From contig NZ_AULA01000009.1 in NCBI RefSeq assembly GCF_000425045.1, positions 1 through 64,000 of the forward strand: a stretch of 64,000 bases of DNA. Reading direction: 5' to 3'. Shown in pieces: positions 1-64,000 of this stretch. The position numbers and the translations under genes are program-made. Under the pieces are notes generated by a model. The model saw nothing but the letters and a program-made list of their open reading frames with translations. It searched no databases and was not told the origin of the DNA. Source of the stretch: Acidaminococcus intestini DSM 21505. Lineage in GTDB: Bacteria; Bacillota; Negativicutes; Acidaminococcales; Acidaminococcaceae. How positions within the stretch are numbered: position 1 is the stretch's first letter; the number at the start of each line of letters is the position of its first letter.

Positions 1-284
1 GGCAGTATCAGCATGAATATTACAGAAGTGAATTGAAAAAGCATGGAATTATACAGTCAATGTCGCGTAAGGGCAACTGCTATGACAACAGTATTATGGA
101 GACCTTTTTTGGTCGGATGAAAAATGAAATGTATTACGGAAGCGAAAAAGAATACACCTCGTTCAAGGTATTTGCTAAAGCAGTGAAAGAATACATTCAT
201 TATTTCAACAAGGAAAGGATTCAGAAAAAAACAAAATGGATGCCTCCCGAAATATATCGGGAAACATCCACTAATGCCATTTAA
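1..284 (+). CDS. IS3-family transposase, C-terminal fragment (cut by window edge)
   Basis: This is the end of the DDE integrase core of an IS3-family (IS150-like) OrfB transposase. The frame is open from the window edge, so the TTG at 33 is not the real start. Residues read H-G-I-I-Q-S-M-S-R-K-G-N-C-Y-D-N followed by METFFGRMKNEM, the usual block ending with the catalytic Glu, and then the C-terminal YIHYFNKERIQ segment. The stop is followed 10 bp later by the element's terminal inverted repeat. Only the last ~90 residues are visible, so whether the upstream part is intact cannot be judged. Confidence 0.9.
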   Translation, partial: QYQHEYYRSELKKHGIIQSMSRKGNCYDNSIMETFFGRMKNEMYYGSEKEYTSFKVFAKAVKEYIHYFNKERIQKKTKWMPPEIYRETSTNAI

Positions 285-294
285 CTAATTTATA

Positions 295-316
295 TGCGTC
301 CAGTTTTTGGGGTACA
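295..316. repeat. Right terminal inverted repeat of the IS3-family element
   Basis: Its complement reads TGTACCCCAAAAACTGGACG, matching the TGTACC-type ends of IS3-family elements. The partner repeat lies outside the window, so the target duplication cannot be checked. Confidence 0.7.
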
Positions 317-347
317 CATCAGATCGTTCTTCACATCTCTTTTTTTC

Positions 348-815
348 TTATTTTACAATGGAAAGTCCCGGCCCTTCAGGCGTTTTGATACCGGCTGCTT
401 TCCGGATGCCGTCCCCAACATGTTCCAAATGCTCCATCATCATAGTCAGCATGTTGTAGATCAGGGATCCCTCCATTTTTTCCGGCATGATGAGACAGGC
501 ATCCAGGACCATACTGCCCCCTTGGTCAACATAGTGTTTAAAAGATTTATACGTATGGTTGAGGCGATTCATTTCTTCCAAAACAGCTGCCCGCTTTTCT
601 CCTTTGACAACAGCCTGGTCAAGGAGGACTCGAAGCGTTACGAAAACGCTGTCATCCACGGTGACAATGAATGGATATTCCACGTTCCCTGCTTTGAGCC
701 GGGAATGGAAGAGAACCGTATGGAGCTCATCCTTGGGAATTTCTTCCACACCAAAAGCACCGCTGTCCTTACTTTCAATGAATTTTTTAAAAGCCTCTGC
801 TTTTGCATTTGCCAT
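348..815 (-). CDS. YbjN-domain protein (T3SS-chaperone-like fold)
   Basis: This 155-residue soluble protein has no signal peptide or membrane segment. The pattern EEIPKDELHTVLFHSRLKAG followed by VTVDDSVFVTLRVLL and later MNRLNHTYKSFKHYVDQGG and VLDACLIM matches YbjN-type proteins of Firmicutes (similarity recalled, not searched). The family resembles type III secretion chaperones in fold, and its function here is unknown. The start lies after a weak GAGGTCG-type ribosome site. It follows gyrA in the same direction but is separated from it by a box-rich 180 bp spacer, so it probably has its own promoter. The IS3 end lies just downstream. Confidence 0.6.
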   Translation of the reverse strand: MANAKAEAFKKFIESKDSGAFGVEEIPKDELHTVLFHSRLKAGNVEYPFIVTVDDSVFVTLRVLLDQAVVKGEKRAAVLEEMNRLNHTYKSFKHYVDQGGSMVLDACLIMPEKMEGSLIYNMLTMMMEHLEHVGDGIRKAAGIKTPEGPGLSIVK

Positions 816-835
816 TTTTCCACGACCTCGCTATG

Positions 836-998
836 TTATGCACAAAGATATACACAAGTTTTCCACAAAAATAGAAGACTTATCCACAAAATCTGTGGAT
901 AACCCTAGGGAGTCCCCCCTATATATAGGGGTAGGTATCTGTTCCTACCCCTACGATGAGGAACTTATCCACAATCCATCCACAGAAATTGTGGATTA
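836..998. promoter_or_regulatory. DnaA-box cluster downstream of gyrA
   Basis: Perfect 9-mer boxes TTATNCACA lie at 836-844 and 880-888 (+), 894-902 (complement TGTGGATAA) and 965-973 (+). One-mismatch boxes lie at 859-867 and 990-998, the last overlapping the gyrA stop. Two boxes face each other across 5 bp (880-902). The centre holds overlapping inverted repeats: CCCCTATATATAGGGG, and AGGGGTAGG/CCTACCCCT around an 8-nt loop (about 928-953). No U-run follows, so this is not an obvious terminator. It may bind DnaA as an accessory origin or titration site. Confidence 0.7.
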
Positions 999-3524
999 TT
1001 TTGCGTTCTCCGTTTCCTTTTCTTCATCGCTGACCGTATCCACAATGGCAAGGGCTGCGACCTTGTCTCCTTTTTCAAGATCCATCATCTTGACTCCTTG
1101 AGCATTGCGACTGTAGCTTGAAATGTCGGAGGCTTTCATGCGGATGATGATACCGGCTGCGGAAATGAGGAGAATATCGTGATGGTCGTTCACGAGTTTC
1201 GATCCGACGATGTCACCCGTCTTATTGGTCACCTTCAGGTTAATGATGCCCTTTCCGCCGCGTGTCTGAAGCCGGTACTCGGAAATATCGGTTCGCTTGC
1301 CCAGCCCCCCTTCCGTGACAGTCAGGACTTCTCCTGAATCACCTTCACAAGAATCCATGGAAACCAATACGTCGTGATGCCGCAAGGTGATGCCGCGGAC
1401 GCCATGGGCTGTGCGTCCCATAGGACGGACATCAGATTCGTTGAAGCGGATGGCATAGCCGTCGCGCGTAGCAAGCAGGATATCATGATGACCGCTTGTG
1501 AGCTTGACATCGATGAGGTCTTCATCATCATCCAGGTTAATGGCAATAAGGCCTGCCCGACGTGCCGTCTTGAATTCACTGACGCTTGTCTTCTTTATGA
1601 CACCCTTATTGGTTGCCATAAAGAGGAATTTGTTCTCATCTTCACTGATTCCCGTCTTAACGGCAATAATCGCGGTGATTTTCTCATTTTCCACAAGGGG
1701 CAGGAGGTTCCGGATAAAGGTGCCCTTGGCCTGACGGCCCGCTTCTGGAATTTCATAGCCTTTCTGACGATAGACACGTCCTTGGTTCGTAAAGAAGAGG
1801 ATGTTGTCATGGGTCGAGGCCAAGAGGAGATGTTCAGAAAAGTCGCCAGTTACTTTGTTGTCTTCTTTCACAATTTTTCCGCTGCCCGCCTTGACGCCTC
1901 GGCCGCCGCGGTTCTGATTGCGGAAATTCGTCAGAGCCTGACGCTTGATATAGCTCTGGTGGCTGATGGTGATGACAATATCTTCCTCGGCAATAAGATC
2001 TTCCGCATCAATTTCACCAGCATCGGGCACAATGGAGGTGCGGCGGGGATCACCGAAGCGTTTCTTCACATCAAGAAAATCATCCTTGGCAATCCCCATG
2101 ATCTTATGCTCATCGGCAAGGACACTTTCGAGATAGGCAATGGTCGCCATGACTTCCGTGTATTCATCTTCGATTTTCTTGCGTTCCAGACCTGTGAGGC
2201 GCTGGAGACGCATATCCAGGATAGCCTGGGCCTGTTTCTCGCTGAGGCCAAACTTTGAAATCAAGGAAGCCCGGGCAATCTCGGCCGTTGCACTGCTGCG
2301 GATGGTCGCAATAACCTCATCAAGATGATCGAGGGCAATCTTGAGTCCGGCCAGGATATGGGCCCTTTCCTTGGCTTTATTGAGTTCATACCGCGTCTTG
2401 CGGGTAATGACTTCTTTTTGGTGCTCCAAGTAGTAGACGAGGATTTCCTTGAGATTCAAGATCCGTGGATGACCTTTGACGAGTGCCAGCTGGATGATTC
2501 CGAAGGATTCCTGCATCTGCGTGTGCTTATAGAGCTTATTGAGCATGATTTCCGGAATGATGTCACTGCGCAGTTCAATCACGATACGCATACCCTTCCG
2601 GTCCGATTCATCGCGCAGGTCCGTAATGCCTTCCAAGGTCTTATCCTGCACCAAATGAGCAATACTCTCAATGAGGCGGGCTTTATTGACCTGATAAGGA
2701 ATCTCGGTCACGACGATACGGTTCTTGTTTTTGGGCATAGGCTCTACATGAGCCTTGGCACGGACCTTGACAACCCCGCGGCCCGTCGTATAGGCCTGAC
2801 GAATACCGCTGACACCAAGGATTTGGGCTCCTGTTGGAAAGTCCGGTCCCTTGATGGCGCCCATAAGATCTTCGATGGTTGCATCTGGATGATCGATAAG
2901 CATGACCAAGGCATCCACGACTTCCCCAAGGTTGTGGGGCGGAATGTTCGTTGCCATCCCAACGGCAATACCAGCAGAACCATTGATCAAAAGGGCTGGA
3001 ACCTTCGAAGGCAGGACTGTCGGCTCCTTCAAAGATTCATCATAGTTCGGGATGAAATCGACCGTATCCTTTTCAATGTCGCGAAGCATCTCCACGGCAA
3101 TCTTGCCCATACGGACTTCTGTATAACGCATAGCAGCCGGAGGATCCCCATCGATGGAACCAAAGTTCCCATGTCCATCCACCATGAGGTAGCGGGTCGA
3201 AAAATCCTGTGCAAGTCGCACGATGGCGTCATAAACAGAATAATCCCCATGGGGATGATACTTACCAAGGACGTCACCGACAATACGGGCCGATTTCTTG
3301 TAAGCCTTGTTGGGAAGCATGCCGGCTTCATTCATGGCATATAGGATCCGCCGATGTACCGGTTTCAGGCCGTCCCGCACATCGGGCAGGGCGCGCTGCA
3401 CAATGACACTCATGGCATAGTCGATATAGGATTTCTGCATTTCCTCTTCGACGTAGACCGGAATGACTTTGCCAGCTGTGATGGTTTGACCTTCATTTTG
3501 CTGATCGTCCACGTTGTCACGCAT
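996..3524 (-). CDS. gyrA: DNA gyrase subunit A
   Basis: This is the 842-residue breakage-reunion subunit of gyrase, which with GyrB introduces negative supercoils using ATP. The N-terminal region has [21 protein letters not shown], the catalytic tyrosine is Y134 in AAMRYTE, and the C-terminal pinwheel carries a GyrA box QNRGGRG at 537-543. The residue equivalent to E. coli Ser83 is Tyr95 ([10 protein letters not shown], codon TAT at 3240-3242). That position lies in the quinolone-resistance region and is usually Ser or Thr. The AGAAAGG ribosome site abuts the ATG, so GTG at codon 5 is a possible alternative start. Two inserted genes separate it from gyrB. Confidence 0.98.
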
Positions 3525-3533
3525 CCTTTCTTG

Positions 3534-3596
3534 CGGCCTTCCCCTTGGAAGGCCGTCCTTGCAATCTATCCATACCTGTCAGGACTGACTGACAGG
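3534..3596 (-). promoter_or_regulatory. Two hairpins between the TauE-like gene and gyrA
   Basis: A perfect 9-bp stem CGGCCTTCC/GGAAGGCCG (3534-3555, 4-nt loop) sits just before the gyrA ribosome site. An 8-bp stem CCTGTCAG/CTGACAGG (3575-3596) sits near the end of the upstream gene. Neither is followed by a U-run. They could pause transcription, process mRNA or control gyrA translation. Confidence 0.45.
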
Positions 3597-3601
3597 GCAT
3601 C

Positions 3602-4366
3602 TTATCTCAAAAATACCTCATAAACCTGTTTGCCAATGAGGAGGACCGTTACGATAAGGTAAAGGGTCCTGATAAAACCAACACCGCGGCTGATGGCAAT
3701 CTTTGCCCCCAGATGGGCACCAATGATCTCACAAAGGGCCATGGGAATGGCATAGATGAAATAGACCTTGCCTAGAAAGAGAAAAGCCGCAATCCCACCT
3801 AAATTGCTCGCAAGATTCATGGCCTTGGCGTTGCCGGCTGCTGTCACAAAATTGTAGCCGAAATAAAGAAAACCAAAAATCAGGAAGGTTCCTGTCCCCG
3901 GTCCAAAAAATCCATCATAGGCGCCCAAAAAGAGAATCATGAAAAGAATTCCCGCAAGGTCCTTCGTGGAGAAGGACGCTATCTGGTCAGCGCCACCCCA
4001 CTCCTTCTTGAAAAAGGTGTAGAGGGCTACAATGACGAGGGCAGCAATAACAATATAGCGCAGGAGCATTTCCGGAAGGGAGCTGGCAATCACAGCCCCA
4101 AGGACAGAACCAATGACGGAAAGAGGCATATAGCGCAGCATCCTGCGATCCACGCGTCCGCTTCGCATAAAAGTGGTGAAGCTCGTAATGGCCCCGACAA
4201 CGGAAGCCATTTTGTTGGAACCTAGGGCATACGCCATAGGAAGGCCAGTCGCCATCCAGGCCGGCAGAGTGATCAGTCCGCCGCCGCCTACAATGGCATC
4301 GATGAAGGAGCCGACAAAGCCGGCGAGCATGAGGAATCCTAAATGGACCCAAGAAAATTCAATCAT
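3602..4366 (-). CDS. TauE/SafE (TSUP) family membrane transporter
   Basis: This is a 254-residue integral membrane protein with about eight hydrophobic segments. The N-terminal signature GFVGSFIDAIVGGGGLITLPA and the second-half repeat FFGPGTGTFLIFGFLYFGYNFVTAAGNAKAMNLASN (short pieces near residues 130-170) are typical of TSUP permeases, which export sulfite or organosulfonates or move other small anions. The substrate cannot be told. It starts 5 bp after thiN, whose TAA stop is part of this gene's ribosome site (TAAGGAG), so the two are translated from one mRNA with gyrB. Such a gene between gyrB and gyrA is unusual. Confidence 0.88.
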   Translation of the reverse strand: MIEFSWVHLGFLMLAGFVGSFIDAIVGGGGLITLPAWMATGLPMAYALGSNKMASVVGAITSFTTFMRSGRVDRRMLRYMPLSVIGSVLGAVIASSLPEMLLRYIVIAALVIVALYTFFKKEWGGADQIASFSTKDLAGILFMILFLGAYDGFFGPGTGTFLIFGFLYFGYNFVTAAGNAKAMNLASNLGGIAAFLFLGKVYFIYAIPMALCEIIGAHLGAKIAISRGVGFIRTLYLIVTVLLIGKQVYEVFLR

Positions 4367-4371
4367 GGTTC

Positions 4372-5061
4372 CTACTCCTTATACGTCAGATAAAAACCTG
4401 CAATGCCAGCATGACACGAAGCTTGTGTTTTCCTGCCAGCCATCTTGTTGCTCACGGCATAAGGATTTTCGCTGGAGATCACGTCATGTTCAAGGGGCCA
4501 GCGAACACCGTCAATAGAAACCTCACAGACGGGGCTGAAAGGCAGCAAACTAAGTGCCTTAGGGAGCTTTTGGGCCTCAAAACTCAAACGATCGCCCTTT
4601 TCCAAAAAAACAAGCATCTCCCATTCATCAAGGAGTACGACGGGGGTCTTTGTCCTTTTCTGATACTGGAGAAGGGTCAGGAAATTCGCATAAAGGTGAT
4701 CGGCCCGTCCCCCCCAGACGCCGCTTGCCAGCAGCGTCCCTACAGGGGGCATTTCCTTTAGGAGTAGGGAAAGATCCGTCGCATCCTTATTCACCAAATA
4801 AGTCATTACCTTGGTCCCATGCGCCTTGATTTTTTCCCAGCTTCCAGCGTGACCGCTGTCCCTGTCCCCACAGGCAAGGACGGGATAGAGCCCAGCCCGA
4901 ACACAATACTCGACGCCTTTATCAGCTCCATAAAGGGGCAGGTCTCTCATAGCAGCAAGAAGCCAATTGGGATCAGGACCCCGACCGCCTGCAACAAGGC
5001 CGGCAAGGGGCAATTTTCCCCGCGAAAGGATCAGCTTTCCCTGCGGCAGCAGCAGCTCCAT
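4372..5061 (-). CDS. thiN: Thiamine diphosphokinase
   Basis: This 229-residue cytosolic enzyme transfers pyrophosphate from ATP to thiamine to give thiamine diphosphate. Motifs match the family: GADKGVEYCVRAG (usually ADGGAN...), CGDRDSG (usual GDFDS), NKDATDLSLLL (usual KDxTDxxLAL) and GVWGGRADHLYANF (usual GATGGRxDHxxAN). The aspartates of the GDxDS and KDxTD motifs are present. The start follows AGGAGG after 6 bp, and the gyrB TAA stop overlaps that ribosome site. In many Firmicutes thiN is next to rpe and rsgA, so its place between the gyrase genes is atypical. No TPP riboswitch is visible. Confidence 0.85.
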   Translation of the reverse strand: MELLLPQGKLILSRGKLPLAGLVAGGRGPDPNWLLAAMRDLPLYGADKGVEYCVRAGLYPVLACGDRDSGHAGSWEKIKAHGTKVMTYLVNKDATDLSLLLKEMPPVGTLLASGVWGGRADHLYANFLTLLQYQKRTKTPVVLLDEWEMLVFLEKGDRLSFEAQKLPKALSLLPFSPVCEVSIDGVRWPLEHDVISSENPYAVSNKMAGRKTQASCHAGIAGFYLTYKE

Positions 5062-5072
5062 GGAAATCCTCC

Positions 5073-7019
5073 TTAGAAGTCCAGATTCGTTACTTTACCA
5101 GCATTTTCCTCAATGAACTGGCGGCGCGGTTCTACTTTATCGCCCATCAAGACGGAAAAGACAGAATCCGCTGAAGCGGCATCCTCCAGATGGACCTGCA
5201 GTACCGTCCGCTTGGAAGGATCCATGGTCGTTTCCCAGAGCTGTTCCGGGTTCATTTCGCCAAGCCCTTTGTAACGCTGGACATAAGGATTGTTCTGACG
5301 GCCCACCTCGTCAAGTTTCTTTTGCAGTTCATCGTCACTGTAAGCATACGTGTGGTTCTTGCCCGTACGAATGAGATAAAGGGGCGGCTGGGCAATAAAA
5401 ACATTGCCATTTCGGATGAGGGGCTGCATGTATCGGTAGAAGAACGTCAAGAGCAGCGTCCTGATGTGGGCCCCATCGACATCAGCATCGGTCATGATGA
5501 TGATCTTGCCGTAACGGATTTTACTGAGATCGAATTCATCGCCAATCCCGCAGCCAAAGGCCGTGATCATGGAGCGGATTTCATTGTTGTTCAGCATCTT
5601 GTCCAGGCGGGCCTTCTCCACGTTGAGGATTTTGCCGCGCAGGGGCAGGATGGCCTGGAAGGCACGGTCACGGCCCTGTTTGGCGCTGCCGCCAGCGGAG
5701 TCCCCTTCGACGATGTAGATTTCCGTTTCTTCCGCATTCTTACTGGAACAGTCCGCCAGTTTCCCCGGCAGGGAGCTTACTTCCAGCGCGCTCTTGCGCC
5801 GTGTCAGATCACGGGCCTTGCGGGCAGCCGCTCGGGCACGGCTTGAGAGAATGGCCTTTTCTACAATTTTCTTCGCCGTCGGTGCATTTTCCTCAAAGTA
5901 CTCATTGAGGGCATCGCTCACCATATTGTCAACGATTCCGCGGACTTCGCTGTTGCCAAGCTTGGTCTTTGTCTGCCCTTCAAACTGCGGTTCCCGGACT
6001 TTCAAGCTGAGGACACAGGTCAGGCCTTCGCGGACGTCATCACCGGAAAGGTTTTCCTCGCTGTCCTTTAAGAGACCGTTCTTGCGGGCATAATCGTTGA
6101 TGCTTCTCGTCAAGGCCTGTTTCAGACCGGCCAGATGAGTCCCACCTTCTTCTGTATTGATATTATTGACGAAGGTATAGATATTTTCTGTGTAGGCATC
6201 CGTATACTGCATGGCCACTTCCACGATGGTGTCCTGCCGTTCCCCTTCTACATAGATCGGCGTATTGAAGATGGCTTCCTTGCCCTTGTTGATATATTCA
6301 ACAAAAGAAATGATTCCGCCTTCGTAGTGGAAGATTTCATCGGCACCGGAACGATCATCCTTCAGTTCAATCTTGACGCCCTTATTGAGAAAGGCCAGCT
6401 CCCGGATACGATGCTTCAGCGTTTCATAGCTGTAGACCGTTTCCGTAAAGATCGTGTCATCAGGCCAGAAATGGACGCTTGTTCCCGTATCCTTGGCATC
6501 ACATTCCCCTTTTACATAAAGAGGACGAACGGTCTTACCCTTACTGAACTCAATGCCATAAATCTTGCCGTCTTTTTTGACCTCGACTTCCATGCGTCGG
6601 CTCAAAGCGTTGACACAGGAAACACCAACTCCATGAAGACCGCCGGAGACCTTATAACCGCCATCGCCAAATTTACCGCCAGCGTGCAGGATGGTCATAA
6701 CAACTTCAATGGCCGGTTTGCCGATCTTATGCATTTCAACAGGAATCCCGCGCCCATTATCGACAACGGTGATGCTGTTATCTTCTCCGATTTCAACAAG
6801 GATATGGTCACAGTAACCGGCCAGGGCCTCATCGATAGAGTTATCGATGACTTCATAAACCAAATGATGGAGCCCACGGGCACTGATACTGCCGATATAC
6901 ATGCTTGGCCGTTTGCGAACGGCTTCGAGGCCCTCCAGGACTTGGATCTGCTCTGCCCCATATTCACCGTGGACGGCGATTTCCTCTTCTATCGTTTTCT
7001 CATTGTCTTTTTCAGTCAT
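5073..7019 (-). CDS. gyrB: DNA gyrase subunit B
   Basis: This is the 648-residue ATPase subunit of gyrase and has normal length. The GHKL ATPase has [28 protein letters not shown] and [15 protein letters not shown]. The Toprim domain has [28 protein letters not shown] and [17 protein letters not shown], and the tail has [26 protein letters not shown] ribosome site precedes the ATG. It lies downstream of remB and shares a transcript with thiN and the TauE-like gene. Confidence 0.98.
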
Positions 7020-7044
7020 GGAAACCTCCCAAATTGTGTTTCTG

Positions 7045-7272
7045 TTAACGATTCATGAGCGTCTTGCTCGAAATACCGGAAAGGATGATCTTATCGCTCG
7101 TAACAATGCAGCTCGCCGGCGGATAGGCATCGGTCAGATCAAGGACCTTGGACGTACCCAGCTGCGGTTTCAAAAACAGCCGATAAAGATTCGTCCGCTT
7201 GTTGCGAATATCAAAGATGCCGATGATTTCGCTATTTTTTATAACGTAGTTGTTTCCCAGATGCAGGTACAT
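7045..7272 (-). CDS. remB: RemB/YaaB-like DUF370 protein
   Basis: This 75-residue protein begins [23 protein letters not shown], the usual opening of DUF370 proteins found between recF and gyrB (B. subtilis YaaB, now RemB). It ends with [17 protein letters not shown], also typical. Relatives are small DNA-binding regulators of matrix and other genes. I chose the ATG at 7270-7272 because AAAGGAG lies 11 bp upstream and the family starts there. An upstream in-frame extension to 7320 is not supported. It overlaps the end of dciA by about 40 bp. Confidence 0.88.
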
Positions 7273-7981
7273 AGGTCCGACGGCTCCTTTCTTTTTCGAT
7301 GATGGCGTCGATTCGTTCATCTGACAGCTGTTCCGGAGAAAGGGAGCGGGTCAGCATGACGGCAAAAGCCTTATCAACGGACTTGGCCTGGGGATCCAGG
7401 GCCTTTCCCATGGCCCATTCCCCCAAAAGGGATTTGACGTCAGTAAATGTCATTTTATCACACTCAACAGCATGGCGACAATCTTCGTAGGAAATCCAAG
7501 GCGTTTTTTTTAGAACCTGATGGATCTTTTGACGGGTCGCTTCGGCTCTTTTGCGCCGACAGGCGCTGCAGATGGTTTCGCCTTCGATCAAAGGTACGCC
7601 GCAGCAGGGACAGCGCCGCGCCGCGTCAAGGTGAGGCATGAAAGGCCGCTCATTTTCCTTTGCTTCTGGAGCTTCTTCCAACACTCCATGGAACATCTTC
7701 AGGACCTTCACAGAAACAAGACGGCGTCCATTTTTTCGTGGCAGGGCCTTACCAATCGCAGCAAGCAGCTTGCCCTGCATGGTCAGGAAATTATGGGACC
7801 AACTAGGGTTATCCGTATGAATAAACAGGGTTGCGTGCTGAAGGCGGTAAGGCTGGGAATGACGGGCTGCCGCCTCCCCAACGATCAACGCCCAGTCTTT
7901 TCGAAGCCGGTAAAGAACATATTTTTCCTTGGCAAGATCCGTCTTGAGCGCTGCCATAATCAAACAATCAATGTCCTTCAT
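7232..7981 (-). CDS. dciA: DciA-like (DUF721) replicative helicase loader with zinc ribbon
   Basis: This 249-residue protein has a DUF721/DciA domain at about residues 15-100 (LYRLRKDWALIVGEAAARHS, LFIHTDNPSWSHNFLTMQGKLL). DciA proteins help load the DnaB helicase in bacteria lacking DnaC or DnaI. A four-cysteine zinc ribbon follows (C124-x2-C127, C138-x2-C141) and then a basic C-terminal part of about 100 residues. Two ATGs compete, at 7985-7987 and 7979-7981. GGAGG is 3 bp from the first and 9 bp from the second, so the second is preferred. It overlaps the end of recF by 14 bp, so translation is coupled. Confidence 0.82.
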   Translation of the reverse strand: MKDIDCLIMAALKTDLAKEKYVLYRLRKDWALIVGEAAARHSQPYRLQHATLFIHTDNPSWSHNFLTMQGKLLAAIGKALPRKNGRRLVSVKVLKMFHGVLEEAPEAKENERPFMPHLDAARRCPCCGVPLIEGETICSACRRKRAEATRQKIHQVLKKTPWISYEDCRHAVECDKMTFTDVKSLLGEWAMGKALDPQAKSVDKAFAVMLTRSLSPEQLSDERIDAIIEKERSRRTYVPASGKQLRYKK

Positions 7982-9116
7982 GAGCATCTTCCTCCACCCA
8001 GCCGGAACGAACTTCGTAAAAGACCACATCACCACTGGAACGGGCCAAGGCGCGGTCATTGACCGTGAGAAGGGTCTGAACCTTACCGCCCATGCCATCA
8101 AGGAGCATGCGACGGCGCCCTTCGTCAAGCTCACTGAGCACATCGTCAAGAAGCAGGATAGGATACTCTTCCTTGCTGTGAAAAATGAATTCCAGTTCCG
8201 AAAGTTTAAGTGCCAGGGCCGCTGTCCGCTGCTGACCTTGGGACCCAAAGGAACGCAGGGGCCGGCCCTCCTGCAGGATTTCGAGATCATCCCGATGCGG
8301 TCCCATACTGGTATATCCCCTCACGTAATCAAGACGATGCCGCTTTTTCAGTTCTTCTTGGTAAAATGCCTGCCACTCAGAAAGAGAAAGCCCCTTGGGA
8401 GGAACCCCCTCCCCATCCGACCGTTTCTGCAGATAGGATAGGGTCATCTTCTCACGGTCCTGAGTAATGGTTCCATAGACAAGCCCTGCAGCCCGTTCAA
8501 TTTCTTCCATGGCTTTCAGCCGTTCGAATACGATGACCGCGGCACTTCGAGAGAGCGCTTCATCCCATACAAAAAGCTGACCTTCATCCAATTTTTCCTG
8601 GTCGCGGCAATGGCGCAGGAAACGATTTCGCTGCTGCAGGACTCGATTGTAATTTTGCAGGGCTTCATAGTAAAACCGGCTTGTCTGGGCAATTTCCATA
8701 TCGAGGAAACGTCGCCGCAGGGAAGGGTCCCCCTTGACAAGCTGCAGATCATCCGGCGTGAAAAGAACCAGATTCAAAGAACCATAGTGCTCCTTTGGAG
8801 AAATGGGAGTACCATTTCGTTGGGCCTGTTTGCGGGTCCTTTTCCCTTCCTGGATCCGTTTGACAAGGAGCCGATTTTCCCCATAGCGGTCACAGTAAGT
8901 CACTTCTGCCGCACAATCAGTCTCACCAAATTTCACCAATTCCTCATCATGACGGCTGCGAAACGAAAACCCCATCGCCGCATAATAGAGCCCCTCCAAA
9001 AGATTGGTCTTGCCTTGGGCATTGCGGCCATAGATGACCGTCAAGTCATGGGATAGGTTCATCGTAAGGTCCCCATAATTGCGAAAATGATGGAGACGCA
9101 GTGACGAAAGTCTCAT
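7968..9116 (-). CDS. recF: DNA replication and repair protein RecF
   Basis: This 382-residue SMC-like ATPase loads RecA at single-strand gaps. Walker A is YGRNAQGKTNLLEG (about residues 29-42), the ABC-type signature is RSFGSQGQQRTAALALKLSE and Walker B is YPILLLDDVLSELDE. The start MRLSSLRLHHFRNYG fits the family. No good ribosome site is visible, and the ATG lies 5 bp after the dnaN stop, suggesting translational coupling. The small S4-domain gene (yaaA) often found between dnaN and recF is absent. Confidence 0.97.
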   Translation of the reverse strand: MRLSSLRLHHFRNYGDLTMNLSHDLTVIYGRNAQGKTNLLEGLYYAAMGFSFRSRHDEELVKFGETDCAAEVTYCDRYGENRLLVKRIQEGKRTRKQAQRNGTPISPKEHYGSLNLVLFTPDDLQLVKGDPSLRRRFLDMEIAQTSRFYYEALQNYNRVLQQRNRFLRHCRDQEKLDEGQLFVWDEALSRSAAVIVFERLKAMEEIERAAGLVYGTITQDREKMTLSYLQKRSDGEGVPPKGLSLSEWQAFYQEELKKRHRLDYVRGYTSMGPHRDDLEILQEGRPLRSFGSQGQQRTAALALKLSELEFIFHSKEEYPILLLDDVLSELDEGRRRMLLDGMGGKVQTLLTVNDRALARSSGDVVFYEVRSGWVEEDAHEGH

Positions 9117-9121
9117 GCTGC

Positions 9122-10240
9122 TTAGAAAATTACGCGCACAGGCGTAATGATATAGGTGTAGGAAGGATCATCAACGGGCATCATACGGGCAGGTGAAAGG
9201 GAGGAATTGGTTTCAAGGACCACTTGATCACAGGAAATGTTCTTGCAGAAATCCATCAGATACTTGGAGTTAAAGGCAATATTGAGCGGCAGTTCTTCTC
9301 CTGTCGTTACGCCTTCCATGATTTCCATGCCTTGCCCGCGGTCGCTGGCTGCACTGGAAAGGATCACCCGATCGGCTTCGATGTTGAGACGGATGATGTT
9401 GTATTCCCCTTGTGCAAAAAGGGAAACTCGCTGAATGGCCCGTTCCAGATCCTGGCGATTGAGAACCGACCGATTCTTGAAAGACGGAGGAATCGGTCTT
9501 GAATAATCAGGAAAAGTTCCTTCGATGAGACTAGATACAAGGCTGAGGCTTCCCATACGGACCAAGATCTTGCTGTCTTTTTGGATGATGGCTACATCTT
9601 CCGGCAGCTCCCCAGTCAGGTTATTGGCAATTTCCTTAAGGACGCGGGCCGGAATGAGCAGGGAATACTCGCTGTCGTCAGCCGTTTCTGGATCAGCCGA
9701 CTTGATGGCCAGACGATGTGTATTGGTTCCGACACAAGTGATGTGCTGCCCTTTTTTCTCCATGAAGACGCCCGTAAAAAGAGGCCGTGATTCATCAGTA
9801 GAACAAGCATAGACGGTTTGACGGATGAGCTGTCCCAGCAGATCTTCGGGCAAGGTCAGGATCCGTTCTCCTTCAAATTCAGGAAAAGACGGATAATCGT
9901 CACTTCCAATCAGGGGAATATGATAAGTACCCGTTTCACTAGTAAGCGTCAGTTCCTGGGTGCCTTCTTTTTGGGTCAACGTGAGAATGTCCGTAGAAAA
10001 CTTGGCCAAAAGATCCCCTAAGGATTGTGCAGGAACAAGGATGACTCCGTCTTCATTGCCATTGACTTCCAAAACCTTTTTCATGCTGAAGTTGACATCC
10101 ATAGCAACAAGTTCCAAAGTGTTGCCGTTAAGGCTCATATGGATACCAGAAAAAATAGGTGCGTTGGGGCTTGAGGAAATTGCTTTTTTAACGGTATTGA
10201 CAGCTTTGGCAAGCTGGGCACTTTCACAGGAAAACTGCAT
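9122..10240 (-). CDS. dnaN: DNA polymerase III sliding clamp (beta subunit)
   Basis: This 372-residue clamp has normal length and three repeated clamp domains. It begins MQFSCESAQLAKAVNTVKKAISS and ends with the conserved MMPVDDPSYTYIITPVRV. The dimeric ring encircles DNA and holds polymerase III. AAAGGAGG 8 bp before the ATG supports the start. A 277-bp spacer with DnaA-box-like sites separates it from dnaA. Confidence 0.97.
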   Translation of the reverse strand: MQFSCESAQLAKAVNTVKKAISSSPNAPIFSGIHMSLNGNTLELVAMDVNFSMKKVLEVNGNEDGVILVPAQSLGDLLAKFSTDILTLTQKEGTQELTLTSETGTYHIPLIGSDDYPSFPEFEGERILTLPEDLLGQLIRQTVYACSTDESRPLFTGVFMEKKGQHITCVGTNTHRLAIKSADPETADDSEYSLLIPARVLKEIANNLTGELPEDVAIIQKDSKILVRMGSLSLVSSLIEGTFPDYSRPIPPSFKNRSVLNRQDLERAIQRVSLFAQGEYNIIRLNIEADRVILSSAASDRGQGMEIMEGVTTGEELPLNIAFNSKYLMDFCKNISCDQVVLETNSSLSPARMMPVDDPSYTYIITPVRVIF

Positions 10241-10517
10241 GAGAAAACCTCCTTTAAGTGAGAACTCTAAAATATTAAAAGATAGCCGCCTTAGTAGTAG
10301 GGGCTGTGAATTTGTTCAAAAATCCTGAAATCCTTGATGTGGCCGTCTATTTCGCTGTTGATAAAGGTGTGGGAAAGTTGTTGATGGCTATCCACAAGTC
10401 CACAGGATTTTGGGGAAAAGAAGTTATAAACAGATTCATCCACAGTTTTTCCACAAAGTTATCCACGACCTGTGCATAATTCTGTGGATGATTATTAATT
10501 GAAGGAAATTAAAAAGA
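10241..10517. promoter_or_regulatory. dnaA-dnaN spacer with DnaA-box-like sites (possible origin part)
   Basis: A perfect box TGTGCATAA lies at 10471-10479. One-mismatch boxes lie at 10388-10396 (CTATCCACA), 10436-10444 (TCATCCACA), 10459-10467 (TTATCCACG) and 10483-10491 (TGTGGATGA). This resembles the dnaA-dnaN part of the split B. subtilis origin. The promoter of dnaN should also lie here. GGGGCTGTGAA at 10303 recurs in two terminators elsewhere in the window. Confidence 0.75.
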
Positions 10518-11894
10518 TCAGCCTTTCAGATGAGTGATATGCTTTTCGATTTCCTTGGCAAATTCGGTCTTTTCCTTGCTCTTGGAAAGAATCTTGTCAC
10601 AGGCGTGAAGGACTGTTGTGTGGTCACGGCCGCCAAAGGATTCGCCAATACGGGGTAGGGAAAGGTCCGTCAGGGTTCGTGCCAGATACATACCAATCTG
10701 ACGGGGCAGGGTGATATTAGCTGTTCGTTTCTTGGAAAGCAGGTCATTCAAGGTGATGTTGTAATACGATGCAATGTACTGCTGGATGGCTTCAATGGTA
10801 ATAGTCCTTGAAACCGGTGTTAGATTGAGATCCTTGAGGGCTTCGATGGCAAGTTCTTCCGTAATGGGTTCATTGGAAAATTGAGAATAGGCTCGAACCT
10901 TGGTATAGGCGCCTTCCAGTTCCCGGATGTTGGTGGAAATATTGCTGGCAATTAGGTTTGTTACGCTGTCTGGTACGCTGATATGATCCTTGAGGGCCAT
11001 GTTCTTCAAGATGGCAATCCTCGTTTCAAGGTCCGGCGGCTGGATATCCGCAATAAGTCCCCACGTAAATCGGCTTTTGAGGCGCTCTTCCAGTGTATCC
11101 AGTTCCGATGGTTTGCGGTCACTGGAAATGATGATCTGTTTTTCTGCTTTGTAGAGTGTTTCGAAGGTATGGAAGAATTCTTCCTGCGTCGATTCCTTTT
11201 TTCTCAAAAACTGGATATCGTCAATGAGCAGGACATCGATGTTGCGGTATTTATTGCGAAAGGCTTCTGTTGCATTGTTCTGGATGGAATTGATCAGTTC
11301 ATTGGTGAAAGTCTCACTGGATGTATAAAGGATCTTCATTTCCGGATGGTCCTGGTGAATCTTGTTGCCTATGGCATTCATGAGGTGCGTCTTGCCAAGT
11401 CCTGAATCGCTGTAAAGAAAAAGCGGGTTATAGACCTTGGCCGGCGCTTCGGCAACGGCTTTTGAAGCGGCATGGGCAAAGCGATTGGAATTGCCGATGA
11501 CGAAGTTTTCAAAGACGTATTTAGGAGACAGGTTGGAAGAAAAATCCTGACGCGGTCCCTTTTTGGGAATGAGGGGCTCCTTTGCTTTGGGTGCTGCAGC
11601 CCCGTGTCCAGGAAAAAGATCCTCTTCTTTATTTGCCAGGTCAGGACGAATCTCTACATCAAGGGTCATGGGCCGATTGAACTGACTTTTAAGGAATGCC
11701 TCAATAGGCTCTTTATAATTATTTATGATCCACTCTTTGGTGAAATCATTCATTACGTCAAGGAGCAGCGTATCTTCTGTAAGGGAACGCGGAACGGCCT
11801 GAGAAAGCCATTTTTTGCATCCCGACATCTTAGGAATGGACTGATCCCCATTTAGAAGGGTCTCCCATAAGGAAGAAAGGACGTCATTCTCCAT
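10518..11894 (-). CDS. dnaA: Chromosomal replication initiator DnaA
   Basis: This 458-residue initiator binds DnaA boxes and melts the origin. Domain I begins MENDVLSSLWETLL. Domain III has Walker A SDSGLGKT at 162-169, where the first glycine of the usual GGxGLGKT is serine. It also has Walker B VLLIDDIQFL and the sensor segment LEERLKSRFTWGL. Domain IV ends with the box-recognition signature GGRDHTTVLHACDKI. I chose the ATG at 11892-11894 because AAAGGTGG lies 8 bp upstream. The open frame reaches 12092, but those 66 extra residues overlap DnaA boxes and do not resemble DnaA. Confidence 0.97.
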   Translation of the reverse strand: MENDVLSSLWETLLNGDQSIPKMSGCKKWLSQAVPRSLTEDTLLLDVMNDFTKEWIINNYKEPIEAFLKSQFNRPMTLDVEIRPDLANKEEDLFPGHGAAAPKAKEPLIPKKGPRQDFSSNLSPKYVFENFVIGNSNRFAHAASKAVAEAPAKVYNPLFLYSDSGLGKTHLMNAIGNKIHQDHPEMKILYTSSETFTNELINSIQNNATEAFRNKYRNIDVLLIDDIQFLRKKESTQEEFFHTFETLYKAEKQIIISSDRKPSELDTLEERLKSRFTWGLIADIQPPDLETRIAILKNMALKDHISVPDSVTNLIASNISTNIRELEGAYTKVRAYSQFSNEPITEELAIEALKDLNLTPVSRTITIEAIQQYIASYYNITLNDLLSKKRTANITLPRQIGMYLARTLTDLSLPRIGESFGGRDHTTVLHACDKILSKSKEKTEFAKEIEKHITHLKG

Positions 11895-12434
11895 AAGTAA
11901 ACCACCTTTATCATCATTTTCTCGAATCCATATTATAGCATATTCGGGGTGAACTTTGGGGAGGAACTTTGCCAACCTGTGGAAAACATTGTGGACATGT
12001 GGATAACTTTTTAAGTTATGTAAAACAAAAAGATAAAAAAGACCGAAATCAAGGGAATACTGACTTTGTGCACAAGAAAAAAGCTTATGCACAGAAAGTT
12101 ATCCACAGGTGTGTATAACTTTGGGGAAAAGTATGAAAAAATCAATGGTTTTAGCATGTTCCCGAATATATGTTTTGTATATAATTTACATGAAGGTGAA
12201 AAGGGATAGTCAGGGCCTCGTTTTTGTGAAATGGACAGAAACAACATTTTGGTAAGATATTCTATTTTTATATGATGATTTTGTATCGCATAATAGATGA
12301 GGAAAACGAAAAGGAAAAGGAGAAAAGAAAAGGTTCTTTTCTGTGTATAAATCGTTAATGTTCGGAAATGGGAAAATTTCCCCTTTATGTGAGGAAACAT
12401 CCCTATTTTCCTATGGAAATGCCTATTACTCTGT

Positions 12435-12473
12435 CTGTGGATAAAAAAGCAGGTTTTTCTGCTTTTTCCACAG
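12435..12473. repeat. Hairpin containing a DnaA box in oriC
   Basis: CTGTGG then A-rich sequence and AAAAAGCAG pairs with CTGCTTTTT and CCACAG around a GTTTTT loop. The 5' arm includes the box TGTGGATAA (12436-12444), and a 3-nt bulge interrupts the stem. Confidence 0.55.
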
Positions 12474-12490
12474 GCAAGAAGAAAAAGACC

Positions 12491-12676
12491 GGACTTATAC
12501 ACAGTTATCCACAGCTTTTAACGGTTATCCCCAGAAGTTTGTGGAAAACTTTCAAACCCTGTCCCCGTGGGCAAATTGAAATAGATAAAGTAGGAATCAC
12601 GGTGGAAAAAGGCTGGGCCTTGTGGAAAAAAGAGGACTTATACACAGCTTTTTGAAAACAGCCTGTGTATAAGTCC
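12491..12676. repeat. Three copies of a 14-bp repeat carrying a DnaA box
   Basis: GGACTTATACACAG occurs at 12491-12504 and 12634-12647. Its exact complement CTGTGTATAAGTCC is at 12663-12676. The last two copies form a 14-bp perfect inverted repeat with a 15-nt loop. Each contains the box TTATACACA. Confidence 0.8.
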
Positions 12677-12737
12677 GGTGGATGAAAGGAAAAAGGAGGG
12701 AATTGTTCGGGAAATGCATTCTTTTTCTTAAAATGGT

Positions 12738-12765
12738 AAAAAAAAAAAGCCGCCCTATTGGCGGC
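12738..12765 (-). terminator. Terminator of tRNA-Gly
   Basis: Stem GCCGCC/GGCGGC with a 5-nt loop is followed on the minus strand by a run of 11 T. It separates the tRNA transcript from oriC. Confidence 0.9.
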
Positions 12766-12781
12766 AACACATTTTTTGAAG

Positions 12782-12855
12782 TGGAGCGGGCAATGGGAAT
12801 CGAACCCACCTCTAAAGCTTGGGAAGCTTTCATTCTACCAATGAACTATGCCCGC
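12782..12855 (-). tRNA. tRNA-Gly (anticodon CCC)
   Basis: A 74-nt cloverleaf reads GCGGGCA...TGCCCGC-T-CCA. The anticodon stem AAAGC/GCTTT holds loop TTCCCAA, so the anticodon is CCC, reading GGG. The T-loop is TTCGATT and CCA is encoded. It is followed by a strong terminator and preceded by its own promoter. Confidence 0.95.
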
Positions 12856-12866
12856 ATAACAACACT

Positions 12867-12895
12867 ATTTTACCAAAGAAAGCGGTGTTTGTAAA
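12867..12895 (-). promoter_or_regulatory. Promoter of tRNA-Gly
   Basis: On the minus strand TTTACA and TAAAAT are separated by 17 bp, with the -10 about 11 bp before the tRNA. Confidence 0.7.
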
Positions 12896-12942
12896 GGGAA
12901 AAGCAAGAGGAATCTTAGGATGATTTCAAAAGGTTCACTTGA

Positions 12943-12951
12943 TGCTATAAT
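12943..12951 (+). promoter_or_regulatory. Extended -10 promoter of the esterase gene
   Basis: TGCTATAAT forms an extended -10 about 30 bp before the ATG. The -35 is weak. Confidence 0.6.
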
Positions 12952-12979
12952 GAAAAAAAATTCAAAGGAGGCTTTTCCA

Positions 12980-13960
12980 ATGAAAGATAAAATGATTCTG
13001 GCCCTTTTGCTGGGAATTATTTCCTTTAGTGGCAATGCGTTTGCTGCAGTAAAACCAACTGAGGCCATACCCAGCAAGATCCTTGATGTCACGCTTACGA
13101 GAAATAAGATCACTTCCATTCCTGACGTGGTCTATGAGCAGGTCCCTCAGCGGGGATATCCTAGCAGAGCGATGAAAATGGACTTATTCATTCCTGAGAC
13201 GAAGGATAAAAAGCCACTCATTCTTTATATTCCAGGCGGCGGCTTCATCTCGGCCAATAAGAACAACATGCCACAGCTCGTGAACCATTTGGCAGAACAA
13301 GGCTATGTCGTGGCCGCGGTTGAGTACCGTGTGGCACCTACGGTCAAATTCCCTGCTCCTTTGGAAGATATCAAGGCGGCCCTGCGCTTTCTAAGGGCCC
13401 ATCAAGACCAGTATGGCATTGATCCCCAGCGGGTCGGCGTCGTTGGCGGCAGTGCCGGTGGTTATTTAACCGCTCTCATGGCAACGACCAGCGGCAGCAG
13501 GGAATTTGATAAGGGAGATTATCTTCATGAAAAAAGTGATATCACCTGTGCTGTTGACCTGTATGGTCTTTCCGATTTGACCCGGATTGGGGCTGATTAT
13601 TCCAAACAGGTACAGGCCCTTCATGCTTCCAGTGGCGCTACAGAAGCCCTGTGGGTCAATGGAAGCGGTGTTTTTGGCGGCAAGGATGGCGGTATTTCTG
13701 CCGATCAAAAGGCCGCACAGCAGGCTAATCCCATTACATACATTTCTTCGACCTCGGCTCCTTTGATGCTCATGCATGGCACGGCCGATACGGTAGTTTC
13801 GCCCAGTCAGACAGATATCCTTTTTCAAGCCCTCCAGAAAAAGAAGATTCCCAGTGAGCGCTATCTAGTTCCCCATGCGCCTCATGGCGGCGTCTACTGG
13901 ATCCAGCCCAAGGTACTTGAAACGATTACCGCTTATTTTGACCGCTATCTCAAAGGCTAA
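12980..13960 (+). CDS. Exported alpha/beta-hydrolase (carboxylesterase family)
   Basis: This protein has 326 residues. The N-terminus MKDKMILALLLGIISFSGNAFA is a signal peptide ending in an AxA site, so it acts outside the inner membrane. The fold shows an oxyanion motif IPGGGF, the nucleophile in GGSAGGYL (GxSxG), an acid in HGTADTVV and the histidine in PHAPHGG. This is the BD-FAE/lipase-like esterase architecture, acting on ester substrates that cannot be named. AAAGGAGG 7 bp before the ATG at 12980 fixes the start. A bidirectional terminator follows. Confidence 0.88.
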   Translation: MKDKMILALLLGIISFSGNAFAAVKPTEAIPSKILDVTLTRNKITSIPDVVYEQVPQRGYPSRAMKMDLFIPETKDKKPLILYIPGGGFISANKNNMPQLVNHLAEQGYVVAAVEYRVAPTVKFPAPLEDIKAALRFLRAHQDQYGIDPQRVGVVGGSAGGYLTALMATTSGSREFDKGDYLHEKSDITCAVDLYGLSDLTRIGADYSKQVQALHASSGATEALWVNGSGVFGGKDGGISADQKAAQQANPITYISSTSAPLMLMHGTADTVVSPSQTDILFQALQKKKIPSERYLVPHAPHGGVYWIQPKVLETITAYFDRYLKG

Positions 13961-13970
13961 GCGACGGCAG

Positions 13971-14037
13971 AAAAAAAGGCTGTGAAAAATGACGGTATCT
14001 GGATTCCCTTCATTTCCTCACAGCCTCTTTTGTTGTT
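13971..14037. terminator. Bidirectional terminator after the esterase
   Basis: GGCTGTGA (13978-13985) pairs with TCACAGCC (14018-14025), and inner AAATGA/TCATTT lengthens the stem. The plus side continues TCTTTTGTTGTT and the minus side has seven T (13971-13977). It can end both the esterase and the small minus-strand ORF. Confidence 0.8.
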
Positions 14038-14163
14038 CCAGTCGTTGACGAAAGTCTATCGTGCGGTGCGGGGAATCTTCTCCCTAAAAAATAAAGGAAA
14101 AAGCAGCGTCAAACCGCAATGAATGGATGTCTGCCCCGCCTTTTGCGTCGGAGTTCCTTTGCC

Positions 14164-14247
14164 TTATTTTCGCTTTAAGCCTGTCATCATCGTAAGGGAA
14201 AAGAAAAGAACGTTCAGCCAAGCAAATGTTTTATGTGCTTTCATCAT
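14164..14247 (-). CDS. Small single-span membrane peptide (26-27 residues), unknown
   Basis: The ORF encodes MMKAHKTFAWLNVLFFSLTM followed by MTGLKRK. It has basic ends and a hydrophobic core of about 17 residues, as in a one-helix membrane peptide. A strong AAGGAGG lies 3 bp before the first ATG and 6 bp before the second, so the second (14242-14244) is more likely used. A TTGACA promoter lies upstream and a bidirectional terminator downstream. I do not recognise the sequence. It could be a regulatory membrane peptide or a type I toxin-like peptide, and no antisense RNA is evident. Confidence 0.55.
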   Translation of the reverse strand: MMKAHKTFAWLNVLFFSLTMMTGLKRK

Positions 14248-14278
14248 GGGCCTCCTTTATCAAACAATCCTTTTCCCT

Positions 14279-14308
14279 AGTTTACTATGACAAACTCACA
14301 CTTGTCAA
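14279..14308 (-). promoter_or_regulatory. Promoter of the small membrane peptide
   Basis: The minus strand carries TTGACA (14303-14308) and TAAACT (14279-14284) with an 18-bp spacer, about 32 bp before the ATG. Confidence 0.6.
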
Positions 14309-14363
14309 AAGCAAAAAAGAACCTGTATTTTGGGAAGGGAGTGTCCCACGGGGCGGGACTTTA

Positions 14364-14372
14364 TGATATAAT
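14364..14372 (+). promoter_or_regulatory. Extended -10 promoter of the xpt operon
   Basis: TGATATAAT is followed after 45 bp by the xpt start. A GTCCC..GGGAC dyad just upstream (about 14343-14359) could be an operator. No purine-riboswitch core is visible. Confidence 0.6.
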
Positions 14373-14417
14373 GCTACTTTACATAAGCGTGTTTTTATGA
14401 TTGGAAAGGGGTAAGTC

Positions 14418-15002
14418 ATGGCTGAATTGAATTTACTGCAAAAAAAGATTCTCGCTGACGGTATCATCAAGAGTGGGGATGTCCTCAAGGTGGACAGCTT
14501 CCTGAATCATCAGATCGATGTTCCTTTTATCAGCGAACTGGGGAAAATCTTCAAGAAACTCTTTGCCAGCCGTCCAGTTACAAAAATCCTCACCATTGAG
14601 GCATCGGGCATTGGGATTGCTTGTCTGACAGCAATCCATATGGGTGTACCAGTGGTCTTTGCTAAAAAATCAGCGGGCAGCAACATGGATGCCGATGTAT
14701 ACAGCACGGAAATCAAGTCCTTCACCCATAATAAAACAAATCATGTCATTGTTTCCAAAAAATATCTCAACGGCGGAGATCATATCCTTATCATCGATGA
14801 TTTTCTTGCCAATGGCTGTGCCGTTGAAGGATTGATGGACCTTGTCGACCAAGCTGGCGGGACTGTCGAAGGGGTTGGTATCTGTATTGAAAAAGGATTC
14901 CAAGGAGGCGGTGATGCCCTGCGGAAAAAAGGCGTCAATCTCAAGAGCCTTGCTATCATTGAAAAAATGGATGCCAAGACGGGAACCATTGTGTTCCGCT
15001 GA
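14418..15002 (+). CDS. xpt: Xanthine phosphoribosyltransferase
   Basis: This 194-residue enzyme converts xanthine and PRPP to XMP for purine salvage. The PRPP-binding motif is HILIIDDFLANGCA (about residues 122-135), and the N-terminus MAELNLLQKKILADGIIKSG and EASGIG segment match Xpt. Length is normal. AAAGGGG precedes the ATG. The permease gene follows after 15 bp, the common xpt-pbuX arrangement. Confidence 0.95.
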   Translation: MAELNLLQKKILADGIIKSGDVLKVDSFLNHQIDVPFISELGKIFKKLFASRPVTKILTIEASGIGIACLTAIHMGVPVVFAKKSAGSNMDADVYSTEIKSFTHNKTNHVIVSKKYLNGGDHILIIDDFLANGCAVEGLMDLVDQAGGTVEGVGICIEKGFQGGGDALRKKGVNLKSLAIIEKMDAKTGTIVFR

Positions 15003-15017
15003 TGAAGGAGGCTGCTG

Positions 15018-16337
15018 ATGGATAGAGAAAAAGATCCAATCTACGAACTGGATGGAAAGATTTCCTTTGAAAAAGCGATTCCTTTTGGGCTCCAGCATGT
15101 CCTTGCCATGTTTGTTGCCAATATTGCTCCGATCCTGATTGTAGCGGGTGCTGTCAAATTATCTACAGAGGAAACGGGTGCTCTTGTCCAGGCAGCCATG
15201 ATCATTGCCGGGATTGGTTCCCTTTTTCAGCTCTATCCGCTAGGGCCCCTGGGTTCAGGACTTCCCATCATCATGGGAATCAGTTTCACTTTTGTCTCTA
15301 CCTTCTGCGTCATTGGTGCTAAATATGGTTATGGTGCTGTTTTGGGCGCGGCCCTTGTAGGCGGCCTTCTTGAAGGTCTTATTGGAATGGGGGCTAAGTA
15401 CTGGCGCCGATTCATTCCTCCTATTGTTTCGGCCAGTGTCGTCACGGCCATCGGGTTTTCCCTCTTAGGTATTGGAGCCAACTCTTTTGGCGGCGGCTTT
15501 GGCAATCCTCATTTCGGGGAACCCAAATTCCTCATCGTAGGGACCATTACCCTTCTCAGCTGTCTTATCTTCAATATCAAGGCCAAACATTTTTATAAGC
15601 AGCTTTCTGTTCTGTTTGGTCTTGTTGTAGGGTATATTGCAGCTGCTTTTCTTGGCATGGTGGATTTATCAAGGATGACTCAGGTGGGACTTTTTTCCCT
15701 GCCGATGCCGCTTCCCTATGCTTTGGAATTTCGACCTGATGCCATTTTTTCTGTATTCCTTATTTTCCTTGTCTCTGCTACGGAAACCTTAGGGGATACT
15801 TCGGCCCTAGCTGCCATGGGCATGGGAAGGGATGCGTCAGATGGTGAAATCCGAGGATCCATTGCCGTTGACGGGTTTATTAGTTCCTTGTCCAGTCTTT
15901 TTGGCTGCCTTCCCATTACGTCCTTCAGCCAGAATGTCGGTCTTGTCGCCATGACCCATGTTGTTAATCGTAAGGCCATTGCCAGCGGCGCCCTGATCAT
16001 GATCCTTGCTGGCCTTTTCCCTGCTTTTGGAGTTATCTTGGCCTCCCTTCCTGACGCTGTTCTTGGTGGATGTACTCTTATGATGTTTGGCTCCATTGTC
16101 GTCAGCGGCGTTCGGATGCTTGCCGGCTGTGGTTTTACTCAGCGCAATATGAGCATTGCGGCGCTTTCTCTTTCCATTGGAATTGGTTTTACGCAAACGC
16201 CAGCTATTTTCAAGATGTTTCCGACAATCATCAAGTCCGTCTTTGCTGAAAACTGTGTGGCCGTTGTCTTTGTTGTTGCTTTTGCGCTGAATCTCATCTT
16301 CCCCAGTGAACTTGAAATGGAAAAAATGAATCAGTAA
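15018..16337 (+). CDS. pbuX: NCS2-family xanthine/purine permease
   Basis: This 439-residue membrane protein has about 12-14 hydrophobic segments. The start region FGLQHVLAMFVANIAPILIV and later SATETLGDTSALAAMGMGRD and GCLPITSFSQNVGLVAMTHV are NCS2 (nucleobase/ascorbate transporter) signatures. With xpt immediately upstream it most likely imports xanthine by proton symport, though urate or uracil cannot be excluded. AGGAGG sits 7 bp before the ATG. Confidence 0.9.
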   Translation: MDREKDPIYELDGKISFEKAIPFGLQHVLAMFVANIAPILIVAGAVKLSTEETGALVQAAMIIAGIGSLFQLYPLGPLGSGLPIIMGISFTFVSTFCVIGAKYGYGAVLGAALVGGLLEGLIGMGAKYWRRFIPPIVSASVVTAIGFSLLGIGANSFGGGFGNPHFGEPKFLIVGTITLLSCLIFNIKAKHFYKQLSVLFGLVVGYIAAAFLGMVDLSRMTQVGLFSLPMPLPYALEFRPDAIFSVFLIFLVSATETLGDTSALAAMGMGRDASDGEIRGSIAVDGFISSLSSLFGCLPITSFSQNVGLVAMTHVVNRKAIASGALIMILAGLFPAFGVILASLPDAVLGGCTLMMFGSIVVSGVRMLAGCGFTQRNMSIAALSLSIGIGFTQTPAIFKMFPTIIKSVFAENCVAVVFVVAFALNLIFPSELEMEKMNQ

Positions 16338-16358
16338 CTCCCAGAAAGGAATGGAACC

Positions 16359-17282
16359 ATGGACTTAGGTGATCTGCTAACCTTGCAGGGGACCCTTTTC
16401 CTCTTGATGCTTCTTGGCGCTTATTTGACCAAAAAAGGAGTCATTACCAAAGAAGGAAAGCGCTGTCTGACGGATCTTGTTGTCTATGTGATCCTTCCCT
16501 GTACAATCTTTAAGTCCTGTTTTGTCGATACGGGGACCAATTTTGCAGCTGTTGGTGCCCTTTTGCTTTTGCTTTCCCTTGTCATTGAAGTGGGGTCCTT
16601 ATTCTTTAACCAAGTGCTTTATCGGCGTTACAGCGGGGAGAAACGCAAGGTTCTTCAATATGGGACGCTCGTTCCCAACAGCGGTTTTTTGGGTACGCCA
16701 ATTGCAGAGGGAGTCTATCATGATCTAGGGGTCCTTTATGCCGCGATTTTTCTGATTCCTGTCCGTATTTTCATGTGGTCTTTTGGAACAAGTTATTTCA
16801 TGGCCCAGGAAGGCATGAGCAAAAAGGAGTTATGCCGAAAGGTTATTACCCATCCCTGCCTCATTGCTGTTTTTCTGAGCCTTGCTGTCATGATTTTGAG
16901 AATCAACCTGCCAAGCGTCCTTAAGGTGACCGTTCTTGCTATCAGTAAATGTAATTCTGCCATTGCTATGTTTGTTGTGGGAACGGTCCTTGCAGAAGCT
17001 CCCACGTGGAAAATCTTTGATTTTGATACGGTTTATTACTGCGTAATCCGGCTTATTTTCCTGCCTTTATTAACCTTATTCCTGGGACGCGTTATGGGAT
17101 TATCCGGTGCCAGTCTGGGTGTCGCTGTCCTTATGATGGGCATGCCAGCCGGAGCGACGACATCGATTTTTCCTTCCCTTTATGGCGGTGACGCACGCCT
17201 GGGGACTAGCTGTGTCATTCTTTCTGTTCTTCTTTCCATGGTAACTCTTCCTCTTTGGATTTATCTCGTCCATTTATCTTAA
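16359..17282 (+). CDS. AEC (auxin efflux carrier) family transporter
   Basis: This 307-residue protein has about ten membrane segments and the AEC pattern LLMLLGAYLTKKGVITKEG, VYVILPCTIFKSC and NSGFLGTPIAEGVYHDLG, with the second-half MPAGATTSIFPSLYGGD. Bacterial members carry malate, malonate or other organic acids. It lies 21 bp after the permease, preceded by AGAAAGGA, and is probably the last gene of the xpt operon. Its link to purine salvage is unclear. Confidence 0.85.
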   Translation: MDLGDLLTLQGTLFLLMLLGAYLTKKGVITKEGKRCLTDLVVYVILPCTIFKSCFVDTGTNFAAVGALLLLLSLVIEVGSLFFNQVLYRRYSGEKRKVLQYGTLVPNSGFLGTPIAEGVYHDLGVLYAAIFLIPVRIFMWSFGTSYFMAQEGMSKKELCRKVITHPCLIAVFLSLAVMILRINLPSVLKVTVLAISKCNSAIAMFVVGTVLAEAPTWKIFDFDTVYYCVIRLIFLPLLTLFLGRVMGLSGASLGVAVLMMGMPAGATTSIFPSLYGGDARLGTSCVILSVLLSMVTLPLWIYLVHLS

Positions 17283-17390
17283 TCCGCCAGAAGATTCCCT
17301 TCTTTAAGGTAGGAAATGAATGGCAGGTGACTGCGTGGAATCGATGCCCACGGAAGCCATAAATCCACCGTGGATAGTCTTGGTGATGCT

Positions 17391-17425
17391 CATTTTTATT
17401 ATATAATCAGCATATAATAAAAATG
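17391..17425. repeat. Perfect 14-bp inverted repeat after the AEC gene
   Basis: CATTTTTATTATAT and ATATAATAAAAATG flank the 7-nt AATCAGC. It lies directly against the left end of the ISL3 remnant and may be the old terminator of the xpt operon. Its AT-only stem is weak as a terminator. Confidence 0.6.
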
Positions 17426-18150
17426 GGTTCTTCACGGAAATTTGTGGGGTCATAGACAGATGGATATTGAAAAAGGACATCAAATTCTCCAAAATATAAG
17501 GTGGCTAAACCCAAGTAAAGGAGAATTGAGATGTCCTCTATTTAGTACATTATTTAAGCAGACCTGTTTTGTCAAGACCCCGATTACCTTGTTGGGCTCC
17601 CCGAAGATCCTTTAGACGATTCCACGGTATGGGTGGTTACCAGGTAGAAACGCCATACCGATTTTCTCTGCTCTCACTGCGGAGAGCCGATGCATATCTA
17701 TGGCACGTACCGAACCCGCCTAAGGACGGTGCCTATGCAGCCAAATGCCAGGCGCACTGTCCTCTTCGAGGGGCACCGCTTCCGGTGCCCTTGCCGTCAG
17801 GAAACGGTTACGGAACTCAATCCGTACAGATGTCCTGAAACGAGAATCACCAAACAGGCCGCTGTGTGGATTCCATCGCTGCTCGCCCAGGGATTTACGA
17901 CTATCGGAGTGCAGAAGATAACAGGCATCCATTGAAACACGATTCGCCAAGCTGAAGGAAAAGCGAATCGACGGTCTGGCAAACCATGCCAAATGCCCTA
18001 TTGACACAGGCTGATTGGGAGGATACCACAAGATTAAAACTGCCGAACACGCATATGGGTACAAGAACGACCGGTACTTTTTTACCTTGATTCGGTACCG
18101 GTCTTTACCTACGTATGATTTGGCATCCCACAAAAATACGTGAAGTACCT
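17425..18150 (+). mobile_element. Internally deleted ISL3-family element
   Basis: The left end GGGTTCTTCACGGAAATTTG (17425-17444) and right end CCCACAAAAATACGTGAAGT (18127-18146, continuing to 18150) form an imperfect 24-bp terminal inverted repeat with about five mismatches. The ~726-bp element retains the start and the end of a transposase but lacks the middle, where a full ISL3 element is about twice this size. The flanks are AT-rich and I see no clear 8-bp duplication. Confidence 0.75.
17531..18135 (+). pseudogene. ISL3-type transposase remnant
   Basis: The N-terminal zinc finger (F-L-C-S-H-C-G-E-P-M-H-I-Y-G) and the block RITKQAAVWIPSLLAQGFTT with IGVQKITGIH at 17690-17935 match ISL3 transposases. 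In-frame stops break it, including TGA where TGG is expected after GIH at about 17936. A TAG lies at 17645-17647. The last part KTAEHAYGYKNDRYFFTLIR (about 18030-18095) matches the family's C-terminus, so the catalytic middle is deleted. It cannot make active transposase. Confidence 0.75.
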
Positions 18151-18156
18151 ATTTTT

Positions 18157-18906
18157 TTAATTGTTTTTTTTACAGGAATTGATGAAGGCTTGGAACAATT
18201 TCAGTTGTTCAGGCGCATCAAACATCATTTCTGGATGCCATTGGACCCCAACGATGAACGAGGCGCCGCCTGTAATTTCAATGCCTTCTACGGCCTGATC
18301 TTCTGCAAGGGCCGTGATGGTGACGTTCTTGCCTGGTTCGCAGACCCCTTGGTGATGAAAACTATTGGTACGGATCTTATCCCCGAAAATTGTATGGAGA
18401 AGGGAACCTGAAGAAAAAAGTGTTTCATGGGAGGGATAATTTTTGGGAGCCATATCTCCCATATAGCGGTGTGTCAAATGAGCTTCTTGACCTAGATCTT
18501 GATAGACAGTTCCTCCCATTGCGACGTTCATGATCTGTATGCCGCGGCAGATTCCAAGCATGGGAAGCTTGTGTTCATAGCCATAATGGAATATTGTAAG
18601 GTCATATTCATCCCGTTCGGGTACAATCCGCCCACAATACGGCATGGGACGCGCACCATACCGGAGCGGATCGATGTCATGCCCCCCGCTGATAAGGATT
18701 CCGTCGACTTTTTCGAGAAGGGCAATAATATTCTTTTTTTCCCTGCAATAGGGGATGATGGTGGGAATCCCACCCGCTTTTTCAATGGTGTAGATATAGT
18801 CCGCTGCTAGGAATTCCCAATCTTGGCCAGGAAGTCCTAGGCCAGGAACGCCGATGACGGTATCCCTGGGATCATAGTTACAAGTAATTCCAATAATTGG
18901 TTTCAT
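18157..18906 (-). CDS. Gamma-glutamyl amide hydrolase, class I glutamine amidotransferase-like (PuuD family)
   Basis: This 249-residue cytosolic peptidase C26 protein has the nucleophile cysteine in LGICRGIQIMN (about residue 117) and the catalytic His-Glu in VQWHPEMM. GHDIDPLRYG and NSFHHQGV are further family blocks. PuuD-type enzymes cleave gamma-glutamyl-GABA or similar glutamyl amides. It lies 25 bp after the AGCS symporter on the same strand, which may import the substrate or remove a released amino acid. A second family member is at 23935-24675. Confidence 0.88.
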   Translation of the reverse strand: MKPIIGITCNYDPRDTVIGVPGLGLPGQDWEFLAADYIYTIEKAGGIPTIIPYCREKKNIIALLEKVDGILISGGHDIDPLRYGARPMPYCGRIVPERDEYDLTIFHYGYEHKLPMLGICRGIQIMNVAMGGTVYQDLGQEAHLTHRYMGDMAPKNYPSHETLFSSGSLLHTIFGDKIRTNSFHHQGVCEPGKNVTITALAEDQAVEGIEITGGASFIVGVQWHPEMMFDAPEQLKLFQAFINSCKKNN

Positions 18907-18931
18907 TTTGATACCTTCCTTTCATGGTCTG

Positions 18932-20353
18932 TCATTGTTTATTCTCAGAAGATTGGTTTTGATGAAAACTGCGTTCCATAGCTTCCCATTTAGGCCATTT
19001 CATGTGTTCCCATTTTTCGGGATCGGCGAAGTACTCTTTGGATGCCTTTACGACATGCTGATGGCATAAAAGAATACAGACCATATTGATGGTTGTCATC
19101 AGGGCCGTTCCAAAATCTACATAATTGATCATCGTTTCAATGCCCATCATGCCGCCAATAAAGGTCATAAATAAGAGAACCCAGCGGCCATACGTCTTTC
19201 CTTTTTGACCAATCAGTTTGACGAGGGCTACACAGGAAAATTCAATTTGCGCGCAAGCCGTGGTAAAAGTAAACAGAAGCAATGCAATTGATACAATCCA
19301 CGAACCAGCCGTTCCAATGGCAGAGGAAAAAGCGGCCGCCGTCATCGTGGAGGCGGTTACACCGGGACTTGTCCAGATGCCAGTGCATAAAATCGCAAAA
19401 CAGGTGAGATTACAGACAACCAAGGTATCAAAAAAGGCTTCAAAGACTCCCCACATGCCTTGCTGAACGGGATGGTTCACAGCTGCAACGGTATGGACCA
19501 TTGTCGTGTAACCGGTTCCTGCGTCATTGGAATAGACTCCACGGCAGATGCCCCATCTGATACAGGCAGCCAGCGTAGCGCCTGCAAACCCTCCTACTGC
19601 GGCTTTTCCTGTAAAGGCATAACGAAAAATGGAGTAAAAAGCATGAGGAAAGTTTTCGATATTCAGTAAGATAACAAGGAGCGCACCCCCAACATACAGG
19701 ATACTCATGAAAGGCACGATTTTTTCACTGACTGCCAGAAGATTGCGCATTCCACCAACAACCACGGCAATGCAGAAAAGGGTGAGAATGAGGGCTGAAA
19801 GGGTACGATTGGCTCCTAAGGCGACTAAGTGATCGACTCCTGATCCAATTTGGGCAGAAGCTGCGAAAAATAGGGCAAACAGGCAGAGAATCGTATATAG
19901 TTCTCCTGTCCACTTCCATCCGGTGGCGTTTCCTAAATAATACTGGGGCCCTCCCACCCAATTGCCTTTTTGGTCAATTTCGCGGTAGAGCATGGCCGTT
20001 GTTACTTCCGTGTATTTTACGGCGCATGCAGCAAGGCCGGCAATCCAGAGCCAAAAAACACTGCCCGGTCCTCCAAAAGCAATTGCCATGGCGGTCCCCA
20101 CAATGTTCCCCGCTCCCAGGGTTGAAGCGAGTGCACCACTGGCCGCTTGCCATCCGCTGAATTGACCGTCGGAACCTTCAATTTTCGTGAATGATTTTCC
20201 AATGGTGTGTGTCAGAATAAATGGCAATTTCCGATAAGGGAGCATGTTCAGTCTTACGGCAAGAAAGCACCCGCCGCCGACAAGAAGAATCAGCATGGGA
20301 ATCCCCCATATCCAATTGGTAAAGGTCAAAATAGCCTCCAACAATGCGTTCAT
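18932..20353 (-). CDS. Sodium:alanine/glycine symporter (AGCS family)
   Basis: This 473-residue protein has about 11 membrane segments. Signatures include NWIWGIPMLILLVGGGCFLA, SALASTLGAGNIVGTAMAIA, GGPGSVFWLWIAGL and YSNDAGTGYTTMVHT (usual G.GS.P.AHA site somewhat changed). It imports a small neutral amino acid with sodium. AAAGGAGG precedes the ATG. It heads a two-gene operon with the glutamyl amide hydrolase and is divergent from the MerR-type regulator, which is the likely controller. Confidence 0.92.
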   Translation of the reverse strand: MNALLEAILTFTNWIWGIPMLILLVGGGCFLAVRLNMLPYRKLPFILTHTIGKSFTKIEGSDGQFSGWQAASGALASTLGAGNIVGTAMAIAFGGPGSVFWLWIAGLAACAVKYTEVTTAMLYREIDQKGNWVGGPQYYLGNATGWKWTGELYTILCLFALFFAASAQIGSGVDHLVALGANRTLSALILTLFCIAVVVGGMRNLLAVSEKIVPFMSILYVGGALLVILLNIENFPHAFYSIFRYAFTGKAAVGGFAGATLAACIRWGICRGVYSNDAGTGYTTMVHTVAAVNHPVQQGMWGVFEAFFDTLVVCNLTCFAILCTGIWTSPGVTASTMTAAAFSSAIGTAGSWIVSIALLLFTFTTACAQIEFSCVALVKLIGQKGKTYGRWVLLFMTFIGGMMGIETMINYVDFGTALMTTINMVCILLCHQHVVKASKEYFADPEKWEHMKWPKWEAMERSFHQNQSSENKQ

Positions 20354-20569
20354 GAATGAGCCTCCTTTTTTTATCAGGCTGTCGACATCCTATCTATTAC
20401 TATCGTAGGGGATGGATGAGGCTTGATGTCAATTACAGAATTATCTAAAATCAAGAAAAAGATGGAGTTGACTCCACCTTTTTTCGAAGAAACTATGCAA
20501 AAAAAGCAGGGGCCTGATACAATAATTACTGAAACGGAAGATATGGAAAACCTTACGGGAGGAATCAGT

Positions 20570-21814
20570 ATGAAAATAGGTGATTTTTCACGTTCTGTCG
20601 GCGTGAGTGTCGATACCATCCGCTATTATATTTCCTTGGGCTTATTGATTCCTAACAGCCAAGGTGCGCAGCTGTCTTTTGGTATACGAGAACAAAATGA
20701 TATGGAAATAATCTTAAAAATGAAGCACCTCTATTTCTCCCTTCATGAAATCCATGAATATTTGGATATCCATAGAATGAATAATATGGTGGAGGAAGAG
20801 AGCTTAACAGATGTCAAGCGACTCCTTGCAGGTAAATTGGAAGAACTCAAGAAAAAGAGAGCAGAGCTGCAGTTTGCTGAAAATGAAATTGCAGATTTGT
20901 TGGGGAAAATTGGAAAGCCCGACTGCGAAAAACTCAGGACAGGGGCTCCTCTTTTCTCTTTGTCCTTGCTTTCATGTCCTCATTGCGGCCGATCCTTTAC
21001 CTTGACAGATGCTGTTCTCGATCATCGTTATATCTATCAGGGAAGACTGCAATGTGCCTGTGGCTGTGAAATGCAGATCCAGGAGGGAATCATCCAAACG
21101 GGGAATGTGTACAAAGGTGATTATGATCGACCTGATCTCCAGCGGAGAATCTATTATGATATCAATGAGAATCTCGCCACTCATCTGCAAAAATGCTCCG
21201 ATTATATTGTTTCAAGGATGAAAGGCCGGGCCATTAAAGGAAAGGTTGTATTAGAGGGCCATATCAACGGGTACTTTTTTCTATACACGAATCTCAAGGC
21301 TCTTGATCCAGATTGTCTGTACATCTTGATTGACAAATATCCGGAAGTATTGAAAATGTACAAATCCAATTTGGAGCAGCTTCATTTGGAACGAAATATC
21401 CTTTATATTGCCGATGCAAGTACCACGCCGCCACTAAAAAAAGGAAGTGTCGACCTATTGATCAGTTTTACAGGAGACAATGAACACAGTTTGTATTTCC
21501 GTTCTTCCTATATTGCTGATTGTGAACCTTATTTGAGCCCTTCTGCCCATGTATTGGGAGCAAAGCTGGAATATGATTCACGAGCCCTTAGTTTGAAGCG
21601 GCTTCGTCAAAGCTATCCGGAAGGAAATGGAAACGGCTATTGTCGGGGCATGACCTGCAATGCTTATGAAAAACTGGGGTTTCGATGGCAGGAACAAGCC
21701 ATTGGAGAGATGGAAGTCATCCGGAAAAAATTCGCCTATCGTAATCATGTGGATGGGGAAAAATTACAGATTAGTTGTTTTCATGCATCCAGGGATCCAT
21801 CTTTTAAAAAGTGA
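20570..21814 (+). CDS. MerR-family regulator fused to zinc ribbon and methyltransferase-like domain
   Basis: The 414-residue protein starts with a MerR winged helix (MKIGDFSRSVGVSVDTIRYY, residues 1-70) and a coiled-coil (75-115). A zinc-ribbon-like part follows with C136-x2-C139 and C162, C164, C166. From about residue 210 it shows a Rossmann methyltransferase-like pattern: VLEGHINGY as a degenerate SAM loop, IDKYPEVLKMYK, and IADASTTPPLKKGSVDLLIS. GGGAGG 6 bp before the ATG at 20570 fixes the start. The open frame upstream to 20423 is unsupported. It is divergent from the AGCS operon. The C-terminal part may sense SAM or a related ligand rather than catalyse. Confidence 0.8.
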   Translation: MKIGDFSRSVGVSVDTIRYYISLGLLIPNSQGAQLSFGIREQNDMEIILKMKHLYFSLHEIHEYLDIHRMNNMVEEESLTDVKRLLAGKLEELKKKRAELQFAENEIADLLGKIGKPDCEKLRTGAPLFSLSLLSCPHCGRSFTLTDAVLDHRYIYQGRLQCACGCEMQIQEGIIQTGNVYKGDYDRPDLQRRIYYDINENLATHLQKCSDYIVSRMKGRAIKGKVVLEGHINGYFFLYTNLKALDPDCLYILIDKYPEVLKMYKSNLEQLHLERNILYIADASTTPPLKKGSVDLLISFTGDNEHSLYFRSSYIADCEPYLSPSAHVLGAKLEYDSRALSLKRLRQSYPEGNGNGYCRGMTCNAYEKLGFRWQEQAIGEMEVIRKKFAYRNHVDGEKLQISCFHASRDPSFKK

Positions 21815-21834
21815 ATCATTAGGATTGCTCATTT

Positions 21835-21890
21835 TCCCTAAATAAAAAGGATCGTTGGAAAAATGTCCAACGATCCTTTTTATTTAGGGA
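21835..21890. terminator. Bidirectional terminator with 25-bp perfect arms
   Basis: Arms at 21835-21859 and 21866-21890 are perfectly complementary around the loop AAAATG, with T-runs inside both arms. It serves both convergent genes. The right arm contains the TAA stop of the EptA gene (21884-21886). Confidence 0.92.
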
Positions 21891-23668
21891 TCCAATTTCT
21901 TTTTGCCGTGAAGTGTCCGAGCCTTTTCAAGGGGAAGATTATAATTAGGTGATGCGATATCAAGGGAAGAGTCACTTTCTGGCGCGTTTTCGATACCAAG
22001 AAGTGTCACCATAAAATTATAGAGAAGGTCATTGGTCCACCAGCAGTCCTTATGGGATTGAAGAACCTGCCATAAAAGAGGCCTCTCTTTTCGGCTTTCC
22101 GATGAAAGATGGACAACAAAAGGAATATGGGTCATGATGGGTTCATATTGAGTGGCGTTGTGACCGATGCCTTTACGGCTGTCCTCACCATGGTCGGAGA
22201 AGTAGACTAGGCCACGAAAATCTTGCATTTTCTTTAATTTAACATAGAGTTGTTTCAGGAACTGGTCCGTATAAAGGATGGTGTTGTCATAGGTATCGAT
22301 ATGATTGTTGCCCCCAGAAAAATAGGTTTCATTTTTTGGATATCGATCTTCATAAGAAGCATGGCTCCCCATCACGTGAAAAACAATAAGAGTAGGATGA
22401 GCGCTATCGACAATCGGTACATGATCCAACAGGGCCTTGTCATAATAAGTGGAACCCACTCCTTTTCCCGCACGGCCATTGATAAACACTTGGTGATCTG
22501 CTGTTCCGGCCATTTCTGATGTGGGTGTGTCCCATGCTCCATATTTTCGCTGGTTGCTGATCCAATAGGTCTCATATCCTGCTTTTTTAGCTATTTCAAT
22601 CAAGAAATATGCTTTTTGTAAAGGAATATTGTTGTATTGATTCTTTTGACTTAACGCATAGGTGAGAACGGGGACGGTATGCGTATGATTGGAAAATGCT
22701 TTAGAAAAAAGCAGGGTTCCTGGGTCTTTTTTGAAGCTTTCCAGAAATGGTGTTGTATGGCGTTTGTATCCATAGCTTTCCATATGATCCCTTGTGGCTG
22801 ACTCACCAATGACAAGGACATAGAGGCCTTTTGCTTTAGGTGAAACAGAAAGGCCTTTCAATTGTTCTAGGCGGTCAAGCCGTTTATTACGTGATTTCTC
22901 GTAATGACTGTAGTCAGCAAGAATTTCTTTTGTCTCTTTCATGGCTACAAAAAAGGAGTAACTTTTTGCTTTTACGGGAAAGATGATAAGGCATAAAGTA
23001 AGAAATACGATTAGTTTAACAGGAAAGTCGGGCCTCTTTTTTGAAAGAACCTGTTGCCGGAGTTTTAAGAGATCATGGCCTAAGGCACCGAGCAGAGAAA
23101 AAAGGAGAAGGCTTCCGACCAGAGCTGCGGAAGGAAGACTCTTGATATAAGCTAAGGCTTCTTCCTCATTTGTTTGAAAGAGTGTCAGCATAATATCTGA
23201 AGAAAGTGCCTTCCCACCGCTGATCAAAAGATAAACCAATGTGGGCAAGGGAAAAACAATTGCGGATATGAATAAGAATCTGGAAATGCAAGTGATTATT
23301 TTCTTGTAGGATGTATGCTCTGCAAGACATTCCAAAAGAAGACTTCCTCCATAGCCAAAAAGAACCAGACCGGAGGCAAGGACGGCGTCACGAGGAAAAA
23401 GAGTGCTTTGGGGGTTCTGCGAAAGCACAAGGATTGGACTTTCATAGAGAAGGAAAAGGACGGTCCAACTTTTTAGAAAGGCTGTAGAAAAGTTCATCAT
23501 ATACCCTAGCAAGGCAAAGAAAAGCGATTCAAAAAGGACTAACTTATAGGATTGAGAAAGAGGCTGCCCGAGAAAATATTCAAAAAGAAAGAATAAAATA
23601 GCATAAGAAGAAAAAGCAAGCAGGAAATGATTCTGGGATTGGGAGAAATGAATTTGAAAAGAACGCAC
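21884..23668 (-). CDS. eptA: EptA/CptA-like phosphoethanolamine transferase
   Basis: The 594-residue protein has about five N-terminal membrane helices (residues 1-230) and a large periplasmic sulfatase-fold domain. VIGESATRDHMESYGY holds the first metal aspect, SNHTHTVPVL the nucleophile threonine, and FSDHGEDSRKGIGHN the later metal and substrate residues. It moves phosphoethanolamine from phosphatidylethanolamine to lipid A or LPS core sugar, which can lower sensitivity to cationic peptides. The start is GTG at 23666-23668 with GGAGG 7 bp upstream. The stop lies in the terminator stem. Which acceptor is used cannot be read. Confidence 0.88.
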   Translation of the reverse strand: MRSFQIHFSQSQNHFLLAFSSYAILFFLFEYFLGQPLSQSYKLVLFESLFFALLGYMMNFSTAFLKSWTVLFLLYESPILVLSQNPQSTLFPRDAVLASGLVLFGYGGSLLLECLAEHTSYKKIITCISRFLFISAIVFPLPTLVYLLISGGKALSSDIMLTLFQTNEEEALAYIKSLPSAALVGSLLLFSLLGALGHDLLKLRQQVLSKKRPDFPVKLIVFLTLCLIIFPVKAKSYSFFVAMKETKEILADYSHYEKSRNKRLDRLEQLKGLSVSPKAKGLYVLVIGESATRDHMESYGYKRHTTPFLESFKKDPGTLLFSKAFSNHTHTVPVLTYALSQKNQYNNIPLQKAYFLIEIAKKAGYETYWISNQRKYGAWDTPTSEMAGTADHQVFINGRAGKGVGSTYYDKALLDHVPIVDSAHPTLIVFHVMGSHASYEDRYPKNETYFSGGNNHIDTYDNTILYTDQFLKQLYVKLKKMQDFRGLVYFSDHGEDSRKGIGHNATQYEPIMTHIPFVVHLSSESRKERPLLWQVLQSHKDCWWTNDLLYNFMVTLLGIENAPESDSSLDIASPNYNLPLEKARTLHGKKKLDP

Positions 23669-23889
23669 GGCTAGACCTCCATCTTGGTTATAAATTCATG
23701 CAATAATAAGATAAAACTAGAAAAAATTGTAATAAATATAACGCCTTATATCATACAACTTTTTTTTGCTTTTAGTGGGGAGATAAAATGGACAGAAATA
23801 GATATTAGGCAAAAAAGGGCGACTTTTCCAGATAAAAGGGCGGAAAAAGGGATGGAAAATGAGATGCCGCTTATGTTTTCCTTAAAATA

Positions 23890-23898
23890 TGGTATAAT
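23890..23898 (+). promoter_or_regulatory. Extended -10 promoter of the second C26 hydrolase
   Basis: TGGTATAAT lies 36 bp before the ATG. No good -35 is seen. Confidence 0.6.
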
Positions 23899-23934
23899 GC
23901 GGCGTATGAGCATGAAACTGAAGGAGTGATTTTC

Positions 23935-24675
23935 ATGAGCAAAAAAATTCGAATTGGTCTTGTGAGCAGGACTTTGACCTTACGGGACGAGGTACCTACT
24001 TACCAAAAGGCACCCTACGTGCCACGGGATATTGTGACCATTCTGGGTGAACTGAGCGCGCTTCCCATTGTTTTTCCCGATGTGGAAGGCGCTAGTGGAA
24101 AGGATTATGTGGACCTTGCCGACGCACTTTTTCTTCCCGGCGGACAGGATGTGGACCCGACCCTTTTTGGAGAAGAACCGACGTGGAAAGTGGGCGGTGC
24201 GGATTACAAGATGGACCGCTTTGAAATCGATCTCATTCGGGCCTTTTATGAGGCAGGAAAACCCATTTTTGGCATTTGCCGCGGCATCCAGGTCCTCAAT
24301 ATTGCCCTTGGCGGTACGGTTTATCAAGATCTTCAGGCTGACTGCCCCAGTGCTTACATCGGCCACAGCCAAAAAGCCTACGGGGCCTATCCCGTCCACC
24401 ATGTAAATGTCAAGAAAGGCAGCTTGCTCCATGCGGCCTTGGGGGATACGGCCTATGTAAACTCTCGGCATCATCAGGCCTTGAAGGATGTAGCCAAGGG
24501 TCTTGTTGTTACGGCTATGGCACCGGATGGTGTCATTGAGGGCATAGAATCAGCAGGCAGTGACCAAGTTGCTGCCGTACAGTGGCATCCGGAGAATATG
24601 TGGCGCGAGCATCCGGAAATGCGGGCTCTTTTCGAACAGTTCATTGCACGCGTTGAGAAAAGCGTGCAAAAATAA
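23935..24675 (+). CDS. Second gamma-glutamyl amide hydrolase (PuuD family)
   Basis: This 246-residue paralogue of the 18157-18906 gene has the nucleophile in FGICRGIQVLN, GGQDVDPTLFGEEP, NSRHHQAL and the catalytic pair in VQWHPENMW. It is a cytosolic hydrolase of gamma-glutamyl amides, substrate unknown. I chose the ATG at 23935, with AAGGAG 10 bp upstream, over the ATG 9 bp earlier that lies against the ribosome site. It has its own promoter and lies just upstream of the rpmH promoter. Confidence 0.87.
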   Translation: MSKKIRIGLVSRTLTLRDEVPTYQKAPYVPRDIVTILGELSALPIVFPDVEGASGKDYVDLADALFLPGGQDVDPTLFGEEPTWKVGGADYKMDRFEIDLIRAFYEAGKPIFGICRGIQVLNIALGGTVYQDLQADCPSAYIGHSQKAYGAYPVHHVNVKKGSLLHAALGDTAYVNSRHHQALKDVAKGLVVTAMAPDGVIEGIESAGSDQVAAVQWHPENMWREHPEMRALFEQFIARVEKSVQK

Positions 24676-24706
24676 GAGAAACACAAAGATTGAGCGGGAA
24701 AATCGG

Positions 24707-24735
24707 TTGACACACCCCGTCCCATAGCATATAAT
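24707..24735 (+). promoter_or_regulatory. Consensus promoter of the rpmH operon
   Basis: TTGACA (24707-24712) and TATAAT (24730-24735) are separated by exactly 17 bp, a full sigma-A consensus, followed by a 69-bp leader before rpmH. Confidence 0.9.
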
Positions 24736-24804
24736 TGTATGAGCTGTCAAATGATTTTTTGATCGATCTTGGCAAATCACCTTTGAAGTAAGGAGGGTTA
24801 ATAG

Positions 24805-24939
24805 ATGAAGAGAACGTTCCAACCTAACAACACGAGAAGAAAAAGAACTCATGGCTTCAGAGAAAGAATGAAGACTTTGGGTGGAAAACAAGTCTTGAAA
24901 AGAAGACGTGCGAAGGGCAGAAAGAGATTATCTGCATAA
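24805..24939 (+). CDS. rpmH: Ribosomal protein bL34
   Basis: The 44-residue protein [20 protein letters not shown] (continuing to [13 protein letters not shown]) is a near-standard L34, very basic, in the large ribosomal subunit. AGGAGG lies 8 bp before the ATG. It heads the rpmH-rnpA-yidD-yidC-jag cluster. Confidence 0.98.
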
Positions 24940-25014
24940 ACTATGAGATGGGCCGCCTTTCGCGGCCTATTTTACTCTATGAGGCAGGTGCCAATCGCTT
25001 TGGAACAAGAACAA

Positions 25015-25365
25015 ATGCCCAGAAAAAACACCTATACGCAGGCTCATCGGGTCAAGGCCCATGAGGATTTCCAAAAGATCCATGACAAGGGTCAATCCGT
25101 TGTGGATGGCTATGGCGTTTTTTATTTTCTGCCTTCTCCTCATGACCATTCCCAGCTGGGAACAGCCGTAGGGAAGAAACTGGGAAATGCGGTCTTGCGC
25201 AACAAGATCAAACGGCGGATGAGGGAAACCTTTCGTCAGCACCAGTACCGCCTTAAAAAGCCCGTTTCCATCGTCTGGGTAGCCAGACGTCGGTTGGCCC
25301 ATGCACCCTTTGCTATGTATGAGACTGTGTTTTTGCGTCTGGCAAAGAAAGCCGGACTGTTATAG
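25015..25365 (+). CDS. rnpA: Ribonuclease P protein component
   Basis: This is about 116 residues and very basic. With RNase P RNA it removes 5' leaders from pre-tRNAs. [19 protein letters not shown] and the RNR-type motif [19 protein letters not shown] are typical. I place the start at [13 protein letters not shown] (25015) from family length. No clear ribosome site precedes it, and TTG at 25000 or ATG at 24979 are alternatives. Overlapping rpmH-rnpA leaders are known in some genera. Confidence 0.9.
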
Positions 25366-25379
25366 ATCCGGAGAGGCCT

Positions 25380-25589
25380 ATGAAAACGATCGCAATCTTC
25401 CTGATTCGTTTTTATCAGATTTGCATTTCCCCTCTTCTCGCGCCTCGCTGCAGGTTCTATCCTACGTGCTCCCAATATGCGCTGGAAGCGGTGAAAAAGT
25501 ATGGTTTTCTGAAAGGAACCTATCTGGCTACGAAAAGATTACTGAAATGTCATCCCTTCCATAAGGGCGGGTATGACCCGGTACCCTGA
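25380..25589 (+). CDS. yidD: Membrane protein insertion efficiency factor YidD
   Basis: The 69-residue protein has the family core [22 protein letters not shown] and ends with [12 protein letters not shown], both hallmark segments. It associates with the inner membrane and helps YidC-dependent insertion. GGAGAGG precedes the ATG, 14 bp after rnpA. Confidence 0.97.
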
Positions 25590-25616
25590 CCGCAGCAGGA
25601 GAAAAGGAGAAAAAAC

Positions 25617-26249
25617 TTGGAATTCTTAAGTTCGTTTGTGCAGCAGGTGGTTTCTGCCATCTATGAAGCAACCCGCATGATTGGAGAGCCGAGTTACGGG
25701 CTTGCCATCATCATCATGACCATCCTCATCAAATTGCTCCTCTACCCTTTGACGAAGCGTCAAATCGCCTCAACAAAGGCTATGAGTCGCATCCAGCCTC
25801 GTATGAAGGAACTTCAGATGCGTTATCGCGATGATAAGATGAAGCTCAATGAAGAGCTGTCCAAGCTGTACAAGAAAGAAGGGGTCAATCCCCTGGCTGG
25901 ATGCCTTCCCCTTGTCATCCAGATGCCAATCATGATTGGCATTTTCTACGGAATCCGTGATTTTAACTATGAAGGGCCGAGCAGCTTCCTTTGGATGCAG
26001 AGTATCGGTCAGCCCGATCCGTATTATATCCTTCCTATCCTGTCTGCTTTGACGACCTATATCCAATCTCGGCAGAGCATGCCGCCGTCCGATAATCCGA
26101 CGGGGAAGGTCATGCTTTATTTCATGCCCTTGTTCATTGGCTATATCAGCTTGAAATTCCCGGCTGGTCTGGTTCTCTACTGGGTCGTGATGAACCTCAT
26201 GCAGATTGGTCAGCAGTTCTTTATGGACCGGGCCGATAAGAAAGCCTAA
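25617..26249 (+). CDS. yidC: YidC/Oxa1-family membrane protein insertase
   Basis: The 210-residue protein is the short Gram-positive-type YidC without the large periplasmic domain of proteobacteria. It has five hydrophobic segments and the conserved GLAIIIMTILIKLLLYPLT, NPLAGCLPLVIQMPIMIGIF and FPAGLVLYWVVMNLMQIGQQ. It starts with TTG at 25617 after AAAAGGAGA. No obvious lipobox is present. Confidence 0.95.
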   Translation: MEFLSSFVQQVVSAIYEATRMIGEPSYGLAIIIMTILIKLLLYPLTKRQIASTKAMSRIQPRMKELQMRYRDDKMKLNEELSKLYKKEGVNPLAGCLPLVIQMPIMIGIFYGIRDFNYEGPSSFLWMQSIGQPDPYYILPILSALTTYIQSRQSMPPSDNPTGKVMLYFMPLFIGYISLKFPAGLVLYWVVMNLMQIGQQFFMDRADKKA

Positions 26250-26286
26250 AAGAGTAGACAATGCCAAGCGGCAAGGAGGCATGGAT

Positions 26287-27045
26287 ATGAATCGCATTGA
26301 AAAGACGGGGCGTACCGTGGACGATGCTGTCCAGGCTGCCCTCAAGGAACTCGGCGTAAGCCGTGAAGATGTCCTCATTGAGGTCCTGGAAGAAGGCAAG
26401 GATGCCCTTTTTGGACTCATCAAGCGGGACGCCAAGGTACGGGTTACTGTAAAGGAAGCGGAAAAGGCTGCGGCACCGGACTCTTTTGAAGAACAACTAG
26501 AAACGGTCCCGGAAACGCCGGAAGGACCTGCTCCGAAAGAGGAACCTGAAGTCACCGAAGCGCCTGTTTCTTCTGATGCTGAGGAAGAACGGAAAGCCGC
26601 TGCCCAAGATGCCAAGACCTTTCTGGAAACCCTTTTCAAGGCCATGGGGATGGATCTCATCATCGAAAAGTTCATCAATCGCAAGGATGGTGAAATTGAA
26701 CTGAAACTCCATGGGGATGGGCTGGGTGTCCTTATTGGCAAGCATGGCCAAACGCTGGACAGTTTGCAATATTTGACAAACCTTGCAGCCAATAAAGGAA
26801 AGAAAGAATGGCACCGCATTGTCCTTGATGCCGAAAACTACCGGAAACGCCGCCGGGATACATTGGAAAAACTGGCTCACAACCTTGCCCATCGCGTCAA
26901 GCGGACGGGCCGCAAGGCGCTTCTTGAACCGATGAATCCTTATGAACGGAAGATCGTTCATGAGGCCCTGCAAAACGAGCCCGGGATCGTGACCTACAGT
27001 GAAGGCGAAGAACCTTACCGTAAAGTCGTCATCGACCTTAAATAA
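26287..27045 (+). CDS. jag: Jag/KhpB RNA-binding protein
   Basis: The 252-residue protein has a Jag-N domain (residues 1-52, TVDDAVQAALKELGVSREDV), an acidic Pro/Glu-rich linker (60-105), a KH domain with GVLIGKHGQTLDSLQYL and a C-terminal R3H domain. It binds RNA and affects cell division and envelope genes in other Firmicutes. AAGGAGG is 1 bp before the ATG at 26281 and 7 bp before that at 26287, so the latter is preferred. It follows yidC as usual. Confidence 0.93.
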   Translation: MNRIEKTGRTVDDAVQAALKELGVSREDVLIEVLEEGKDALFGLIKRDAKVRVTVKEAEKAAAPDSFEEQLETVPETPEGPAPKEEPEVTEAPVSSDAEEERKAAAQDAKTFLETLFKAMGMDLIIEKFINRKDGEIELKLHGDGLGVLIGKHGQTLDSLQYLTNLAANKGKKEWHRIVLDAENYRKRRRDTLEKLAHNLAHRVKRTGRKALLEPMNPYERKIVHEALQNEPGIVTYSEGEEPYRKVVIDLK

Positions 27046-27065
27046 ATCACACTTGAACGTTACGT

Positions 27066-27095
27066 GCTCCGGACCCTTGTTCGGAGCTTTTTTTT
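27066..27095 (+). terminator. Terminator after jag
   Basis: GCTCCG (27066-27071) pairs with CGGAGC (27082-27087), followed by eight T. mnmE starts 9 bp later, so mnmE may depend on read-through or on an unseen promoter. Confidence 0.85.
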
Positions 27096-27104
27096 GGAGG
27101 AATC

Positions 27105-28472
27105 ATGGAAGATACAATCAGTGCCATTGCGACCGCCCTGGGCGTTGGCGCCGTGGGCATCATCCGCGTCAGCGGACCGGAAAGTCTCCGTCTCGTCAAT
27201 CGGATTTTTCGGGCAAAAGAACCCCTTTCCTCTTCCCGTCCCCGTTATCTGCAGTATGGTCATATCCATGACGGGAAGGGTGTCGATGTGGATGAGGTCC
27301 TGGCAGTCTATATGCCGGGCCCCCATTCCTACACGGGAGAAGACGTGGTGGAAATCCAGTGCCATGGCGGACGGGAAGCGCTGAAAGAAATCCTGCGGCT
27401 GACCTTTAGCGAAGGGGCAAGACCAGCAGAACCTGGAGAATTTACAAAACGGGCTTTTCTTAATGGCCGTCTTGACCTTACGGAAGCAGAAGCGGTCATG
27501 GATATCATCAATGCCAAGAGCCGCCGTGCCCTTGTTGCAGCCGGAAGAGGCCATAAAGGGGCCCTGTCCCGTTCCATCAGGGAAATCCGCGGCCGCCTGC
27601 GGGATTTGGTGGTCCATCTGGAAGCCATCATCGACTATCCGGAAGATGATATTGAAGACGTGACCTATGACGAAACCGAAGGTGTGCTGCAGCAGTGCTA
27701 TGATGCAGTCATGCAGCTGCGCAAGAAAGGAGAGACGGGGCAGATCCTTCGCGAGGGCCTGCGGATAGCCATTGTGGGCCGCCCCAATGTTGGCAAATCA
27801 AGTCTCCTGAATCGCCTGCTCCAGACGGACCGGGCCATCGTTTCCAATATCCCCGGCACGACGCGGGACATCATTGAAGAGCAGATGACCCTTGACGGGA
27901 TCCCCTTAGTACTGACCGATACGGCAGGTCTGCGGGATACAGAAGACTATGTGGAGCAGATTGGTGTAAAACGCAGCCGCGCCATTTTGGAAGACGCGGA
28001 ACTGGTCCTTGTCGTCTTGGACAGCGCAAGTCCCCTCACGGACGAAGACCGGAAACTCCTTGCAGCGGTCAAGAACCGTCCCCATCTGGTGCTCCTCAAT
28101 AAAAGTGACCTTGCACCGGCCCTTTCGCGGGAGGAAGTGGAAGCTCTTTCGGGCGGCGACGTCCTTTCTCTTTCCGTTAAAGATGGTGCTGGAATGGATC
28201 AGGTCGGAATCCATCTCCGTCATTTTGTCATGGGCGAAGGATCCGATGCCGAAATGGGACTGATGACCCAAAATGCCCGTCAGGGAATGCTGCTTGAACA
28301 GGCAGCCCATCATCTTGCAGAGACGCTTCGCGATGCGCGGGCCCATCTCCCCTACGACTGCCTCACGATTGACCTGACCCAGGTTCTTCATGAGCTGGGC
28401 GAAATTACGGGTGATGATGTGCCTGAGGAAATCATCAATGAGATCTTTGCACAGTTCTGCGTCGGAAAATAG
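27105..28472 (+). CDS. mnmE: tRNA-modifying GTPase MnmE
   Basis: The 455-residue protein, with MnmG, builds the (carboxymethyl)aminomethyl group on wobble uridine 34. It has the N-terminal folate-binding domain, a G domain with GRPNVGKSSLLN, DTAGLRDTED and NKSD, and the C-terminal cysteine motif CVGK. TTGGAGG precedes the ATG. Confidence 0.98.
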   Translation: MEDTISAIATALGVGAVGIIRVSGPESLRLVNRIFRAKEPLSSSRPRYLQYGHIHDGKGVDVDEVLAVYMPGPHSYTGEDVVEIQCHGGREALKEILRLTFSEGARPAEPGEFTKRAFLNGRLDLTEAEAVMDIINAKSRRALVAAGRGHKGALSRSIREIRGRLRDLVVHLEAIIDYPEDDIEDVTYDETEGVLQQCYDAVMQLRKKGETGQILREGLRIAIVGRPNVGKSSLLNRLLQTDRAIVSNIPGTTRDIIEEQMTLDGIPLVLTDTAGLRDTEDYVEQIGVKRSRAILEDAELVLVVLDSASPLTDEDRKLLAAVKNRPHLVLLNKSDLAPALSREEVEALSGGDVLSLSVKDGAGMDQVGIHLRHFVMGEGSDAEMGLMTQNARQGMLLEQAAHHLAETLRDARAHLPYDCLTIDLTQVLHELGEITGDDVPEEIINEIFAQFCVGK

Positions 28473-28500
28473 GACGCGGTAGAGGAGGATAAAAAGTAGC

Positions 28501-30381
28501 ATGATCGTTGTGGATCATTATGATGTTGTTGTCGTAGGTGCGGGCCATGCTGGCTGCGAAGCAGCCCTAGCGGCAGCTCGGATGGGAAAAAAGACCCTCC
28601 TTGCGACCCTTTCCATGGATAATATTGCCCTCATGCCCTGCAATCCGTCTGTAGGGGGACCGGCCAAAGGCCATTTGGTGAGGGAAATCGATGCCTTGGG
28701 TGGGCAAATGGGGATTGCGGCTGATGAAGCCTGCATCCAGATGCGCATGCTCAATACAGGCAAGGGTTATGCTGTCCAGGCGCTCCGGGCCCAGGCAGAT
28801 AAGCCGCTCTACCATACCATTATGAAGGAAGTCGTGGAAAACACAGAAAACCTCGACGTCAAGCAGCTCATGATCGATGAGCTCCTTGTTCGCGGCGGTG
28901 CTGTAGAAGGTATCGTTGCTGAAACAGGGGAAGTCTTTGAAGCTCCCTGCGTCATCCTTGCCACAGGGACCTATTTAAGGGGGCGTATCCTATATGGGGA
29001 AGTTGCCTATATGGCAGGCCCTAATGGGCAGCGTTCAGCCATGAAACTGACCGATTCCCTCGTGAAAGCCGGGCTTACGCTCATGCGCTTCAAGACCGGT
29101 ACACCGGCTCGTGTGGACCGTCGGACCATTGATTTTTCGCGGACCGAGCCGCAGTACGGTGATGAAGCGGTGCGGAATTTCTCCTTTATCAGCCCTATTA
29201 CGGAACGTCAGCAGGTTCCTTGTTACTTGACCTATACCAACCCCCGGACCCATCAGATCATTCGGGACAACCTTGACCGGAGCTGCATGTTCAACGGAAC
29301 CATCGAAGGTGTAGGCCCTCGCTACTGCCCGAGCATTGAAGCAAAAATCGTCCGTTTTGCCGATAAGAGCCGTCATCAGCTTTTTTTGGAACCGGAAGGG
29401 CTCAGGACCAATGAAATCTATGTCCAGGGCATGAGCTCCTCTCTCCCCGCCGAAATCCAGGTTGCTTTCATGCAGACCATTCCGGGTCTGGAGCACTGCA
29501 AGATGATGCGGGCTGGATATGCGATTGAGTATGACTGCCTCGATCCCCTGCAGCTTACGGCAAGCCTCGAACATAAAGCCATCAAGGGGCTCTTTAGCTG
29601 CGGGCAGGCAAACGGCACGAGTGGCTACGAAGAAGCAGCGGCCCAGGGCCTTATGGCAGGCATCAACGCCGCCTTGAAGCTTGATCACCGGCCGCCTTTC
29701 ATTTTGGGACGGAGCGATGCCTATATTGGTGTCCTCATTGATGACCTCGTGACGAAAGGAACGACGGAACCGTACCGCATGATGACAAGCCGTGCCGAGT
29801 ACCGCCTGCTTCTGCGGCAGGATAATGCCGATCTGCGCCTGACGCAGAAAGGCCGCAATGTGGGCCTTGTCAAGGACGACCGCTATACTGCCTTTACGAA
29901 GAAACGGGACGAAATCGAACGGGCACTTTTTGCCCTTTCGAAAAAGAACTTGGCCCCGTCGGAAGAAAATCAGCAAAAGATTATGGCTATGGGCTCCGTG
30001 CCCTTAAAGAGCTCTATCAACATGATGGAACTTTTGCGCCGTCCGGAAATTACCTACGAAAAGCTCCAGCAAGCCTTTGACCTCGAACCCCTCTCCCCCG
30101 TTGCTGCAGAGGAAGTGGACGTAGAAGTCAAGTACAAGGGCTATATCGATAAGCAGAAACAGGAAGTCATGCGGGCCATGAAGCTCGAAAACCGCCTGCT
30201 CCCGGACGATATCGACTATAGTGCCCTCCATGAACTATCTTCGGAGGCAGCGGAAAAACTGGAAAAGCAGCGGCCCCTTTCCATTGGTCAGGCCAGCCGT
30301 ATTTCCGGTGTTTCCCCTGCTGATATCAGCGTCCTTATGGTCTATTTGGAATCGCGGAGACGCAAAGGAGAAGAAGCATGA
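28501..30381 (+). CDS. mnmG: tRNA uridine-5-carboxymethylaminomethyl synthesis enzyme MnmG
   Basis: The 626-residue FAD enzyme is MnmE's partner. The dinucleotide-binding start VVVGAGHAGCEAALAAARMG, NPSVGGPAKGHLVREIDALG and the GQANGTSGYEEAAAQGLMAG block are standard. GAGGAGG lies 12 bp before the ATG, which is rather far. Its stop overlaps the start of rsmG (ATGA). Confidence 0.98.
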   Translation: MIVVDHYDVVVVGAGHAGCEAALAAARMGKKTLLATLSMDNIALMPCNPSVGGPAKGHLVREIDALGGQMGIAADEACIQMRMLNTGKGYAVQALRAQADKPLYHTIMKEVVENTENLDVKQLMIDELLVRGGAVEGIVAETGEVFEAPCVILATGTYLRGRILYGEVAYMAGPNGQRSAMKLTDSLVKAGLTLMRFKTGTPARVDRRTIDFSRTEPQYGDEAVRNFSFISPITERQQVPCYLTYTNPRTHQIIRDNLDRSCMFNGTIEGVGPRYCPSIEAKIVRFADKSRHQLFLEPEGLRTNEIYVQGMSSSLPAEIQVAFMQTIPGLEHCKMMRAGYAIEYDCLDPLQLTASLEHKAIKGLFSCGQANGTSGYEEAAAQGLMAGINAALKLDHRPPFILGRSDAYIGVLIDDLVTKGTTEPYRMMTSRAEYRLLLRQDNADLRLTQKGRNVGLVKDDRYTAFTKKRDEIERALFALSKKNLAPSEENQQKIMAMGSVPLKSSINMMELLRRPEITYEKLQQAFDLEPLSPVAAEEVDVEVKYKGYIDKQKQEVMRAMKLENRLLPDDIDYSALHELSSEAAEKLEKQRPLSIGQASRISGVSPADISVLMVYLESRRRKGEEA

Positions 30382-31106
30382 CCTATTTGGAGACCTTGAA
30401 GCAAAGTGCCGAAGCAATTGGCCTGACCCTTTCTGACGAAGCGCTCCGGCGTTTTGAAATCTATAAGGATGAACTCCTGGAGACAAATCGCTTCCTTAAC
30501 CTGACAGCCATTACAGACCCGGAAGAAGTGGCGGTAAAGCATATGGTTGATTCCCTGACTATCTATAACGAAAAGCGCTTCCATAATCGGACGATTGCCG
30601 ATGTGGGAACGGGAGCGGGATTTCCAGGACTGCCTCTGAAGATCTACGATCCGACTATGCGTCTCACCCTCATCGATTCCTTGGCAAAGCGCCTTGCCTT
30701 CCTTGAGAAGGTGGCAAAGGACATGGGCCTTGGCCAGATTCGCTGTCACCATGCGCGAGCCGAAGAAGCGGGGCGGGACCCGAAGCTGCGCGAGAAATTT
30801 GATGTTGTCGTTGCCCGGGCTGTAGCGCCTATGCCCGTCCTTGCGGAATACTGCCTGCCCCTTGTGCGGGTTGGCGGCGTCTTCTACGCCATGAAGGGCA
30901 GCAAGGGCATGGAAGAAGCAGAAGAAGGCCGTCAGGCCATTTCCATCTTGGGCGGAAAGATTGTTGATATTCGCCATCTGACCCTGCCCGGCCTTGACGA
31001 TAAGCGTTATATCATTACCATTGAAAAAATCCGTCCTACGGGCGAGCAGTATCCCAGACGGCCGGGTATTGCGACTAAGCGTCCACTTGCTGTGAAACCT
31101 AAATAA
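30378..31106 (+). CDS. rsmG: 16S rRNA (guanine-527 N7) methyltransferase
   Basis: The 242-residue SAM-dependent enzyme has the SAM loop VADVGTGAGFPGLPLKI and LIDSLAKRLAFLEKV. It methylates G527 of 16S rRNA. A 4-bp overlap with mnmG couples their translation. AAAGGAG is 8 bp before the ATG. Confidence 0.97.
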   Translation: MTYLETLKQSAEAIGLTLSDEALRRFEIYKDELLETNRFLNLTAITDPEEVAVKHMVDSLTIYNEKRFHNRTIADVGTGAGFPGLPLKIYDPTMRLTLIDSLAKRLAFLEKVAKDMGLGQIRCHHARAEEAGRDPKLREKFDVVVARAVAPMPVLAEYCLPLVRVGGVFYAMKGSKGMEEAEEGRQAISILGGKIVDIRHLTLPGLDDKRYIITIEKIRPTGEQYPRRPGIATKRPLAVKPK

Positions 31107-31130
31107 TAAAATAGAAGATACCTTAACTGT

Positions 31131-31168
31131 GGACTGGACCGGAATGACTTCGGACCCAGTCCTTTTTT
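31131..31168 (+). terminator. Terminator after rsmG
   Basis: GGACTGG (31131-31137) pairs with CCAGTCC (31156-31162), followed by six T. Confidence 0.85.
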
Positions 31169-31261
31169 ACTCTATCATACTGATTTATTTCTAAATTTCC
31201 CTTGAAATCGGGCTTTTAAGGAATGAGTACTAAAAAAATCCCCCATAATCATATCCTGCCA

Positions 31262-31270
31262 TGATACAAT
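31262..31270 (+). promoter_or_regulatory. Extended -10 promoter of the XRE gene region
   Basis: TGATACAAT lies 31 bp before a strong ribosome site (GGGAAGGAGG at 31281-31290). Confidence 0.5.
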
Positions 31271-31300
31271 GCGATAAATAGGGAAGGAGGATATGCAAGT

Positions 31301-31339
31301 TTGAAAGACAGGATGAGAGAAAGGTTGGTGAGCGTGTAA
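31301..31339 (+). other. Possible 12-residue upstream ORF before the XRE gene
   Basis: The strongest ribosome site here, AAGGAGG, is 10 bp before a TTG that encodes LKDRMRERLVSV and stops. The XRE gene follows in another frame with almost no ribosome site of its own. It could be a leader peptide controlling XRE translation, or the remnant of a longer start broken by a frameshift. Confidence 0.3.
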
Positions 31340-31352
31340 GAGACGCCGCATA

Positions 31353-31640
31353 ATGGACAAAAAACATAAGCTTTGTCGATTCATTGGGGCCAAGATCCGC
31401 TATTACCGGATGCTGCGGGCTGTCGTGCATAACGGATTCGGTCAGGCAGACCTGGGGAGTTTGGCCCATCTTCATCCGGATACGATTTCCCGGATTGAGC
31501 GGGGAACCTATCATGACAGCATCCCTCTGTCAACGCTCATGGATATTTCCGATGCTTTGGGCATTGATGTATCGGAACTGATGACACTGACGGAAACGGG
31601 AAAAAAACTTCTTCATTGGGAAAAGGAGAACGAAGCATAA
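31353..31640 (+). CDS. XRE-family helix-turn-helix regulator
   Basis: The 95-residue protein has an HTH-3 domain: IGAKIRYYRMLR, then QADLGSLAHLHPDTISRIER for the recognition helices, and ISDALGIDVSELMTL. It is a DNA-binding regulator, likely autoregulatory, with unknown targets. Its own ribosome site is poor. The frame stays open after the TAA into the next ORF, so a single stop divides what could once have been one 188-residue protein. Confidence 0.8.
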   Translation: MDKKHKLCRFIGAKIRYYRMLRAVVHNGFGQADLGSLAHLHPDTISRIERGTYHDSIPLSTLMDISDALGIDVSELMTLTETGKKLLHWEKENEA

Positions 31641-31649
31641 AGAATTTTA

Positions 31650-31919
31650 GTGGGATCCCTTGCCAGTGCGTCGATGGGAACGGCCATTGCCGGCCTCAAC
31701 GATGCGGCGGCAACCAATGCCATCCTTGCTGCTGGCGGAACGGCTGACCTCGGCAGGATTGTTGCGGCCTCTGCTCTTCTTGTAGCGGATGTTTTCATGG
31801 AAAATAAGGCTGATGAAGCGATAGATGATGCCCGAAGCTTCCTCGCCGAGTCGCGGAAATTGCTAGAAGTGTGCGAGAGCCGTATTGCATTTCTTGAAAC
31901 CATTGAGACGCGGGCCTAG
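31650..31919 (+). CDS. Hypothetical helical protein, in frame with the XRE gene
   Basis: The 89-residue reading starts with GTG and is Ala-rich in its first half (AIAGLNDAAATNAILAAGGT). Its second half is acidic and helical (DEAIDDARSFLAESRKLLEV). No ribosome site is visible. It begins 9 bp after the XRE stop and in the same frame. It may be the detached C-terminal part of the XRE protein or be read by read-through. I do not recognise it. Confidence 0.4.
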   Translation: MGSLASASMGTAIAGLNDAAATNAILAAGGTADLGRIVAASALLVADVFMENKADEAIDDARSFLAESRKLLEVCESRIAFLETIETRA

Positions 31920-31977
31920 CAGATCTGAGATATCATGGGAAAACTCGAAGTTCATTTTGAAATGGGCGGCATCAGAA

Positions 31978-32184
31978 ATGAAACTTATCATCCGACGAGA
32001 AGGGGCGGATTGGCGGATGGATGGAGGCGAGGAAAAAAAGACTGTCGGAAAGGCAACTCTACTTGATAAGACGTTGAAAATCCTCATTGATATGCCCCTC
32101 CTTCGCGAAAACGGGACGTTGACGGAAGAATCAGGGAAAGCCATCATCAAGATTGAAGGAAATCATGCCCTTTTCCTGCAGTAA
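31978..32184 (+). CDS. Hypothetical protein in the XRE island
   Basis: The 68-residue reading begins MKLIIRREGADWRMDGGEEK and continues with TLLDKTLKILIDMPLLRENG. It is charged, without membrane segments or cysteines. The ribosome site is weak (GGGCGG). The next ORF overlaps its end by 20 bp, suggesting an operon. No family is recognised. The frame is open upstream to 31885, but I favour this start. Confidence 0.4.
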   Translation: MKLIIRREGADWRMDGGEEKKTVGKATLLDKTLKILIDMPLLRENGTLTEESGKAIIKIEGNHALFLQ

Positions 32185-32480
32185 ATTTAGCCTTTTCTTT
32201 GAACGTGTGGACACCATCTCTGAAGGAGCCACCCTGGATTGCAGCAATGGCGTGTTCCGCCATTATGATGAAAAGACTCATTTGTGTCTCATTCATAAAA
32301 AGCGGCCTCTCCTTTGCCGGGTCGCTGCCTATTATGATGCCCTGCAAAGTACCAAACTTTCTCGAGAGGAATGGTACTGGCTCAATGAGGAAGCCATCCG
32401 CAGGCTGCAAGAAGAAGGTACAACAAAAATGGGCCAAAGGCCCCTCCCCTACGACAAAAAGAACCGACCAGAAGGAATAA
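32165..32480 (+). pseudogene. Degenerate YkgJ-like cysteine-cluster protein
   Basis: The reading from the ATG at 32165 (GAAGGA upstream) aligns with small YkgJ-family proteins, which carry an N-terminal CxxCGLCC metal cluster and GVC..DEKTNLCSIY.RP.CRV. Here the sequence is SCSKFSLFF and GVFRHYDEKTHLCLIHKKRP, so four conserved cysteines are phenylalanine. A later cysteine position is isoleucine. The frame runs through the terminator into antisense of metQ. A one-base shift in the A-run near 32428 would instead end it at 32480. It is probably decayed, though a metal-free derivative cannot be excluded. Confidence 0.55.
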
Positions 32481-32507
32481 TCTTCTTTCTGATCGGTTCT
32501 TTTTTTA
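32456..32507. terminator. Bidirectional terminator between the XRE island and metQ
   Basis: AAAAAGAACCGA pairs with TCGGTTCTTTTT over 12 bp, and inner AGAAG/CTTCT lengthens the hairpin. T-runs are present on both strands. Confidence 0.88.
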
Positions 32508-32509
32508 CA

Positions 32510-33334
32510 TTATTTTGCAGGAATGATGGTTCCTTTGAACTTTTCTCCAATGAATTTCTTTACTGCGTCGGAATGGAAAAGGTCCGCAATCTTTTTATAG
32601 GTCGGGTTGTCCTTATCTTTTTCGCGAGCAGCAAGGACCATGACTGCAAGGGGCTCATCATCCTTTTCCCAGAAAAGGCCCTGTTTCTTGACATCCATTC
32701 CGCTGCTCATGACATAGTTCATGGTAATGACGGCAAGGTCTACATCATCCAGACTGCGGGGCAGCTGAGCTGCTTCCAGTTCTTTGAATTTGAGGTGCTT
32801 TGGATTTTCTGCCACATCGGCTGCTGTTGCTTTGAAACCGACGCCTTCCTTTAGCTTGATGAGACCTGCTTTTTCAAGAAGGACGAGGCCACGCCCGCCG
32901 TTTGTTGGGTCATTGGGGATGGCCACGACGCTGCCGTCAGGAACGGCATTGATATCATGAATCTTGTTGGAATAGATGCCCATACGCATGAGAATGGTAT
33001 TGCCAATAGGAACGAGCTTGGCATTGTTCTGCTTGGCAAAATTTGCCAGAAATGGTGCGTGCTGATAGCTGTTGAGGTCTAAATCACCTTCCGCCAAGGC
33101 TTTGTCCGGCGTAATATAATCAGAGAATTCGATGACTTCCACATTGATTCCCTGCTTTTTTGCTTCGTCAGCGACGGCGTGCACAACGTCGGCATGAGGA
33201 CCGGCCGTCGCACCAATCTTGATGACCTTGTTCTGCGGCGTACTGGCTTCTTTCTTTTCACTGCTGCCGCAGCCGCTTACGAGAGCGAGCCCGAGAAGAC
33301 TGACAGCAAGAAGGGTAAGAACGCGTTTTTGCAT
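32510..33334 (-). CDS. metQ: MetQ/NlpA-family methionine-binding lipoprotein
   Basis: The 274-residue protein has a lipoprotein signal peptide ending LALVSGC (lipobox cysteine at 22), so it is membrane-anchored outside the cytoplasm. IKIGATAGPHADVVHAVADE, DYITPDKALAEGDLDLNSYQ and IPNDPTNGGRGLVLLEKAGL are MetQ hallmarks. It delivers methionine to an ABC transporter, but no metN or metI is adjacent. The start at 33334 has GAAAGGAAG 8 bp upstream. The longer frame to 33406 would run through a parS site. The MetE-like gene upstream fits a methionine theme. Confidence 0.92.
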   Translation of the reverse strand: MQKRVLTLLAVSLLGLALVSGCGSSEKKEASTPQNKVIKIGATAGPHADVVHAVADEAKKQGINVEVIEFSDYITPDKALAEGDLDLNSYQHAPFLANFAKQNNAKLVPIGNTILMRMGIYSNKIHDINAVPDGSVVAIPNDPTNGGRGLVLLEKAGLIKLKEGVGFKATAADVAENPKHLKFKELEAAQLPRSLDDVDLAVITMNYVMSSGMDVKKQGLFWEKDDEPLAVMVLAAREKDKDNPTYKKIADLFHSDAVKKFIGEKFKGTIIPAK

Positions 33335-33364
33335 AGAAAAGACTTCCTTTCTGATTCGACTAGA

Positions 33365-33380
33365 TGTTTCACGTGAAACA
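33365..33380. promoter_or_regulatory. parS site 1
   Basis: TGTTTCACGTGAAACA, a perfect 16-bp ParB-binding palindrome, lies in the short gap between the MetE-like gene and metQ, where it may also affect the metQ mRNA. Confidence 0.97.
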
Positions 33381-33402
33381 TTGCTTTTAGGATAAGCGGA
33401 AC

Positions 33403-34521
33403 TCAATCGGCATCGGGCCAGACTTCACGGGCAATGCTGCGGATAAGGGTGAGCTTCTTCCACTCGTCTTCTTCCGTGAGGAGATTGCCTTCTTCCGTGG
33501 AAGCAAAGCCGCATTGCGGGCTAAGGGCCAGCTGATCCAGGGGAACCAGGGCGCTTGCTTCCTTGATCCGTCTTTTGATGGCTTCCGAATTTTCAAGGTC
33601 TGCCGATTTTGAGGTAACAAGGCCCAGAACAACCTTTTGGTCCTTGATATGGTGGAGCGGATTGAAGTCCCCTGCCCTATCCGTATCGTATTCGAGAAAG
33701 AATCCATCGACAAGACAGTGCGCAAAGAGGGTCTTGGCAATGGGCCCATATCCGCCGGAAGAAAACCAGGTGGAACGGAAATTGCCGCGGCAGATATGCA
33801 TGGTAATGACCATATCCTTGGGTTTAACGGCAAGGACCTTGTTGAGGACCTTGACATATTCTTTGGCAATACGGTCCAGGTCAAAACCGCGTTTGGCATA
33901 GGCTTCGCGTTTATCTTCATCACAGAATTCGCCCCAGGACGTATCGTCCAGCTGGAGATAACGGCAGCCTGCGTCATAGAAGGCCAGGACCGCTTTTTGG
34001 TAGGCAGCGGCAATGTCTTCAAAAAGCACGGCTTCATCGCGATAGCGTTCAATCGGTGTGTAGGATTCCGTCCGCACGCAGGCGATGAGGTGAAGCATGG
34101 ATGGAGAAGGAATGGTCATCTTGGCTAGGGTCTCCCCTGCTGCCTTTTTAAGAAAACGGAAATGATTCAGGAAGGGATGGTCCGTAAAATCAATTTTCCC
34201 TGTAATGGCGATGGTGGATGCTTTAGGCTGCGCACCCTTAAATGCAACAGACCAATGATCGGCATGGACTTCCGTGACACCATCAAGGGCAGCCAAAAAG
34301 TCCAGATGCCAGTAGCGGCGACGGAATTCGCCGTCTGTGACGGCTTTGAGGCCGCAGGCTTTTTCCTTTTCTACAAGGTCAAGGATGGCCTCATCTTCGG
34401 CTTTCGAGAGTGCTTCTAGGGAAAGGGTCCCTTCTTCAAAGGCTTTTCTTGCCGCTTTGAGAGAGGCCGGTCTCAGGAAGCTTCCAACAATATCGTAACG
34501 AAATGGTGCGGTGGCAGTCAT
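33403..34521 (-). CDS. MetE C-terminal-like cobalamin-independent methyltransferase (YxjG/YxjH type)
   Basis: The 372-residue protein corresponds only to the catalytic barrel of MetE. It has YLQLDDTSWGEF, the zinc-binding pair in MHICRGN and the further cysteine in LSPQCGFAS. Such proteins transfer a methyl group to homocysteine or a related thiol, the donor being uncertain. The ATG at 34519-34521 has AAAGGGG 8 bp upstream, and 12 earlier in-frame residues are unsupported. It lies 68 bp upstream of metQ on the same strand. Confidence 0.87.
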   Translation of the reverse strand: MTATAPFRYDIVGSFLRPASLKAARKAFEEGTLSLEALSKAEDEAILDLVEKEKACGLKAVTDGEFRRRYWHLDFLAALDGVTEVHADHWSVAFKGAQPKASTIAITGKIDFTDHPFLNHFRFLKKAAGETLAKMTIPSPSMLHLIACVRTESYTPIERYRDEAVLFEDIAAAYQKAVLAFYDAGCRYLQLDDTSWGEFCDEDKREAYAKRGFDLDRIAKEYVKVLNKVLAVKPKDMVITMHICRGNFRSTWFSSGGYGPIAKTLFAHCLVDGFFLEYDTDRAGDFNPLHHIKDQKVVLGLVTSKSADLENSEAIKRRIKEASALVPLDQLALSPQCGFASTEEGNLLTEEDEWKKLTLIRSIAREVWPDAD

Positions 34522-34960
34522 TGTATCGTCCCCTTTTGCTCTAATATTCTGATTCATAGTATTGATGTAGGGTATTGTATCTCATCAAGGATTATTTGTA
34601 TAATCCCAAAAAAGAATGAATGGATATAACTTTAACGCATAGCAAAATCAGCATACTTCAATTTATCATAAGAAAAAATGAATAATAGATGGGAAGAAAC
34701 GGATGCGTCAATTATAGGAAATGTTGATGACAGTCGCACATCTGTCCATTTAGTTGTGGAAGCTGTTAAAAATAAAAGTGAAAGATTGTAATCTGGCAAA
34801 AGCATATAAGTGACCTTTTGGGTAACGGCATCAAATCGGAAGAATAGAAACGGGCTCATATGATTAGGCCTGTTTCTGAGGATATAAATAAGTATCGGAG
34901 CAGAAGAAAAACTTCTTTGGTACGGCATTACTGTCTTAGTATCCATAGGAAGGAGGCTTT

Positions 34961-35074
34961 ATGCGATCATACGCTGGGAAAAGCTCGATCCATGACCAAA
35001 TGCTGATCTTCTGGGATGGCTCCAGAAGGGGGAATCCTATGGATACGAGGGAGGAATCTGTTTTGCTTCTTTAG
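34961..35074 (+). CDS. Possible small ORF (37 residues) before parA
   Basis: AAGGAGG 5 bp before the ATG is strong. The product begins MRSYAGKSSIHDQMLIFWDG and ends in REESVLLL. No homology is recognised and no clear promoter is seen, so it may be chance or a relic. Confidence 0.3.
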   Translation: MRSYAGKSSIHDQMLIFWDGSRRGNPMDTREESVLLL

Positions 35075-35150
35075 TCCTCTTGCTTTCCTCTTGGGGAGGA
35101 ATAGAAACGGGGAACGGTGGTGTCCCAATGGGAAGGCTTTTAAAACATGG

Positions 35151-35190
35151 GAATTAGGCGAATGTTTCACGTGAAACATTCGCCTAATTC
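35151..35190. promoter_or_regulatory. parS site 2 within a 40-bp perfect palindrome
   Basis: The core TGTTTCACGTGAAACA is at 35163-35178. Complementarity extends outward without mismatch to 35151 and 35190 (flank GAATTAGGCGAA). Confidence 0.97.
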
Positions 35191-35243
35191 TCCGAGACAG
35201 CTAAAAAATGGGAGACAGGCACCAAAAAGAATGGATTTAAGAT

Positions 35244-35279
35244 TTTTTTTGAATGTTTCACGTGAAACATTCAAAAAAA
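35244..35279. promoter_or_regulatory. parS site 3 within a 36-bp perfect palindrome
   Basis: The core is at 35254-35269 and the flanks are GAA/TTC plus seven T and seven A. It lies 100 bp before parA. The T/A flanks also make it a plausible terminator hairpin. Confidence 0.97.
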
Positions 35280-35369
35280 TGGACAAGGTGAACAGGGATT
35301 TTTTCCCTTGATGATGTAATTTGTGATAGAATAGGACGTGAACCTATGAATAAGGAGAGAAAAAATGTC

Positions 35370-36134
35370 ATGACGCAGATCATTGCCATCGCCAACCAAA
35401 AGGGGGGTGTCGGTAAGACAACAACAAGTATCAACCTTGCAGCCTGTCTTGCAAACACGAGAACGAGAGTCCTCCTTGTGGACCTTGATTCCCAAGGAAA
35501 TGCAACAAGCGGCCTTGGAATCGATAAAAATACCCTTGAAAAAGATATGTATGATGTCCTCATCCATGGAATCCATATGGATAAGGTCGTTGTAGAAACA
35601 AAATGGAAAAATCTCAGCGTGGCTCCGGCTACAATGAACCTGGCCGGCGCGGAGATTGAATTGATTGAGAAGAAAAACCGGGCCTTAAGTCTAAAAAAAC
35701 AGTTGGATAAGGTCAAGGAAAGTTATGACTATGTCCTAATTGACTGCCCGCCTTCCTTAAGCTTATTGACTATCAATGCCCTTACAGCGGCAGACTCAGT
35801 ACTGATTCCCATCCAGTGTGAATTCTACGCCTTGGAAGGGGTCACCCAGCTCATCCAGACCGTTGATCGTATTCGGGAAACGAGCAACCCTAATCTTTCC
35901 GTAGAAGGAATTGTCATGACCATGGCGGATACGAGAACGAACCTTTCCAATGATGTTGTGACAGCCGTCCATGAGCATTTCCCAGATCTTCTTTATAAGA
36001 CGATGATTCCTCGCAGTGTACGCCTTGGAGAAGCACCTAGCTACGGGGAACCCATCATTGCCTATGATCCGAAATGCAAGGCTTCTGATGCATATCGGGC
36101 TCTATCAAGGGAGGTGAAGCGCCGTGCCAAGTAA
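35370..36134 (+). CDS. parA: Chromosome-partitioning ATPase ParA (Soj)
   Basis: The 254-residue protein has a deviant Walker A QKGGVGKTTTSINLA, VDLDSQGNATSGLG and Walker B YDYVLIDCPPSLSLLTINAL. It binds DNA with ATP and works with ParB in origin segregation and in control of DnaA. The short N-terminus is that of the chromosomal Soj type. I chose the ATG at 35370 with GGAGAG 10 bp upstream. An ATG at 35346 has no ribosome site. Confidence 0.96.
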   Translation: MTQIIAIANQKGGVGKTTTSINLAACLANTRTRVLLVDLDSQGNATSGLGIDKNTLEKDMYDVLIHGIHMDKVVVETKWKNLSVAPATMNLAGAEIELIEKKNRALSLKKQLDKVKESYDYVLIDCPPSLSLLTINALTAADSVLIPIQCEFYALEGVTQLIQTVDRIRETSNPNLSVEGIVMTMADTRTNLSNDVVTAVHEHFPDLLYKTMIPRSVRLGEAPSYGEPIIAYDPKCKASDAYRALSREVKRRAK

Positions 36135-37104
36135 AAGAGGATTGGGGAAAAATGGTCTTGATGTGATGTTTGAACCGGTTAAGAAAGTGGTCAAAGAACG
36201 GCAGGCGGGTGAAAATGTAGGGGAATTGGCTGTTAAAAACTTAATTCCCAATCCCTACCAGCCGCGTCACACTTTTGATGAAAAGGCTTTGGAAGAACTT
36301 ACCCAATCGGTTCAGGAAAGCGGCATTATCCAACCCCTTATTGTCCGCAAAAAGGGGAGAACCTATGAAATTGTTGCCGGAGAGCGCCGTTGGCGAGCTG
36401 CCAAGGCAGCGGGGCTCGTCAAGGTTCCTGTTGTCATCCGTGATTATGATGACGCCACTATGATGGAAGTCGCTCTTGTTGAAAACATGCAGCGCAGCGA
36501 TCTTGACCCCATAGAAGAGGCTCGGGGCATCAAGAATATGATGGACGCTCTTAAGGTCACTCAAGAAGAAGCGGCCAAACGCCTTGGTATGAGCCGGGCT
36601 GCTTTGGCAAACAGTCTGCGGCTTTTAAAGCTTCCTGAAGGAGCGGCCCAACTGGTGACGGATAAAAAATTGACTGCGGGTCAAGTTCGTCCGCTCCTTA
36701 GTTTGACGGATCCCCAGCAAATTGATAAGCTCGCGCTTCGTGCAGCAGAAGAAGGTTGGTCTGCTCGTATGGTAGAAGAATACGTTACCAGTGAAAAGGA
36801 AGGCCTTTCTGAAAAGGAACAAGCTGAGAAACTGGAAGCCCAACAGACCGCTAAAAATGGGAAAAAAGCGAAGGATAAAGCAAGACGGTCTGTCAAGGAA
36901 AGTCAAAGCATCTATGTGAAGGCTATCCAAGAAGATCTAACCCAATATTTTGGGACAAAAGTCAAGGTCCAGCCTGATAAGAAGGAACATGGAGGCCGTA
37001 TCGTCATTGAATACTATAATGAAGGCGATCTGGAACGGGTCATGGAACTTCTAAAAAAAGAAGGACCTGCTTTGCAAGAAGAAGGAAAACCGTTTACGGT
37101 GTAG
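36124..37104 (+). CDS. parB: Chromosome-partitioning protein ParB (Spo0J)
   Basis: The 326-residue CTPase clamp binds parS. The N-domain has IVAGERRWRAAKAAG and VALVENMQRSDLDPIEEARG, the central HTH has TQEEAAKRLGMSRAALANSL, and a basic linker precedes the dimerisation end. It starts with GTG at 36124 after GGGAGGTGA and overlaps parA by 11 bp. Four parS sites lie within 4.5 kb. Confidence 0.97.
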   Translation: MPSKRGLGKNGLDVMFEPVKKVVKERQAGENVGELAVKNLIPNPYQPRHTFDEKALEELTQSVQESGIIQPLIVRKKGRTYEIVAGERRWRAAKAAGLVKVPVVIRDYDDATMMEVALVENMQRSDLDPIEEARGIKNMMDALKVTQEEAAKRLGMSRAALANSLRLLKLPEGAAQLVTDKKLTAGQVRPLLSLTDPQQIDKLALRAAEEGWSARMVEEYVTSEKEGLSEKEQAEKLEAQQTAKNGKKAKDKARRSVKESQSIYVKAIQEDLTQYFGTKVKVQPDKKEHGGRIVIEYYNEGDLERVMELLKKEGPALQEEGKPFTV

Positions 37105-37114
37105 GTGAAGCATC

Positions 37115-37804
37115 ATGATGGGAACAGGTACGGTGGTCAATGCTGTGGCCATTGCTGCAGGTGGAGCTCTGGGTCTTTTGGCGGGACGCGGCATCAAAGT
37201 TCGGTACCAGGAGACCGTTATCCATGGACTGAGTCTCTGTGTAATGGTCCTGGGACTCAAGATGGCTCTTGCTGGGCAGCATACCCTTTTTGTCATTTCT
37301 GGTCTCGTCCTGGGAATCCTCGTAGGGGAGGCGCTGAATATTGAGGGAAAACTGGAACAAGTAGGCCTTTATCTGGGAAAACGGTTTTCCCAAAAAGGGG
37401 AGACCGGAGCCTTTGCAAAAGGATTCTTAACGACAAGCCTTATTTATTGTGTTGGTGCCATGGCTATTGTTGGATCCATTCAAGATGGATTAAATGGGGA
37501 TGCATCAACGCTGTATACAAAAGCGATGATTGATGGTCTGAGCGCCATCATGTATGGTGCCAATATGGGAGCGGGGGTTATGGCATCTGCTTTATCTGTC
37601 TTTTTTTATCAAGGGACACTGACACTTCTTTCCAGTTTCATTGGACCTTTTGTTACAGATGCAGTGGCCCAAGAGATTTCGGCAGCAGGGGGAATCCTTA
37701 TTTTTGGTATCGGACTTACAATGTCAAAGATAATAGCGATGCGAGTAGGAAATATGATTCCTGGCCTATTTATTGTTGCCGTTATGACGTATTTTTTTGG
37801 ATAG
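37115..37804 (+). CDS. DUF554 membrane protein
   Basis: The 229-residue protein has about seven hydrophobic segments. Its start GTGTVVNAVAIAAGGALGLL and the block AKGFLTTSLIYCVGAMAIVG are typical of DUF554 (YdfK/YqgA). The role is unknown. It lies 10 bp after parB, as often seen in Firmicutes, and probably shares its transcript. Confidence 0.9.
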   Translation: MMGTGTVVNAVAIAAGGALGLLAGRGIKVRYQETVIHGLSLCVMVLGLKMALAGQHTLFVISGLVLGILVGEALNIEGKLEQVGLYLGKRFSQKGETGAFAKGFLTTSLIYCVGAMAIVGSIQDGLNGDASTLYTKAMIDGLSAIMYGANMGAGVMASALSVFFYQGTLTLLSSFIGPFVTDAVAQEISAAGGILIFGIGLTMSKIIAMRVGNMIPGLFIVAVMTYFFG

Positions 37805-37814
37805 GAATGAAGAC

Positions 37815-37843
37815 TTGTCAATTTCTTCTCTAAGGAGTATAAT
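37815..37843 (+). promoter_or_regulatory. Promoter of tRNA-Val
   Basis: TTGTCA (37815-37820) and TATAAT (37838-37843) have a 17-bp spacer, 13 bp before the tRNA. Confidence 0.85.
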
Positions 37844-37856
37844 GGACGGGTACATC

Positions 37857-37933
37857 GGGGTTATAGCTCAGTTGGTTAGAGCGCATCGCTCACATCGATG
37901 AGGTCTACGGTTCGAACCCGCATAACCCCACCA
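37857..37933 (+). tRNA. tRNA-Val (anticodon CAC)
   Basis: A 77-nt cloverleaf reads GGGGTTA...TAACCCC-A-CCA. The anticodon stem CATCG/CGATG holds loop CTCACAT, so it reads GTG. The T-arm TACGG/CCGCA has an A-C mismatch at its second pair (37907 and 37921), while the T-loop TTCGAAC is normal. CCA is encoded. Confidence 0.93.
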
Positions 37934-37975
37934 ATTGAATCCCTATAGGGCACGCGGAAGCGGTCCTTTTTTTAT

Positions 37976-38021
37976 AAAGAAATGGGGCCCAGTGGATCAA
38001 CCACTGGGCCCCATTTCTTTT
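37976..38021. terminator. Long hairpin with 20-bp perfect arms after tRNA-Val
   Basis: Arms at 37976-37995 and 38001-38020 (AAAGAAATGGGGCCCAGTGG and complement) enclose ATCAA. Short T-runs are on both sides. It can end the tRNA transcript and leftward transcription. Confidence 0.85.
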
Positions 38022-38242
38022 CGCATGCTGGCAAAGGGGAAAATTAGTTGACAGGAATTTTTTAAAGAACTCTCATCTCAATACTTGCGTAAAAATCATT
38101 TCTCAATGGATTTTTCTTAAAATACGACTCAATCTATAAGGAAAACAATAAAAACGCTCAGAAAGGATTTTTGAAGGGATATGAGGAATCCCTCAAAAAT
38201 AAGAAGATTCTTCTCTCCCTATTACCCCATCCATCATTTTGT

Positions 38243-38851
38243 TCATTTTGCAGATAGTTCAGGATAGGGAGTAAAGGGATGAGGCGATTTGTCATGGCGG
38301 CCAATCATCTTTTCCATCCAAATCATATCATAATAGCGACCGAATTTAAATCCACATTGATGAAAGCGCCCGACAACTGTATAGCCTAGGTGCTCATGGA
38401 AGTGAGGACTATCTAGGCTTAAAAAGGGATCTGCTTTCTTTTCGTTTGATGGATAGGCGATGCAGGCATTTAGATTTAGGATTCCCATGGATTGAGCAGA
38501 CTTTTCGAGAGCTTGGTAAAGGGCTTTTCCTACTCCATGATGTCGCATATTCTTTTTTACGTAGATGCTGGTTTCTGCACAGTGGCGGTAAGCAGATCTG
38601 GGATTAAATGCGCTTAAGTAGGCATATCCTACGACTTCTTGGTTTTCTTCACAGACAAGGTAAGGATATTGCTGAAGGGTATGGACGATCCGCTCTCGAA
38701 ATTCCTTTAAAGAGGGAACCGTTTTTTCAAATGTTATGGCTGTTTCTTGGATATAAGGAGCATAAATCAAACGCAAAAGCGCAGCATCATCCGGACTTGC
38801 AGGACGGATGACAAGAGGAGGGAATGAAACAAAGGGCTTCATCGATTTCAT
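38243..38851 (-). CDS. GNAT N-acetyltransferase (phosphinothricin acetyltransferase-like)
   Basis: The 202-residue enzyme has the GNAT pattern IRPASPDDAALLRLIYAPYI, TAITFE, SIYVKKNMRHHGVGKALYQA for acetyl-CoA binding, and a C-terminal FHQCGFKFGRYYDMIWMEK as in Pat/Bar proteins. It acetylates a small amine or amino-acid analogue. Two ATGs (38851 and 38842) both have weak ribosome sites. It stands alone, convergent with tRNA-Val. Confidence 0.87.
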   Translation of the reverse strand: MKSMKPFVSFPPLVIRPASPDDAALLRLIYAPYIQETAITFEKTVPSLKEFRERIVHTLQQYPYLVCEENQEVVGYAYLSAFNPRSAYRHCAETSIYVKKNMRHHGVGKALYQALEKSAQSMGILNLNACIAYPSNEKKADPFLSLDSPHFHEHLGYTVVGRFHQCGFKFGRYYDMIWMEKMIGRHDKSPHPFTPYPELSAK

Positions 38852-38967
38852 CTTCTTTCAGTATTAGATTAGAATCATTATAGCACGCGGAAAAGCAATG
38901 GAACCCATATATTTTTTCTATCTAGGACGGAGCCGGATAGAAGGCCGTAAGGATAATAAAAAAGGGC

Positions 38968-38996
38968 TTGTCAAAAGCGGCAATGTCCGGTATACT
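38968..38996 (+). promoter_or_regulatory. Promoter of the SLH porin
   Basis: TTGTCA and TATACT are separated by 17 bp, and a leader of about 98 nt follows, as in highly expressed outer-membrane genes. Confidence 0.75.
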
Positions 38997-39094
38997 AATC
39001 ATGTTAGATTAAACTAACTAAAACAAAAGATAGTAAGTGAAGGAAACTTGGAAACTTTGCTTACTCCTTTCTTTTGGTGTAAAAGGAGGAAACA

Positions 39095-40366
39095 ATGAAA
39101 AAACAATTTGTCACAGCCCTGGTTCTTGCCCTGGGAATCAGCGGCACAGCACTTGCAGCCAATCCTTTTTCTGACGTTCCCGCTGGTCATTGGGCTTATG
39201 CCGCTGTTGCCAAGCTGGCCGCGGCAGGGATTGTCGATGGTTATCCTGACGGCACCTATAAAGGCGACCGTACCATGACCCGTTATGAAATGGCCCAGAT
39301 TGTTGCAAAGGCACTGGCTAAGGGAGCTATCGGTGCTGATGATAAGCTTGTTGGTGAATTTGCCGATGAGCTCGATAATCTTGGAGTTAGAGTTGCAAAA
39401 CTCGAAAAGAATGCGGATCATGTTCGTGTGACTGGCGAGGTCCAGATGAGCTATGCAAGCAATAAAGGCGGTATATTCAAGGACGATGGGGAAAGCAATT
39501 CTGAATCGGACCTGAGAACCCGTCTTTGGTTCACTGGTGAAGTGAACGATAACTGGCACTATACGGCCATGCTTGAAAATCATCAGTATTTTCAAGGCAA
39601 GAATGAATCTGGCGACAGTGATACCGATTTCCAGCGAGCCTTCTTGGAAGGAAACATTGGAGTTGTCGGTATCAAAGCTGGCCGCTATGATGAATTCCTC
39701 GGCAATGGCAATATCTATGATAGCCAGGTCGACGCGGTTCGGGCGACCGTACCTTTCGGTAATGCCTATCTCTCGGCAGCCTATGGAAAAATGGCCAGTG
39801 AAAGTGATTTTGGCTGGAACGATGATACGGATGCTTCCGTTGCTGATACGTTCTACCAAGCGGAGTTGGGCGGGACTTGGGGCAACCTCAATCTGGCGGC
39901 TTCCTACCTTAAGGCCAAGGACGTTAAATTTGAAGATTTTGGCCTGAATGGTGACAATAAAATTTGGACGGTTGGCGCTGATTATACCGCTGGCAAGCTG
40001 AATCTTTCCGGTATGTACCTGAAAGGTGATAAAGATGTCCTTCTTTCCGAATATCGAGACGGCGATGATGACGGTTACGTCGTTGGTCTGACCTATGGCG
40101 GTGCTGAGGAAGATAAGCCGGGCAGCTGGGGCCTGATTGCAACTTATTATGATCAGTCTGCTCCGACGGTTATTGCCCACACTATGGATGGTGCATGGGA
40201 TGCCTTTGCAGGTTATGGCTTCAAAGGCTATAAGGTGGGAGCCAACTTGACCCTTGCCAAGAATATGGTGGCTGAAGTTGACTACTATGATTTGAAGGGC
40301 AAACGGGGAGAAACCTCCGATAAACATGCCCGTACGCTCTGGAGCCAGCTCGTTGTTACTTTCTAA
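39095..40366 (+). CDS. SLH-domain outer-membrane porin (OmpM-like)
   Basis: The 423-residue protein has a signal peptide (ending GTALAA), one S-layer homology domain (about residues 23-70: NPFSDVPAGHWAYAAVAKLA, DGYPDGTYKGDRTMTRYEMA), a short coiled-coil and a beta-barrel to the C-terminus. In Negativicutes such proteins form major porins and tie the outer membrane to polyamine-modified peptidoglycan through SLH. AAAGGAGG precedes the ATG. It is the strongest sign that this is a diderm Firmicute. A terminator follows 140 bp later. Confidence 0.95.
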   Translation: MKKQFVTALVLALGISGTALAANPFSDVPAGHWAYAAVAKLAAAGIVDGYPDGTYKGDRTMTRYEMAQIVAKALAKGAIGADDKLVGEFADELDNLGVRVAKLEKNADHVRVTGEVQMSYASNKGGIFKDDGESNSESDLRTRLWFTGEVNDNWHYTAMLENHQYFQGKNESGDSDTDFQRAFLEGNIGVVGIKAGRYDEFLGNGNIYDSQVDAVRATVPFGNAYLSAAYGKMASESDFGWNDDTDASVADTFYQAELGGTWGNLNLAASYLKAKDVKFEDFGLNGDNKIWTVGADYTAGKLNLSGMYLKGDKDVLLSEYRDGDDDGYVVGLTYGGAEEDKPGSWGLIATYYDQSAPTVIAHTMDGAWDAFAGYGFKGYKVGANLTLAKNMVAEVDYYDLKGKRGETSDKHARTLWSQLVVTF

Positions 40367-40506
40367 TGATAAGCTCCCCTTTGGGAATTTTATCTAATAT
40401 AGGGTCGTTCCTGGAGCGCAACGGGAACAATTTCTGAAAAGGGCAACCGTCTTCATTGCAAGAATCGTGTGCCTGTGTCACCCCAACTTAACATCAATGT
40501 TACCTT

Positions 40507-40542
40507 AAAAAGTCTCCTTGGATGATCCGGGGAGACTTTTTT
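40507..40542 (+). terminator. Terminator between the porin and the epimerase
   Basis: AAAAAGTCTCC pairs with GGAGACTTTTT around a 13-nt loop and is followed by T residues. It abuts parS site 4. Confidence 0.88.
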
Positions 40543-40562
40543 ATTGTTTCACGTGAAACAAT
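40543..40562. promoter_or_regulatory. parS site 4
   Basis: The perfect core TGTTTCACGTGAAACA lies at 40545-40560, with an AT pair extending it to 20 bp. It is the most distal parS seen here. Confidence 0.96.
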
Positions 40563-40730
40563 ATGTTTTGTATATGGCTGCTCTTCCTGATCGTATTTCG
40601 TCAAGACAATCAAGGCGGCTTCCTTACAAGGATTTTGCAGGGGCTTACGGAAAGCTTATTCCTTTGTTTAGGCTTTGTTTAGATTCAGCTTTTATACTGA
40701 TGAAAATCAAGGAATCAAAGGAGTGGTCCC

Positions 40731-41678
40731 ATGAACGTGCTGGTCACTGGAGGAGCCGGATTCATCGGCAATCACACTGTAAGGTATCTAATCGAAAAAG
40801 GATATGATGTAACCGTTGTCGACGATCTTTCGCGAGGCAATGCAGGACTGCTTCCTTTGGAAGCTCATTTTTATCCAATCGATATCCTGACGCCTCAGTT
40901 TCAGGAATTTATGGCAGCCAGACATTTTGACGCGGTGATCCATTTGGCCGCCCAAATTGAAGTTGCTTCTTCGGAACGAGATCCGCTGCGGGATGCCTCC
41001 CTTAATATTGGTGGGACCCTTGCCGTCTTGGAAGGTGCCAGAAAGGCCCATGTCAGCCGGTTCGTCTTTGCTTCTTCCGCAGCCGTTTATGGTCATCCGT
41101 CAGAAGCACTCCTGCCGCTGGCGGAAGAAGCGCCTTTATGTCCGCTGTCTCCTTATGGATTGAGCAAGGTGACGGCAGAAAACTATATCCGTATGCTGGC
41201 ACCTTCTTTTTCTATGGAATGGGTGATTCTTCGCTTTGCCAATGTATATGGAGAGCGGGAAGTCCGTAAGGATCCCGGTGGTGTCATTCAGATTTTTGCC
41301 AATCAGATTGCGCGTCATCGCCCCATCACCCTTTTTGGAGCAACTGATCCTACCAGGGATTGGATCTATGTCCGTGACGTAGCCGAAGCTCTTGCAAAGA
41401 GCCTTGTAACAATACGTGGTGATGCGGTCTACAATATTAGTACGGGAAAAGAAGTTTCCTTGAAAACGGTACTGGCGATGCTCGAAAGGACAGCCGGGTA
41501 CAGTGTTCCTCATGAACAAGGTCCTAAGCGGTACGGAGACATCCATCGTTCCGTGCTGAGCTGCGCAAAGGCAAGGACTTTATTGGCATGGATCCCAAAG
41601 ATGACCTTGGAAGAAGGACTTTTTCGAACCTTTCGGTTTGCTCAGGATCAAGCCCGTCAGGAGGAAGTTCAGTCATGA
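40731..41678 (+). CDS. NAD-dependent epimerase/dehydratase (GalE-like)
   Basis: The 315-residue short-chain dehydrogenase has the nucleotide site VTGGAGFIG, DDLSRGN, the conserved FASSAAVYG and catalytic SPYGLSK. It interconverts UDP-sugars such as UDP-glucose and UDP-galactose, though the exact substrate is not certain. It overlaps the next gene by 4 bp (ATGA), so the two likely act together in glycan decoration. Confidence 0.9.
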   Translation: MNVLVTGGAGFIGNHTVRYLIEKGYDVTVVDDLSRGNAGLLPLEAHFYPIDILTPQFQEFMAARHFDAVIHLAAQIEVASSERDPLRDASLNIGGTLAVLEGARKAHVSRFVFASSAAVYGHPSEALLPLAEEAPLCPLSPYGLSKVTAENYIRMLAPSFSMEWVILRFANVYGEREVRKDPGGVIQIFANQIARHRPITLFGATDPTRDWIYVRDVAEALAKSLVTIRGDAVYNISTGKEVSLKTVLAMLERTAGYSVPHEQGPKRYGDIHRSVLSCAKARTLLAWIPKMTLEEGLFRTFRFAQDQARQEEVQS

Positions 41679-43156
41679 AAAAAGAACGTGCTTATCCTTG
41701 GCTCCTTTTGGTCTTAGGGGCCATCCTTTTATTTGCCGGGAACCAGGACCTTCTTGTGACCGACCCGGTTGAATCAAATTATGCTGAAACCGCGCTTGAA
41801 ATGCTTCGAAGTGGGGATTGGTTTTCCCCAATGATCTATGGTCATTATTGGTATGACAAGCCCATTTTTTATTATTGGGAACTGCTCCTTTCCTTTAAGC
41901 TATTTGGCGTAACTTCCTTTGCTGCACGCCTTGGTTCTGCTTTATTTGGCCTTCTAGGGATTGAGCTGTCCTACTTTTTTGTGAAGCGGTTGTATTCAGC
42001 TAAACGGGCCATGGCGGCTTCTTTGCTCCTTTTGACCAGTGCTGAATATTTTTACATTGGAAAGGCCATCATTACGGATATGACGCTCTTTGTCTTTTTA
42101 GAAATGACACTGATGGCATTTTATCTAGGCTATACGCAGAAAAAATCCAGCTGGTACTATGCGGCCTATACGGCCGCTGCCATCGGGACCTTGGTCAAAG
42201 GCCCGATAGGACTGGGGCTTCCTGGCCTTATCATCCTTTTTTTCCTCTGGTGGCGGCGGGACATAAAAGCCTTGGCGCACATGAAACTGGTTTCCGGAGG
42301 GCTTCTCTATTTGATCTTGACCGGCCTTTGGTATGGACCCATGACGGTCCTGCATGGTCATGACTTTCTTCTGAATTTCTTTGGCGTCCATAATTTTTTG
42401 AGGGCTACCGTTTCGGAACACCCACGCCAAAATGTTTGGTACTACTATTTCTTTGTTTTTCTTTTGGGCTGGGCCCCTTGGTCTTTTACCCTGCCCCTTT
42501 CAGGATCAAGGCGGGAGTGGACCCTTAAAATCCGGAATTTCTGCAGGCATGCAGCCTATCAGAAAAAGCTCCCCGAAGTGGATGTTCGGACGGCTTTTTT
42601 TGCCTCCTGGGCTTTTGTGACGGTTTTTATCTTTGAACTTGTCCAGACAAAATATATGACCTATACGTTTCCTTATATGCTGCCGTTTGCCGTCTTCTTT
42701 TCCTCCTTTTTGGTCCAACATGAACGGCTTGTAAAAGGACTGGCGGGAGGCGCTTTGACCGTGTATCTGATTCTTACTTATATGGTAGCCATCCCGCAAT
42801 GCCGGAAAGCTTCTGCTTATGATGCGGCCCAGATAGTTAGAACCATGATCAGAAATGACACAACAGTCGTTACCTATGGCGGACGCTATCCGGTTTCCCT
42901 TACCTATTATTCGGGTTATGTGGCCAAACGGCTCAAATGGAAGGATGAAATTCCAGAGCTGCTTCCGGGCGCATTGGACTGGAACGCAAAGAACATGATG
43001 CCTTTTGCTTCTATAGAATCCCTTTCAGAAGATAAGGACATCCTTGCCGTTGTGCGGAGCGGGGACCTGCAAGATTTTGAGACAGATATTGACGGAATCT
43101 GGGAATGCGTCCATGATGATGGAATGTGGATGGTTCTTAGAAAAGTTGTACGATGA
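41675..43156 (+). CDS. ArnT-like (GT39/GT83) membrane glycosyltransferase
   Basis: The 493-residue protein has about 11 membrane segments. The first loop TDPVESNYAETALEM carries the acidic motif of this fold, and WYDKPIFYYW and TLVKGPIGLGLPG are typical. Such enzymes move a sugar from an undecaprenyl-phosphate carrier to lipid A, a glycan or a protein outside the inner membrane. AGGAGG precedes the ATG at 41675, and translation is coupled to the epimerase. Confidence 0.87.
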   Translation: MKKERAYPWLLLVLGAILLFAGNQDLLVTDPVESNYAETALEMLRSGDWFSPMIYGHYWYDKPIFYYWELLLSFKLFGVTSFAARLGSALFGLLGIELSYFFVKRLYSAKRAMAASLLLLTSAEYFYIGKAIITDMTLFVFLEMTLMAFYLGYTQKKSSWYYAAYTAAAIGTLVKGPIGLGLPGLIILFFLWWRRDIKALAHMKLVSGGLLYLILTGLWYGPMTVLHGHDFLLNFFGVHNFLRATVSEHPRQNVWYYYFFVFLLGWAPWSFTLPLSGSRREWTLKIRNFCRHAAYQKKLPEVDVRTAFFASWAFVTVFIFELVQTKYMTYTFPYMLPFAVFFSSFLVQHERLVKGLAGGALTVYLILTYMVAIPQCRKASAYDAAQIVRTMIRNDTTVVTYGGRYPVSLTYYSGYVAKRLKWKDEIPELLPGALDWNAKNMMPFASIESLSEDKDILAVVRSGDLQDFETDIDGIWECVHDDGMWMVLRKVVR

Positions 43157-43166
43157 CCCCGATAAA

Positions 43167-43199
43167 GGGGATTCCTCTTAGCAGGAATCCCTTCTTTTT
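43167..43199 (+). terminator. Terminator of the epimerase-glycosyltransferase operon
   Basis: GGGATTCCT pairs with AGGAATCCC (loop 6 nt), followed by TTCTTTTT. Confidence 0.88.
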
Positions 43200-43247
43200 G
43201 TAGTATAATAAAAAAGTGGATTCCAGCGTGTTTGTGTAGGAGGACGC

Positions 43248-44735
43248 ATGATACATATACGAGATTTTTCCATAAAAAAGCGGCTGCTGTTTTCTAATTT
43301 TTTCATGATCATCATCCCCGTGATCTTTATGGCCCTGTTAAGTGCCCTTGTCTTCTTGAGCCTTCAGTTTGGTAATTTGAATCGGTCAACAATCCTCTCC
43401 TTTCTTTGGCCGGAAAGTGGGCCGACACTTTCAACCCAATTTGAATTGACCCGGTTCCGTGTCCGAGCCGATCAGTTTAAGAAAAAGAGCAAGGACCTCG
43501 TGGACTCTGCCCATCATCTGGAGGCGTTGGGATGTCGGGTGGTCATCGTTGGAAAGCAGGGTGCCATCATCTATCAAACAGAAGATACACAGGGCATGGA
43601 AACCCTTTCCCAAGCACTTTCGGAAGCTCCCAGCGGAAGAGGTTCCATCTCCTGGGGGGAAAAGGGCCTTGCGTTCCATTATTTTTCTGATGAGAGTGGG
43701 GTCCGTCTTGCCGTAATTGGAGAAGGGCCTTTGGTCGTGGACGGGGAACTGATCGATATCAGTTCCAAGGCTCTACTAAAAAAGAGCTTTTATGTGGTCT
43801 GCGGCTTGGTTACCTTGCTGATCCTCATCATTGGCTGGAAGCTGTCCCGGTATCTTGGCAGACAGATCATTGAACCGCTGCAGGTCCTGCAGGTGACGGC
43901 CAGTCATATTGCCCAAGGGGATCTTGATACGCCGGTTCCTGTAGATAGCGAAGACGAAATTGGGATGACGATGATGGCCTTTGAACTGACGCGCCGCCAG
44001 CTTAAGATGGCACGGGAAACCCGGGATCGATATGAACGGAACCGCAAGGAAATGATTGCAGGAATTTCCCATGACCTTTCAACCCCTCTGACCAAGATCG
44101 AAGGGTATGCCTGCGGCCTGCGAGACGGGATTGCAGATACACCGGAGAAAAAAGACCATTATTTTCGGATGATCATTGATACGGCAAGGCATATGGGAAA
44201 CTTGGTCCAAAGCTTGTTCCTTTTTTCCAAGCTGGACCTGGGGCAGATGGAATACCATATGGAGAAGGTTCCTCTTAAGGCATATTTGGAAGACTATGTT
44301 GAGGAACAGTCGGAACACTTCAAGAGCCAAGGACTCTTACTCAAGGTGGAGGCTCCCCGGGAGGAATGCGTAGTCCTTCTTGACCGGATTCAGTTTTCCC
44401 GGATTGTAACGAACCTTCTTTCCAACAGCATCAAATATAAGACGGCTGATTTGGGGCATGTGGTCATGAGTTTGTCGGTTCCAAGGAAACAGTGGGTTCA
44501 GCTGGCTTTTAGCGATGATGGGCCAGGGGTTGCGCCCAGTGATTTAAGCCATCTGTTTGAAAGTTTCTACCGTACTGATAAAGCAAGGACCAATCCGGCC
44601 AAGGGTAGTGGACTTGGGCTTGCCGTCGTACGGGAGCTAGTGAAGGGAATGAAGGGTATCATTTGGGCTGAAAATGAAACGCCCCATGGCTTGAAGATTG
44701 TCATGGAGTTTCCATTAGCAAAGGAGGAAGCATGA
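43248..44735 (+). CDS. Sensor histidine kinase
   Basis: The 495-residue membrane kinase has TM1 (about 16-40), an extracytoplasmic sensor part (about 40-180), TM2 (about 186-205), HAMP, a HisKA H-box with H275 in AGISHDLSTPLTKIEGYA, an N-box RIVTNLLSNSIKY and G-boxes DDGPGVA and GSGLGLAVV. It phosphorylates the response regulator that overlaps it by 4 bp. The kinase precedes the regulator, reverse to the common order. The signal is unknown. The envelope glycan genes upstream are a possible target. Confidence 0.95.
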   Translation: MIHIRDFSIKKRLLFSNFFMIIIPVIFMALLSALVFLSLQFGNLNRSTILSFLWPESGPTLSTQFELTRFRVRADQFKKKSKDLVDSAHHLEALGCRVVIVGKQGAIIYQTEDTQGMETLSQALSEAPSGRGSISWGEKGLAFHYFSDESGVRLAVIGEGPLVVDGELIDISSKALLKKSFYVVCGLVTLLILIIGWKLSRYLGRQIIEPLQVLQVTASHIAQGDLDTPVPVDSEDEIGMTMMAFELTRRQLKMARETRDRYERNRKEMIAGISHDLSTPLTKIEGYACGLRDGIADTPEKKDHYFRMIIDTARHMGNLVQSLFLFSKLDLGQMEYHMEKVPLKAYLEDYVEEQSEHFKSQGLLLKVEAPREECVVLLDRIQFSRIVTNLLSNSIKYKTADLGHVVMSLSVPRKQWVQLAFSDDGPGVAPSDLSHLFESFYRTDKARTNPAKGSGLGLAVVRELVKGMKGIIWAENETPHGLKIVMEFPLAKEEA

Positions 44736-45421
44736 AAAAGGTACTGATTATCGAGGATGATAAAGGGATTGCTGAACTGGAGAGGGATTATTTGGAAGCC
44801 AATGGATTTGAAGTCCAGATGGCATTTACGGGTCTTTCGGGAAAAAAAGCAGCCCTGAGTTCTCCTGTTGATTTGATTCTTTTGGATATTATGCTTCCCG
44901 GAGAAGATGGTTTCCAGGTTTGCCGCGAAATCCGAGCAGAAAAAGATATCCCTATCCTGATGGTCTCCGCAAGACAGGAAGATATCGATAAAATCAGGGG
45001 ATTGGGACTGGGTGCCGACGACTATATTGTCAAACCCTTTAGTCCAACTGAACTCGTGGCCCGGGTTAAAAGCCATATTTCCCGTTATGAACAGCTGACC
45101 AATCGGGAGTCTAGTAGGCCCCAAGTGCTTCGCTGCGGAAACCTGGTCATAGACTTATCTTCACATCAGGTCTTTTTACAGGATAAAGAAATCCTTCTTC
45201 CCAACAAAGAATTTGAACTGCTTGCTTTTCTTGCCAAGAATCCAGGCATCGTATTCAGCAAGGATACGCTCTTTGAGCGGGTATGGGGCGAAGATTCCTT
45301 GGGTGATACCTCTACTGTCTCCGTTCATATCAATCGAATCCGGGAAAAGATTGAGGAGGATTCATCCAAACCGTACTATATTGAAACGGTTTGGGGTGCC
45401 GGTTACCGTTTTCGCCGGTAA
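44732..45421 (+). CDS. OmpR-family response regulator
   Basis: The 229-residue regulator has the receiver with D9-D10, phosphoacceptor D52 (LILLDIMLPGEDG) and K101 (KPFSPTEL). Its winged-helix DNA-binding domain has LLPNKEFELLAFLAKNPGIV and IETVWGAGYRFRR. It is the partner of the kinase. Its TAA stop is part of the terminator stem. Confidence 0.96.
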   Translation: MKKVLIIEDDKGIAELERDYLEANGFEVQMAFTGLSGKKAALSSPVDLILLDIMLPGEDGFQVCREIRAEKDIPILMVSARQEDIDKIRGLGLGADDYIVKPFSPTELVARVKSHISRYEQLTNRESSRPQVLRCGNLVIDLSSHQVFLQDKEILLPNKEFELLAFLAKNPGIVFSKDTLFERVWGEDSLGDTSTVSVHINRIREKIEEDSSKPYYIETVWGAGYRFRR

Positions 45422-45470
45422 TGACAAAGAACCCCTGCGCACGCCGCTGCGCAGGGGTTCTTTGTCATTA
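45419..45470. terminator. Terminator with 23-bp perfect arms containing a stop codon
   Basis: Arms at 45419-45441 and 45448-45470 are perfectly complementary around CGCCGC. The left arm begins with the TAA stop of the response regulator. It has the same design as the hairpin at 21835-21890. Confidence 0.88.
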
Positions 45471-45565
45471 GAAAAGGAAAATGTTGAAAGGGGGTTCACT
45501 CATGCAGTGCACAAGAGAGAAGATAATCGTGGAGGCCCTTCCACTCTCGTGATCTCCATACATGG

Positions 45566-45594
45566 CATCAAAGGAAGTCGCGGTTCCTTTGATG
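45566..45594. repeat. 11-bp inverted repeat in the spacer before LysR
   Basis: CATCAAAGGAA and TTCCTTTGATG enclose GTCGCGG. No T-run follows. The spacer 45471-45704 contains no supported gene. Confidence 0.5.
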
Positions 45595-45653
45595 GTCATA
45601 CTCTACCATGAAAGAGGAGATTCTACAATAGATTAAAAGGAAATATATAGAGC

Positions 45654-45680
45654 ATCACAATTATTTATTTGTGATATAAT
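45654..45680 (+). promoter_or_regulatory. Promoter of the first LysR gene with an operator-like dyad
   Basis: TATAAT at 45675-45680 is an extended -10 (TGATATAAT). The dyad ATCACAA/TTGTGAT (45654-45675) covers the spacer, as expected for autoregulation by a LysR protein. Confidence 0.55.
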
Positions 45681-45704
45681 AACCTCATCTTGGAGGTGAT
45701 GTGA

Positions 45705-46649
45705 TTGGATACGGACTCGGAAATGTTTCTCCTTGCCGCGGAGGAACTGAACTTTACCCGTGCCGCTAAACGGGCCTATGTGACTCAGCAGTGCTTGAGT
45801 GCCCATATCAAGAAACTGGAAATACGAATGGGGGCGCCCCTTTTTGAACGAGTCCCTTACATGGCGCTGACCCCTGCCGGTAAGGTTCTTTATCGCTCCC
45901 TGCGCCGCATTGAATTGATTGAGCGATCCTGCCGGGAAAATATCGAAGCCATTCGGGAAGGGACGCAGGGGGAAGTGACCCTTGGCATGAATGCCGGGCG
46001 TGTCCAGTTCTTTCTGCCGCGTTTGTATGAAGCATACCATCGAAAATTTCCTCATGTGACGCTGAAGGTGGTCATTGATGATGTGAAAAACCAAGCTCGT
46101 CGCCTTCTTGATGGGAAAATTGACTTTCTGGTAGGCGTCAACTGTCCCGTGGACAGGGATCTTGTCTTCACCCCGTTAAAGGAAGAGAAGGTTTTTTTCC
46201 TTGCAACGGATTCCTACCTTAAAGCCCACGCCAAAAGTCCAGGCGCTTATCCCAAGACACTGCGGACCGGCATCATCGACATGAAGGAGTATGATACGCT
46301 CCCTCTCGTACAGAATGCGGAAGCAAGTACCCTTGTCACCGTTGTGGAGCGTTATGAAAAAAAGCGGAACCTCGTTCAGGATACGCTTGTGAGGGTCAGC
46401 GATTCCAATGCGCAGATCCGGCTTTGCGGGACGGGGCTTGTAGGGATGTACCTGGCGGAAAGTCTTGTCGAAATGGCCCGTTTCCACGGAGCGGAAACAG
46501 CGGGAAATCCCCTGCGTATTCTTGCCATCAAGGAGCTGACAGAAACCTTGCGTCTTGATCTTGTCACGCACCGTGAGGCAGATCAACCGCTTTATATCCG
46601 TCAACTGGAAGTCATGATCCGGGATGTGTTTGCCTCTGATAAGGGCTGA
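45705..46649 (+). CDS. LysR-family transcriptional regulator
   Basis: The 314-residue protein has an N-terminal HTH (MFLLAAEELNFTRAAKRAYV, TQQCLSAHIKKLEIRMG) and a periplasmic-binding-protein-like effector domain from residue 90. It starts with TTG at 45705 after GGAGGTGAT. Targets are unknown and it has no divergent partner. A second LysR protein at 57278-58273 shares the opening pattern MFLLAAEELNF.RAA.RAFVT.QCLS.HIK.LE. Confidence 0.93.
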   Translation: MDTDSEMFLLAAEELNFTRAAKRAYVTQQCLSAHIKKLEIRMGAPLFERVPYMALTPAGKVLYRSLRRIELIERSCRENIEAIREGTQGEVTLGMNAGRVQFFLPRLYEAYHRKFPHVTLKVVIDDVKNQARRLLDGKIDFLVGVNCPVDRDLVFTPLKEEKVFFLATDSYLKAHAKSPGAYPKTLRTGIIDMKEYDTLPLVQNAEASTLVTVVERYEKKRNLVQDTLVRVSDSNAQIRLCGTGLVGMYLAESLVEMARFHGAETAGNPLRILAIKELTETLRLDLVTHREADQPLYIRQLEVMIRDVFASDKG

Positions 46650-46778
46650 TCTTGAAAGGATAGATGCTTAGGACAAACCGCTGAGCGGCAGACGAAGGAA
46701 GCGATTTATCCCTGCATTGTCTATTCTTTGTGGTACAATGAAAAGAGAACATCGTTACGATAGAAAGAAGGAATTGCT

Positions 46779-47747
46779 ATGAATCAAAGACTGACAGCCC
46801 TTGTTCTTTGCGGCTTTCTTGCCGCTCCTTCCCTTAGCTTTGCCGCCGCCGCTTCCCCTAGCGCGTCTAAAGACGCGGCTCCGGCAGCTGTAGTAAAAAG
46901 CAGTCCGAAGGAGGAGGTTGGCGTCTTCCAGAAAGACCATGTCCTCATTGTAAACGGCAAGACCCTTGATGCCGCCTCATTGCCAACGCCAGTTCTTGTG
47001 CGTCAAAAGGAAACCATGGTTCCACTGCGTCTTGTGGCAGAAGCATTGGGGTATACTGTTTCCTGGAATCCAGAAACGGCATCTTCCAAACTGGATATGA
47101 GTATTGCGTCCATGGAATTTCGTCCCGGTGAAACCCTCTATCAGAGAAAAGGCAAGCTTAAAGTTATAAACCTTGATGCCGCGTATAAATTTACGAATGC
47201 GCCCCAGGTCGTTGAGGGCGTGACATACGTTCCCGTGTCCCTTTTTGGTGTCTTTTTCAATGAGGTAAAGATTGAAGGCAAAACGATTTCCATTACCGTA
47301 CAAAAATCCCAGCTTCAGGATGCGGCACGTCTGTTAACAGAAGCCGCTGCTGAAAAAAGCCAAACACAAGCCCCCAATCCCATGGTGGAATACAGCTCCC
47401 TGACCGAAATGGAAAAGAAGGTGGGGCATACGATTAAGGTACCGGCTTCTTTGAAAAATAAAAAGGTTGCCGGCATGTATCTCTTTTCGGATGGCCTTGC
47501 CCAGATCAACTATGCAGATGGATCCCTGTACAGGACACAAAAGGGATCGGCTGGTGATATCAGTGGGGATTACACCAAGTATGCCGTTGATACCCATTGG
47601 ATCGATGGTTCCTATAAAATCCGCGGCCGCGGTGATAAAGATGCCTACCGGACCCTTACTTGGGAAGATGGCATCTATACCTATTCCTATCATTCCCAGA
47701 GCGCGCTGACCAAAGCGGCTGCCAATCAAATCGTTCGTGGAAAATAA
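46779..47747 (+). CDS. Exported protein with copper-amine-oxidase N-like (stalk) domain
   Basis: The 322-residue protein has a signal peptide (ending SLSFAAAA) and a low-complexity Ala/Ser stretch. The repeat domain VLVRQKETMVPLRLVAEALG and VEGVTYVPVSLFGVFF is the Cu-amine-oxidase N-terminal type used by Firmicutes as a wall or surface stalk. The C-terminal 120 residues (VAGMYLFSDGLAQINYADGS) look like a beta-rich DUF4367-type domain. The function is unknown. It is preceded by TGGTACAAT and AAGAAGGAA. Confidence 0.8.
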   Translation: MNQRLTALVLCGFLAAPSLSFAAAASPSASKDAAPAAVVKSSPKEEVGVFQKDHVLIVNGKTLDAASLPTPVLVRQKETMVPLRLVAEALGYTVSWNPETASSKLDMSIASMEFRPGETLYQRKGKLKVINLDAAYKFTNAPQVVEGVTYVPVSLFGVFFNEVKIEGKTISITVQKSQLQDAARLLTEAAAEKSQTQAPNPMVEYSSLTEMEKKVGHTIKVPASLKNKKVAGMYLFSDGLAQINYADGSLYRTQKGSAGDISGDYTKYAVDTHWIDGSYKIRGRGDKDAYRTLTWEDGIYTYSYHSQSALTKAAANQIVRGK

Positions 47748-47763
47748 CGCCTTGTGCCTTAAG

Positions 47764-47808
47764 GGGCTGTGAAGCTGTATGAGCTTTTCATCGTTTCACA
47801 GCCCTTTT
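47764..47808 (+). terminator. Terminator after the stalk-domain protein
   Basis: GGGCTGTGAA pairs with TTCACAGCCC, followed by TTTT. The same motif is in the terminator at 13971-14037. Confidence 0.85.
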
Positions 47809-47886
47809 CATTTGTTTTTAAAATTTTTATGACATGTAATAAGATGTTCAAGTTTCTTTCATAGGGACTTCATGCGTTCCCTCTAT

Positions 47887-47950
47887 GATAAGGTTCAACA
47901 ACACGGATTCAATAAAACGGGCAGATCCCGTTACCTTATCCGGAAAAAGG
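47887..47950 (+). promoter_or_regulatory. Structured leader before the PepSY-like gene
   Basis: GATAAGGT (47887-47894) pairs with ACCTTATC (47943-47950), and AACGGG (47926-47931) with CCCGTT (47937-47942). The 3' sides are adjacent while the 5' sides are 31 nt apart. It ends just before the ribosome site GGGAGG, so it could control translation. Confidence 0.45.
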
Positions 47951-47963
47951 GAGGAATCTTATC

Positions 47964-48707
47964 ATGGATGAGAAAAAAATTGAAAAATGGGAATGTGTGT
48001 CAAAGAAAATGACCGCCCTTTGCAAAAAAGGGTTTTCACCCCGCAACCTTAAGAAAGGGGCAGCCGTGGTTGTTCTTGTTGCTGTAGCTGCGGGAGCAGG
48101 AAAGGTGACCTTGAAAAAGATGCGTTTTGACCGTCGGCAGGCGGAAGCTGCTGCCAAAGTGGAACTTGCCCAAAAACTGGCAGTGGAGCGAAATGAACCC
48201 CTTCTTTCAAGTGATGAAGTGCTCGGTAAGATTGCGAGCCTGCTCGGTACTGATGAAGGGAGCGTTACGCTGAAAGGACTGCGCCTTGCAGAGGCAAAAC
48301 CTGATTTGCGGGAGCACAAAGAGCATAAAGATAAAGAAAAAAGGGATCATGATCGCAAGTTCTTCAAAAAAGATCATGACAATCGTGACCGTGTAAGGGG
48401 AGGGGAGGACCCAAGGACGCCTCAATTGACCCCTCAGGAAGGCCCCAATAAGGCATCTGATCAGGCCCCCGCTCCTACGGGCGGCAATCCTGCTGATTTT
48501 GCTGCACCGACTGCACAAAACAAGGCACTTCCTCCTCAAGGCATGCAGCCTATGGCAGGACCGATGGGTTCCCATCGTCCTGTATTCTACGAAGCCAGAG
48601 TGGATCAAGGAAATATGAGTTATGAGTTCCTTCTAAACGCACAGACTGGGGAAATCCTCCACAGCAAGGTTCATCAAAAGGGCATTGTGGAAAAGCTTTT
48701 TTCCTGA
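47964..48707 (+). CDS. Membrane-anchored protein with a split PepSY-like domain
   Basis: The 247-residue protein has a cytoplasmic N-tail, one membrane helix (about 33-47, AAVVVLVAVAAGAG), and then half a PepSY fold (SSDEVLGKIASLLGTDEGSV, about 82-105). A charged Lys/Asp/His stretch (about 115-145) and a Pro/Gln/Ala-rich stretch (about 150-205) interrupt it. The second half follows, ending YEFLLNAQTGEILHSK. PepSY domains are thought to inhibit peptidases or bind envelope partners. GGGAGG precedes the ATG. The disordered insert is unusual. Confidence 0.65.
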   Translation: MDEKKIEKWECVSKKMTALCKKGFSPRNLKKGAAVVVLVAVAAGAGKVTLKKMRFDRRQAEAAAKVELAQKLAVERNEPLLSSDEVLGKIASLLGTDEGSVTLKGLRLAEAKPDLREHKEHKDKEKRDHDRKFFKKDHDNRDRVRGGEDPRTPQLTPQEGPNKASDQAPAPTGGNPADFAAPTAQNKALPPQGMQPMAGPMGSHRPVFYEARVDQGNMSYEFLLNAQTGEILHSKVHQKGIVEKLFS

Positions 48708-48732
48708 TGCCTCAAGGGTAATGAGCACCATC

Positions 48733-48765
48733 TCCTTGCCTATGCTTTTGGAGCATGGGCAAGGA
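48733..48765. repeat. 14-bp hairpin after the PepSY-like gene
   Basis: TCCTTGCCTATGCT pairs with AGCATGGGCAAGGA (one G-T pair) around TTTGG. No T-run follows, so it may be a processing or weak termination structure. Confidence 0.5.
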
Positions 48766-48864
48766 TGAAAAAGAAGTATTGGAAATGGGTATTCAATCTC
48801 TTTATACTCAAAGGCAGCGATATCTGTGCAAAGGACTGCGTAATCAATAAGGAGTTGAATCTAT

Positions 48865-49635
48865 ATGGAGAAAAAGATTGTCCAGACTGCTGGACGGACC
48901 CAATTAGGGGATTTTGCCCCGCTTTTTGCCGAGGCCAATGATGATTTTCTTTTTGGCAAGGTGTGGAACGACCCCAGTGTGGATGTCAAAACGCGCTGCA
49001 TTATTACGGTGACGAGCCTTGTGTCCATGGGGATAACGGATGGATCCTTGTCTTACCATCTCCAAAATGCCAAGAATCATGGTGTCAGCAAAGCGGAAAT
49101 CGCCGGTATCTTGACCCAGGTTGGCTTTTATGCGGGCTGGCCCAAGGCCTGGGCTGCTTTTGGACTTGCTGGGGCTGTATGGAAAGATGCGGCTCCCGCC
49201 CTTACTGAAAAGGAGCGGTTTGCTCAAGAGCTCATGTTTCCGATTGGTGGGCCAAATGACGCCTATGCCAAATATTTCAAGGGGCAAAGCTATCTGGCCC
49301 CTGTTTCGACGGAACAGGTTCCCATTTACAATGTGACCTTTGAACCTAAATGCCGGAATAACTGGCATATCCACCACGCCGATAAAGGAGGGGGCCAGCT
49401 TCTCATCTGTGTCGGCGGAAAAGGTATCTATCAAGCTTGGGGGAAGAAACCCGTCCTCATGCTGCCAGGATCGGTCGTTCACATTCCAGCGGGGGTCAAG
49501 CACTGGCATGGTGCCGTGACCGATGCCTGGTTCAGCCATCTGGCCATGGATCCCGAAGGCGTCAATACATCCAATGAGTGGCTTGAGGAAGTGTCGGATG
49601 CGCAATATGAAAAAACTTTGGCTGCTTTAACGTAA
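48865..49635 (+). CDS. Carboxymuconolactone decarboxylase-cupin fusion
   Basis: The 256-residue protein has an N-terminal CMD-like domain (residues 10-105; HLQNAKNHGVSKAEIAGILT and QVGFYAGWPKAWAAF) without a CxxC redox pair. A C-terminal cupin (about 145-235) has HIHHADKGGGQ, LLPGSVVHIPAGVKHWHG and metal-type histidines. Such fusions are often annotated as quinone or aldehyde-responsive oxidoreductases, and the reaction here is unknown. GGAG precedes the ATG, with TTGGAA and TATACT upstream at about 48779-48809. Confidence 0.85.
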   Translation: MEKKIVQTAGRTQLGDFAPLFAEANDDFLFGKVWNDPSVDVKTRCIITVTSLVSMGITDGSLSYHLQNAKNHGVSKAEIAGILTQVGFYAGWPKAWAAFGLAGAVWKDAAPALTEKERFAQELMFPIGGPNDAYAKYFKGQSYLAPVSTEQVPIYNVTFEPKCRNNWHIHHADKGGGQLLICVGGKGIYQAWGKKPVLMLPGSVVHIPAGVKHWHGAVTDAWFSHLAMDPEGVNTSNEWLEEVSDAQYEKTLAALT

Positions 49636-49707
49636 ATCGAAGGCAGGACGGAATCAGACGGTGGGGAACTTGCTGAACGGGGATTACGAAGAAAGAAGGT
49701 CCTCATC

Positions 49708-49770
49708 ATGAAAAAACTCATTCTCTTCTTACTGGGATGGGGCAAAGCCGGCGACACGTGGCTGCAGTAA
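49708..49770 (+). other. Possible 20-residue peptide or truncated signal-peptide relic
   Basis: MKKLILFLLGWGKAGDTWLQ follows AAAGAAGG by 8 bp. It looks like the first half of a signal peptide that has lost the rest of its gene. It is probably not functional. Confidence 0.25.
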
Positions 49771-49807
49771 TGAAAATATCCTGTATATGCTTTTTTCTTA
49801 TGAATAG

Positions 49808-49845
49808 GGCTCCGCTAAAAAAGATCCTTTTTAGCGGAGCCTTGT
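49808..49845. terminator. Bidirectional terminator between the CMD-cupin gene and the AONS gene
   Basis: GGCTCCGCTAAAAA pairs over 14 bp with TTTTTAGCGGAGCC, and the loop is AGATCC. Confidence 0.88.
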
Positions 49846-51072
49846 TTATGGAATTTGCTGCCAAGCTTCTTTGAGAAGGGAAAGAACCTGCTGAAGCTGA
49901 GGCTTTGTGTGGGCTGCTGAAAGCGTGAGACGTAGCCTGGCGGTACCCATGGGAACAGACGGCGGTCGGATAGCAGATAGCAGGATGCCTCTTTCCTTGA
50001 GAAAGGCATCAATGGCGGCTGCTCTTTCTACAGACCCAACTATAATGGGAATCAGGGGCGTTATTCCTGGAAGAACGGGGAGCTTCAAGGTGTGGAGTCC
50101 CTCCCGCATGAACCTTGTGTGTTCGCGCAGTGTTTTCATGAGGATGGGCCCTTCTTCCTGAAGGACTTGGAGTGCGGCATAAGCCGCCGCTGTATCATGG
50201 GGGCTGATGAAGGTGCTAAAAACAAAGGGCCTGGCGCGGCAAGTAAGGTAGGCAATGATTTCCTTGGAGGAAGCCACATAGCCTCCTTCTGAGGCGAGGC
50301 TTTTACTGAGAGTCCCTGTTTGGATATCGATGGTGCCTTGAAGACCAAAATAGGCTTCCGTTCCTCTTCCACCAGGTCCAATGACGCCTTCTGCGTGGGC
50401 GTCGTCCACCATCAGGAGCGTTCCATATCGATTTTTGAGCGCTGCCAGTTCCGGCAGCCTGCAAAGGTCGCCATCCATACTGAAAACGCCGTCTGTAACA
50501 ATGAGTTTGACAGCTGTTTGATTGCTGGCGTAGGCAGCTAGCTTTTGTTCCAGGTCCGTCATATCATTATGACGATAGACGATGACCTCGGCGCCACTGA
50601 TCCGGCAGCCATCGATGATGCTGGCATGGTTCAGCTCATCACTGAAAACAAGGTCACCTTTTTTGAGAAGTGTGTAGAGGGCGCCTAAGTTCGCCAGGTA
50701 GCCGGTATTGAAAAGAAGCGCTGCTTCACAGCCTTTGAAGCGGGCAAGTTTTTTTTCAAGGTCACTTCCTCGGGCGATTCCTCCTGAAATGAGGCGCGAT
50801 CCCGTGGAGGACGTTCCCCCTTTTATCAAGGCGTCAGCCGCGGCCTGCAGTACTTTTGGATGGTGGGTCAAGCCGAGATAATTGTTGCTTGAAAAGACGG
50901 TATAGATCTGGCCGCTGCGGCTTCTTGCCGTAACGGGACCAATCATGTCAAGGTCTGTGATGGTCCGCGCAAGACCGGCTGCGTGCAGGGTGCGGAGCCT
51001 TTTTTCGACGCGGTGCCGAAGGCGTGCTCCAGAGGAGCTGGCAAGGGGAGCATGAGAATATGTGGATTGCAA
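49846..51072 (-). CDS. bioF: AONS-family PLP acyltransferase (BioF/Kbl-like)
   Basis: The 408-residue fold-type I PLP enzyme has FSSNNYLGLTHHPKV, GSRLISGG, DDAHAEGVIGPGGRG and the PLP lysine in TLSKSLASEGGYV. It condenses an acyl-CoA with an amino acid. BioF (alanine plus pimeloyl thioester) and Kbl (glycine plus acetyl-CoA) are both possible, and no other biotin genes are nearby. The start is TTG at 51070-51072, with AAGGAGG 8 bp upstream. An earlier ATG (51123) lacks a ribosome site. Confidence 0.88.
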   Translation of the reverse strand: MQSTYSHAPLASSSGARLRHRVEKRLRTLHAAGLARTITDLDMIGPVTARSRSGQIYTVFSSNNYLGLTHHPKVLQAAADALIKGGTSSTGSRLISGGIARGSDLEKKLARFKGCEAALLFNTGYLANLGALYTLLKKGDLVFSDELNHASIIDGCRISGAEVIVYRHNDMTDLEQKLAAYASNQTAVKLIVTDGVFSMDGDLCRLPELAALKNRYGTLLMVDDAHAEGVIGPGGRGTEAYFGLQGTIDIQTGTLSKSLASEGGYVASSKEIIAYLTCRARPFVFSTFISPHDTAAAYAALQVLQEEGPILMKTLREHTRFMREGLHTLKLPVLPGITPLIPIIVGSVERAAAIDAFLKERGILLSAIRPPSVPMGTARLRLTLSAAHTKPQLQQVLSLLKEAWQQIP

Positions 51073-51176
51073 TGGGGAACCCTCCTTAGGTCGATAGGAT
51101 AGGAGTAGTATAGCCCCAATCAAAAAATATGTATACCATTTTAATAAATAAGGTTAACGTAAATAGGAAAGAAAAT

Positions 51177-51203
51177 ACAGGGGAAAGACTGGCTTTCCCC
51201 TGT
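51177..51203 (-). terminator. Terminator of the asparaginase gene
   Basis: ACAGGGGAAAG and CTTTCCCCTGT form an 11-bp stem with a 5-nt loop. On the minus strand ATTTTCTTT follows. Confidence 0.75.
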
Positions 51204-51221
51204 GGTTGCTAGACCTTACCT

Positions 51222-52166
51222 TCAGTTTTTCTCTAGGGCCGGATTGGCAAGGCTCCACATAAGTTTGGTGACGGCTGCTTCCAAGGTCATGGGACCGCCT
51301 GATTCGACCCCTGCTTGGGCGGCGAGGATCCCCATGGGATAAAGGGACAGGTCAACTCCATCAAAAAGGCACTGGGAGACACAGACCATACGTACTCCGG
51401 CCTTGATGGCTCGGCGGATGGCGGGCAGGAGGTTATCCCGGCCTGTATTGACGCCGCCCGCGCCATAGCATTCAAGGACGATGCCCTTGTAGCCGCGTTG
51501 GACCGCATAGTCGATGATGTCAGGTTTGAGTCCAGGCGTAACCGTAAGTGCCATGACTTTCTCTTCCATCTTGCTTTCAACACGGAACCCTCCCACATTC
51601 CGTCGGTCGGGGAGGTTCTTTTTAATGCCGTTTTTATCAAAAAAGAGAACCGGTGCTTCATTGACGCTCTCAAAAGCATTGAAATTGCGGGTAAAGATTT
51701 TTTTGCAGCAGTCGCCTTTGATGACTTTATTGCCAAAGGCGACAAATACGCCGGGAAGGCCGCTTGACGCGATGGTAAAGGCCAGTTCCAAGTTGCTGCG
51801 GGCATCGGAGTTGGATAGTGACAAAGGTACTTGTGAGCCGGTGAGGACGACTGGTTTTCCCAGATTTACAAGCATGTAGGAGAGCGCAGAGGCTGTGTAG
51901 GCCATGGTATCCGTTCCATGGGTAAGGACGAAGCCATCATATTCCGTATAGTTATCCCCAATAAGGGTCGCCCAGCTGCTCCAGTCTTGCGGGACCACAT
52001 TGCTGGAATCGATCTTGGTCAGGTCTTTTACGGTAATTTCTCCAAGCGTGCGCAGCTCAGGGACGGATGTAAGGATGTCATTGCCGGAAAGGGTAGGCTC
52101 CAGGCCATCTTCCGTGGCAACGCAGGAAATGGTGCCGCCTGTCGTCAAAAAGAGGATTTTTTTCAT
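51222..52166 (-). CDS. ansA: L-asparaginase, type I (cytosolic)
   Basis: The 314-residue enzyme hydrolyses asparagine to aspartate and ammonia. The first catalytic threonine is in FLTTGGTISC and the second in LTHGTDTMAYTASALSYML. No signal peptide is present. The start MKKILFLTTGGT is the family norm but has no clear ribosome site. The frame is open upstream to TTG at 52235, with a possible GTG at 52223, so the N-terminus is uncertain. Confidence 0.92.
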   Translation of the reverse strand: MKKILFLTTGGTISCVATEDGLEPTLSGNDILTSVPELRTLGEITVKDLTKIDSSNVVPQDWSSWATLIGDNYTEYDGFVLTHGTDTMAYTASALSYMLVNLGKPVVLTGSQVPLSLSNSDARSNLELAFTIASSGLPGVFVAFGNKVIKGDCCKKIFTRNFNAFESVNEAPVLFFDKNGIKKNLPDRRNVGGFRVESKMEEKVMALTVTPGLKPDIIDYAVQRGYKGIVLECYGAGGVNTGRDNLLPAIRRAIKAGVRMVCVSQCLFDGVDLSLYPMGILAAQAGVESGGPMTLEAAVTKLMWSLANPALEKN

Positions 52167-52235
52167 TTCGATGTGGGGCAGGATACCCCGGCTTTTTAGG
52201 TCGGGGAGAAATGCCCCATTCACCTCACTTTCCAA

Positions 52236-52931
52236 AATAAATAGATTTCCAGTAAAATAATGATTACAGCAAACTCGGTGATATCACATGAGAACGAGTA
52301 AGGCACCAGATCTGCAAAACCAAATAAAGATGGTAACCCTTCGCAGCATCTGCCCCTCTAACAGAAAATCCTGAATCGGCAGATGACAGAAAAATCCCGT
52401 CAAGGCTGTAAATTTGTTCCTCCATATGTTCTTGACCATTGGTCTTGGGACGTGCTCCTGCCCTTCCATAAAGAGCGGCGAAAGCCAGCAGTGAACCAAT
52501 CGGAGCTCTTTTAAGGATGAGAAACAGTCTTATTATATCATAAGTAGGTCTTTTATGACCGATTTGGGAAAAGGACAATAATGGCAATCATGGTGTTTAG
52601 AAGGAAGGCCCAAAGGACCTTCCTTCATCCCAATTTTGTTCTTACCCTCCTTTTTTATTATTTTGATGACATCTGATATAATCCATTCTATGGGAGATCT
52701 TCCCTTGTCCTGATATTCGTGCCGTCAACACTATCTTAACAATAGGGGGCTCTCCTTTATTTTGCAAGTATTATGTATACCCTATCAAGAAACATTTTAC
52801 GCTTAGGGAAAGGCCCCTTTCCTCCGCTCCGTTCTTTTGATAAAATATAACTCATAGGGGAACTCTGGGGAATCAGGGTTCCTTCTTTCTTTTTTTGGGG
52901 AATGGCCCCAACAGAAAATGAGGTGAGAAAC
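52236..52931. other. Spacer between ansA and the proline-rich protein gene
   Basis: No supported gene. A 9-bp inverted repeat GAAGGAAGG/CCTTCCTTC lies near 52601-52627. An extended -10 TGATATAAT lies at 52674-52682, about 250 bp before the next start, and a further AT-rich promoter-like stretch is near 52835-52855. A minus-strand frame (52264-52587) lacks a ribosome site and family signature. Confidence 0.5.
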
Positions 52932-53402
52932 ATGGAAAAACAAAGACTGTGGATCAGGTGGCTTGGAGGGAGCCTTTTGACGATTTCCCTGCTTTTTTTC
53001 AGCAACGGGAACGTAAGTGCGGCGAAAATTCTTACAAAATACGGATCCCTGCCGCTTTACAGGGAAGATCTCATGCCCCTTACGGTAGAGCGTCCTTCTT
53101 TTTATGATGACCCGCCCCTTTGGACCATCCGGCTGCGCAATCAGCCGCAGGGACTGTTGGCGCCTGAAACTGGATTTTATCGTCCTATTTATGGCATCAT
53201 GCGCAGGAGGACCCCTGTCTTTCGCACGGTACGGCCCCTCCTCCCGCCCCAAAGCGCCCACCTTCCTACGGCTGTGGGGCCCGAGGAAAAGCAGCCATTT
53301 TTGGTGCGCCAGCCCCGTCCCTACAGCGGCACGCCCCAGCGTCAGGCTGCCTCTTTTCCTTCAAGACCGGGGGCTGTCCAAATTTTTGTCCCTAAACCTT
53401 GA
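52932..53402 (+). CDS. Exported proline-rich protein, unknown
   Basis: The 156-residue protein has a signal peptide (residues 1-30, WLGGSLLTISLLFFSNGNVS, cleaved near SAA). The mature part is basic and rich in Pro and Arg (RPLLPPQSAHLPTAVGPEEK, RQPRPYSGTPQRQAASFPSR), probably disordered. No enzyme motif is seen. GAGGTGAG precedes the ATG. It lies 136 bp upstream of the paired GTPases on the same strand, which have their own promoter. Confidence 0.65.
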   Translation: MEKQRLWIRWLGGSLLTISLLFFSNGNVSAAKILTKYGSLPLYREDLMPLTVERPSFYDDPPLWTIRLRNQPQGLLAPETGFYRPIYGIMRRRTPVFRTVRPLLPPQSAHLPTAVGPEEKQPFLVRQPRPYSGTPQRQAASFPSRPGAVQIFVPKP

Positions 53403-53456
53403 GTCTCAAAGTAGGATGGGAATCGGGGGAAGTTTCCGCAGGAAGTGCCCTGCTTA

Positions 53457-53465
53457 TGCTATAAT
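53457..53465 (+). promoter_or_regulatory. Extended -10 promoter of the GTPase pair
   Basis: TGCTATAAT lies about 75 bp before the first GTPase start. Dyads CCCAAT/ATTGGG and GGGCC/GGGCCC lie in the leader (53475-53515). Confidence 0.55.
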
Positions 53466-53538
53466 AAAAGATAATCTATCCCAATTTGGAACATCCCATT
53501 GGGCCTGGGGCCCATAGCACGCAAAGGACGGTGGAAAG

Positions 53539-54744
53539 ATGAAGCTTTCCCAGCTTAGAAAAGCATATTTGATGGACCTTGCGAGCCGTTTTACAGGTCC
53601 GTTCCATAAGAAAAAGGCTGCCTCTTTTCGCACGGACGCGGTCAAACCAACTGCCCCTGCCTCCAAGATTCCCCATGATGTCTATGGTGAACTTGCTTTT
53701 CGTTTTTTGGAAGCCTGGCAGAAAGAAAAGGAACAAAAAGTTCGGATTTGCCTTTTTGGGCAGCCCGGTGCCGGCAAAAGTTCCCTTATCAATGAACTGA
53801 TAGGGGAGAAAAAAGCCAAGGTTGGAACCGGGACGGATACGACCAAGGAGGCCCAAGTCATCGAATCGGGAAGTGTTGTCTACGTGGACCTGCCTGGCTA
53901 TGATACGGCGCGTTTTCCCAAAAAAGGCTATTTCAGCCATTTTGATCCCCTCCAATACGACCTTTTTCTCTGCATTTTTTCGGGCAAGCTTACGGAGGCT
54001 GATACAGAATTTTTTTCCCGTCTCCAGCGGCTGGGCAGGGTCTGCCTTTTTGTGCGCAATAAGATCGATGGGCTTTATGCTCCTTTTCGGTCCTTAAAAA
54101 GTCTTGAAGAGGAAATCCAAAAAGATGTCCGTCATCAGGTAGGACCTTGTGCTCCGCTTTATTTTACGAGCTGCCGAAAGGATTGGGGCAATGCCCAAAA
54201 ACGAGGCATCCCGAATCTTCAGGAAGCCATCATGGATCATTTGGAGCCGGCTTTGAAAGACCGGTATGCCCGTCATGCAAAAGCGTATACGGAGCATACC
54301 CTTCTTTTGAAGCGTCGGGCGGCAGACCGTCGGGTGCGTAAGTATACAGCCATGGCGGCCGCCAACGGCCTTAATCCTGTTGTCGGTATGGATGCTGTTA
54401 TTGACGCGCGTATCCTCAAGGAAATGTATCAGGGAATCCGGACGGATTTTGGCTTAGGGAAATGGGATCTTCCTATCGAAGGAAACCGAGTAAATCTTGT
54501 AAAAAAAGTGGCCGGTGGGGTTACAGGCGAGCGCGTGACCAAGGGCCTGAGCCTCCTCTTACGCAAACGGGCCGGAGAGAAGGCAGCCAAATTTATTCCC
54601 CTTGCCGGGGCCGCTGCCGCTTCATTGATGAATGCGGGCAGTATGTATTATGTTGGAAAAGAATATGTCAGGATCTGTTACGAGTATGCCCGCAGACGGC
54701 TCCAGACAGAAATCGAGTGGGGGACCCATGAGCACAGAACGTGA
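53539..54744 (+). CDS. IRG/dynamin-like GTPase, first of a tandem pair
   Basis: The 401-residue protein has a basic N-terminal extension (1-66) and a G domain: G1 FGQPGAGKSS (74-81), G2 threonines near 101-102, G3 VDLPGYDT (117-123), G4 RNKID (173-177). The block FDPLQYDLFLCIFSGKLTEA followed by RVCLFVRNKID resembles vertebrate immunity-related GTPases. The C-terminal part has NGLNPVVGMDAVIDARILKE and a hydrophobic FIPLAGAAAASLMNAGSMYY, as in DUF697/IRG helical domains that contact membranes. GTP hydrolysis is likely and the role unknown. It overlaps its paralogue by 17 bp. Confidence 0.8.
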   Translation: MKLSQLRKAYLMDLASRFTGPFHKKKAASFRTDAVKPTAPASKIPHDVYGELAFRFLEAWQKEKEQKVRICLFGQPGAGKSSLINELIGEKKAKVGTGTDTTKEAQVIESGSVVYVDLPGYDTARFPKKGYFSHFDPLQYDLFLCIFSGKLTEADTEFFSRLQRLGRVCLFVRNKIDGLYAPFRSLKSLEEEIQKDVRHQVGPCAPLYFTSCRKDWGNAQKRGIPNLQEAIMDHLEPALKDRYARHAKAYTEHTLLLKRRAADRRVRKYTAMAAANGLNPVVGMDAVIDARILKEMYQGIRTDFGLGKWDLPIEGNRVNLVKKVAGGVTGERVTKGLSLLLRKRAGEKAAKFIPLAGAAAASLMNAGSMYYVGKEYVRICYEYARRRLQTEIEWGTHEHRT

Positions 54745-55771
54745 AGATATCAAGAAAATTGAAAAAGAAATTGATGAGGAGAATGTGCGCATTGTCCTTT
54801 TTGGCCAACCTGGAAGCGGGAAATCAAGCCTGATCAATGCCGTCTGCGGACGGGAGGCTGTAAAGACGGGTGAACTGATGGAACCGACGACCGACGCTGT
54901 GGTTGTGGAAAATGGGGATGTGACGTTTATCGATCTTCCTGGCTATGGAACGGATGGATTCCCGGAAGAAGCTTTTCTCGAACGGTTCCGGCCTTTTCAA
55001 TACGACCTTTTTCTCTGCGTCTTTTCTGATAAGCTGCGGGCTGCTGACACACGGCTATTCTGCATGTTGGAAGCCCTGAAAAAGCCCTGCATCTTTGTTC
55101 GCAGCAAAATTGACTTGATCTATGAGGAAGGCCGGACCTTGGAAGAGTGTGAGGCCGTTATCCGCCGTGATGTGGAAACGCAGCTGGGTACGCGGGATAT
55201 CGATCTGGTTTTTGTGTCGGCCCGTAGGGATCGGCCGGTGGGCATCGATGTCCTGAATGATGTCATCATGAGCAAGATGAATGAAGCTCGGAGAGAAAAA
55301 TATATCCTGACAGCTGAAGCGCGGACAAAGGAACAGCTTGAGGCCAAAAAGGCGGCGGCCATGACTTTTGTCAAGCGCAGTGCTACTTATTCTGCGTATA
55401 ATGGACTCAATCCTATCATCGCTGTTGATGCGGCTGTGGATTTTATGATCTTGTATCAGCTTTATAACAACATTCGGGAGACCTTTGGCATTACGGAAGA
55501 AATCATTGCGTCAAGCAAAAAAGTGTCTGATAAGGATAAACGCCTTGTCCTAGGCGGCATGAGCAGGGAAGGCATCAATCTTATCCTAAAGAATGCAGGT
55601 CGGCAGCTCGTGGCCCGGACCTTTCTCAAAGTCGTTCCCGTTGTGGGGCAGGCGACGGCGGCCCTTATTGGCTACAAACTTGTGAACAAGACGGGCCGTG
55701 ATTATGTCAATGCCTGTTATGAACTTGCCCGGGAGCGGCTGCTGTCGGCCCTTGATGCCCGGAGATCATAA
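54728..55771 (+). CDS. IRG/dynamin-like GTPase, second of a tandem pair
   Basis: The 347-residue paralogue has G1 FGQPGSGKSS (26-33), G2 EPTTD, G3 IDLPGYGT (68-75), G4 VRSKID (124-129) and G5-like VSARRD. RFRPFQYDLFLCVFSDKLRA is shared with the first gene. The C-terminal NGLNPIIAVDAAVDFMILYQ and VVPVVGQATAALIGYKL match too. It lacks the N-terminal extension. GTGGGGGA precedes the ATG at 54728, and the 17-bp overlap means coupled synthesis, as for heterotypic dynamin-like partners. The downstream amidohydrolase follows after 20 bp. Confidence 0.8.
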   Translation: MSTEREDIKKIEKEIDEENVRIVLFGQPGSGKSSLINAVCGREAVKTGELMEPTTDAVVVENGDVTFIDLPGYGTDGFPEEAFLERFRPFQYDLFLCVFSDKLRAADTRLFCMLEALKKPCIFVRSKIDLIYEEGRTLEECEAVIRRDVETQLGTRDIDLVFVSARRDRPVGIDVLNDVIMSKMNEARREKYILTAEARTKEQLEAKKAAAMTFVKRSATYSAYNGLNPIIAVDAAVDFMILYQLYNNIRETFGITEEIIASSKKVSDKDKRLVLGGMSREGINLILKNAGRQLVARTFLKVVPVVGQATAALIGYKLVNKTGRDYVNACYELARERLLSALDARRS

Positions 55772-55791
55772 CAAGGAAAAGAGGTAGCAGC

Positions 55792-57225
55792 ATGGAACAG
55801 ACAGCATATCTTCCCCATAACTACGAGGAAAAACTAAAGGCCCTCAATGCCGTGATCTGGGACGCGGCTGAACTGAAATTTGCCGAGACAAAATCGGCTA
55901 AGGCCATGACGGATTTTCTGCGTCAGGAAGGCTTTACCGTAAAAGAAGGTCTTGCTGGCATGAAAACCTCCTATGTAGCGGAATTTGGGTCTGGGCATCC
56001 CATTATCGGCATCCTCGCCGAATATGACGCCCTGTCCGGTCTTAGCCAAGAACTTGACGTGGCAGAAAAAAAGCCACGGTCTGGGACCTCGTGCGGACAC
56101 GGCTGCGGCCACTGTCTTTTGGGAACGGCCGCCATTGGAGCTGGTCTTTTGCTCCGGGATTATTTAAAAGCCCATCCTGACAAGGGGACGGTGCGGGTCT
56201 ATGGCTGTCCTGCCGAAGAAGGCGGAAGCGGGAAGGCCTATATGGCGAGGGAAGGCCTTTTTGACGATGTGGATGCTGCCTTTACGTGGCATCCGGCAAC
56301 GATGAATGCTGTTGCAACAGGCAGTAACCAAGCCAATATCCAGGCGGCCTTTACCTTTACCGGTCAGGCTTCCCACGCGGCAGCCTCTCCAGAAAAGGGC
56401 CGCAGTGCCCTTGACGCGGTGGAACTGATGAATGTGGGCGTGAACTATCTTCGGGAACATATGGCAGATTATGAACGCGTCCATTATGCAGTCCTTGATA
56501 CGGGCGGGGTTTCCCCGAATGTCGTTCAGGAGCATGCCGAGGTTCTCTATCTTATCCGCAGCAAGAGCAACGCCGAAGCGAAACGGCTTTATAAAAGGGT
56601 ACAGAAGATTGCCCAAGGGGCGGCTCTTATGACGGAAACATCCGTTTCCCTCCGTTTTGACAAGGCCGTATCAAATTTGGTGCGGAACGATACGCTTGCA
56701 GCGGTTATGCATGAAGCCATGGTGGAAGTGGGCGCACCGAAACGCACGGCGGAAGAAAAAGCGTATTTGGAAAAATTCCAAAAGACCGTGCCAGAAGAAA
56801 ATATCCTTCATGATCCGGGTATGACGCCCCTTCTTGATCGGGAGTTTTTGGAAAATCTTATCAAGAAGGATCGTTTTGGAGAATTCATTGTTCCCTTCCA
56901 GCCCAATTCCATTACTCAAATGGGATCGTCTGATACAGGGGACGTAAGTTATGTGACTCCTCTTGCCCAGTGCTACACGGCAACCTTCCCTATTGGTACA
57001 ACCGCTCATTCCTGGCAGTGGGTGGCTATGGGTCAGAGTCCAGTAGCTCTTTCGGGGATGTACTACGCGGCTCGCGTCATGGCGGAAAGCACGAAGAAAG
57101 TCATGGAAGAGCCTGCACTTCTTGACCGGGCCAAACAGGAACTGTCCGGCCGGCTGGGTGGAACATCCTATGAATGCCCCATCCCCAAGGATGTGTGGCC
57201 AACCAAATACGCAAAAATAAAATAA
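55792..57225 (+). CDS. M20 amidohydrolase, AbgB-like
   Basis: The 477-residue metallopeptidase has GHPIIGILAEYDALSGLSQE, SCGHGCGHCLLGTAAIGAGL, CPAEEGGSGKAYMAREGLF and HAAASPEKGRSALDAVELM, matching M20D aminobenzoyl-glutamate hydrolase subunit B. It probably cleaves aminoacyl amides such as p-aminobenzoyl-glutamate. GAGG precedes the ATG. It lies 20 bp after the GTPase pair and may share its transcript. It has no AbgA or AbgT neighbour. Confidence 0.9.
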   Translation: MEQTAYLPHNYEEKLKALNAVIWDAAELKFAETKSAKAMTDFLRQEGFTVKEGLAGMKTSYVAEFGSGHPIIGILAEYDALSGLSQELDVAEKKPRSGTSCGHGCGHCLLGTAAIGAGLLLRDYLKAHPDKGTVRVYGCPAEEGGSGKAYMAREGLFDDVDAAFTWHPATMNAVATGSNQANIQAAFTFTGQASHAAASPEKGRSALDAVELMNVGVNYLREHMADYERVHYAVLDTGGVSPNVVQEHAEVLYLIRSKSNAEAKRLYKRVQKIAQGAALMTETSVSLRFDKAVSNLVRNDTLAAVMHEAMVEVGAPKRTAEEKAYLEKFQKTVPEENILHDPGMTPLLDREFLENLIKKDRFGEFIVPFQPNSITQMGSSDTGDVSYVTPLAQCYTATFPIGTTAHSWQWVAMGQSPVALSGMYYAARVMAESTKKVMEEPALLDRAKQELSGRLGGTSYECPIPKDVWPTKYAKIK

Positions 57226-57233
57226 GGACACGG

Positions 57234-57279
57234 AAGGAACCCTGCAGCAGTGAGAAATCTGTTGCAGGGTTCCTTTTTT
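57234..57279. terminator. Terminator after the AbgB-like gene
   Basis: AAGGAACCCTGCA pairs with TGCAGGGTTCCTT (13 bp), followed by T residues. The convergent LysR gene ends at its edge. Confidence 0.88.
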
Positions 57280-58273
57280 ATCTACTGATCATTGTGTTTT
57301 GCAGTTTTTGCAGCTGTAAAGCTACATAGGCATTCTCAAGATGGATGAATTTTTTGAGCAGATCCTTGAATTCATCAACATAATGAAGACTTTGGCTATC
57401 CCTATGGGATACAATAACATTTGTTAACTCATAGGTAAGTCCTTTGATGCGAAGGATATGCAGTCTTTCCTTTGTCGGAAGTATCCCTGTCCAATCGAGC
57501 TGCTGCAGGTTCAATTGGGCACAAATGGTTGAATAGTGACCGCTTCTGCATAAATCAATCATAATGCTGAAGTTGCTGACCTGAATAGGCAGGGAGGCAG
57601 CAATATGCTTTTGCATCAGAAAATTTGAGACGGCTGTCGTCGTAGTGGAAGCAGAATGTCCAAGGACAAGAGGAATTCCTGGAAGGGATGCCAAATCGAT
57701 GCCCTCTTGATAAGCTTTTACTAAGAGTGCGTTCGTTTTATCTCCGTAATAGGTACGAAGCAATGTTTCCGGAACAACTAGATAGAGAGGTTCCCTTTCC
57801 AGTTCAATTTTGTCGAATAAAGGATGTTCCTTTGCATCGACGCCGAGAAACAAGTCGATTTCTCCACTGAGGAGAAGGTCTTCCAACTTATGGGTATCAT
57901 TGAGACGAACCTGGACATCCACGTTAGGGTATTGTTTCTGAAACTCGGGAACCATGGATGGAACGAGAATGGTCCCTCTTGTTGTTGGAATCCCAAGACG
58001 AATGGTGCCGCGCGTTCCCTGACTGATATCTGCCAGTTCATTTTTCATCCTATATTCGAGTGCTTTTATTCGTGATAGATAGCGCAGCATGGCAGCCCCT
58101 TCCGCGGTCAATTCCAAGTGAGGACGACGGCGAAACAGCGTGACGTGATGATGGGCTTCAAGCCTCTTGATATGGTCGCTTAAGCATTGTGGAGTAACAA
58201 AGGCCCGCTCTGCCGCTCGGGAAAAGTTGAGCTCTTCAGCTGCTAATAGAAACATTTCATAGCCAATCAGCAT
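57278..58273 (-). CDS. LysR-family transcriptional regulator, divergent from GntP permease
   Basis: The 331-residue regulator has an HTH (MFLLAAEELNFSRAAERAFV, TPQCLSDHIKRLE) and an effector domain from about residue 90 (RGTIRLGIPTTRGTILVPSM). It is divergent from the GntP-type permease with a 165-bp shared spacer, so it probably controls that gene. AGAAAGGGGG precedes the ATG. Confidence 0.93.
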   Translation of the reverse strand: MLIGYEMFLLAAEELNFSRAAERAFVTPQCLSDHIKRLEAHHHVTLFRRRPHLELTAEGAAMLRYLSRIKALEYRMKNELADISQGTRGTIRLGIPTTRGTILVPSMVPEFQKQYPNVDVQVRLNDTHKLEDLLLSGEIDLFLGVDAKEHPLFDKIELEREPLYLVVPETLLRTYYGDKTNALLVKAYQEGIDLASLPGIPLVLGHSASTTTTAVSNFLMQKHIAASLPIQVSNFSIMIDLCRSGHYSTICAQLNLQQLDWTGILPTKERLHILRIKGLTYELTNVIVSHRDSQSLHYVDEFKDLLKKFIHLENAYVALQLQKLQNTMISR

Positions 58274-58297
58274 GGGATATCCCCCTTTCTTCTTCTC

Positions 58298-58325
58298 ATT
58301 ATAGTGGTTTATCCCTTTATATCAA
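58298..58325 (-). promoter_or_regulatory. Promoter of the second LysR gene
   Basis: On the minus strand TTGATA (58320-58325) and TATAAT (58298-58303) have a 16-bp spacer. On the other side TGCTATATATAGC near 58389 is a possible -10 for the permease. Confidence 0.65.
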
Positions 58326-58438
58326 GTTTTTGCTTTAAATTCATCATGATTTTTACTGTTTTACATTTAAAAGAAAAGCATGCTATATATAGCGTATCAA
58401 GAATGAATCGGAATCTATGATGAAGGGAAGGGGTTCTT

Positions 58439-59776
58439 ATGTCCAATTTACTCATTTTTGTTGTCGGTCTTGCTATTATGCTTTTGTGTATGATGAGAAC
58501 TAAGTGGGGACCTTTTGTATGTATGCTTCTTGCCAGTCTTGCCATCGGGATCGGGTGCGGTCTGGGAACGGACAAAACCATCGCCTCGATTGTGGATGGC
58601 TTTGCCAAGACCTGCAAAAATATCGGCCTTATGGTTATTTTTGGCACTATTTTAGGCATTTACCTGGAAAAATCACGTGCCTGCCAAAGGATTGCGGAAA
58701 CGCTTCTTCAAATAACAGGGAAAGATCGGGCTGCCGGCGCACTAGCGGCTACAGGATATGTCATTGCCATCCCTGTTTTCTGTGATGTTGCCCTTGTACT
58801 TCTGTCCCCACTTATTAAGTCAGTTGCACGGAAAAGTGGAAAGAACGCTTGTTCCATGGGCGTAGTGACTGCTTGTTCCCTTTTGGCAACCAATGCTTTT
58901 GTGGCACCGACACCGGCGCCGCTTGCCATTATTGCCATTTTAGGGCTGGATATTGGAACGTCCATTTTATGGGGCATGCCAGCTGCGCTGTTCGTGACAG
59001 TTTGCGTATGGGCTTTTGGGGAATACTATTTGGAACGGAAACCGGCTTCGTGGTATACGGAACTTCCGCGGGATATTTCTGCTCAAGAAGAGACGAACGA
59101 TGAGTCAGCTCCCATGCCCAGTTTCGGAGCAGCCCTCACGCCCATACTGCTCCCGATAGTGTTGATCTTGATTCGCTCAGTAGGTAGGATCTTTTTGGAA
59201 AAAGGCTCAGTCCTTGTTTCCCTTTTGAACTTTTTTGGTGATAAAAATATTGCGCTTTGCGTAGGGATTGTTTCATCCGTTATTCTTTTAGGGAATTTCC
59301 TGCCGAAAGATAAAAAATATGCACCCATGACGGACGCACTCCGTACCTCGGGGCCTATTGTCTTTATTACGGCTGCAGGCGGTGCTTTGGCAAATATTGT
59401 TGGGGTTACTGGCGTTGGTAAGATCCTTGCTGAAAGTCTGGCCGCCTCTCCCATTCCTGTATTCCTAATTCCTTTTCTGATCACGGGTCTTTCAAAATTT
59501 GCCCAAGGATCTGCTTCCGTTGCTGGAATCATGGCGGCAGGGCTTACACTGCCCCTTTGTGAAACGGGGCTCCTGTCTCCCCTGCAGGCGTTTCTTTCCA
59601 TCAGTGCTGGCTCTGCTTTGGGGTCCCATGTCAATAATAGCTTTACTTGGGTTTTTAGTGAATTCATGGGCTATGATATCCGAACAACCATGAAATCTCT
59701 CTGTGTCTGTCAAAATGTGGTCATGTCTTTATCCGGTTTATTGGCAGCTTACGTAATCGGCTCGCTGGTGGGCTGA
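58439..59776 (+). CDS. GntP-family gluconate/organic acid permease
   Basis: The 445-residue membrane protein has about 12-14 segments and GntP features: LVIFGTILGIYLEKSRACQR-type (near residues 62-80), IPVFCDVALVLLSPLIKSVA, ATNAFVAPTPAPLAI and FAQGSASVAGIMAAGL. It imports gluconate or another hydroxy acid with protons, substrate unknown. GAAGGGAAGG precedes the ATG. A terminator follows. The divergent LysR gene is its likely regulator. Confidence 0.92.
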   Translation: MSNLLIFVVGLAIMLLCMMRTKWGPFVCMLLASLAIGIGCGLGTDKTIASIVDGFAKTCKNIGLMVIFGTILGIYLEKSRACQRIAETLLQITGKDRAAGALAATGYVIAIPVFCDVALVLLSPLIKSVARKSGKNACSMGVVTACSLLATNAFVAPTPAPLAIIAILGLDIGTSILWGMPAALFVTVCVWAFGEYYLERKPASWYTELPRDISAQEETNDESAPMPSFGAALTPILLPIVLILIRSVGRIFLEKGSVLVSLLNFFGDKNIALCVGIVSSVILLGNFLPKDKKYAPMTDALRTSGPIVFITAAGGALANIVGVTGVGKILAESLAASPIPVFLIPFLITGLSKFAQGSASVAGIMAAGLTLPLCETGLLSPLQAFLSISAGSALGSHVNNSFTWVFSEFMGYDIRTTMKSLCVCQNVVMSLSGLLAAYVIGSLVG

Positions 59777-59809
59777 CTTCTTATCTAGATTTTATTTTTT
59801 TTGCTGACT

Positions 59810-59836
59810 GGGGCTCCTTAGGGAGTCCCCTTTTTT
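59810..59836 (+). terminator. Terminator after the GntP-type permease
   Basis: GGGGCTCC pairs with GGAGTCCCC (one bulged T), followed by six T. Confidence 0.82.
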
Positions 59837-59887
59837 ATGCGCTAAATCGTCCAATTATTTTTGCAAGTGGGACTATTTCCCTATCCA

Positions 59888-59916
59888 TTGAATCCCTGGA
59901 AAAGGTGGCCTACAAT
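59888..59916 (+). promoter_or_regulatory. Promoter of ldh
   Basis: TTGAAT and TACAAT are separated by 17 bp, about 50 bp before the ATG. I see no Rex-type TTGTGAA..TTCACAA operator. Confidence 0.75.
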
Positions 59917-59966
59917 AGAGGAGAACTGTACGTGAAAGAAATACATATTGTGAAAGGAGCTTTGCT

Positions 59967-60920
59967 ATGAATCCTGAAATCAATGCTCGAAAGATTGCCA
60001 TTGTTGGCTGCGGTATGGTCGGGGCTACAAGTGCCTTTGCCCTGATGGAACAGGGACTTTTTTCGGAACTGGTCCTTGTCGATGTGAACCGGGAACGGGC
60101 GGAAGGGGAAGCCATGGATATCGGTCACGGCATGATCTTTGCGTCCCCTATGAACATCTACGCTGGAGACTATGATGATATCATGGATGCCTCCATCATT
60201 GTCATTACGGCGGGCGCCAGCCAGAAGGTGGGCGAAACGCGCCTTGATCTGGTAAAAAAGAATGCCGCCATTTTTAGCTCGATCATTCCTGAGATTGCCA
60301 AACGCAATTATCAAGGCATTCTCCTTATCGTGGCCAATCCCGTTGATATCCTGACCCATGTCGCGCAAAAGCTGTCCGGCTTTTCTCGGAGCCGCGTCTT
60401 TGGGAGCGGGACCGTCCTTGATACGGGCCGCCTTAAATATCTTTTGGGTCAGCACCTAGACGTGGATCCTCGGAACATTGATGCTTATATCATCGGAGAA
60501 CATGGTGACAGCGAAATCCCGGTTTGGAGCAGTGCCTATGTATCCGGTATGCCGCTCAGCCGCTTCTGCGAATTTCGCGGCCATCATGACCATAAAGCCT
60601 CCATGGAGCACTTGGCTCAGTCTGTCAAGGATAGTGCTTATGAAATCATCAAGAAGAAAAAGGCAACCTATTATGGCATTGCCATGGGGGTGCGCCGTAT
60701 CTGCAGTGCCATCATCCGAGATGAAAAGAGCGTGCTTCCTGTATCCGTTTATCTTGATGGGGAATTTGGCCTTTCGGGAGCAACCCTCAGCGTGCCTGCC
60801 ATCATAGGGGCCAAGGGGATTGAAAAAGTGGTTCCCATTTCCCTGAGCAAAGAAGAAGGAGACGCCCTGCAAAAGTCTGCCGAGATCCTTAAGGAAACAG
60901 CGGCCACAATTGGATATTGA
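59967..60920 (+). CDS. ldh: L-lactate dehydrogenase
   Basis: The 317-residue NAD enzyme interconverts pyruvate and lactate. It has IAIVGCGMVGATSAFAL for NAD, the substrate loop GASQKVGETRLDLVKKN with Gln and Arg, IVANPVDILTHV and the catalytic histidine in IIGEHGDSE. The loop glutamine favours lactate over malate. AAAGGAG precedes the ATG. It is monocistronic. Confidence 0.95.
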   Translation: MNPEINARKIAIVGCGMVGATSAFALMEQGLFSELVLVDVNRERAEGEAMDIGHGMIFASPMNIYAGDYDDIMDASIIVITAGASQKVGETRLDLVKKNAAIFSSIIPEIAKRNYQGILLIVANPVDILTHVAQKLSGFSRSRVFGSGTVLDTGRLKYLLGQHLDVDPRNIDAYIIGEHGDSEIPVWSSAYVSGMPLSRFCEFRGHHDHKASMEHLAQSVKDSAYEIIKKKKATYYGIAMGVRRICSAIIRDEKSVLPVSVYLDGEFGLSGATLSVPAIIGAKGIEKVVPISLSKEEGDALQKSAEILKETAATIGY

Positions 60921-60986
60921 GGCAATTTGAAAGCAAGGAAAAATCGCCCGATTCCTCCTAAAAAAGCATTCCAAGTGGTGCCTGAT

Positions 60987-60995
60987 ATGGTATAA
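60987..60995 (+). promoter_or_regulatory. Extended -10 promoter of murI
   Basis: TGGTATAAT lies 45 bp before the ATG. The -35 is weak. Confidence 0.6.
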
Positions 60996-61040
60996 TACCG
61001 GTTATGACTGATGTAGATGGTTAAATCTTGGAGGGATAGC

Positions 61041-61841
61041 ATGGAGAAGGATAGGCCCATTGGTGTCATTGATTCCGGTGTCGGCGGCCTGACGGTCCTC
61101 AAATGGTTGCAGAAGAAAATGCCCCACGAGCAGTTTATCTTTATCGGGGATACGGCCCGTACGCCTTACGGGGATCGGGCGCGGGAAGAAATCCAGCGGT
61201 TTGTGAAGGAAATGACCGATTGCTTGGCCCGTCGGAAGATCAAGGAACTGGTTGTTGCCTGCAATACCATTACGGTTCTTGGCCTTGATACGATTCGCAA
61301 TGGCTATGACTTTGATGTGATTGGCATGGCTAAGGGGGCGTCCAATATCAGGGAAGTCACCCATAACAATAAAGTCGGCTTTTTTGCGACGGACTTTACG
61401 GTTTCCACCGGGGCCCATAAGCGGGAAATCGAGCGTCTTGACCCCGGTGTTGAAGTGTTTGGCCTTGGCTGTCCAAAACTTGTGCCGCTCATTGAAAGTG
61501 AAAAATTTGGTCGTCCGGAAATGCAGGAAGCCATCAAGGAATATGTGGATGCCATGAAGGTCCATGGGATTGATACCCTCCTGCTGTCCTGTACGCACTA
61601 TCCTTTCCTCCACGATGAGATTGCGGCCGCTTTTGGACCTCAGGTGACGGTCCTTGATCCAGCGGAAATGACGACGGATGAGGCTATTAAGCATCTCCAA
61701 AACAAAGGACTCCTCAAAACAGAAGGGGAAGGATCCCTGGAAGTTTGCTTTACGGCGGATCTTGCCCGTTGCAAGCGGCTTGCTTCCCGTATGCTTGACC
61801 TGGCCCATGCCCGATTTCACCTGATTGACCTTGAGTCCTGA
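61041..61841 (+). CDS. murI: Glutamate racemase
   Basis: The 266-residue enzyme makes D-glutamate for peptidoglycan. IGVIDSGVGGLTVLK, the first catalytic cysteine in VVACNTITVLGLD and the second in LLSCTHYPFLHDE are all present. GGAGGG 6 bp before the ATG at 61041 fixes the start. An ATG-like start 24 bp earlier lacks support. Confidence 0.97.
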   Translation: MEKDRPIGVIDSGVGGLTVLKWLQKKMPHEQFIFIGDTARTPYGDRAREEIQRFVKEMTDCLARRKIKELVVACNTITVLGLDTIRNGYDFDVIGMAKGASNIREVTHNNKVGFFATDFTVSTGAHKREIERLDPGVEVFGLGCPKLVPLIESEKFGRPEMQEAIKEYVDAMKVHGIDTLLLSCTHYPFLHDEIAAAFGPQVTVLDPAEMTTDEAIKHLQNKGLLKTEGEGSLEVCFTADLARCKRLASRMLDLAHARFHLIDLES

Positions 61842-61865
61842 TTTGCGAAAAAATAAAGAGAAGGC

Positions 61866-61894
61866 TTGACCAACATCAGGGAATATGATAAAAT
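61866..61894 (+). promoter_or_regulatory. Promoter of tRNA-Thr
   Basis: TTGACC and TAAAAT with a 17-bp spacer, 12 bp before the tRNA. Confidence 0.82.
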
Positions 61895-61906
61895 TCATTC
61901 GTTAGT

Positions 61907-61982
61907 GCTACTGTAGCTCAGTTGGTAGAGCGGCTGATTCGTAATCAGCAGGTCGCAGGTTCAAATCCTGTCGGTAGCTCCA
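61907..61982 (+). tRNA. tRNA-Thr (anticodon CGT)
   Basis: A 76-nt cloverleaf reads GCTACTG...CGGTAGC-T-CCA. The anticodon stem GCTGA/TCAGC has loop TTCGTAA, so it reads ACG. The T-loop is TTCAAAT and CCA is encoded. Confidence 0.96.
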
Positions 61983-61994
61983 TCTTAAAAGATT

Positions 61995-62020
61995 GGCCCC
62001 CGGTTTCCGGGGGCCTTTTT
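61995..62020 (+). terminator. Terminator of tRNA-Thr
   Basis: GGCCCCCGG pairs with CCGGGGGCC around TTT, followed by TTTTT. Confidence 0.95.
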
Positions 62021-62146
62021 AGTGTCGTTTTTCTTTTAAGGCTACCTATGGATGACACTTATATCCTTCCCAGCAGGGACCGGAAAAGGTGACAATCCTC
62101 TGTAAATGGTGTAAAATAAAAAGACGTATCTATAAGGAGGAACACC

Positions 62147-63088
62147 ATGATTCGACGGAAAACTTCAGCCATTGTGGAGTCAGGCATCCTGGCGGCCATT
62201 GCGGTGATTTTTACCCTCATCGGCAATTATATTCCCGTTCTCGATGTTATCGTAAGCGTTTGGTGGCCCCTTCCTATCATCTTATGCGGAAGGCGTAATG
62301 GACTGATGTGGAGCGTCCTCTGCCTTTTGGTTACCGGTGCTGTTGTTGCTGTTCTCATCAGTCCCCTCCAGGCCGTTACCCAGGTCCTTATTCTGGGCAT
62401 CTTGGGCCTTGTCATGGGGGAAGGGATGCGGCGTCAGAAGTCCCCTGCCAGTGTCCTCTTATGGGGGAGTCTGGGGGCCCTTTTATCTGTTGTTCTCAGC
62501 GGCCTTGCAGCCTATTTCCTCATGGGCATCAATGTGGTGGAATCCTTTACCCATGCCATTGCGGAATCTGTTCAAATGACCAAGGACATCTATGATACGC
62601 TGGGGGTTTCCGGAATCATGACCACAGAATCCTTGGAACGGATGCAGCATATGCTGAGTCTCGTCCTTCCGGCTGGACTGCTCCTTAGCTGTCCCATTTC
62701 GGCCTTCGTCAATTATTGGGCGGCTCGGAAGGTCCTTTCCCGGTTAGGCGATCCCTACCCTTGGTTCCCTCCTTTTGCCACGTGGACCTTGCCGCGTTGG
62801 ATCTTGGGAGGGTACGGACTGGGTATGGCAACGCTGCTTTATTTTCGCGGAGATGAGACCAGCTATGGCTTCCTGGGAGGCTACACCCTTTTTACCGTGG
62901 CAAGCATGCTGCTCTTGCTGCAGGGACTCAGTGTGGTTCTTTGGTACGTACAGGTTCGGGGAAAACCGCGTTTTTGGTTTCCCTTGGCAGTCCTTACCAG
63001 TTTCGTGATTCCCCTTGTTTCCCAGTTCCTCGTGGTCATGGGAGCCATTGAGATGGTAACGGACCAGCGCAAACTGCGCAAAAGATAG
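62147..63088 (+). CDS. YybS-like DUF2232 membrane protein
   Basis: The 313-residue protein has about eight hydrophobic segments. IVESGILAAIAVIFTLIGNY, LDVIVSVWWPLPIILCGRRN and a later PxPW-F segment (GDPYPWFPPFATWTLPRWIL) fit YybS/DUF2232 proteins. The role is unknown. It precedes gdpP by 11 bp, the usual yybS-gdpP pairing near rplI and dnaB. AAGGAGG precedes the ATG. Confidence 0.87.
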   Translation: MIRRKTSAIVESGILAAIAVIFTLIGNYIPVLDVIVSVWWPLPIILCGRRNGLMWSVLCLLVTGAVVAVLISPLQAVTQVLILGILGLVMGEGMRRQKSPASVLLWGSLGALLSVVLSGLAAYFLMGINVVESFTHAIAESVQMTKDIYDTLGVSGIMTTESLERMQHMLSLVLPAGLLLSCPISAFVNYWAARKVLSRLGDPYPWFPPFATWTLPRWILGGYGLGMATLLYFRGDETSYGFLGGYTLFTVASMLLLLQGLSVVLWYVQVRGKPRFWFPLAVLTSFVIPLVSQFLVVMGAIEMVTDQRKLRKR

Positions 63089-63099
63089 GAGAATCGACC

Positions 63100-64000
63100 A
63101 TGAAAGACGAAGAACGAGCCAAATTATGGCGTACCCTTCGGGTCGCGGCGGCCATCCTCGGCACCCTTTGTGTCGTCTATGGCTTTTATGTTAACCAGGT
63201 GATTTGGACAGCTGCTGGTTTTACTGCTGTCCTTCTCGTCTATTATTTCAGTTCCCGCAGCAGTAAGCTCCGGGAGGCATGGTTCAACCATGCCATGACG
63301 ACGGTGGTGCGGAATATTGAGCGGGCCAACCATTACGCCGTTCAGCGCCTGCCTGTAGGAATTGCCGTATTTGATCAGGAAGGCCACTTACAGTGGAAAA
63401 ACCGACTCTTCAATGAGTACATCAATGTGGATGCCCCTTTGGGCTCCCTTTTTGATAAGATCCTGCCACCGCCGGAAAATAATTTTGCGACCCTCCGGGT
63501 CCGTGATTCCGATAAGAGCATCAAAATTGGCGACCGCATCTATTCCATGCTGGTCCGTCCCATCCAGACAACAGAAGAAGCTGGCAGTGACACGGGTGTT
63601 GTCATCTACCTGTATGATGTGACCAATAAGGAGCGGCAGCAACGCCGCTATGAGGATGAGCGCCCCGTTGTGGCTTATGTCCAGTTCGATAACTACGCCG
63701 ATGCCCTAAAGGGCCTCAATGAAAGTGACCGGGCAAGCCTGGTGGTTGCCATCACGAAGGCCATCAACTCCTGGGCGGAAGAAGTCAACGGTTATTCTCT
63801 TAAGTATTCTGAAGATCTCTATCTTGTAGGCATCAACAGGAAAGGTCTTGTCGATACCATCAATCGGAAGTTTCCCCTCCTTGACAAGGTACGGGAAATC
63901 AAGATCAATCCGCGGATTACACCGACCGTCAGTATTGGTGTGGCAAGCGGCATGAAGACCCTTTCGGAAATGGCTCAAAAGGCCCAGTCCTGTTTGGACC
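63100..64000 (+). CDS. gdpP: Cyclic-di-AMP phosphodiesterase GdpP, N-terminal part (cut by window edge)
   Basis: The visible 300 residues start MKDEERAKLWRTLRVAAAIL, with two membrane helices (about 13-45). A PAS-like domain follows (about 75-180, LPVGIAVFDQEGHLQWKNRL), then a degenerate GGDEF domain (from about 185, VAYVQFDNYADALKGLNESD, LKYSEDLYLVGINRKGL). The DHH-DHHA1 catalytic part is beyond the window. The whole enzyme cleaves c-di-AMP to pApA. AGGAG precedes the ATG at 63100. Confidence 0.93.
   Translation, partial: MKDEERAKLWRTLRVAAAILGTLCVVYGFYVNQVIWTAAGFTAVLLVYYFSSRSSKLREAWFNHAMTTVVRNIERANHYAVQRLPVGIAVFDQEGHLQWKNRLFNEYINVDAPLGSLFDKILPPPENNFATLRVRDSDKSIKIGDRIYSMLVRPIQTTEEAGSDTGVVIYLYDVTNKERQQRRYEDERPVVAYVQFDNYADALKGLNESDRASLVVAITKAINSWAEEVNGYSLKYSEDLYLVGINRKGLVDTINRKFPLLDKVREIKINPRITPTVSIGVASGMKTLSEMAQKAQSCLD

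Follow-up and report, generated by a model that had tools for sequence, protein, structure and literature searches.

A tandem pair of IRG-like GTPases in Acidaminococcus intestini that may act at the cell membrane

Two overlapping GTPase genes of Acidaminococcus intestini DSM 21505 raise the question of which family they belong to, whether they form a unit, and where in the cell their products might act. We analyzed them within the first 64,000 nucleotides of contig NZ_AULA01000009.1 (hereafter the window), which derives from a genome of 2.28 Mb. The original prediction had proposed an undescribed pair of bacterial GTPases resembling the vertebrate immunity-related GTPases (IRGs), with the two products forming a heteromer at the inner membrane, possibly in stress or phage response.

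The gene pair and its nearest relatives

The upstream gene (A) and the downstream gene (B) were confirmed as tandem, overlapping paralogs. Their products share 39% identity over 337 aa with an E value of 5e-77, and their paralogy is therefore beyond chance. The longest open reading frame for B begins at an ATG at 54632; the gene was called from an internal ATG (Table 1), which gives the 17 bp overlap with A, and the overlap is 4 bp in several relatives. The shared motifs were also confirmed, with G1, G3, G4, QYDLFLC, and NGLNP..DA present in both proteins. Both carry DLPGY in G3, that is, a hydrophobic residue at the position of Ras Gln61, a feature that Bekpen et al. 2005 (PMC1297648) give for IRGs as not diagnostic. 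The GYDT form of G3 is common to the aligned upstream copies of Acidaminococcaceae, and B of another Acidaminococcus (L068) has NKED at G4 rather than SKID. In A, a basic N-terminal extension precedes the G domain by about 60 aa. The hydrophobic C-terminal segment that had been noted is weak: the Kyte-Doolittle mean over 19 residues peaks at 1.09 in A and at 1.39 in B, lower than is usual for a helix that spans the membrane.

Table 1. Coordinates of the gene pair, its motifs and domains, and the downstream neighbor in the window
Feature	Position	Strand	Remarks
Gene A, upstream IRG-like GTPase	53539..54744	+	ATG start, 401 aa; PF05049 55.3 bits
Gene A, G1/P-loop GQPGAGKSS	53758..53784	+	
Gene A, G3 DLPGYDT	53887..53907	+	Y at the Ras Gln61 position
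Gene A, G4 NKID	54058..54069	+	
Gene A, C-terminal helical domain, IRG/DUF697-like	54256..54741	+	
A/B overlap	54728..54744	+	17 bp
Gene B, downstream IRG-like GTPase	54728..55771	+	start ATG 54728, 347 aa; PF05049 63.5 bits
Gene B, G1/P-loop GQPGSGKSS	54803..54829	+	
Gene B, G3 DLPGYGT	54932..54952	+	
Gene B, G4 SKID	55103..55114	+	
Gene B, C-terminal helical domain, NGLNPIIAVDAAVD ... IRETFGI ... KVVPVVGQ	55283..55768	+	profile-profile comparison shows homology to DUF697 and to the helical domain of vertebrate IRGs
M20 amidohydrolase	55792..57225	+	downstream neighbor, kept in 7 of 8 other Acidaminococcus genomes

The best Pfam match for both proteins was IIGP (PF05049), above its gathering cut-off of 24 bits (scores in Table 1). 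A sequence search of the PDB with B ranked mouse IRGs first, and a profile built from 24 bacterial relatives returned Irgb10 at the top (E 4e-32, 330 of 346 profile positions), followed by Irgb6 and Irga6 and then by Der, which matched over the G domain only. Judged by sequence, the closest relatives of A and B with known structure are mammalian immunity-related GTPases. In NCBIfam, Der and YsxC/EngB came nearest, but their scores of about 42-47 bits are far from the equivalog cut-offs of 306.7 and 124-164, respectively; placement in the Era/EngA clade was checked in this way and is not the case, Der itself scoring 44-47 bits (46.7 at best). The Pfam model Dynamin_N (cut-off 27) gave 28.7 for B, just above the threshold, and 21.3 for A, below it. 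Neither PHROGs nor PADLOC assigned A or B to a specific family or system, PADLOC giving only weak matches to LeoA, LeoBC, and mad8 over G-domain stretches, and Pfam detected no KH or other RNA-binding domain in either protein.

The AlphaFold2 models, built on a thin alignment, were of middling confidence (pLDDT 71.6 and pTM 0.59 for B; 69.3 and 0.54 for A). The first 36 Foldseek ranks for the B model were all IRG chains. With the Pfam and PDB results, this ranking bore out the predicted IRG-like assignment. Other fold matches included mitofusin and BDLP, and Der, YsxC, and Era were the next best for the G domain. VIA-align placed IRG chains on residues 18-344 of the middling-confidence B model with Z of 16-19 at an rmsd of 12-15 Å, so either the domain packing is unlike that of the IRG crystals or the model is off; over both models, whole-chain fits to IRGs gave 12-17 Å. 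The G domain of A fits Irga6 over 168 residues at 2.6-2.8 Å. The predicted likeness of the G domains to those of vertebrate IRGs held, but not their near-identity, as identity in the structural alignment is about 20%. Ahead of the G domain, B has fewer than 20 residues and A about 65, the alignment of A with Irga6 beginning at residue 44 (Irga6 47). The N-terminal helices that complete the IRG helical domain were not found; because B lacks these helices, we class it as IRG-like and not as an IRG proper.

The C-terminal helical domain and DUF697

The predicted IRG helical domain was supported when C-termini alone were compared as profiles, although the whole-chain models superpose poorly. With hhalign, the C-terminus of the family matched the C-termini of Irgb10, Irgb6, and Irga6 at 86.4% over 136 columns, compared with 1.0% for the best of 40 column shuffles and 0.3% for the reversed profile. 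The same region matched the C-termini of four G-domain/DUF697 proteins of relatives at 93.6% over 118 columns (best of 30 shuffles, 3.9%). A direct hhalign comparison of DUF697 with vertebrate IRGs found no link (0.5%), and no IRGs came up when the PDB was searched with HMMs of the C-terminal region by itself. The C-termini in the window gave no DUF697 (PF05128) match, and relatives scored 13.0-17.8 bits. One of five stand-alone relatives of the domain, taken from the genomes with stand-alone domains and from one Staphylococcus contig, passed the DUF697 cut-off (28.4 against 27.7). Since the C-terminus matches each side by profile and a stand-alone relative passes the DUF697 cut-off, we infer from these sequence comparisons that the helical domain of IRGs and DUF697 are connected through the bacterial family, the sole bridge that we found.

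Stand-alone proteins of this domain, mostly of about 160-180 aa, occurred in ten genomes of the class-wide census. Those at L113:5018-5503, L114:5008-5499, L115:4731-5213, L116:4773-5288, L118:4795-5274, L119:4733-5215, and, in Staphylococcus, L087:2902-3444 are 159-180 aa long, score 81-158 bits to the profile, and are borderline for DUF697. No partner GTPase was recognized next to the stand-alone genes. Beside the Staphylococcus gene lie genes for an 88-aa HPr-like protein and a 572-aa enzyme-I-like protein. As such neighbors are those of a bacterial chromosome, this contig (OR845008.1), named as a Staphylococcus phage, was set aside as a phage hit and seems to be chromosomal. A separate 468-aa protein of the source genome (G000:C4:105453-105647; L092:1261-2667) has a sub-threshold DUF697 match of 17.9 bits.

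Distribution, neighborhood, and duplication history

Among 380 Negativicutes genomes, 34 carried full-length members. Two copies were present in 23 genomes, always adjacent and co-directional, namely in all nine Acidaminococcus genomes and in 14 others. Ten genomes had a single full-length copy, and in one more (G233) the second copy was a fragment on a separate contig. These counts support the pair as a unit and show that homologs are not always single, although some are. A single gene was found in most genomes of genus g65, in G012, and in Azospirillum, and the pair is therefore not always required. Beyond Negativicutes the family is rare in the phylum: of 398 genomes sampled across it, 2 had full-length relatives, one being the source genome. 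A scan of genome contigs with one protein yielded two close Acidaminococcus records and, apart from these, no more than two G-domain fragments.

The pair occurs in several operon settings, including asparaginase-A-B-M20, panC-panD-A-B, and pyrF-pair-pyrD. Since these operons are unrelated, the two genes are the whole unit, and the cassette moves between housekeeping operons as a pair. At two loci (L079:7089-11444 and L080:8727-13304), the pair lies within a pyrimidine operon, pyrE-pyrF-[pair]-pyrD. An asparaginase gene lies directly upstream of the pair in most Acidaminococcus; in the window it is on the opposite strand. As for the two flanking genes that had been left open as possible components, the M20 amidohydrolase is a common neighbor in Acidaminococcus only, being absent beside the pair in other genera and also in G001, and we rejected it as an obligate partner; it is probably co-transcribed with the pair and probably has no functional tie to it. 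The exported Pro-rich protein upstream was rejected as a component, as tblastn found no match to it in 22 relative loci. Its reading frame (52902-53402 of the window, 166 aa) is an orphan and possibly lineage-specific. No defense genes flank the pair in the Acidaminococcus or other Negativicutes genomes examined, where the neighbors are housekeeping genes, and the neighborhood gives no support to the predicted phage response. No Rfam RNA elements were detected between 52000 and 58000, and a scan for promoters and terminators was at chance level.

The maximum-likelihood tree grouped upstream and downstream copies of Acidaminococcaceae together (support 100/99) and likewise those of a second clade (99/99), family f15, for which "Selenomonad-like" is our own reading. 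AU tests rejected a single clade of all upstream copies (p 0.0026) and of all downstream copies (p 0.0017), which counts against one old split. The simplest reading is that a tandem duplication took place once in Acidaminococcaceae and, separately, once in the Selenomonad-like clade; repeated gene conversion between neighbors could mimic this pattern. Each clade has its own asymmetry. The upstream copies of the Selenomonad-like clade have NHxx in place of NKxD and keep the P-loop, and the Acidaminococcaceae pair differs in G3 (GYDT upstream, GYGT downstream). Both genes are under purifying selection, with dN well under dS, and A evolves faster than B in the clade of the window (69% versus 84% identity to L031). 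A pair in a genome coded to the same family as the window (G065:C16:6770-8909; L047, L076) groups with the Selenomonad-like clade and reflects either horizontal transfer or a misbinned contig, the contamination estimate being 5%.

Relatives were also found outside Negativicutes and on mobile DNA. Azospirillum thermophilum has a single homolog, 39% identical, near divergent genes for phosphatidylserine synthase and decarboxylase. On plasmid NZ_CP097151.1 of Deinococcus sp. QL22 (L086:3955-16972), a full-length IRG-like GTPase gene lies within a BREX locus, between pglZ/brxL and a DarT-like gene, a methylase gene, and brxC, and a 234-aa G-domain-only protein begins 1 bp after it; the two are a candidate BREX accessory module. 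The locus also encodes a 515-aa unknown protein. Two phage contigs (L091:6617-7723 and L090:1263-2288) carry an IRG-like GTPase gene on the strand opposite the tail genes, beside the gene for a minor tail protein and close to that for the tape measure, and this GTPase gene is a candidate moron. The phage and BREX copies were not joined specifically to the Acidaminococcus pair in the tree.

Possible function and comparison with known systems

We consider the chances about even that A and B are subunits of one membrane-acting IRG-like GTPase device for envelope integrity; the two probably act together at the cell membrane. Each subunit would consist of a Ras-like G domain followed by the C-terminal helical domain. 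IRG and dynamin-like GTPases operate as G-domain dimers, and for this reason we propose that the GTP-loaded products of A and B would pair through their G domains. Their helical domains would contact the cytoplasmic membrane or enter it, and in the course of the GTP cycle an oligomer bound to the membrane would be built and released, keeping the envelope intact under stresses that include phage attack. One partner may now regulate the other; this is clearest in the Selenomonad-like clade, whose upstream copy no longer has NKxD, the motif for guanine specificity. The envelope role is proposed because the C-terminal domain is linked to DUF697. E. coli YcjF is a DUF697 protein. When phiX174 infects E. 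coli, expression of ycjX/ycjF goes up together with the PSP response (PMC8125068). The modest hydropathy peaks of A and B count against action at the membrane.

The main rival is a dedicated anti-phage system, in which IRG-like GTPases would detect infection and respond by attacking or sealing the membrane, with a block of entry or cell death as the outcome. Vertebrate IRGs attack the vacuole membrane, and a full-length relative with a G-domain protein inside a BREX locus, relatives by phage tail genes at a position typical of lysogeny-borne accessory genes, and the patchy distribution would all fit such a role. However, the pair is core in Acidaminococcus, with vertical inheritance and stable neighbors that, across Negativicutes, are housekeeping genes; PADLOC similarity is weak and confined to the G domain; and the tree does not tie the phage or BREX copies specifically to this pair. 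In the open-access literature we found no paper that describes defense against phages by IRG-like GTPases. We regard a dedicated system of this kind as possible but doubtful. A phage-defending two-subunit IRG system that is kin to the vertebrate cell-autonomous IRGs, arose repeatedly from ancestors with a single gene, each time as an effector/regulator pair, and has the phage and BREX relatives as its mobile forms is unlikely.

Comparable doubt attaches to a bacterial dynamin-like pair of the LeoBC, DynA, or Campylobacter DLP kind, with long stalks tethering membranes. Unlike GTPase partners adjoin here as they do there, B passes the Dynamin_N threshold, A matches LeoA over the G1 region (E 5e-11), and mitofusin and BDLP are among the fold matches. 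With 347-401 aa in all, of which helices make up about 160 aa behind the G domain, however, the proteins leave no room for a stalk and tip, and IRGs outrank dynamins in both sequence and fold, which makes this reading improbable. Still less probable is a GTPase of ribosome assembly or translation, of the Era/Der/YsxC kind, that gained a helical tail: although these proteins supply the next best G-domain matches in sequence and fold, the scores fall far below every equivalog cut-off, IRGs outscore them over a longer stretch, and an RNA-binding domain is absent. Plain redundancy, that is, a recent tandem duplication retained by chance and without heteromeric function, seems very unlikely too. 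Single-copy relatives with intact motifs and the faster change of A would suit it; against it, both copies are kept under purifying selection in every Acidaminococcus genome, and clade-specific signatures followed each duplication (DLPGYDT versus DLPGYGT; NHxx versus NKxD).

The origin of the vertebrate IRG proteins has been called obscure, and this family offers close bacterial candidates for a test of the IRG fold. Through its C-terminal region it also connects the helical domain of IRGs with DUF697, which is associated with the envelope's phage-shock response. It provides, moreover, a natural experiment in which two lineages independently made an unlike pair from one GTPase, one of them with a degenerate partner, and such unlike pairs echo the regulator/effector split of mouse IRGs. 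Should the phage-defense reading prove true, bacteria would have a membrane-defending IRG system related to the vertebrate one. Three features appear to be new, namely the tandem pairing, the link to DUF697, and the duplication in more than one lineage: we found no paper on them in the open-access literature, a search that covers few subscription journals and preprints and is weak evidence.

The pair can be compared with several known systems. Der, YsxC, and Era have the TRAFAC G-domain fold in common with it, but its C-terminal domain differs and its scores are far under their family cut-offs. LeoABC and bacterial dynamin-like pairs are likewise adjacent, unlike GTPases with similarity in the G1 region, whereas A and B lack space for the dynamin stalk and match IRGs best. 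DUF697 proteins such as YcjF, with its PSP-associated P-loop partner YcjX, have a homologous C-terminal domain (the 93.6% match above) and likewise bring together a P-loop protein and a DUF697-type domain; the pair, in contrast, stays under the DUF697 cut-off, and its G and helical domains are fused and duplicated. Bacterial GTPases reminiscent of IRGs were reported by Bekpen et al. 2005 (PMC1297648), and calling the pair undescribed was therefore partly wrong, although the pairing seems new. As far as the available part of that paper goes, its IRG-like GTPases are bacterial, chiefly cyanobacterial, and nematode, and structural proof of the IRG fold is needed to settle the bacterial look-alikes; the resemblance is of the same kind, likened by description only, and tandem pairs, a DUF697 link, and Negativicutes members are not mentioned in that part. 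Compared with the vertebrate IRGs themselves (Irga6, Irgb6, Irgb10, and GM4951; PF05049), the bacterial pair shows only about 20% identity in the structural alignment, B lacks the N-terminal helices ahead of the G domain, a C-terminal hydrophobic P.VGQ..AA segment is present, and interferon control is absent. The two groups nevertheless share the G-domain sequence and motif order, the hydrophobic residue at the Ras Gln61 position, a helical domain that follows the G domain and can be aligned from end to end when profiles are compared, and the occurrence of unlike family members within one genome.
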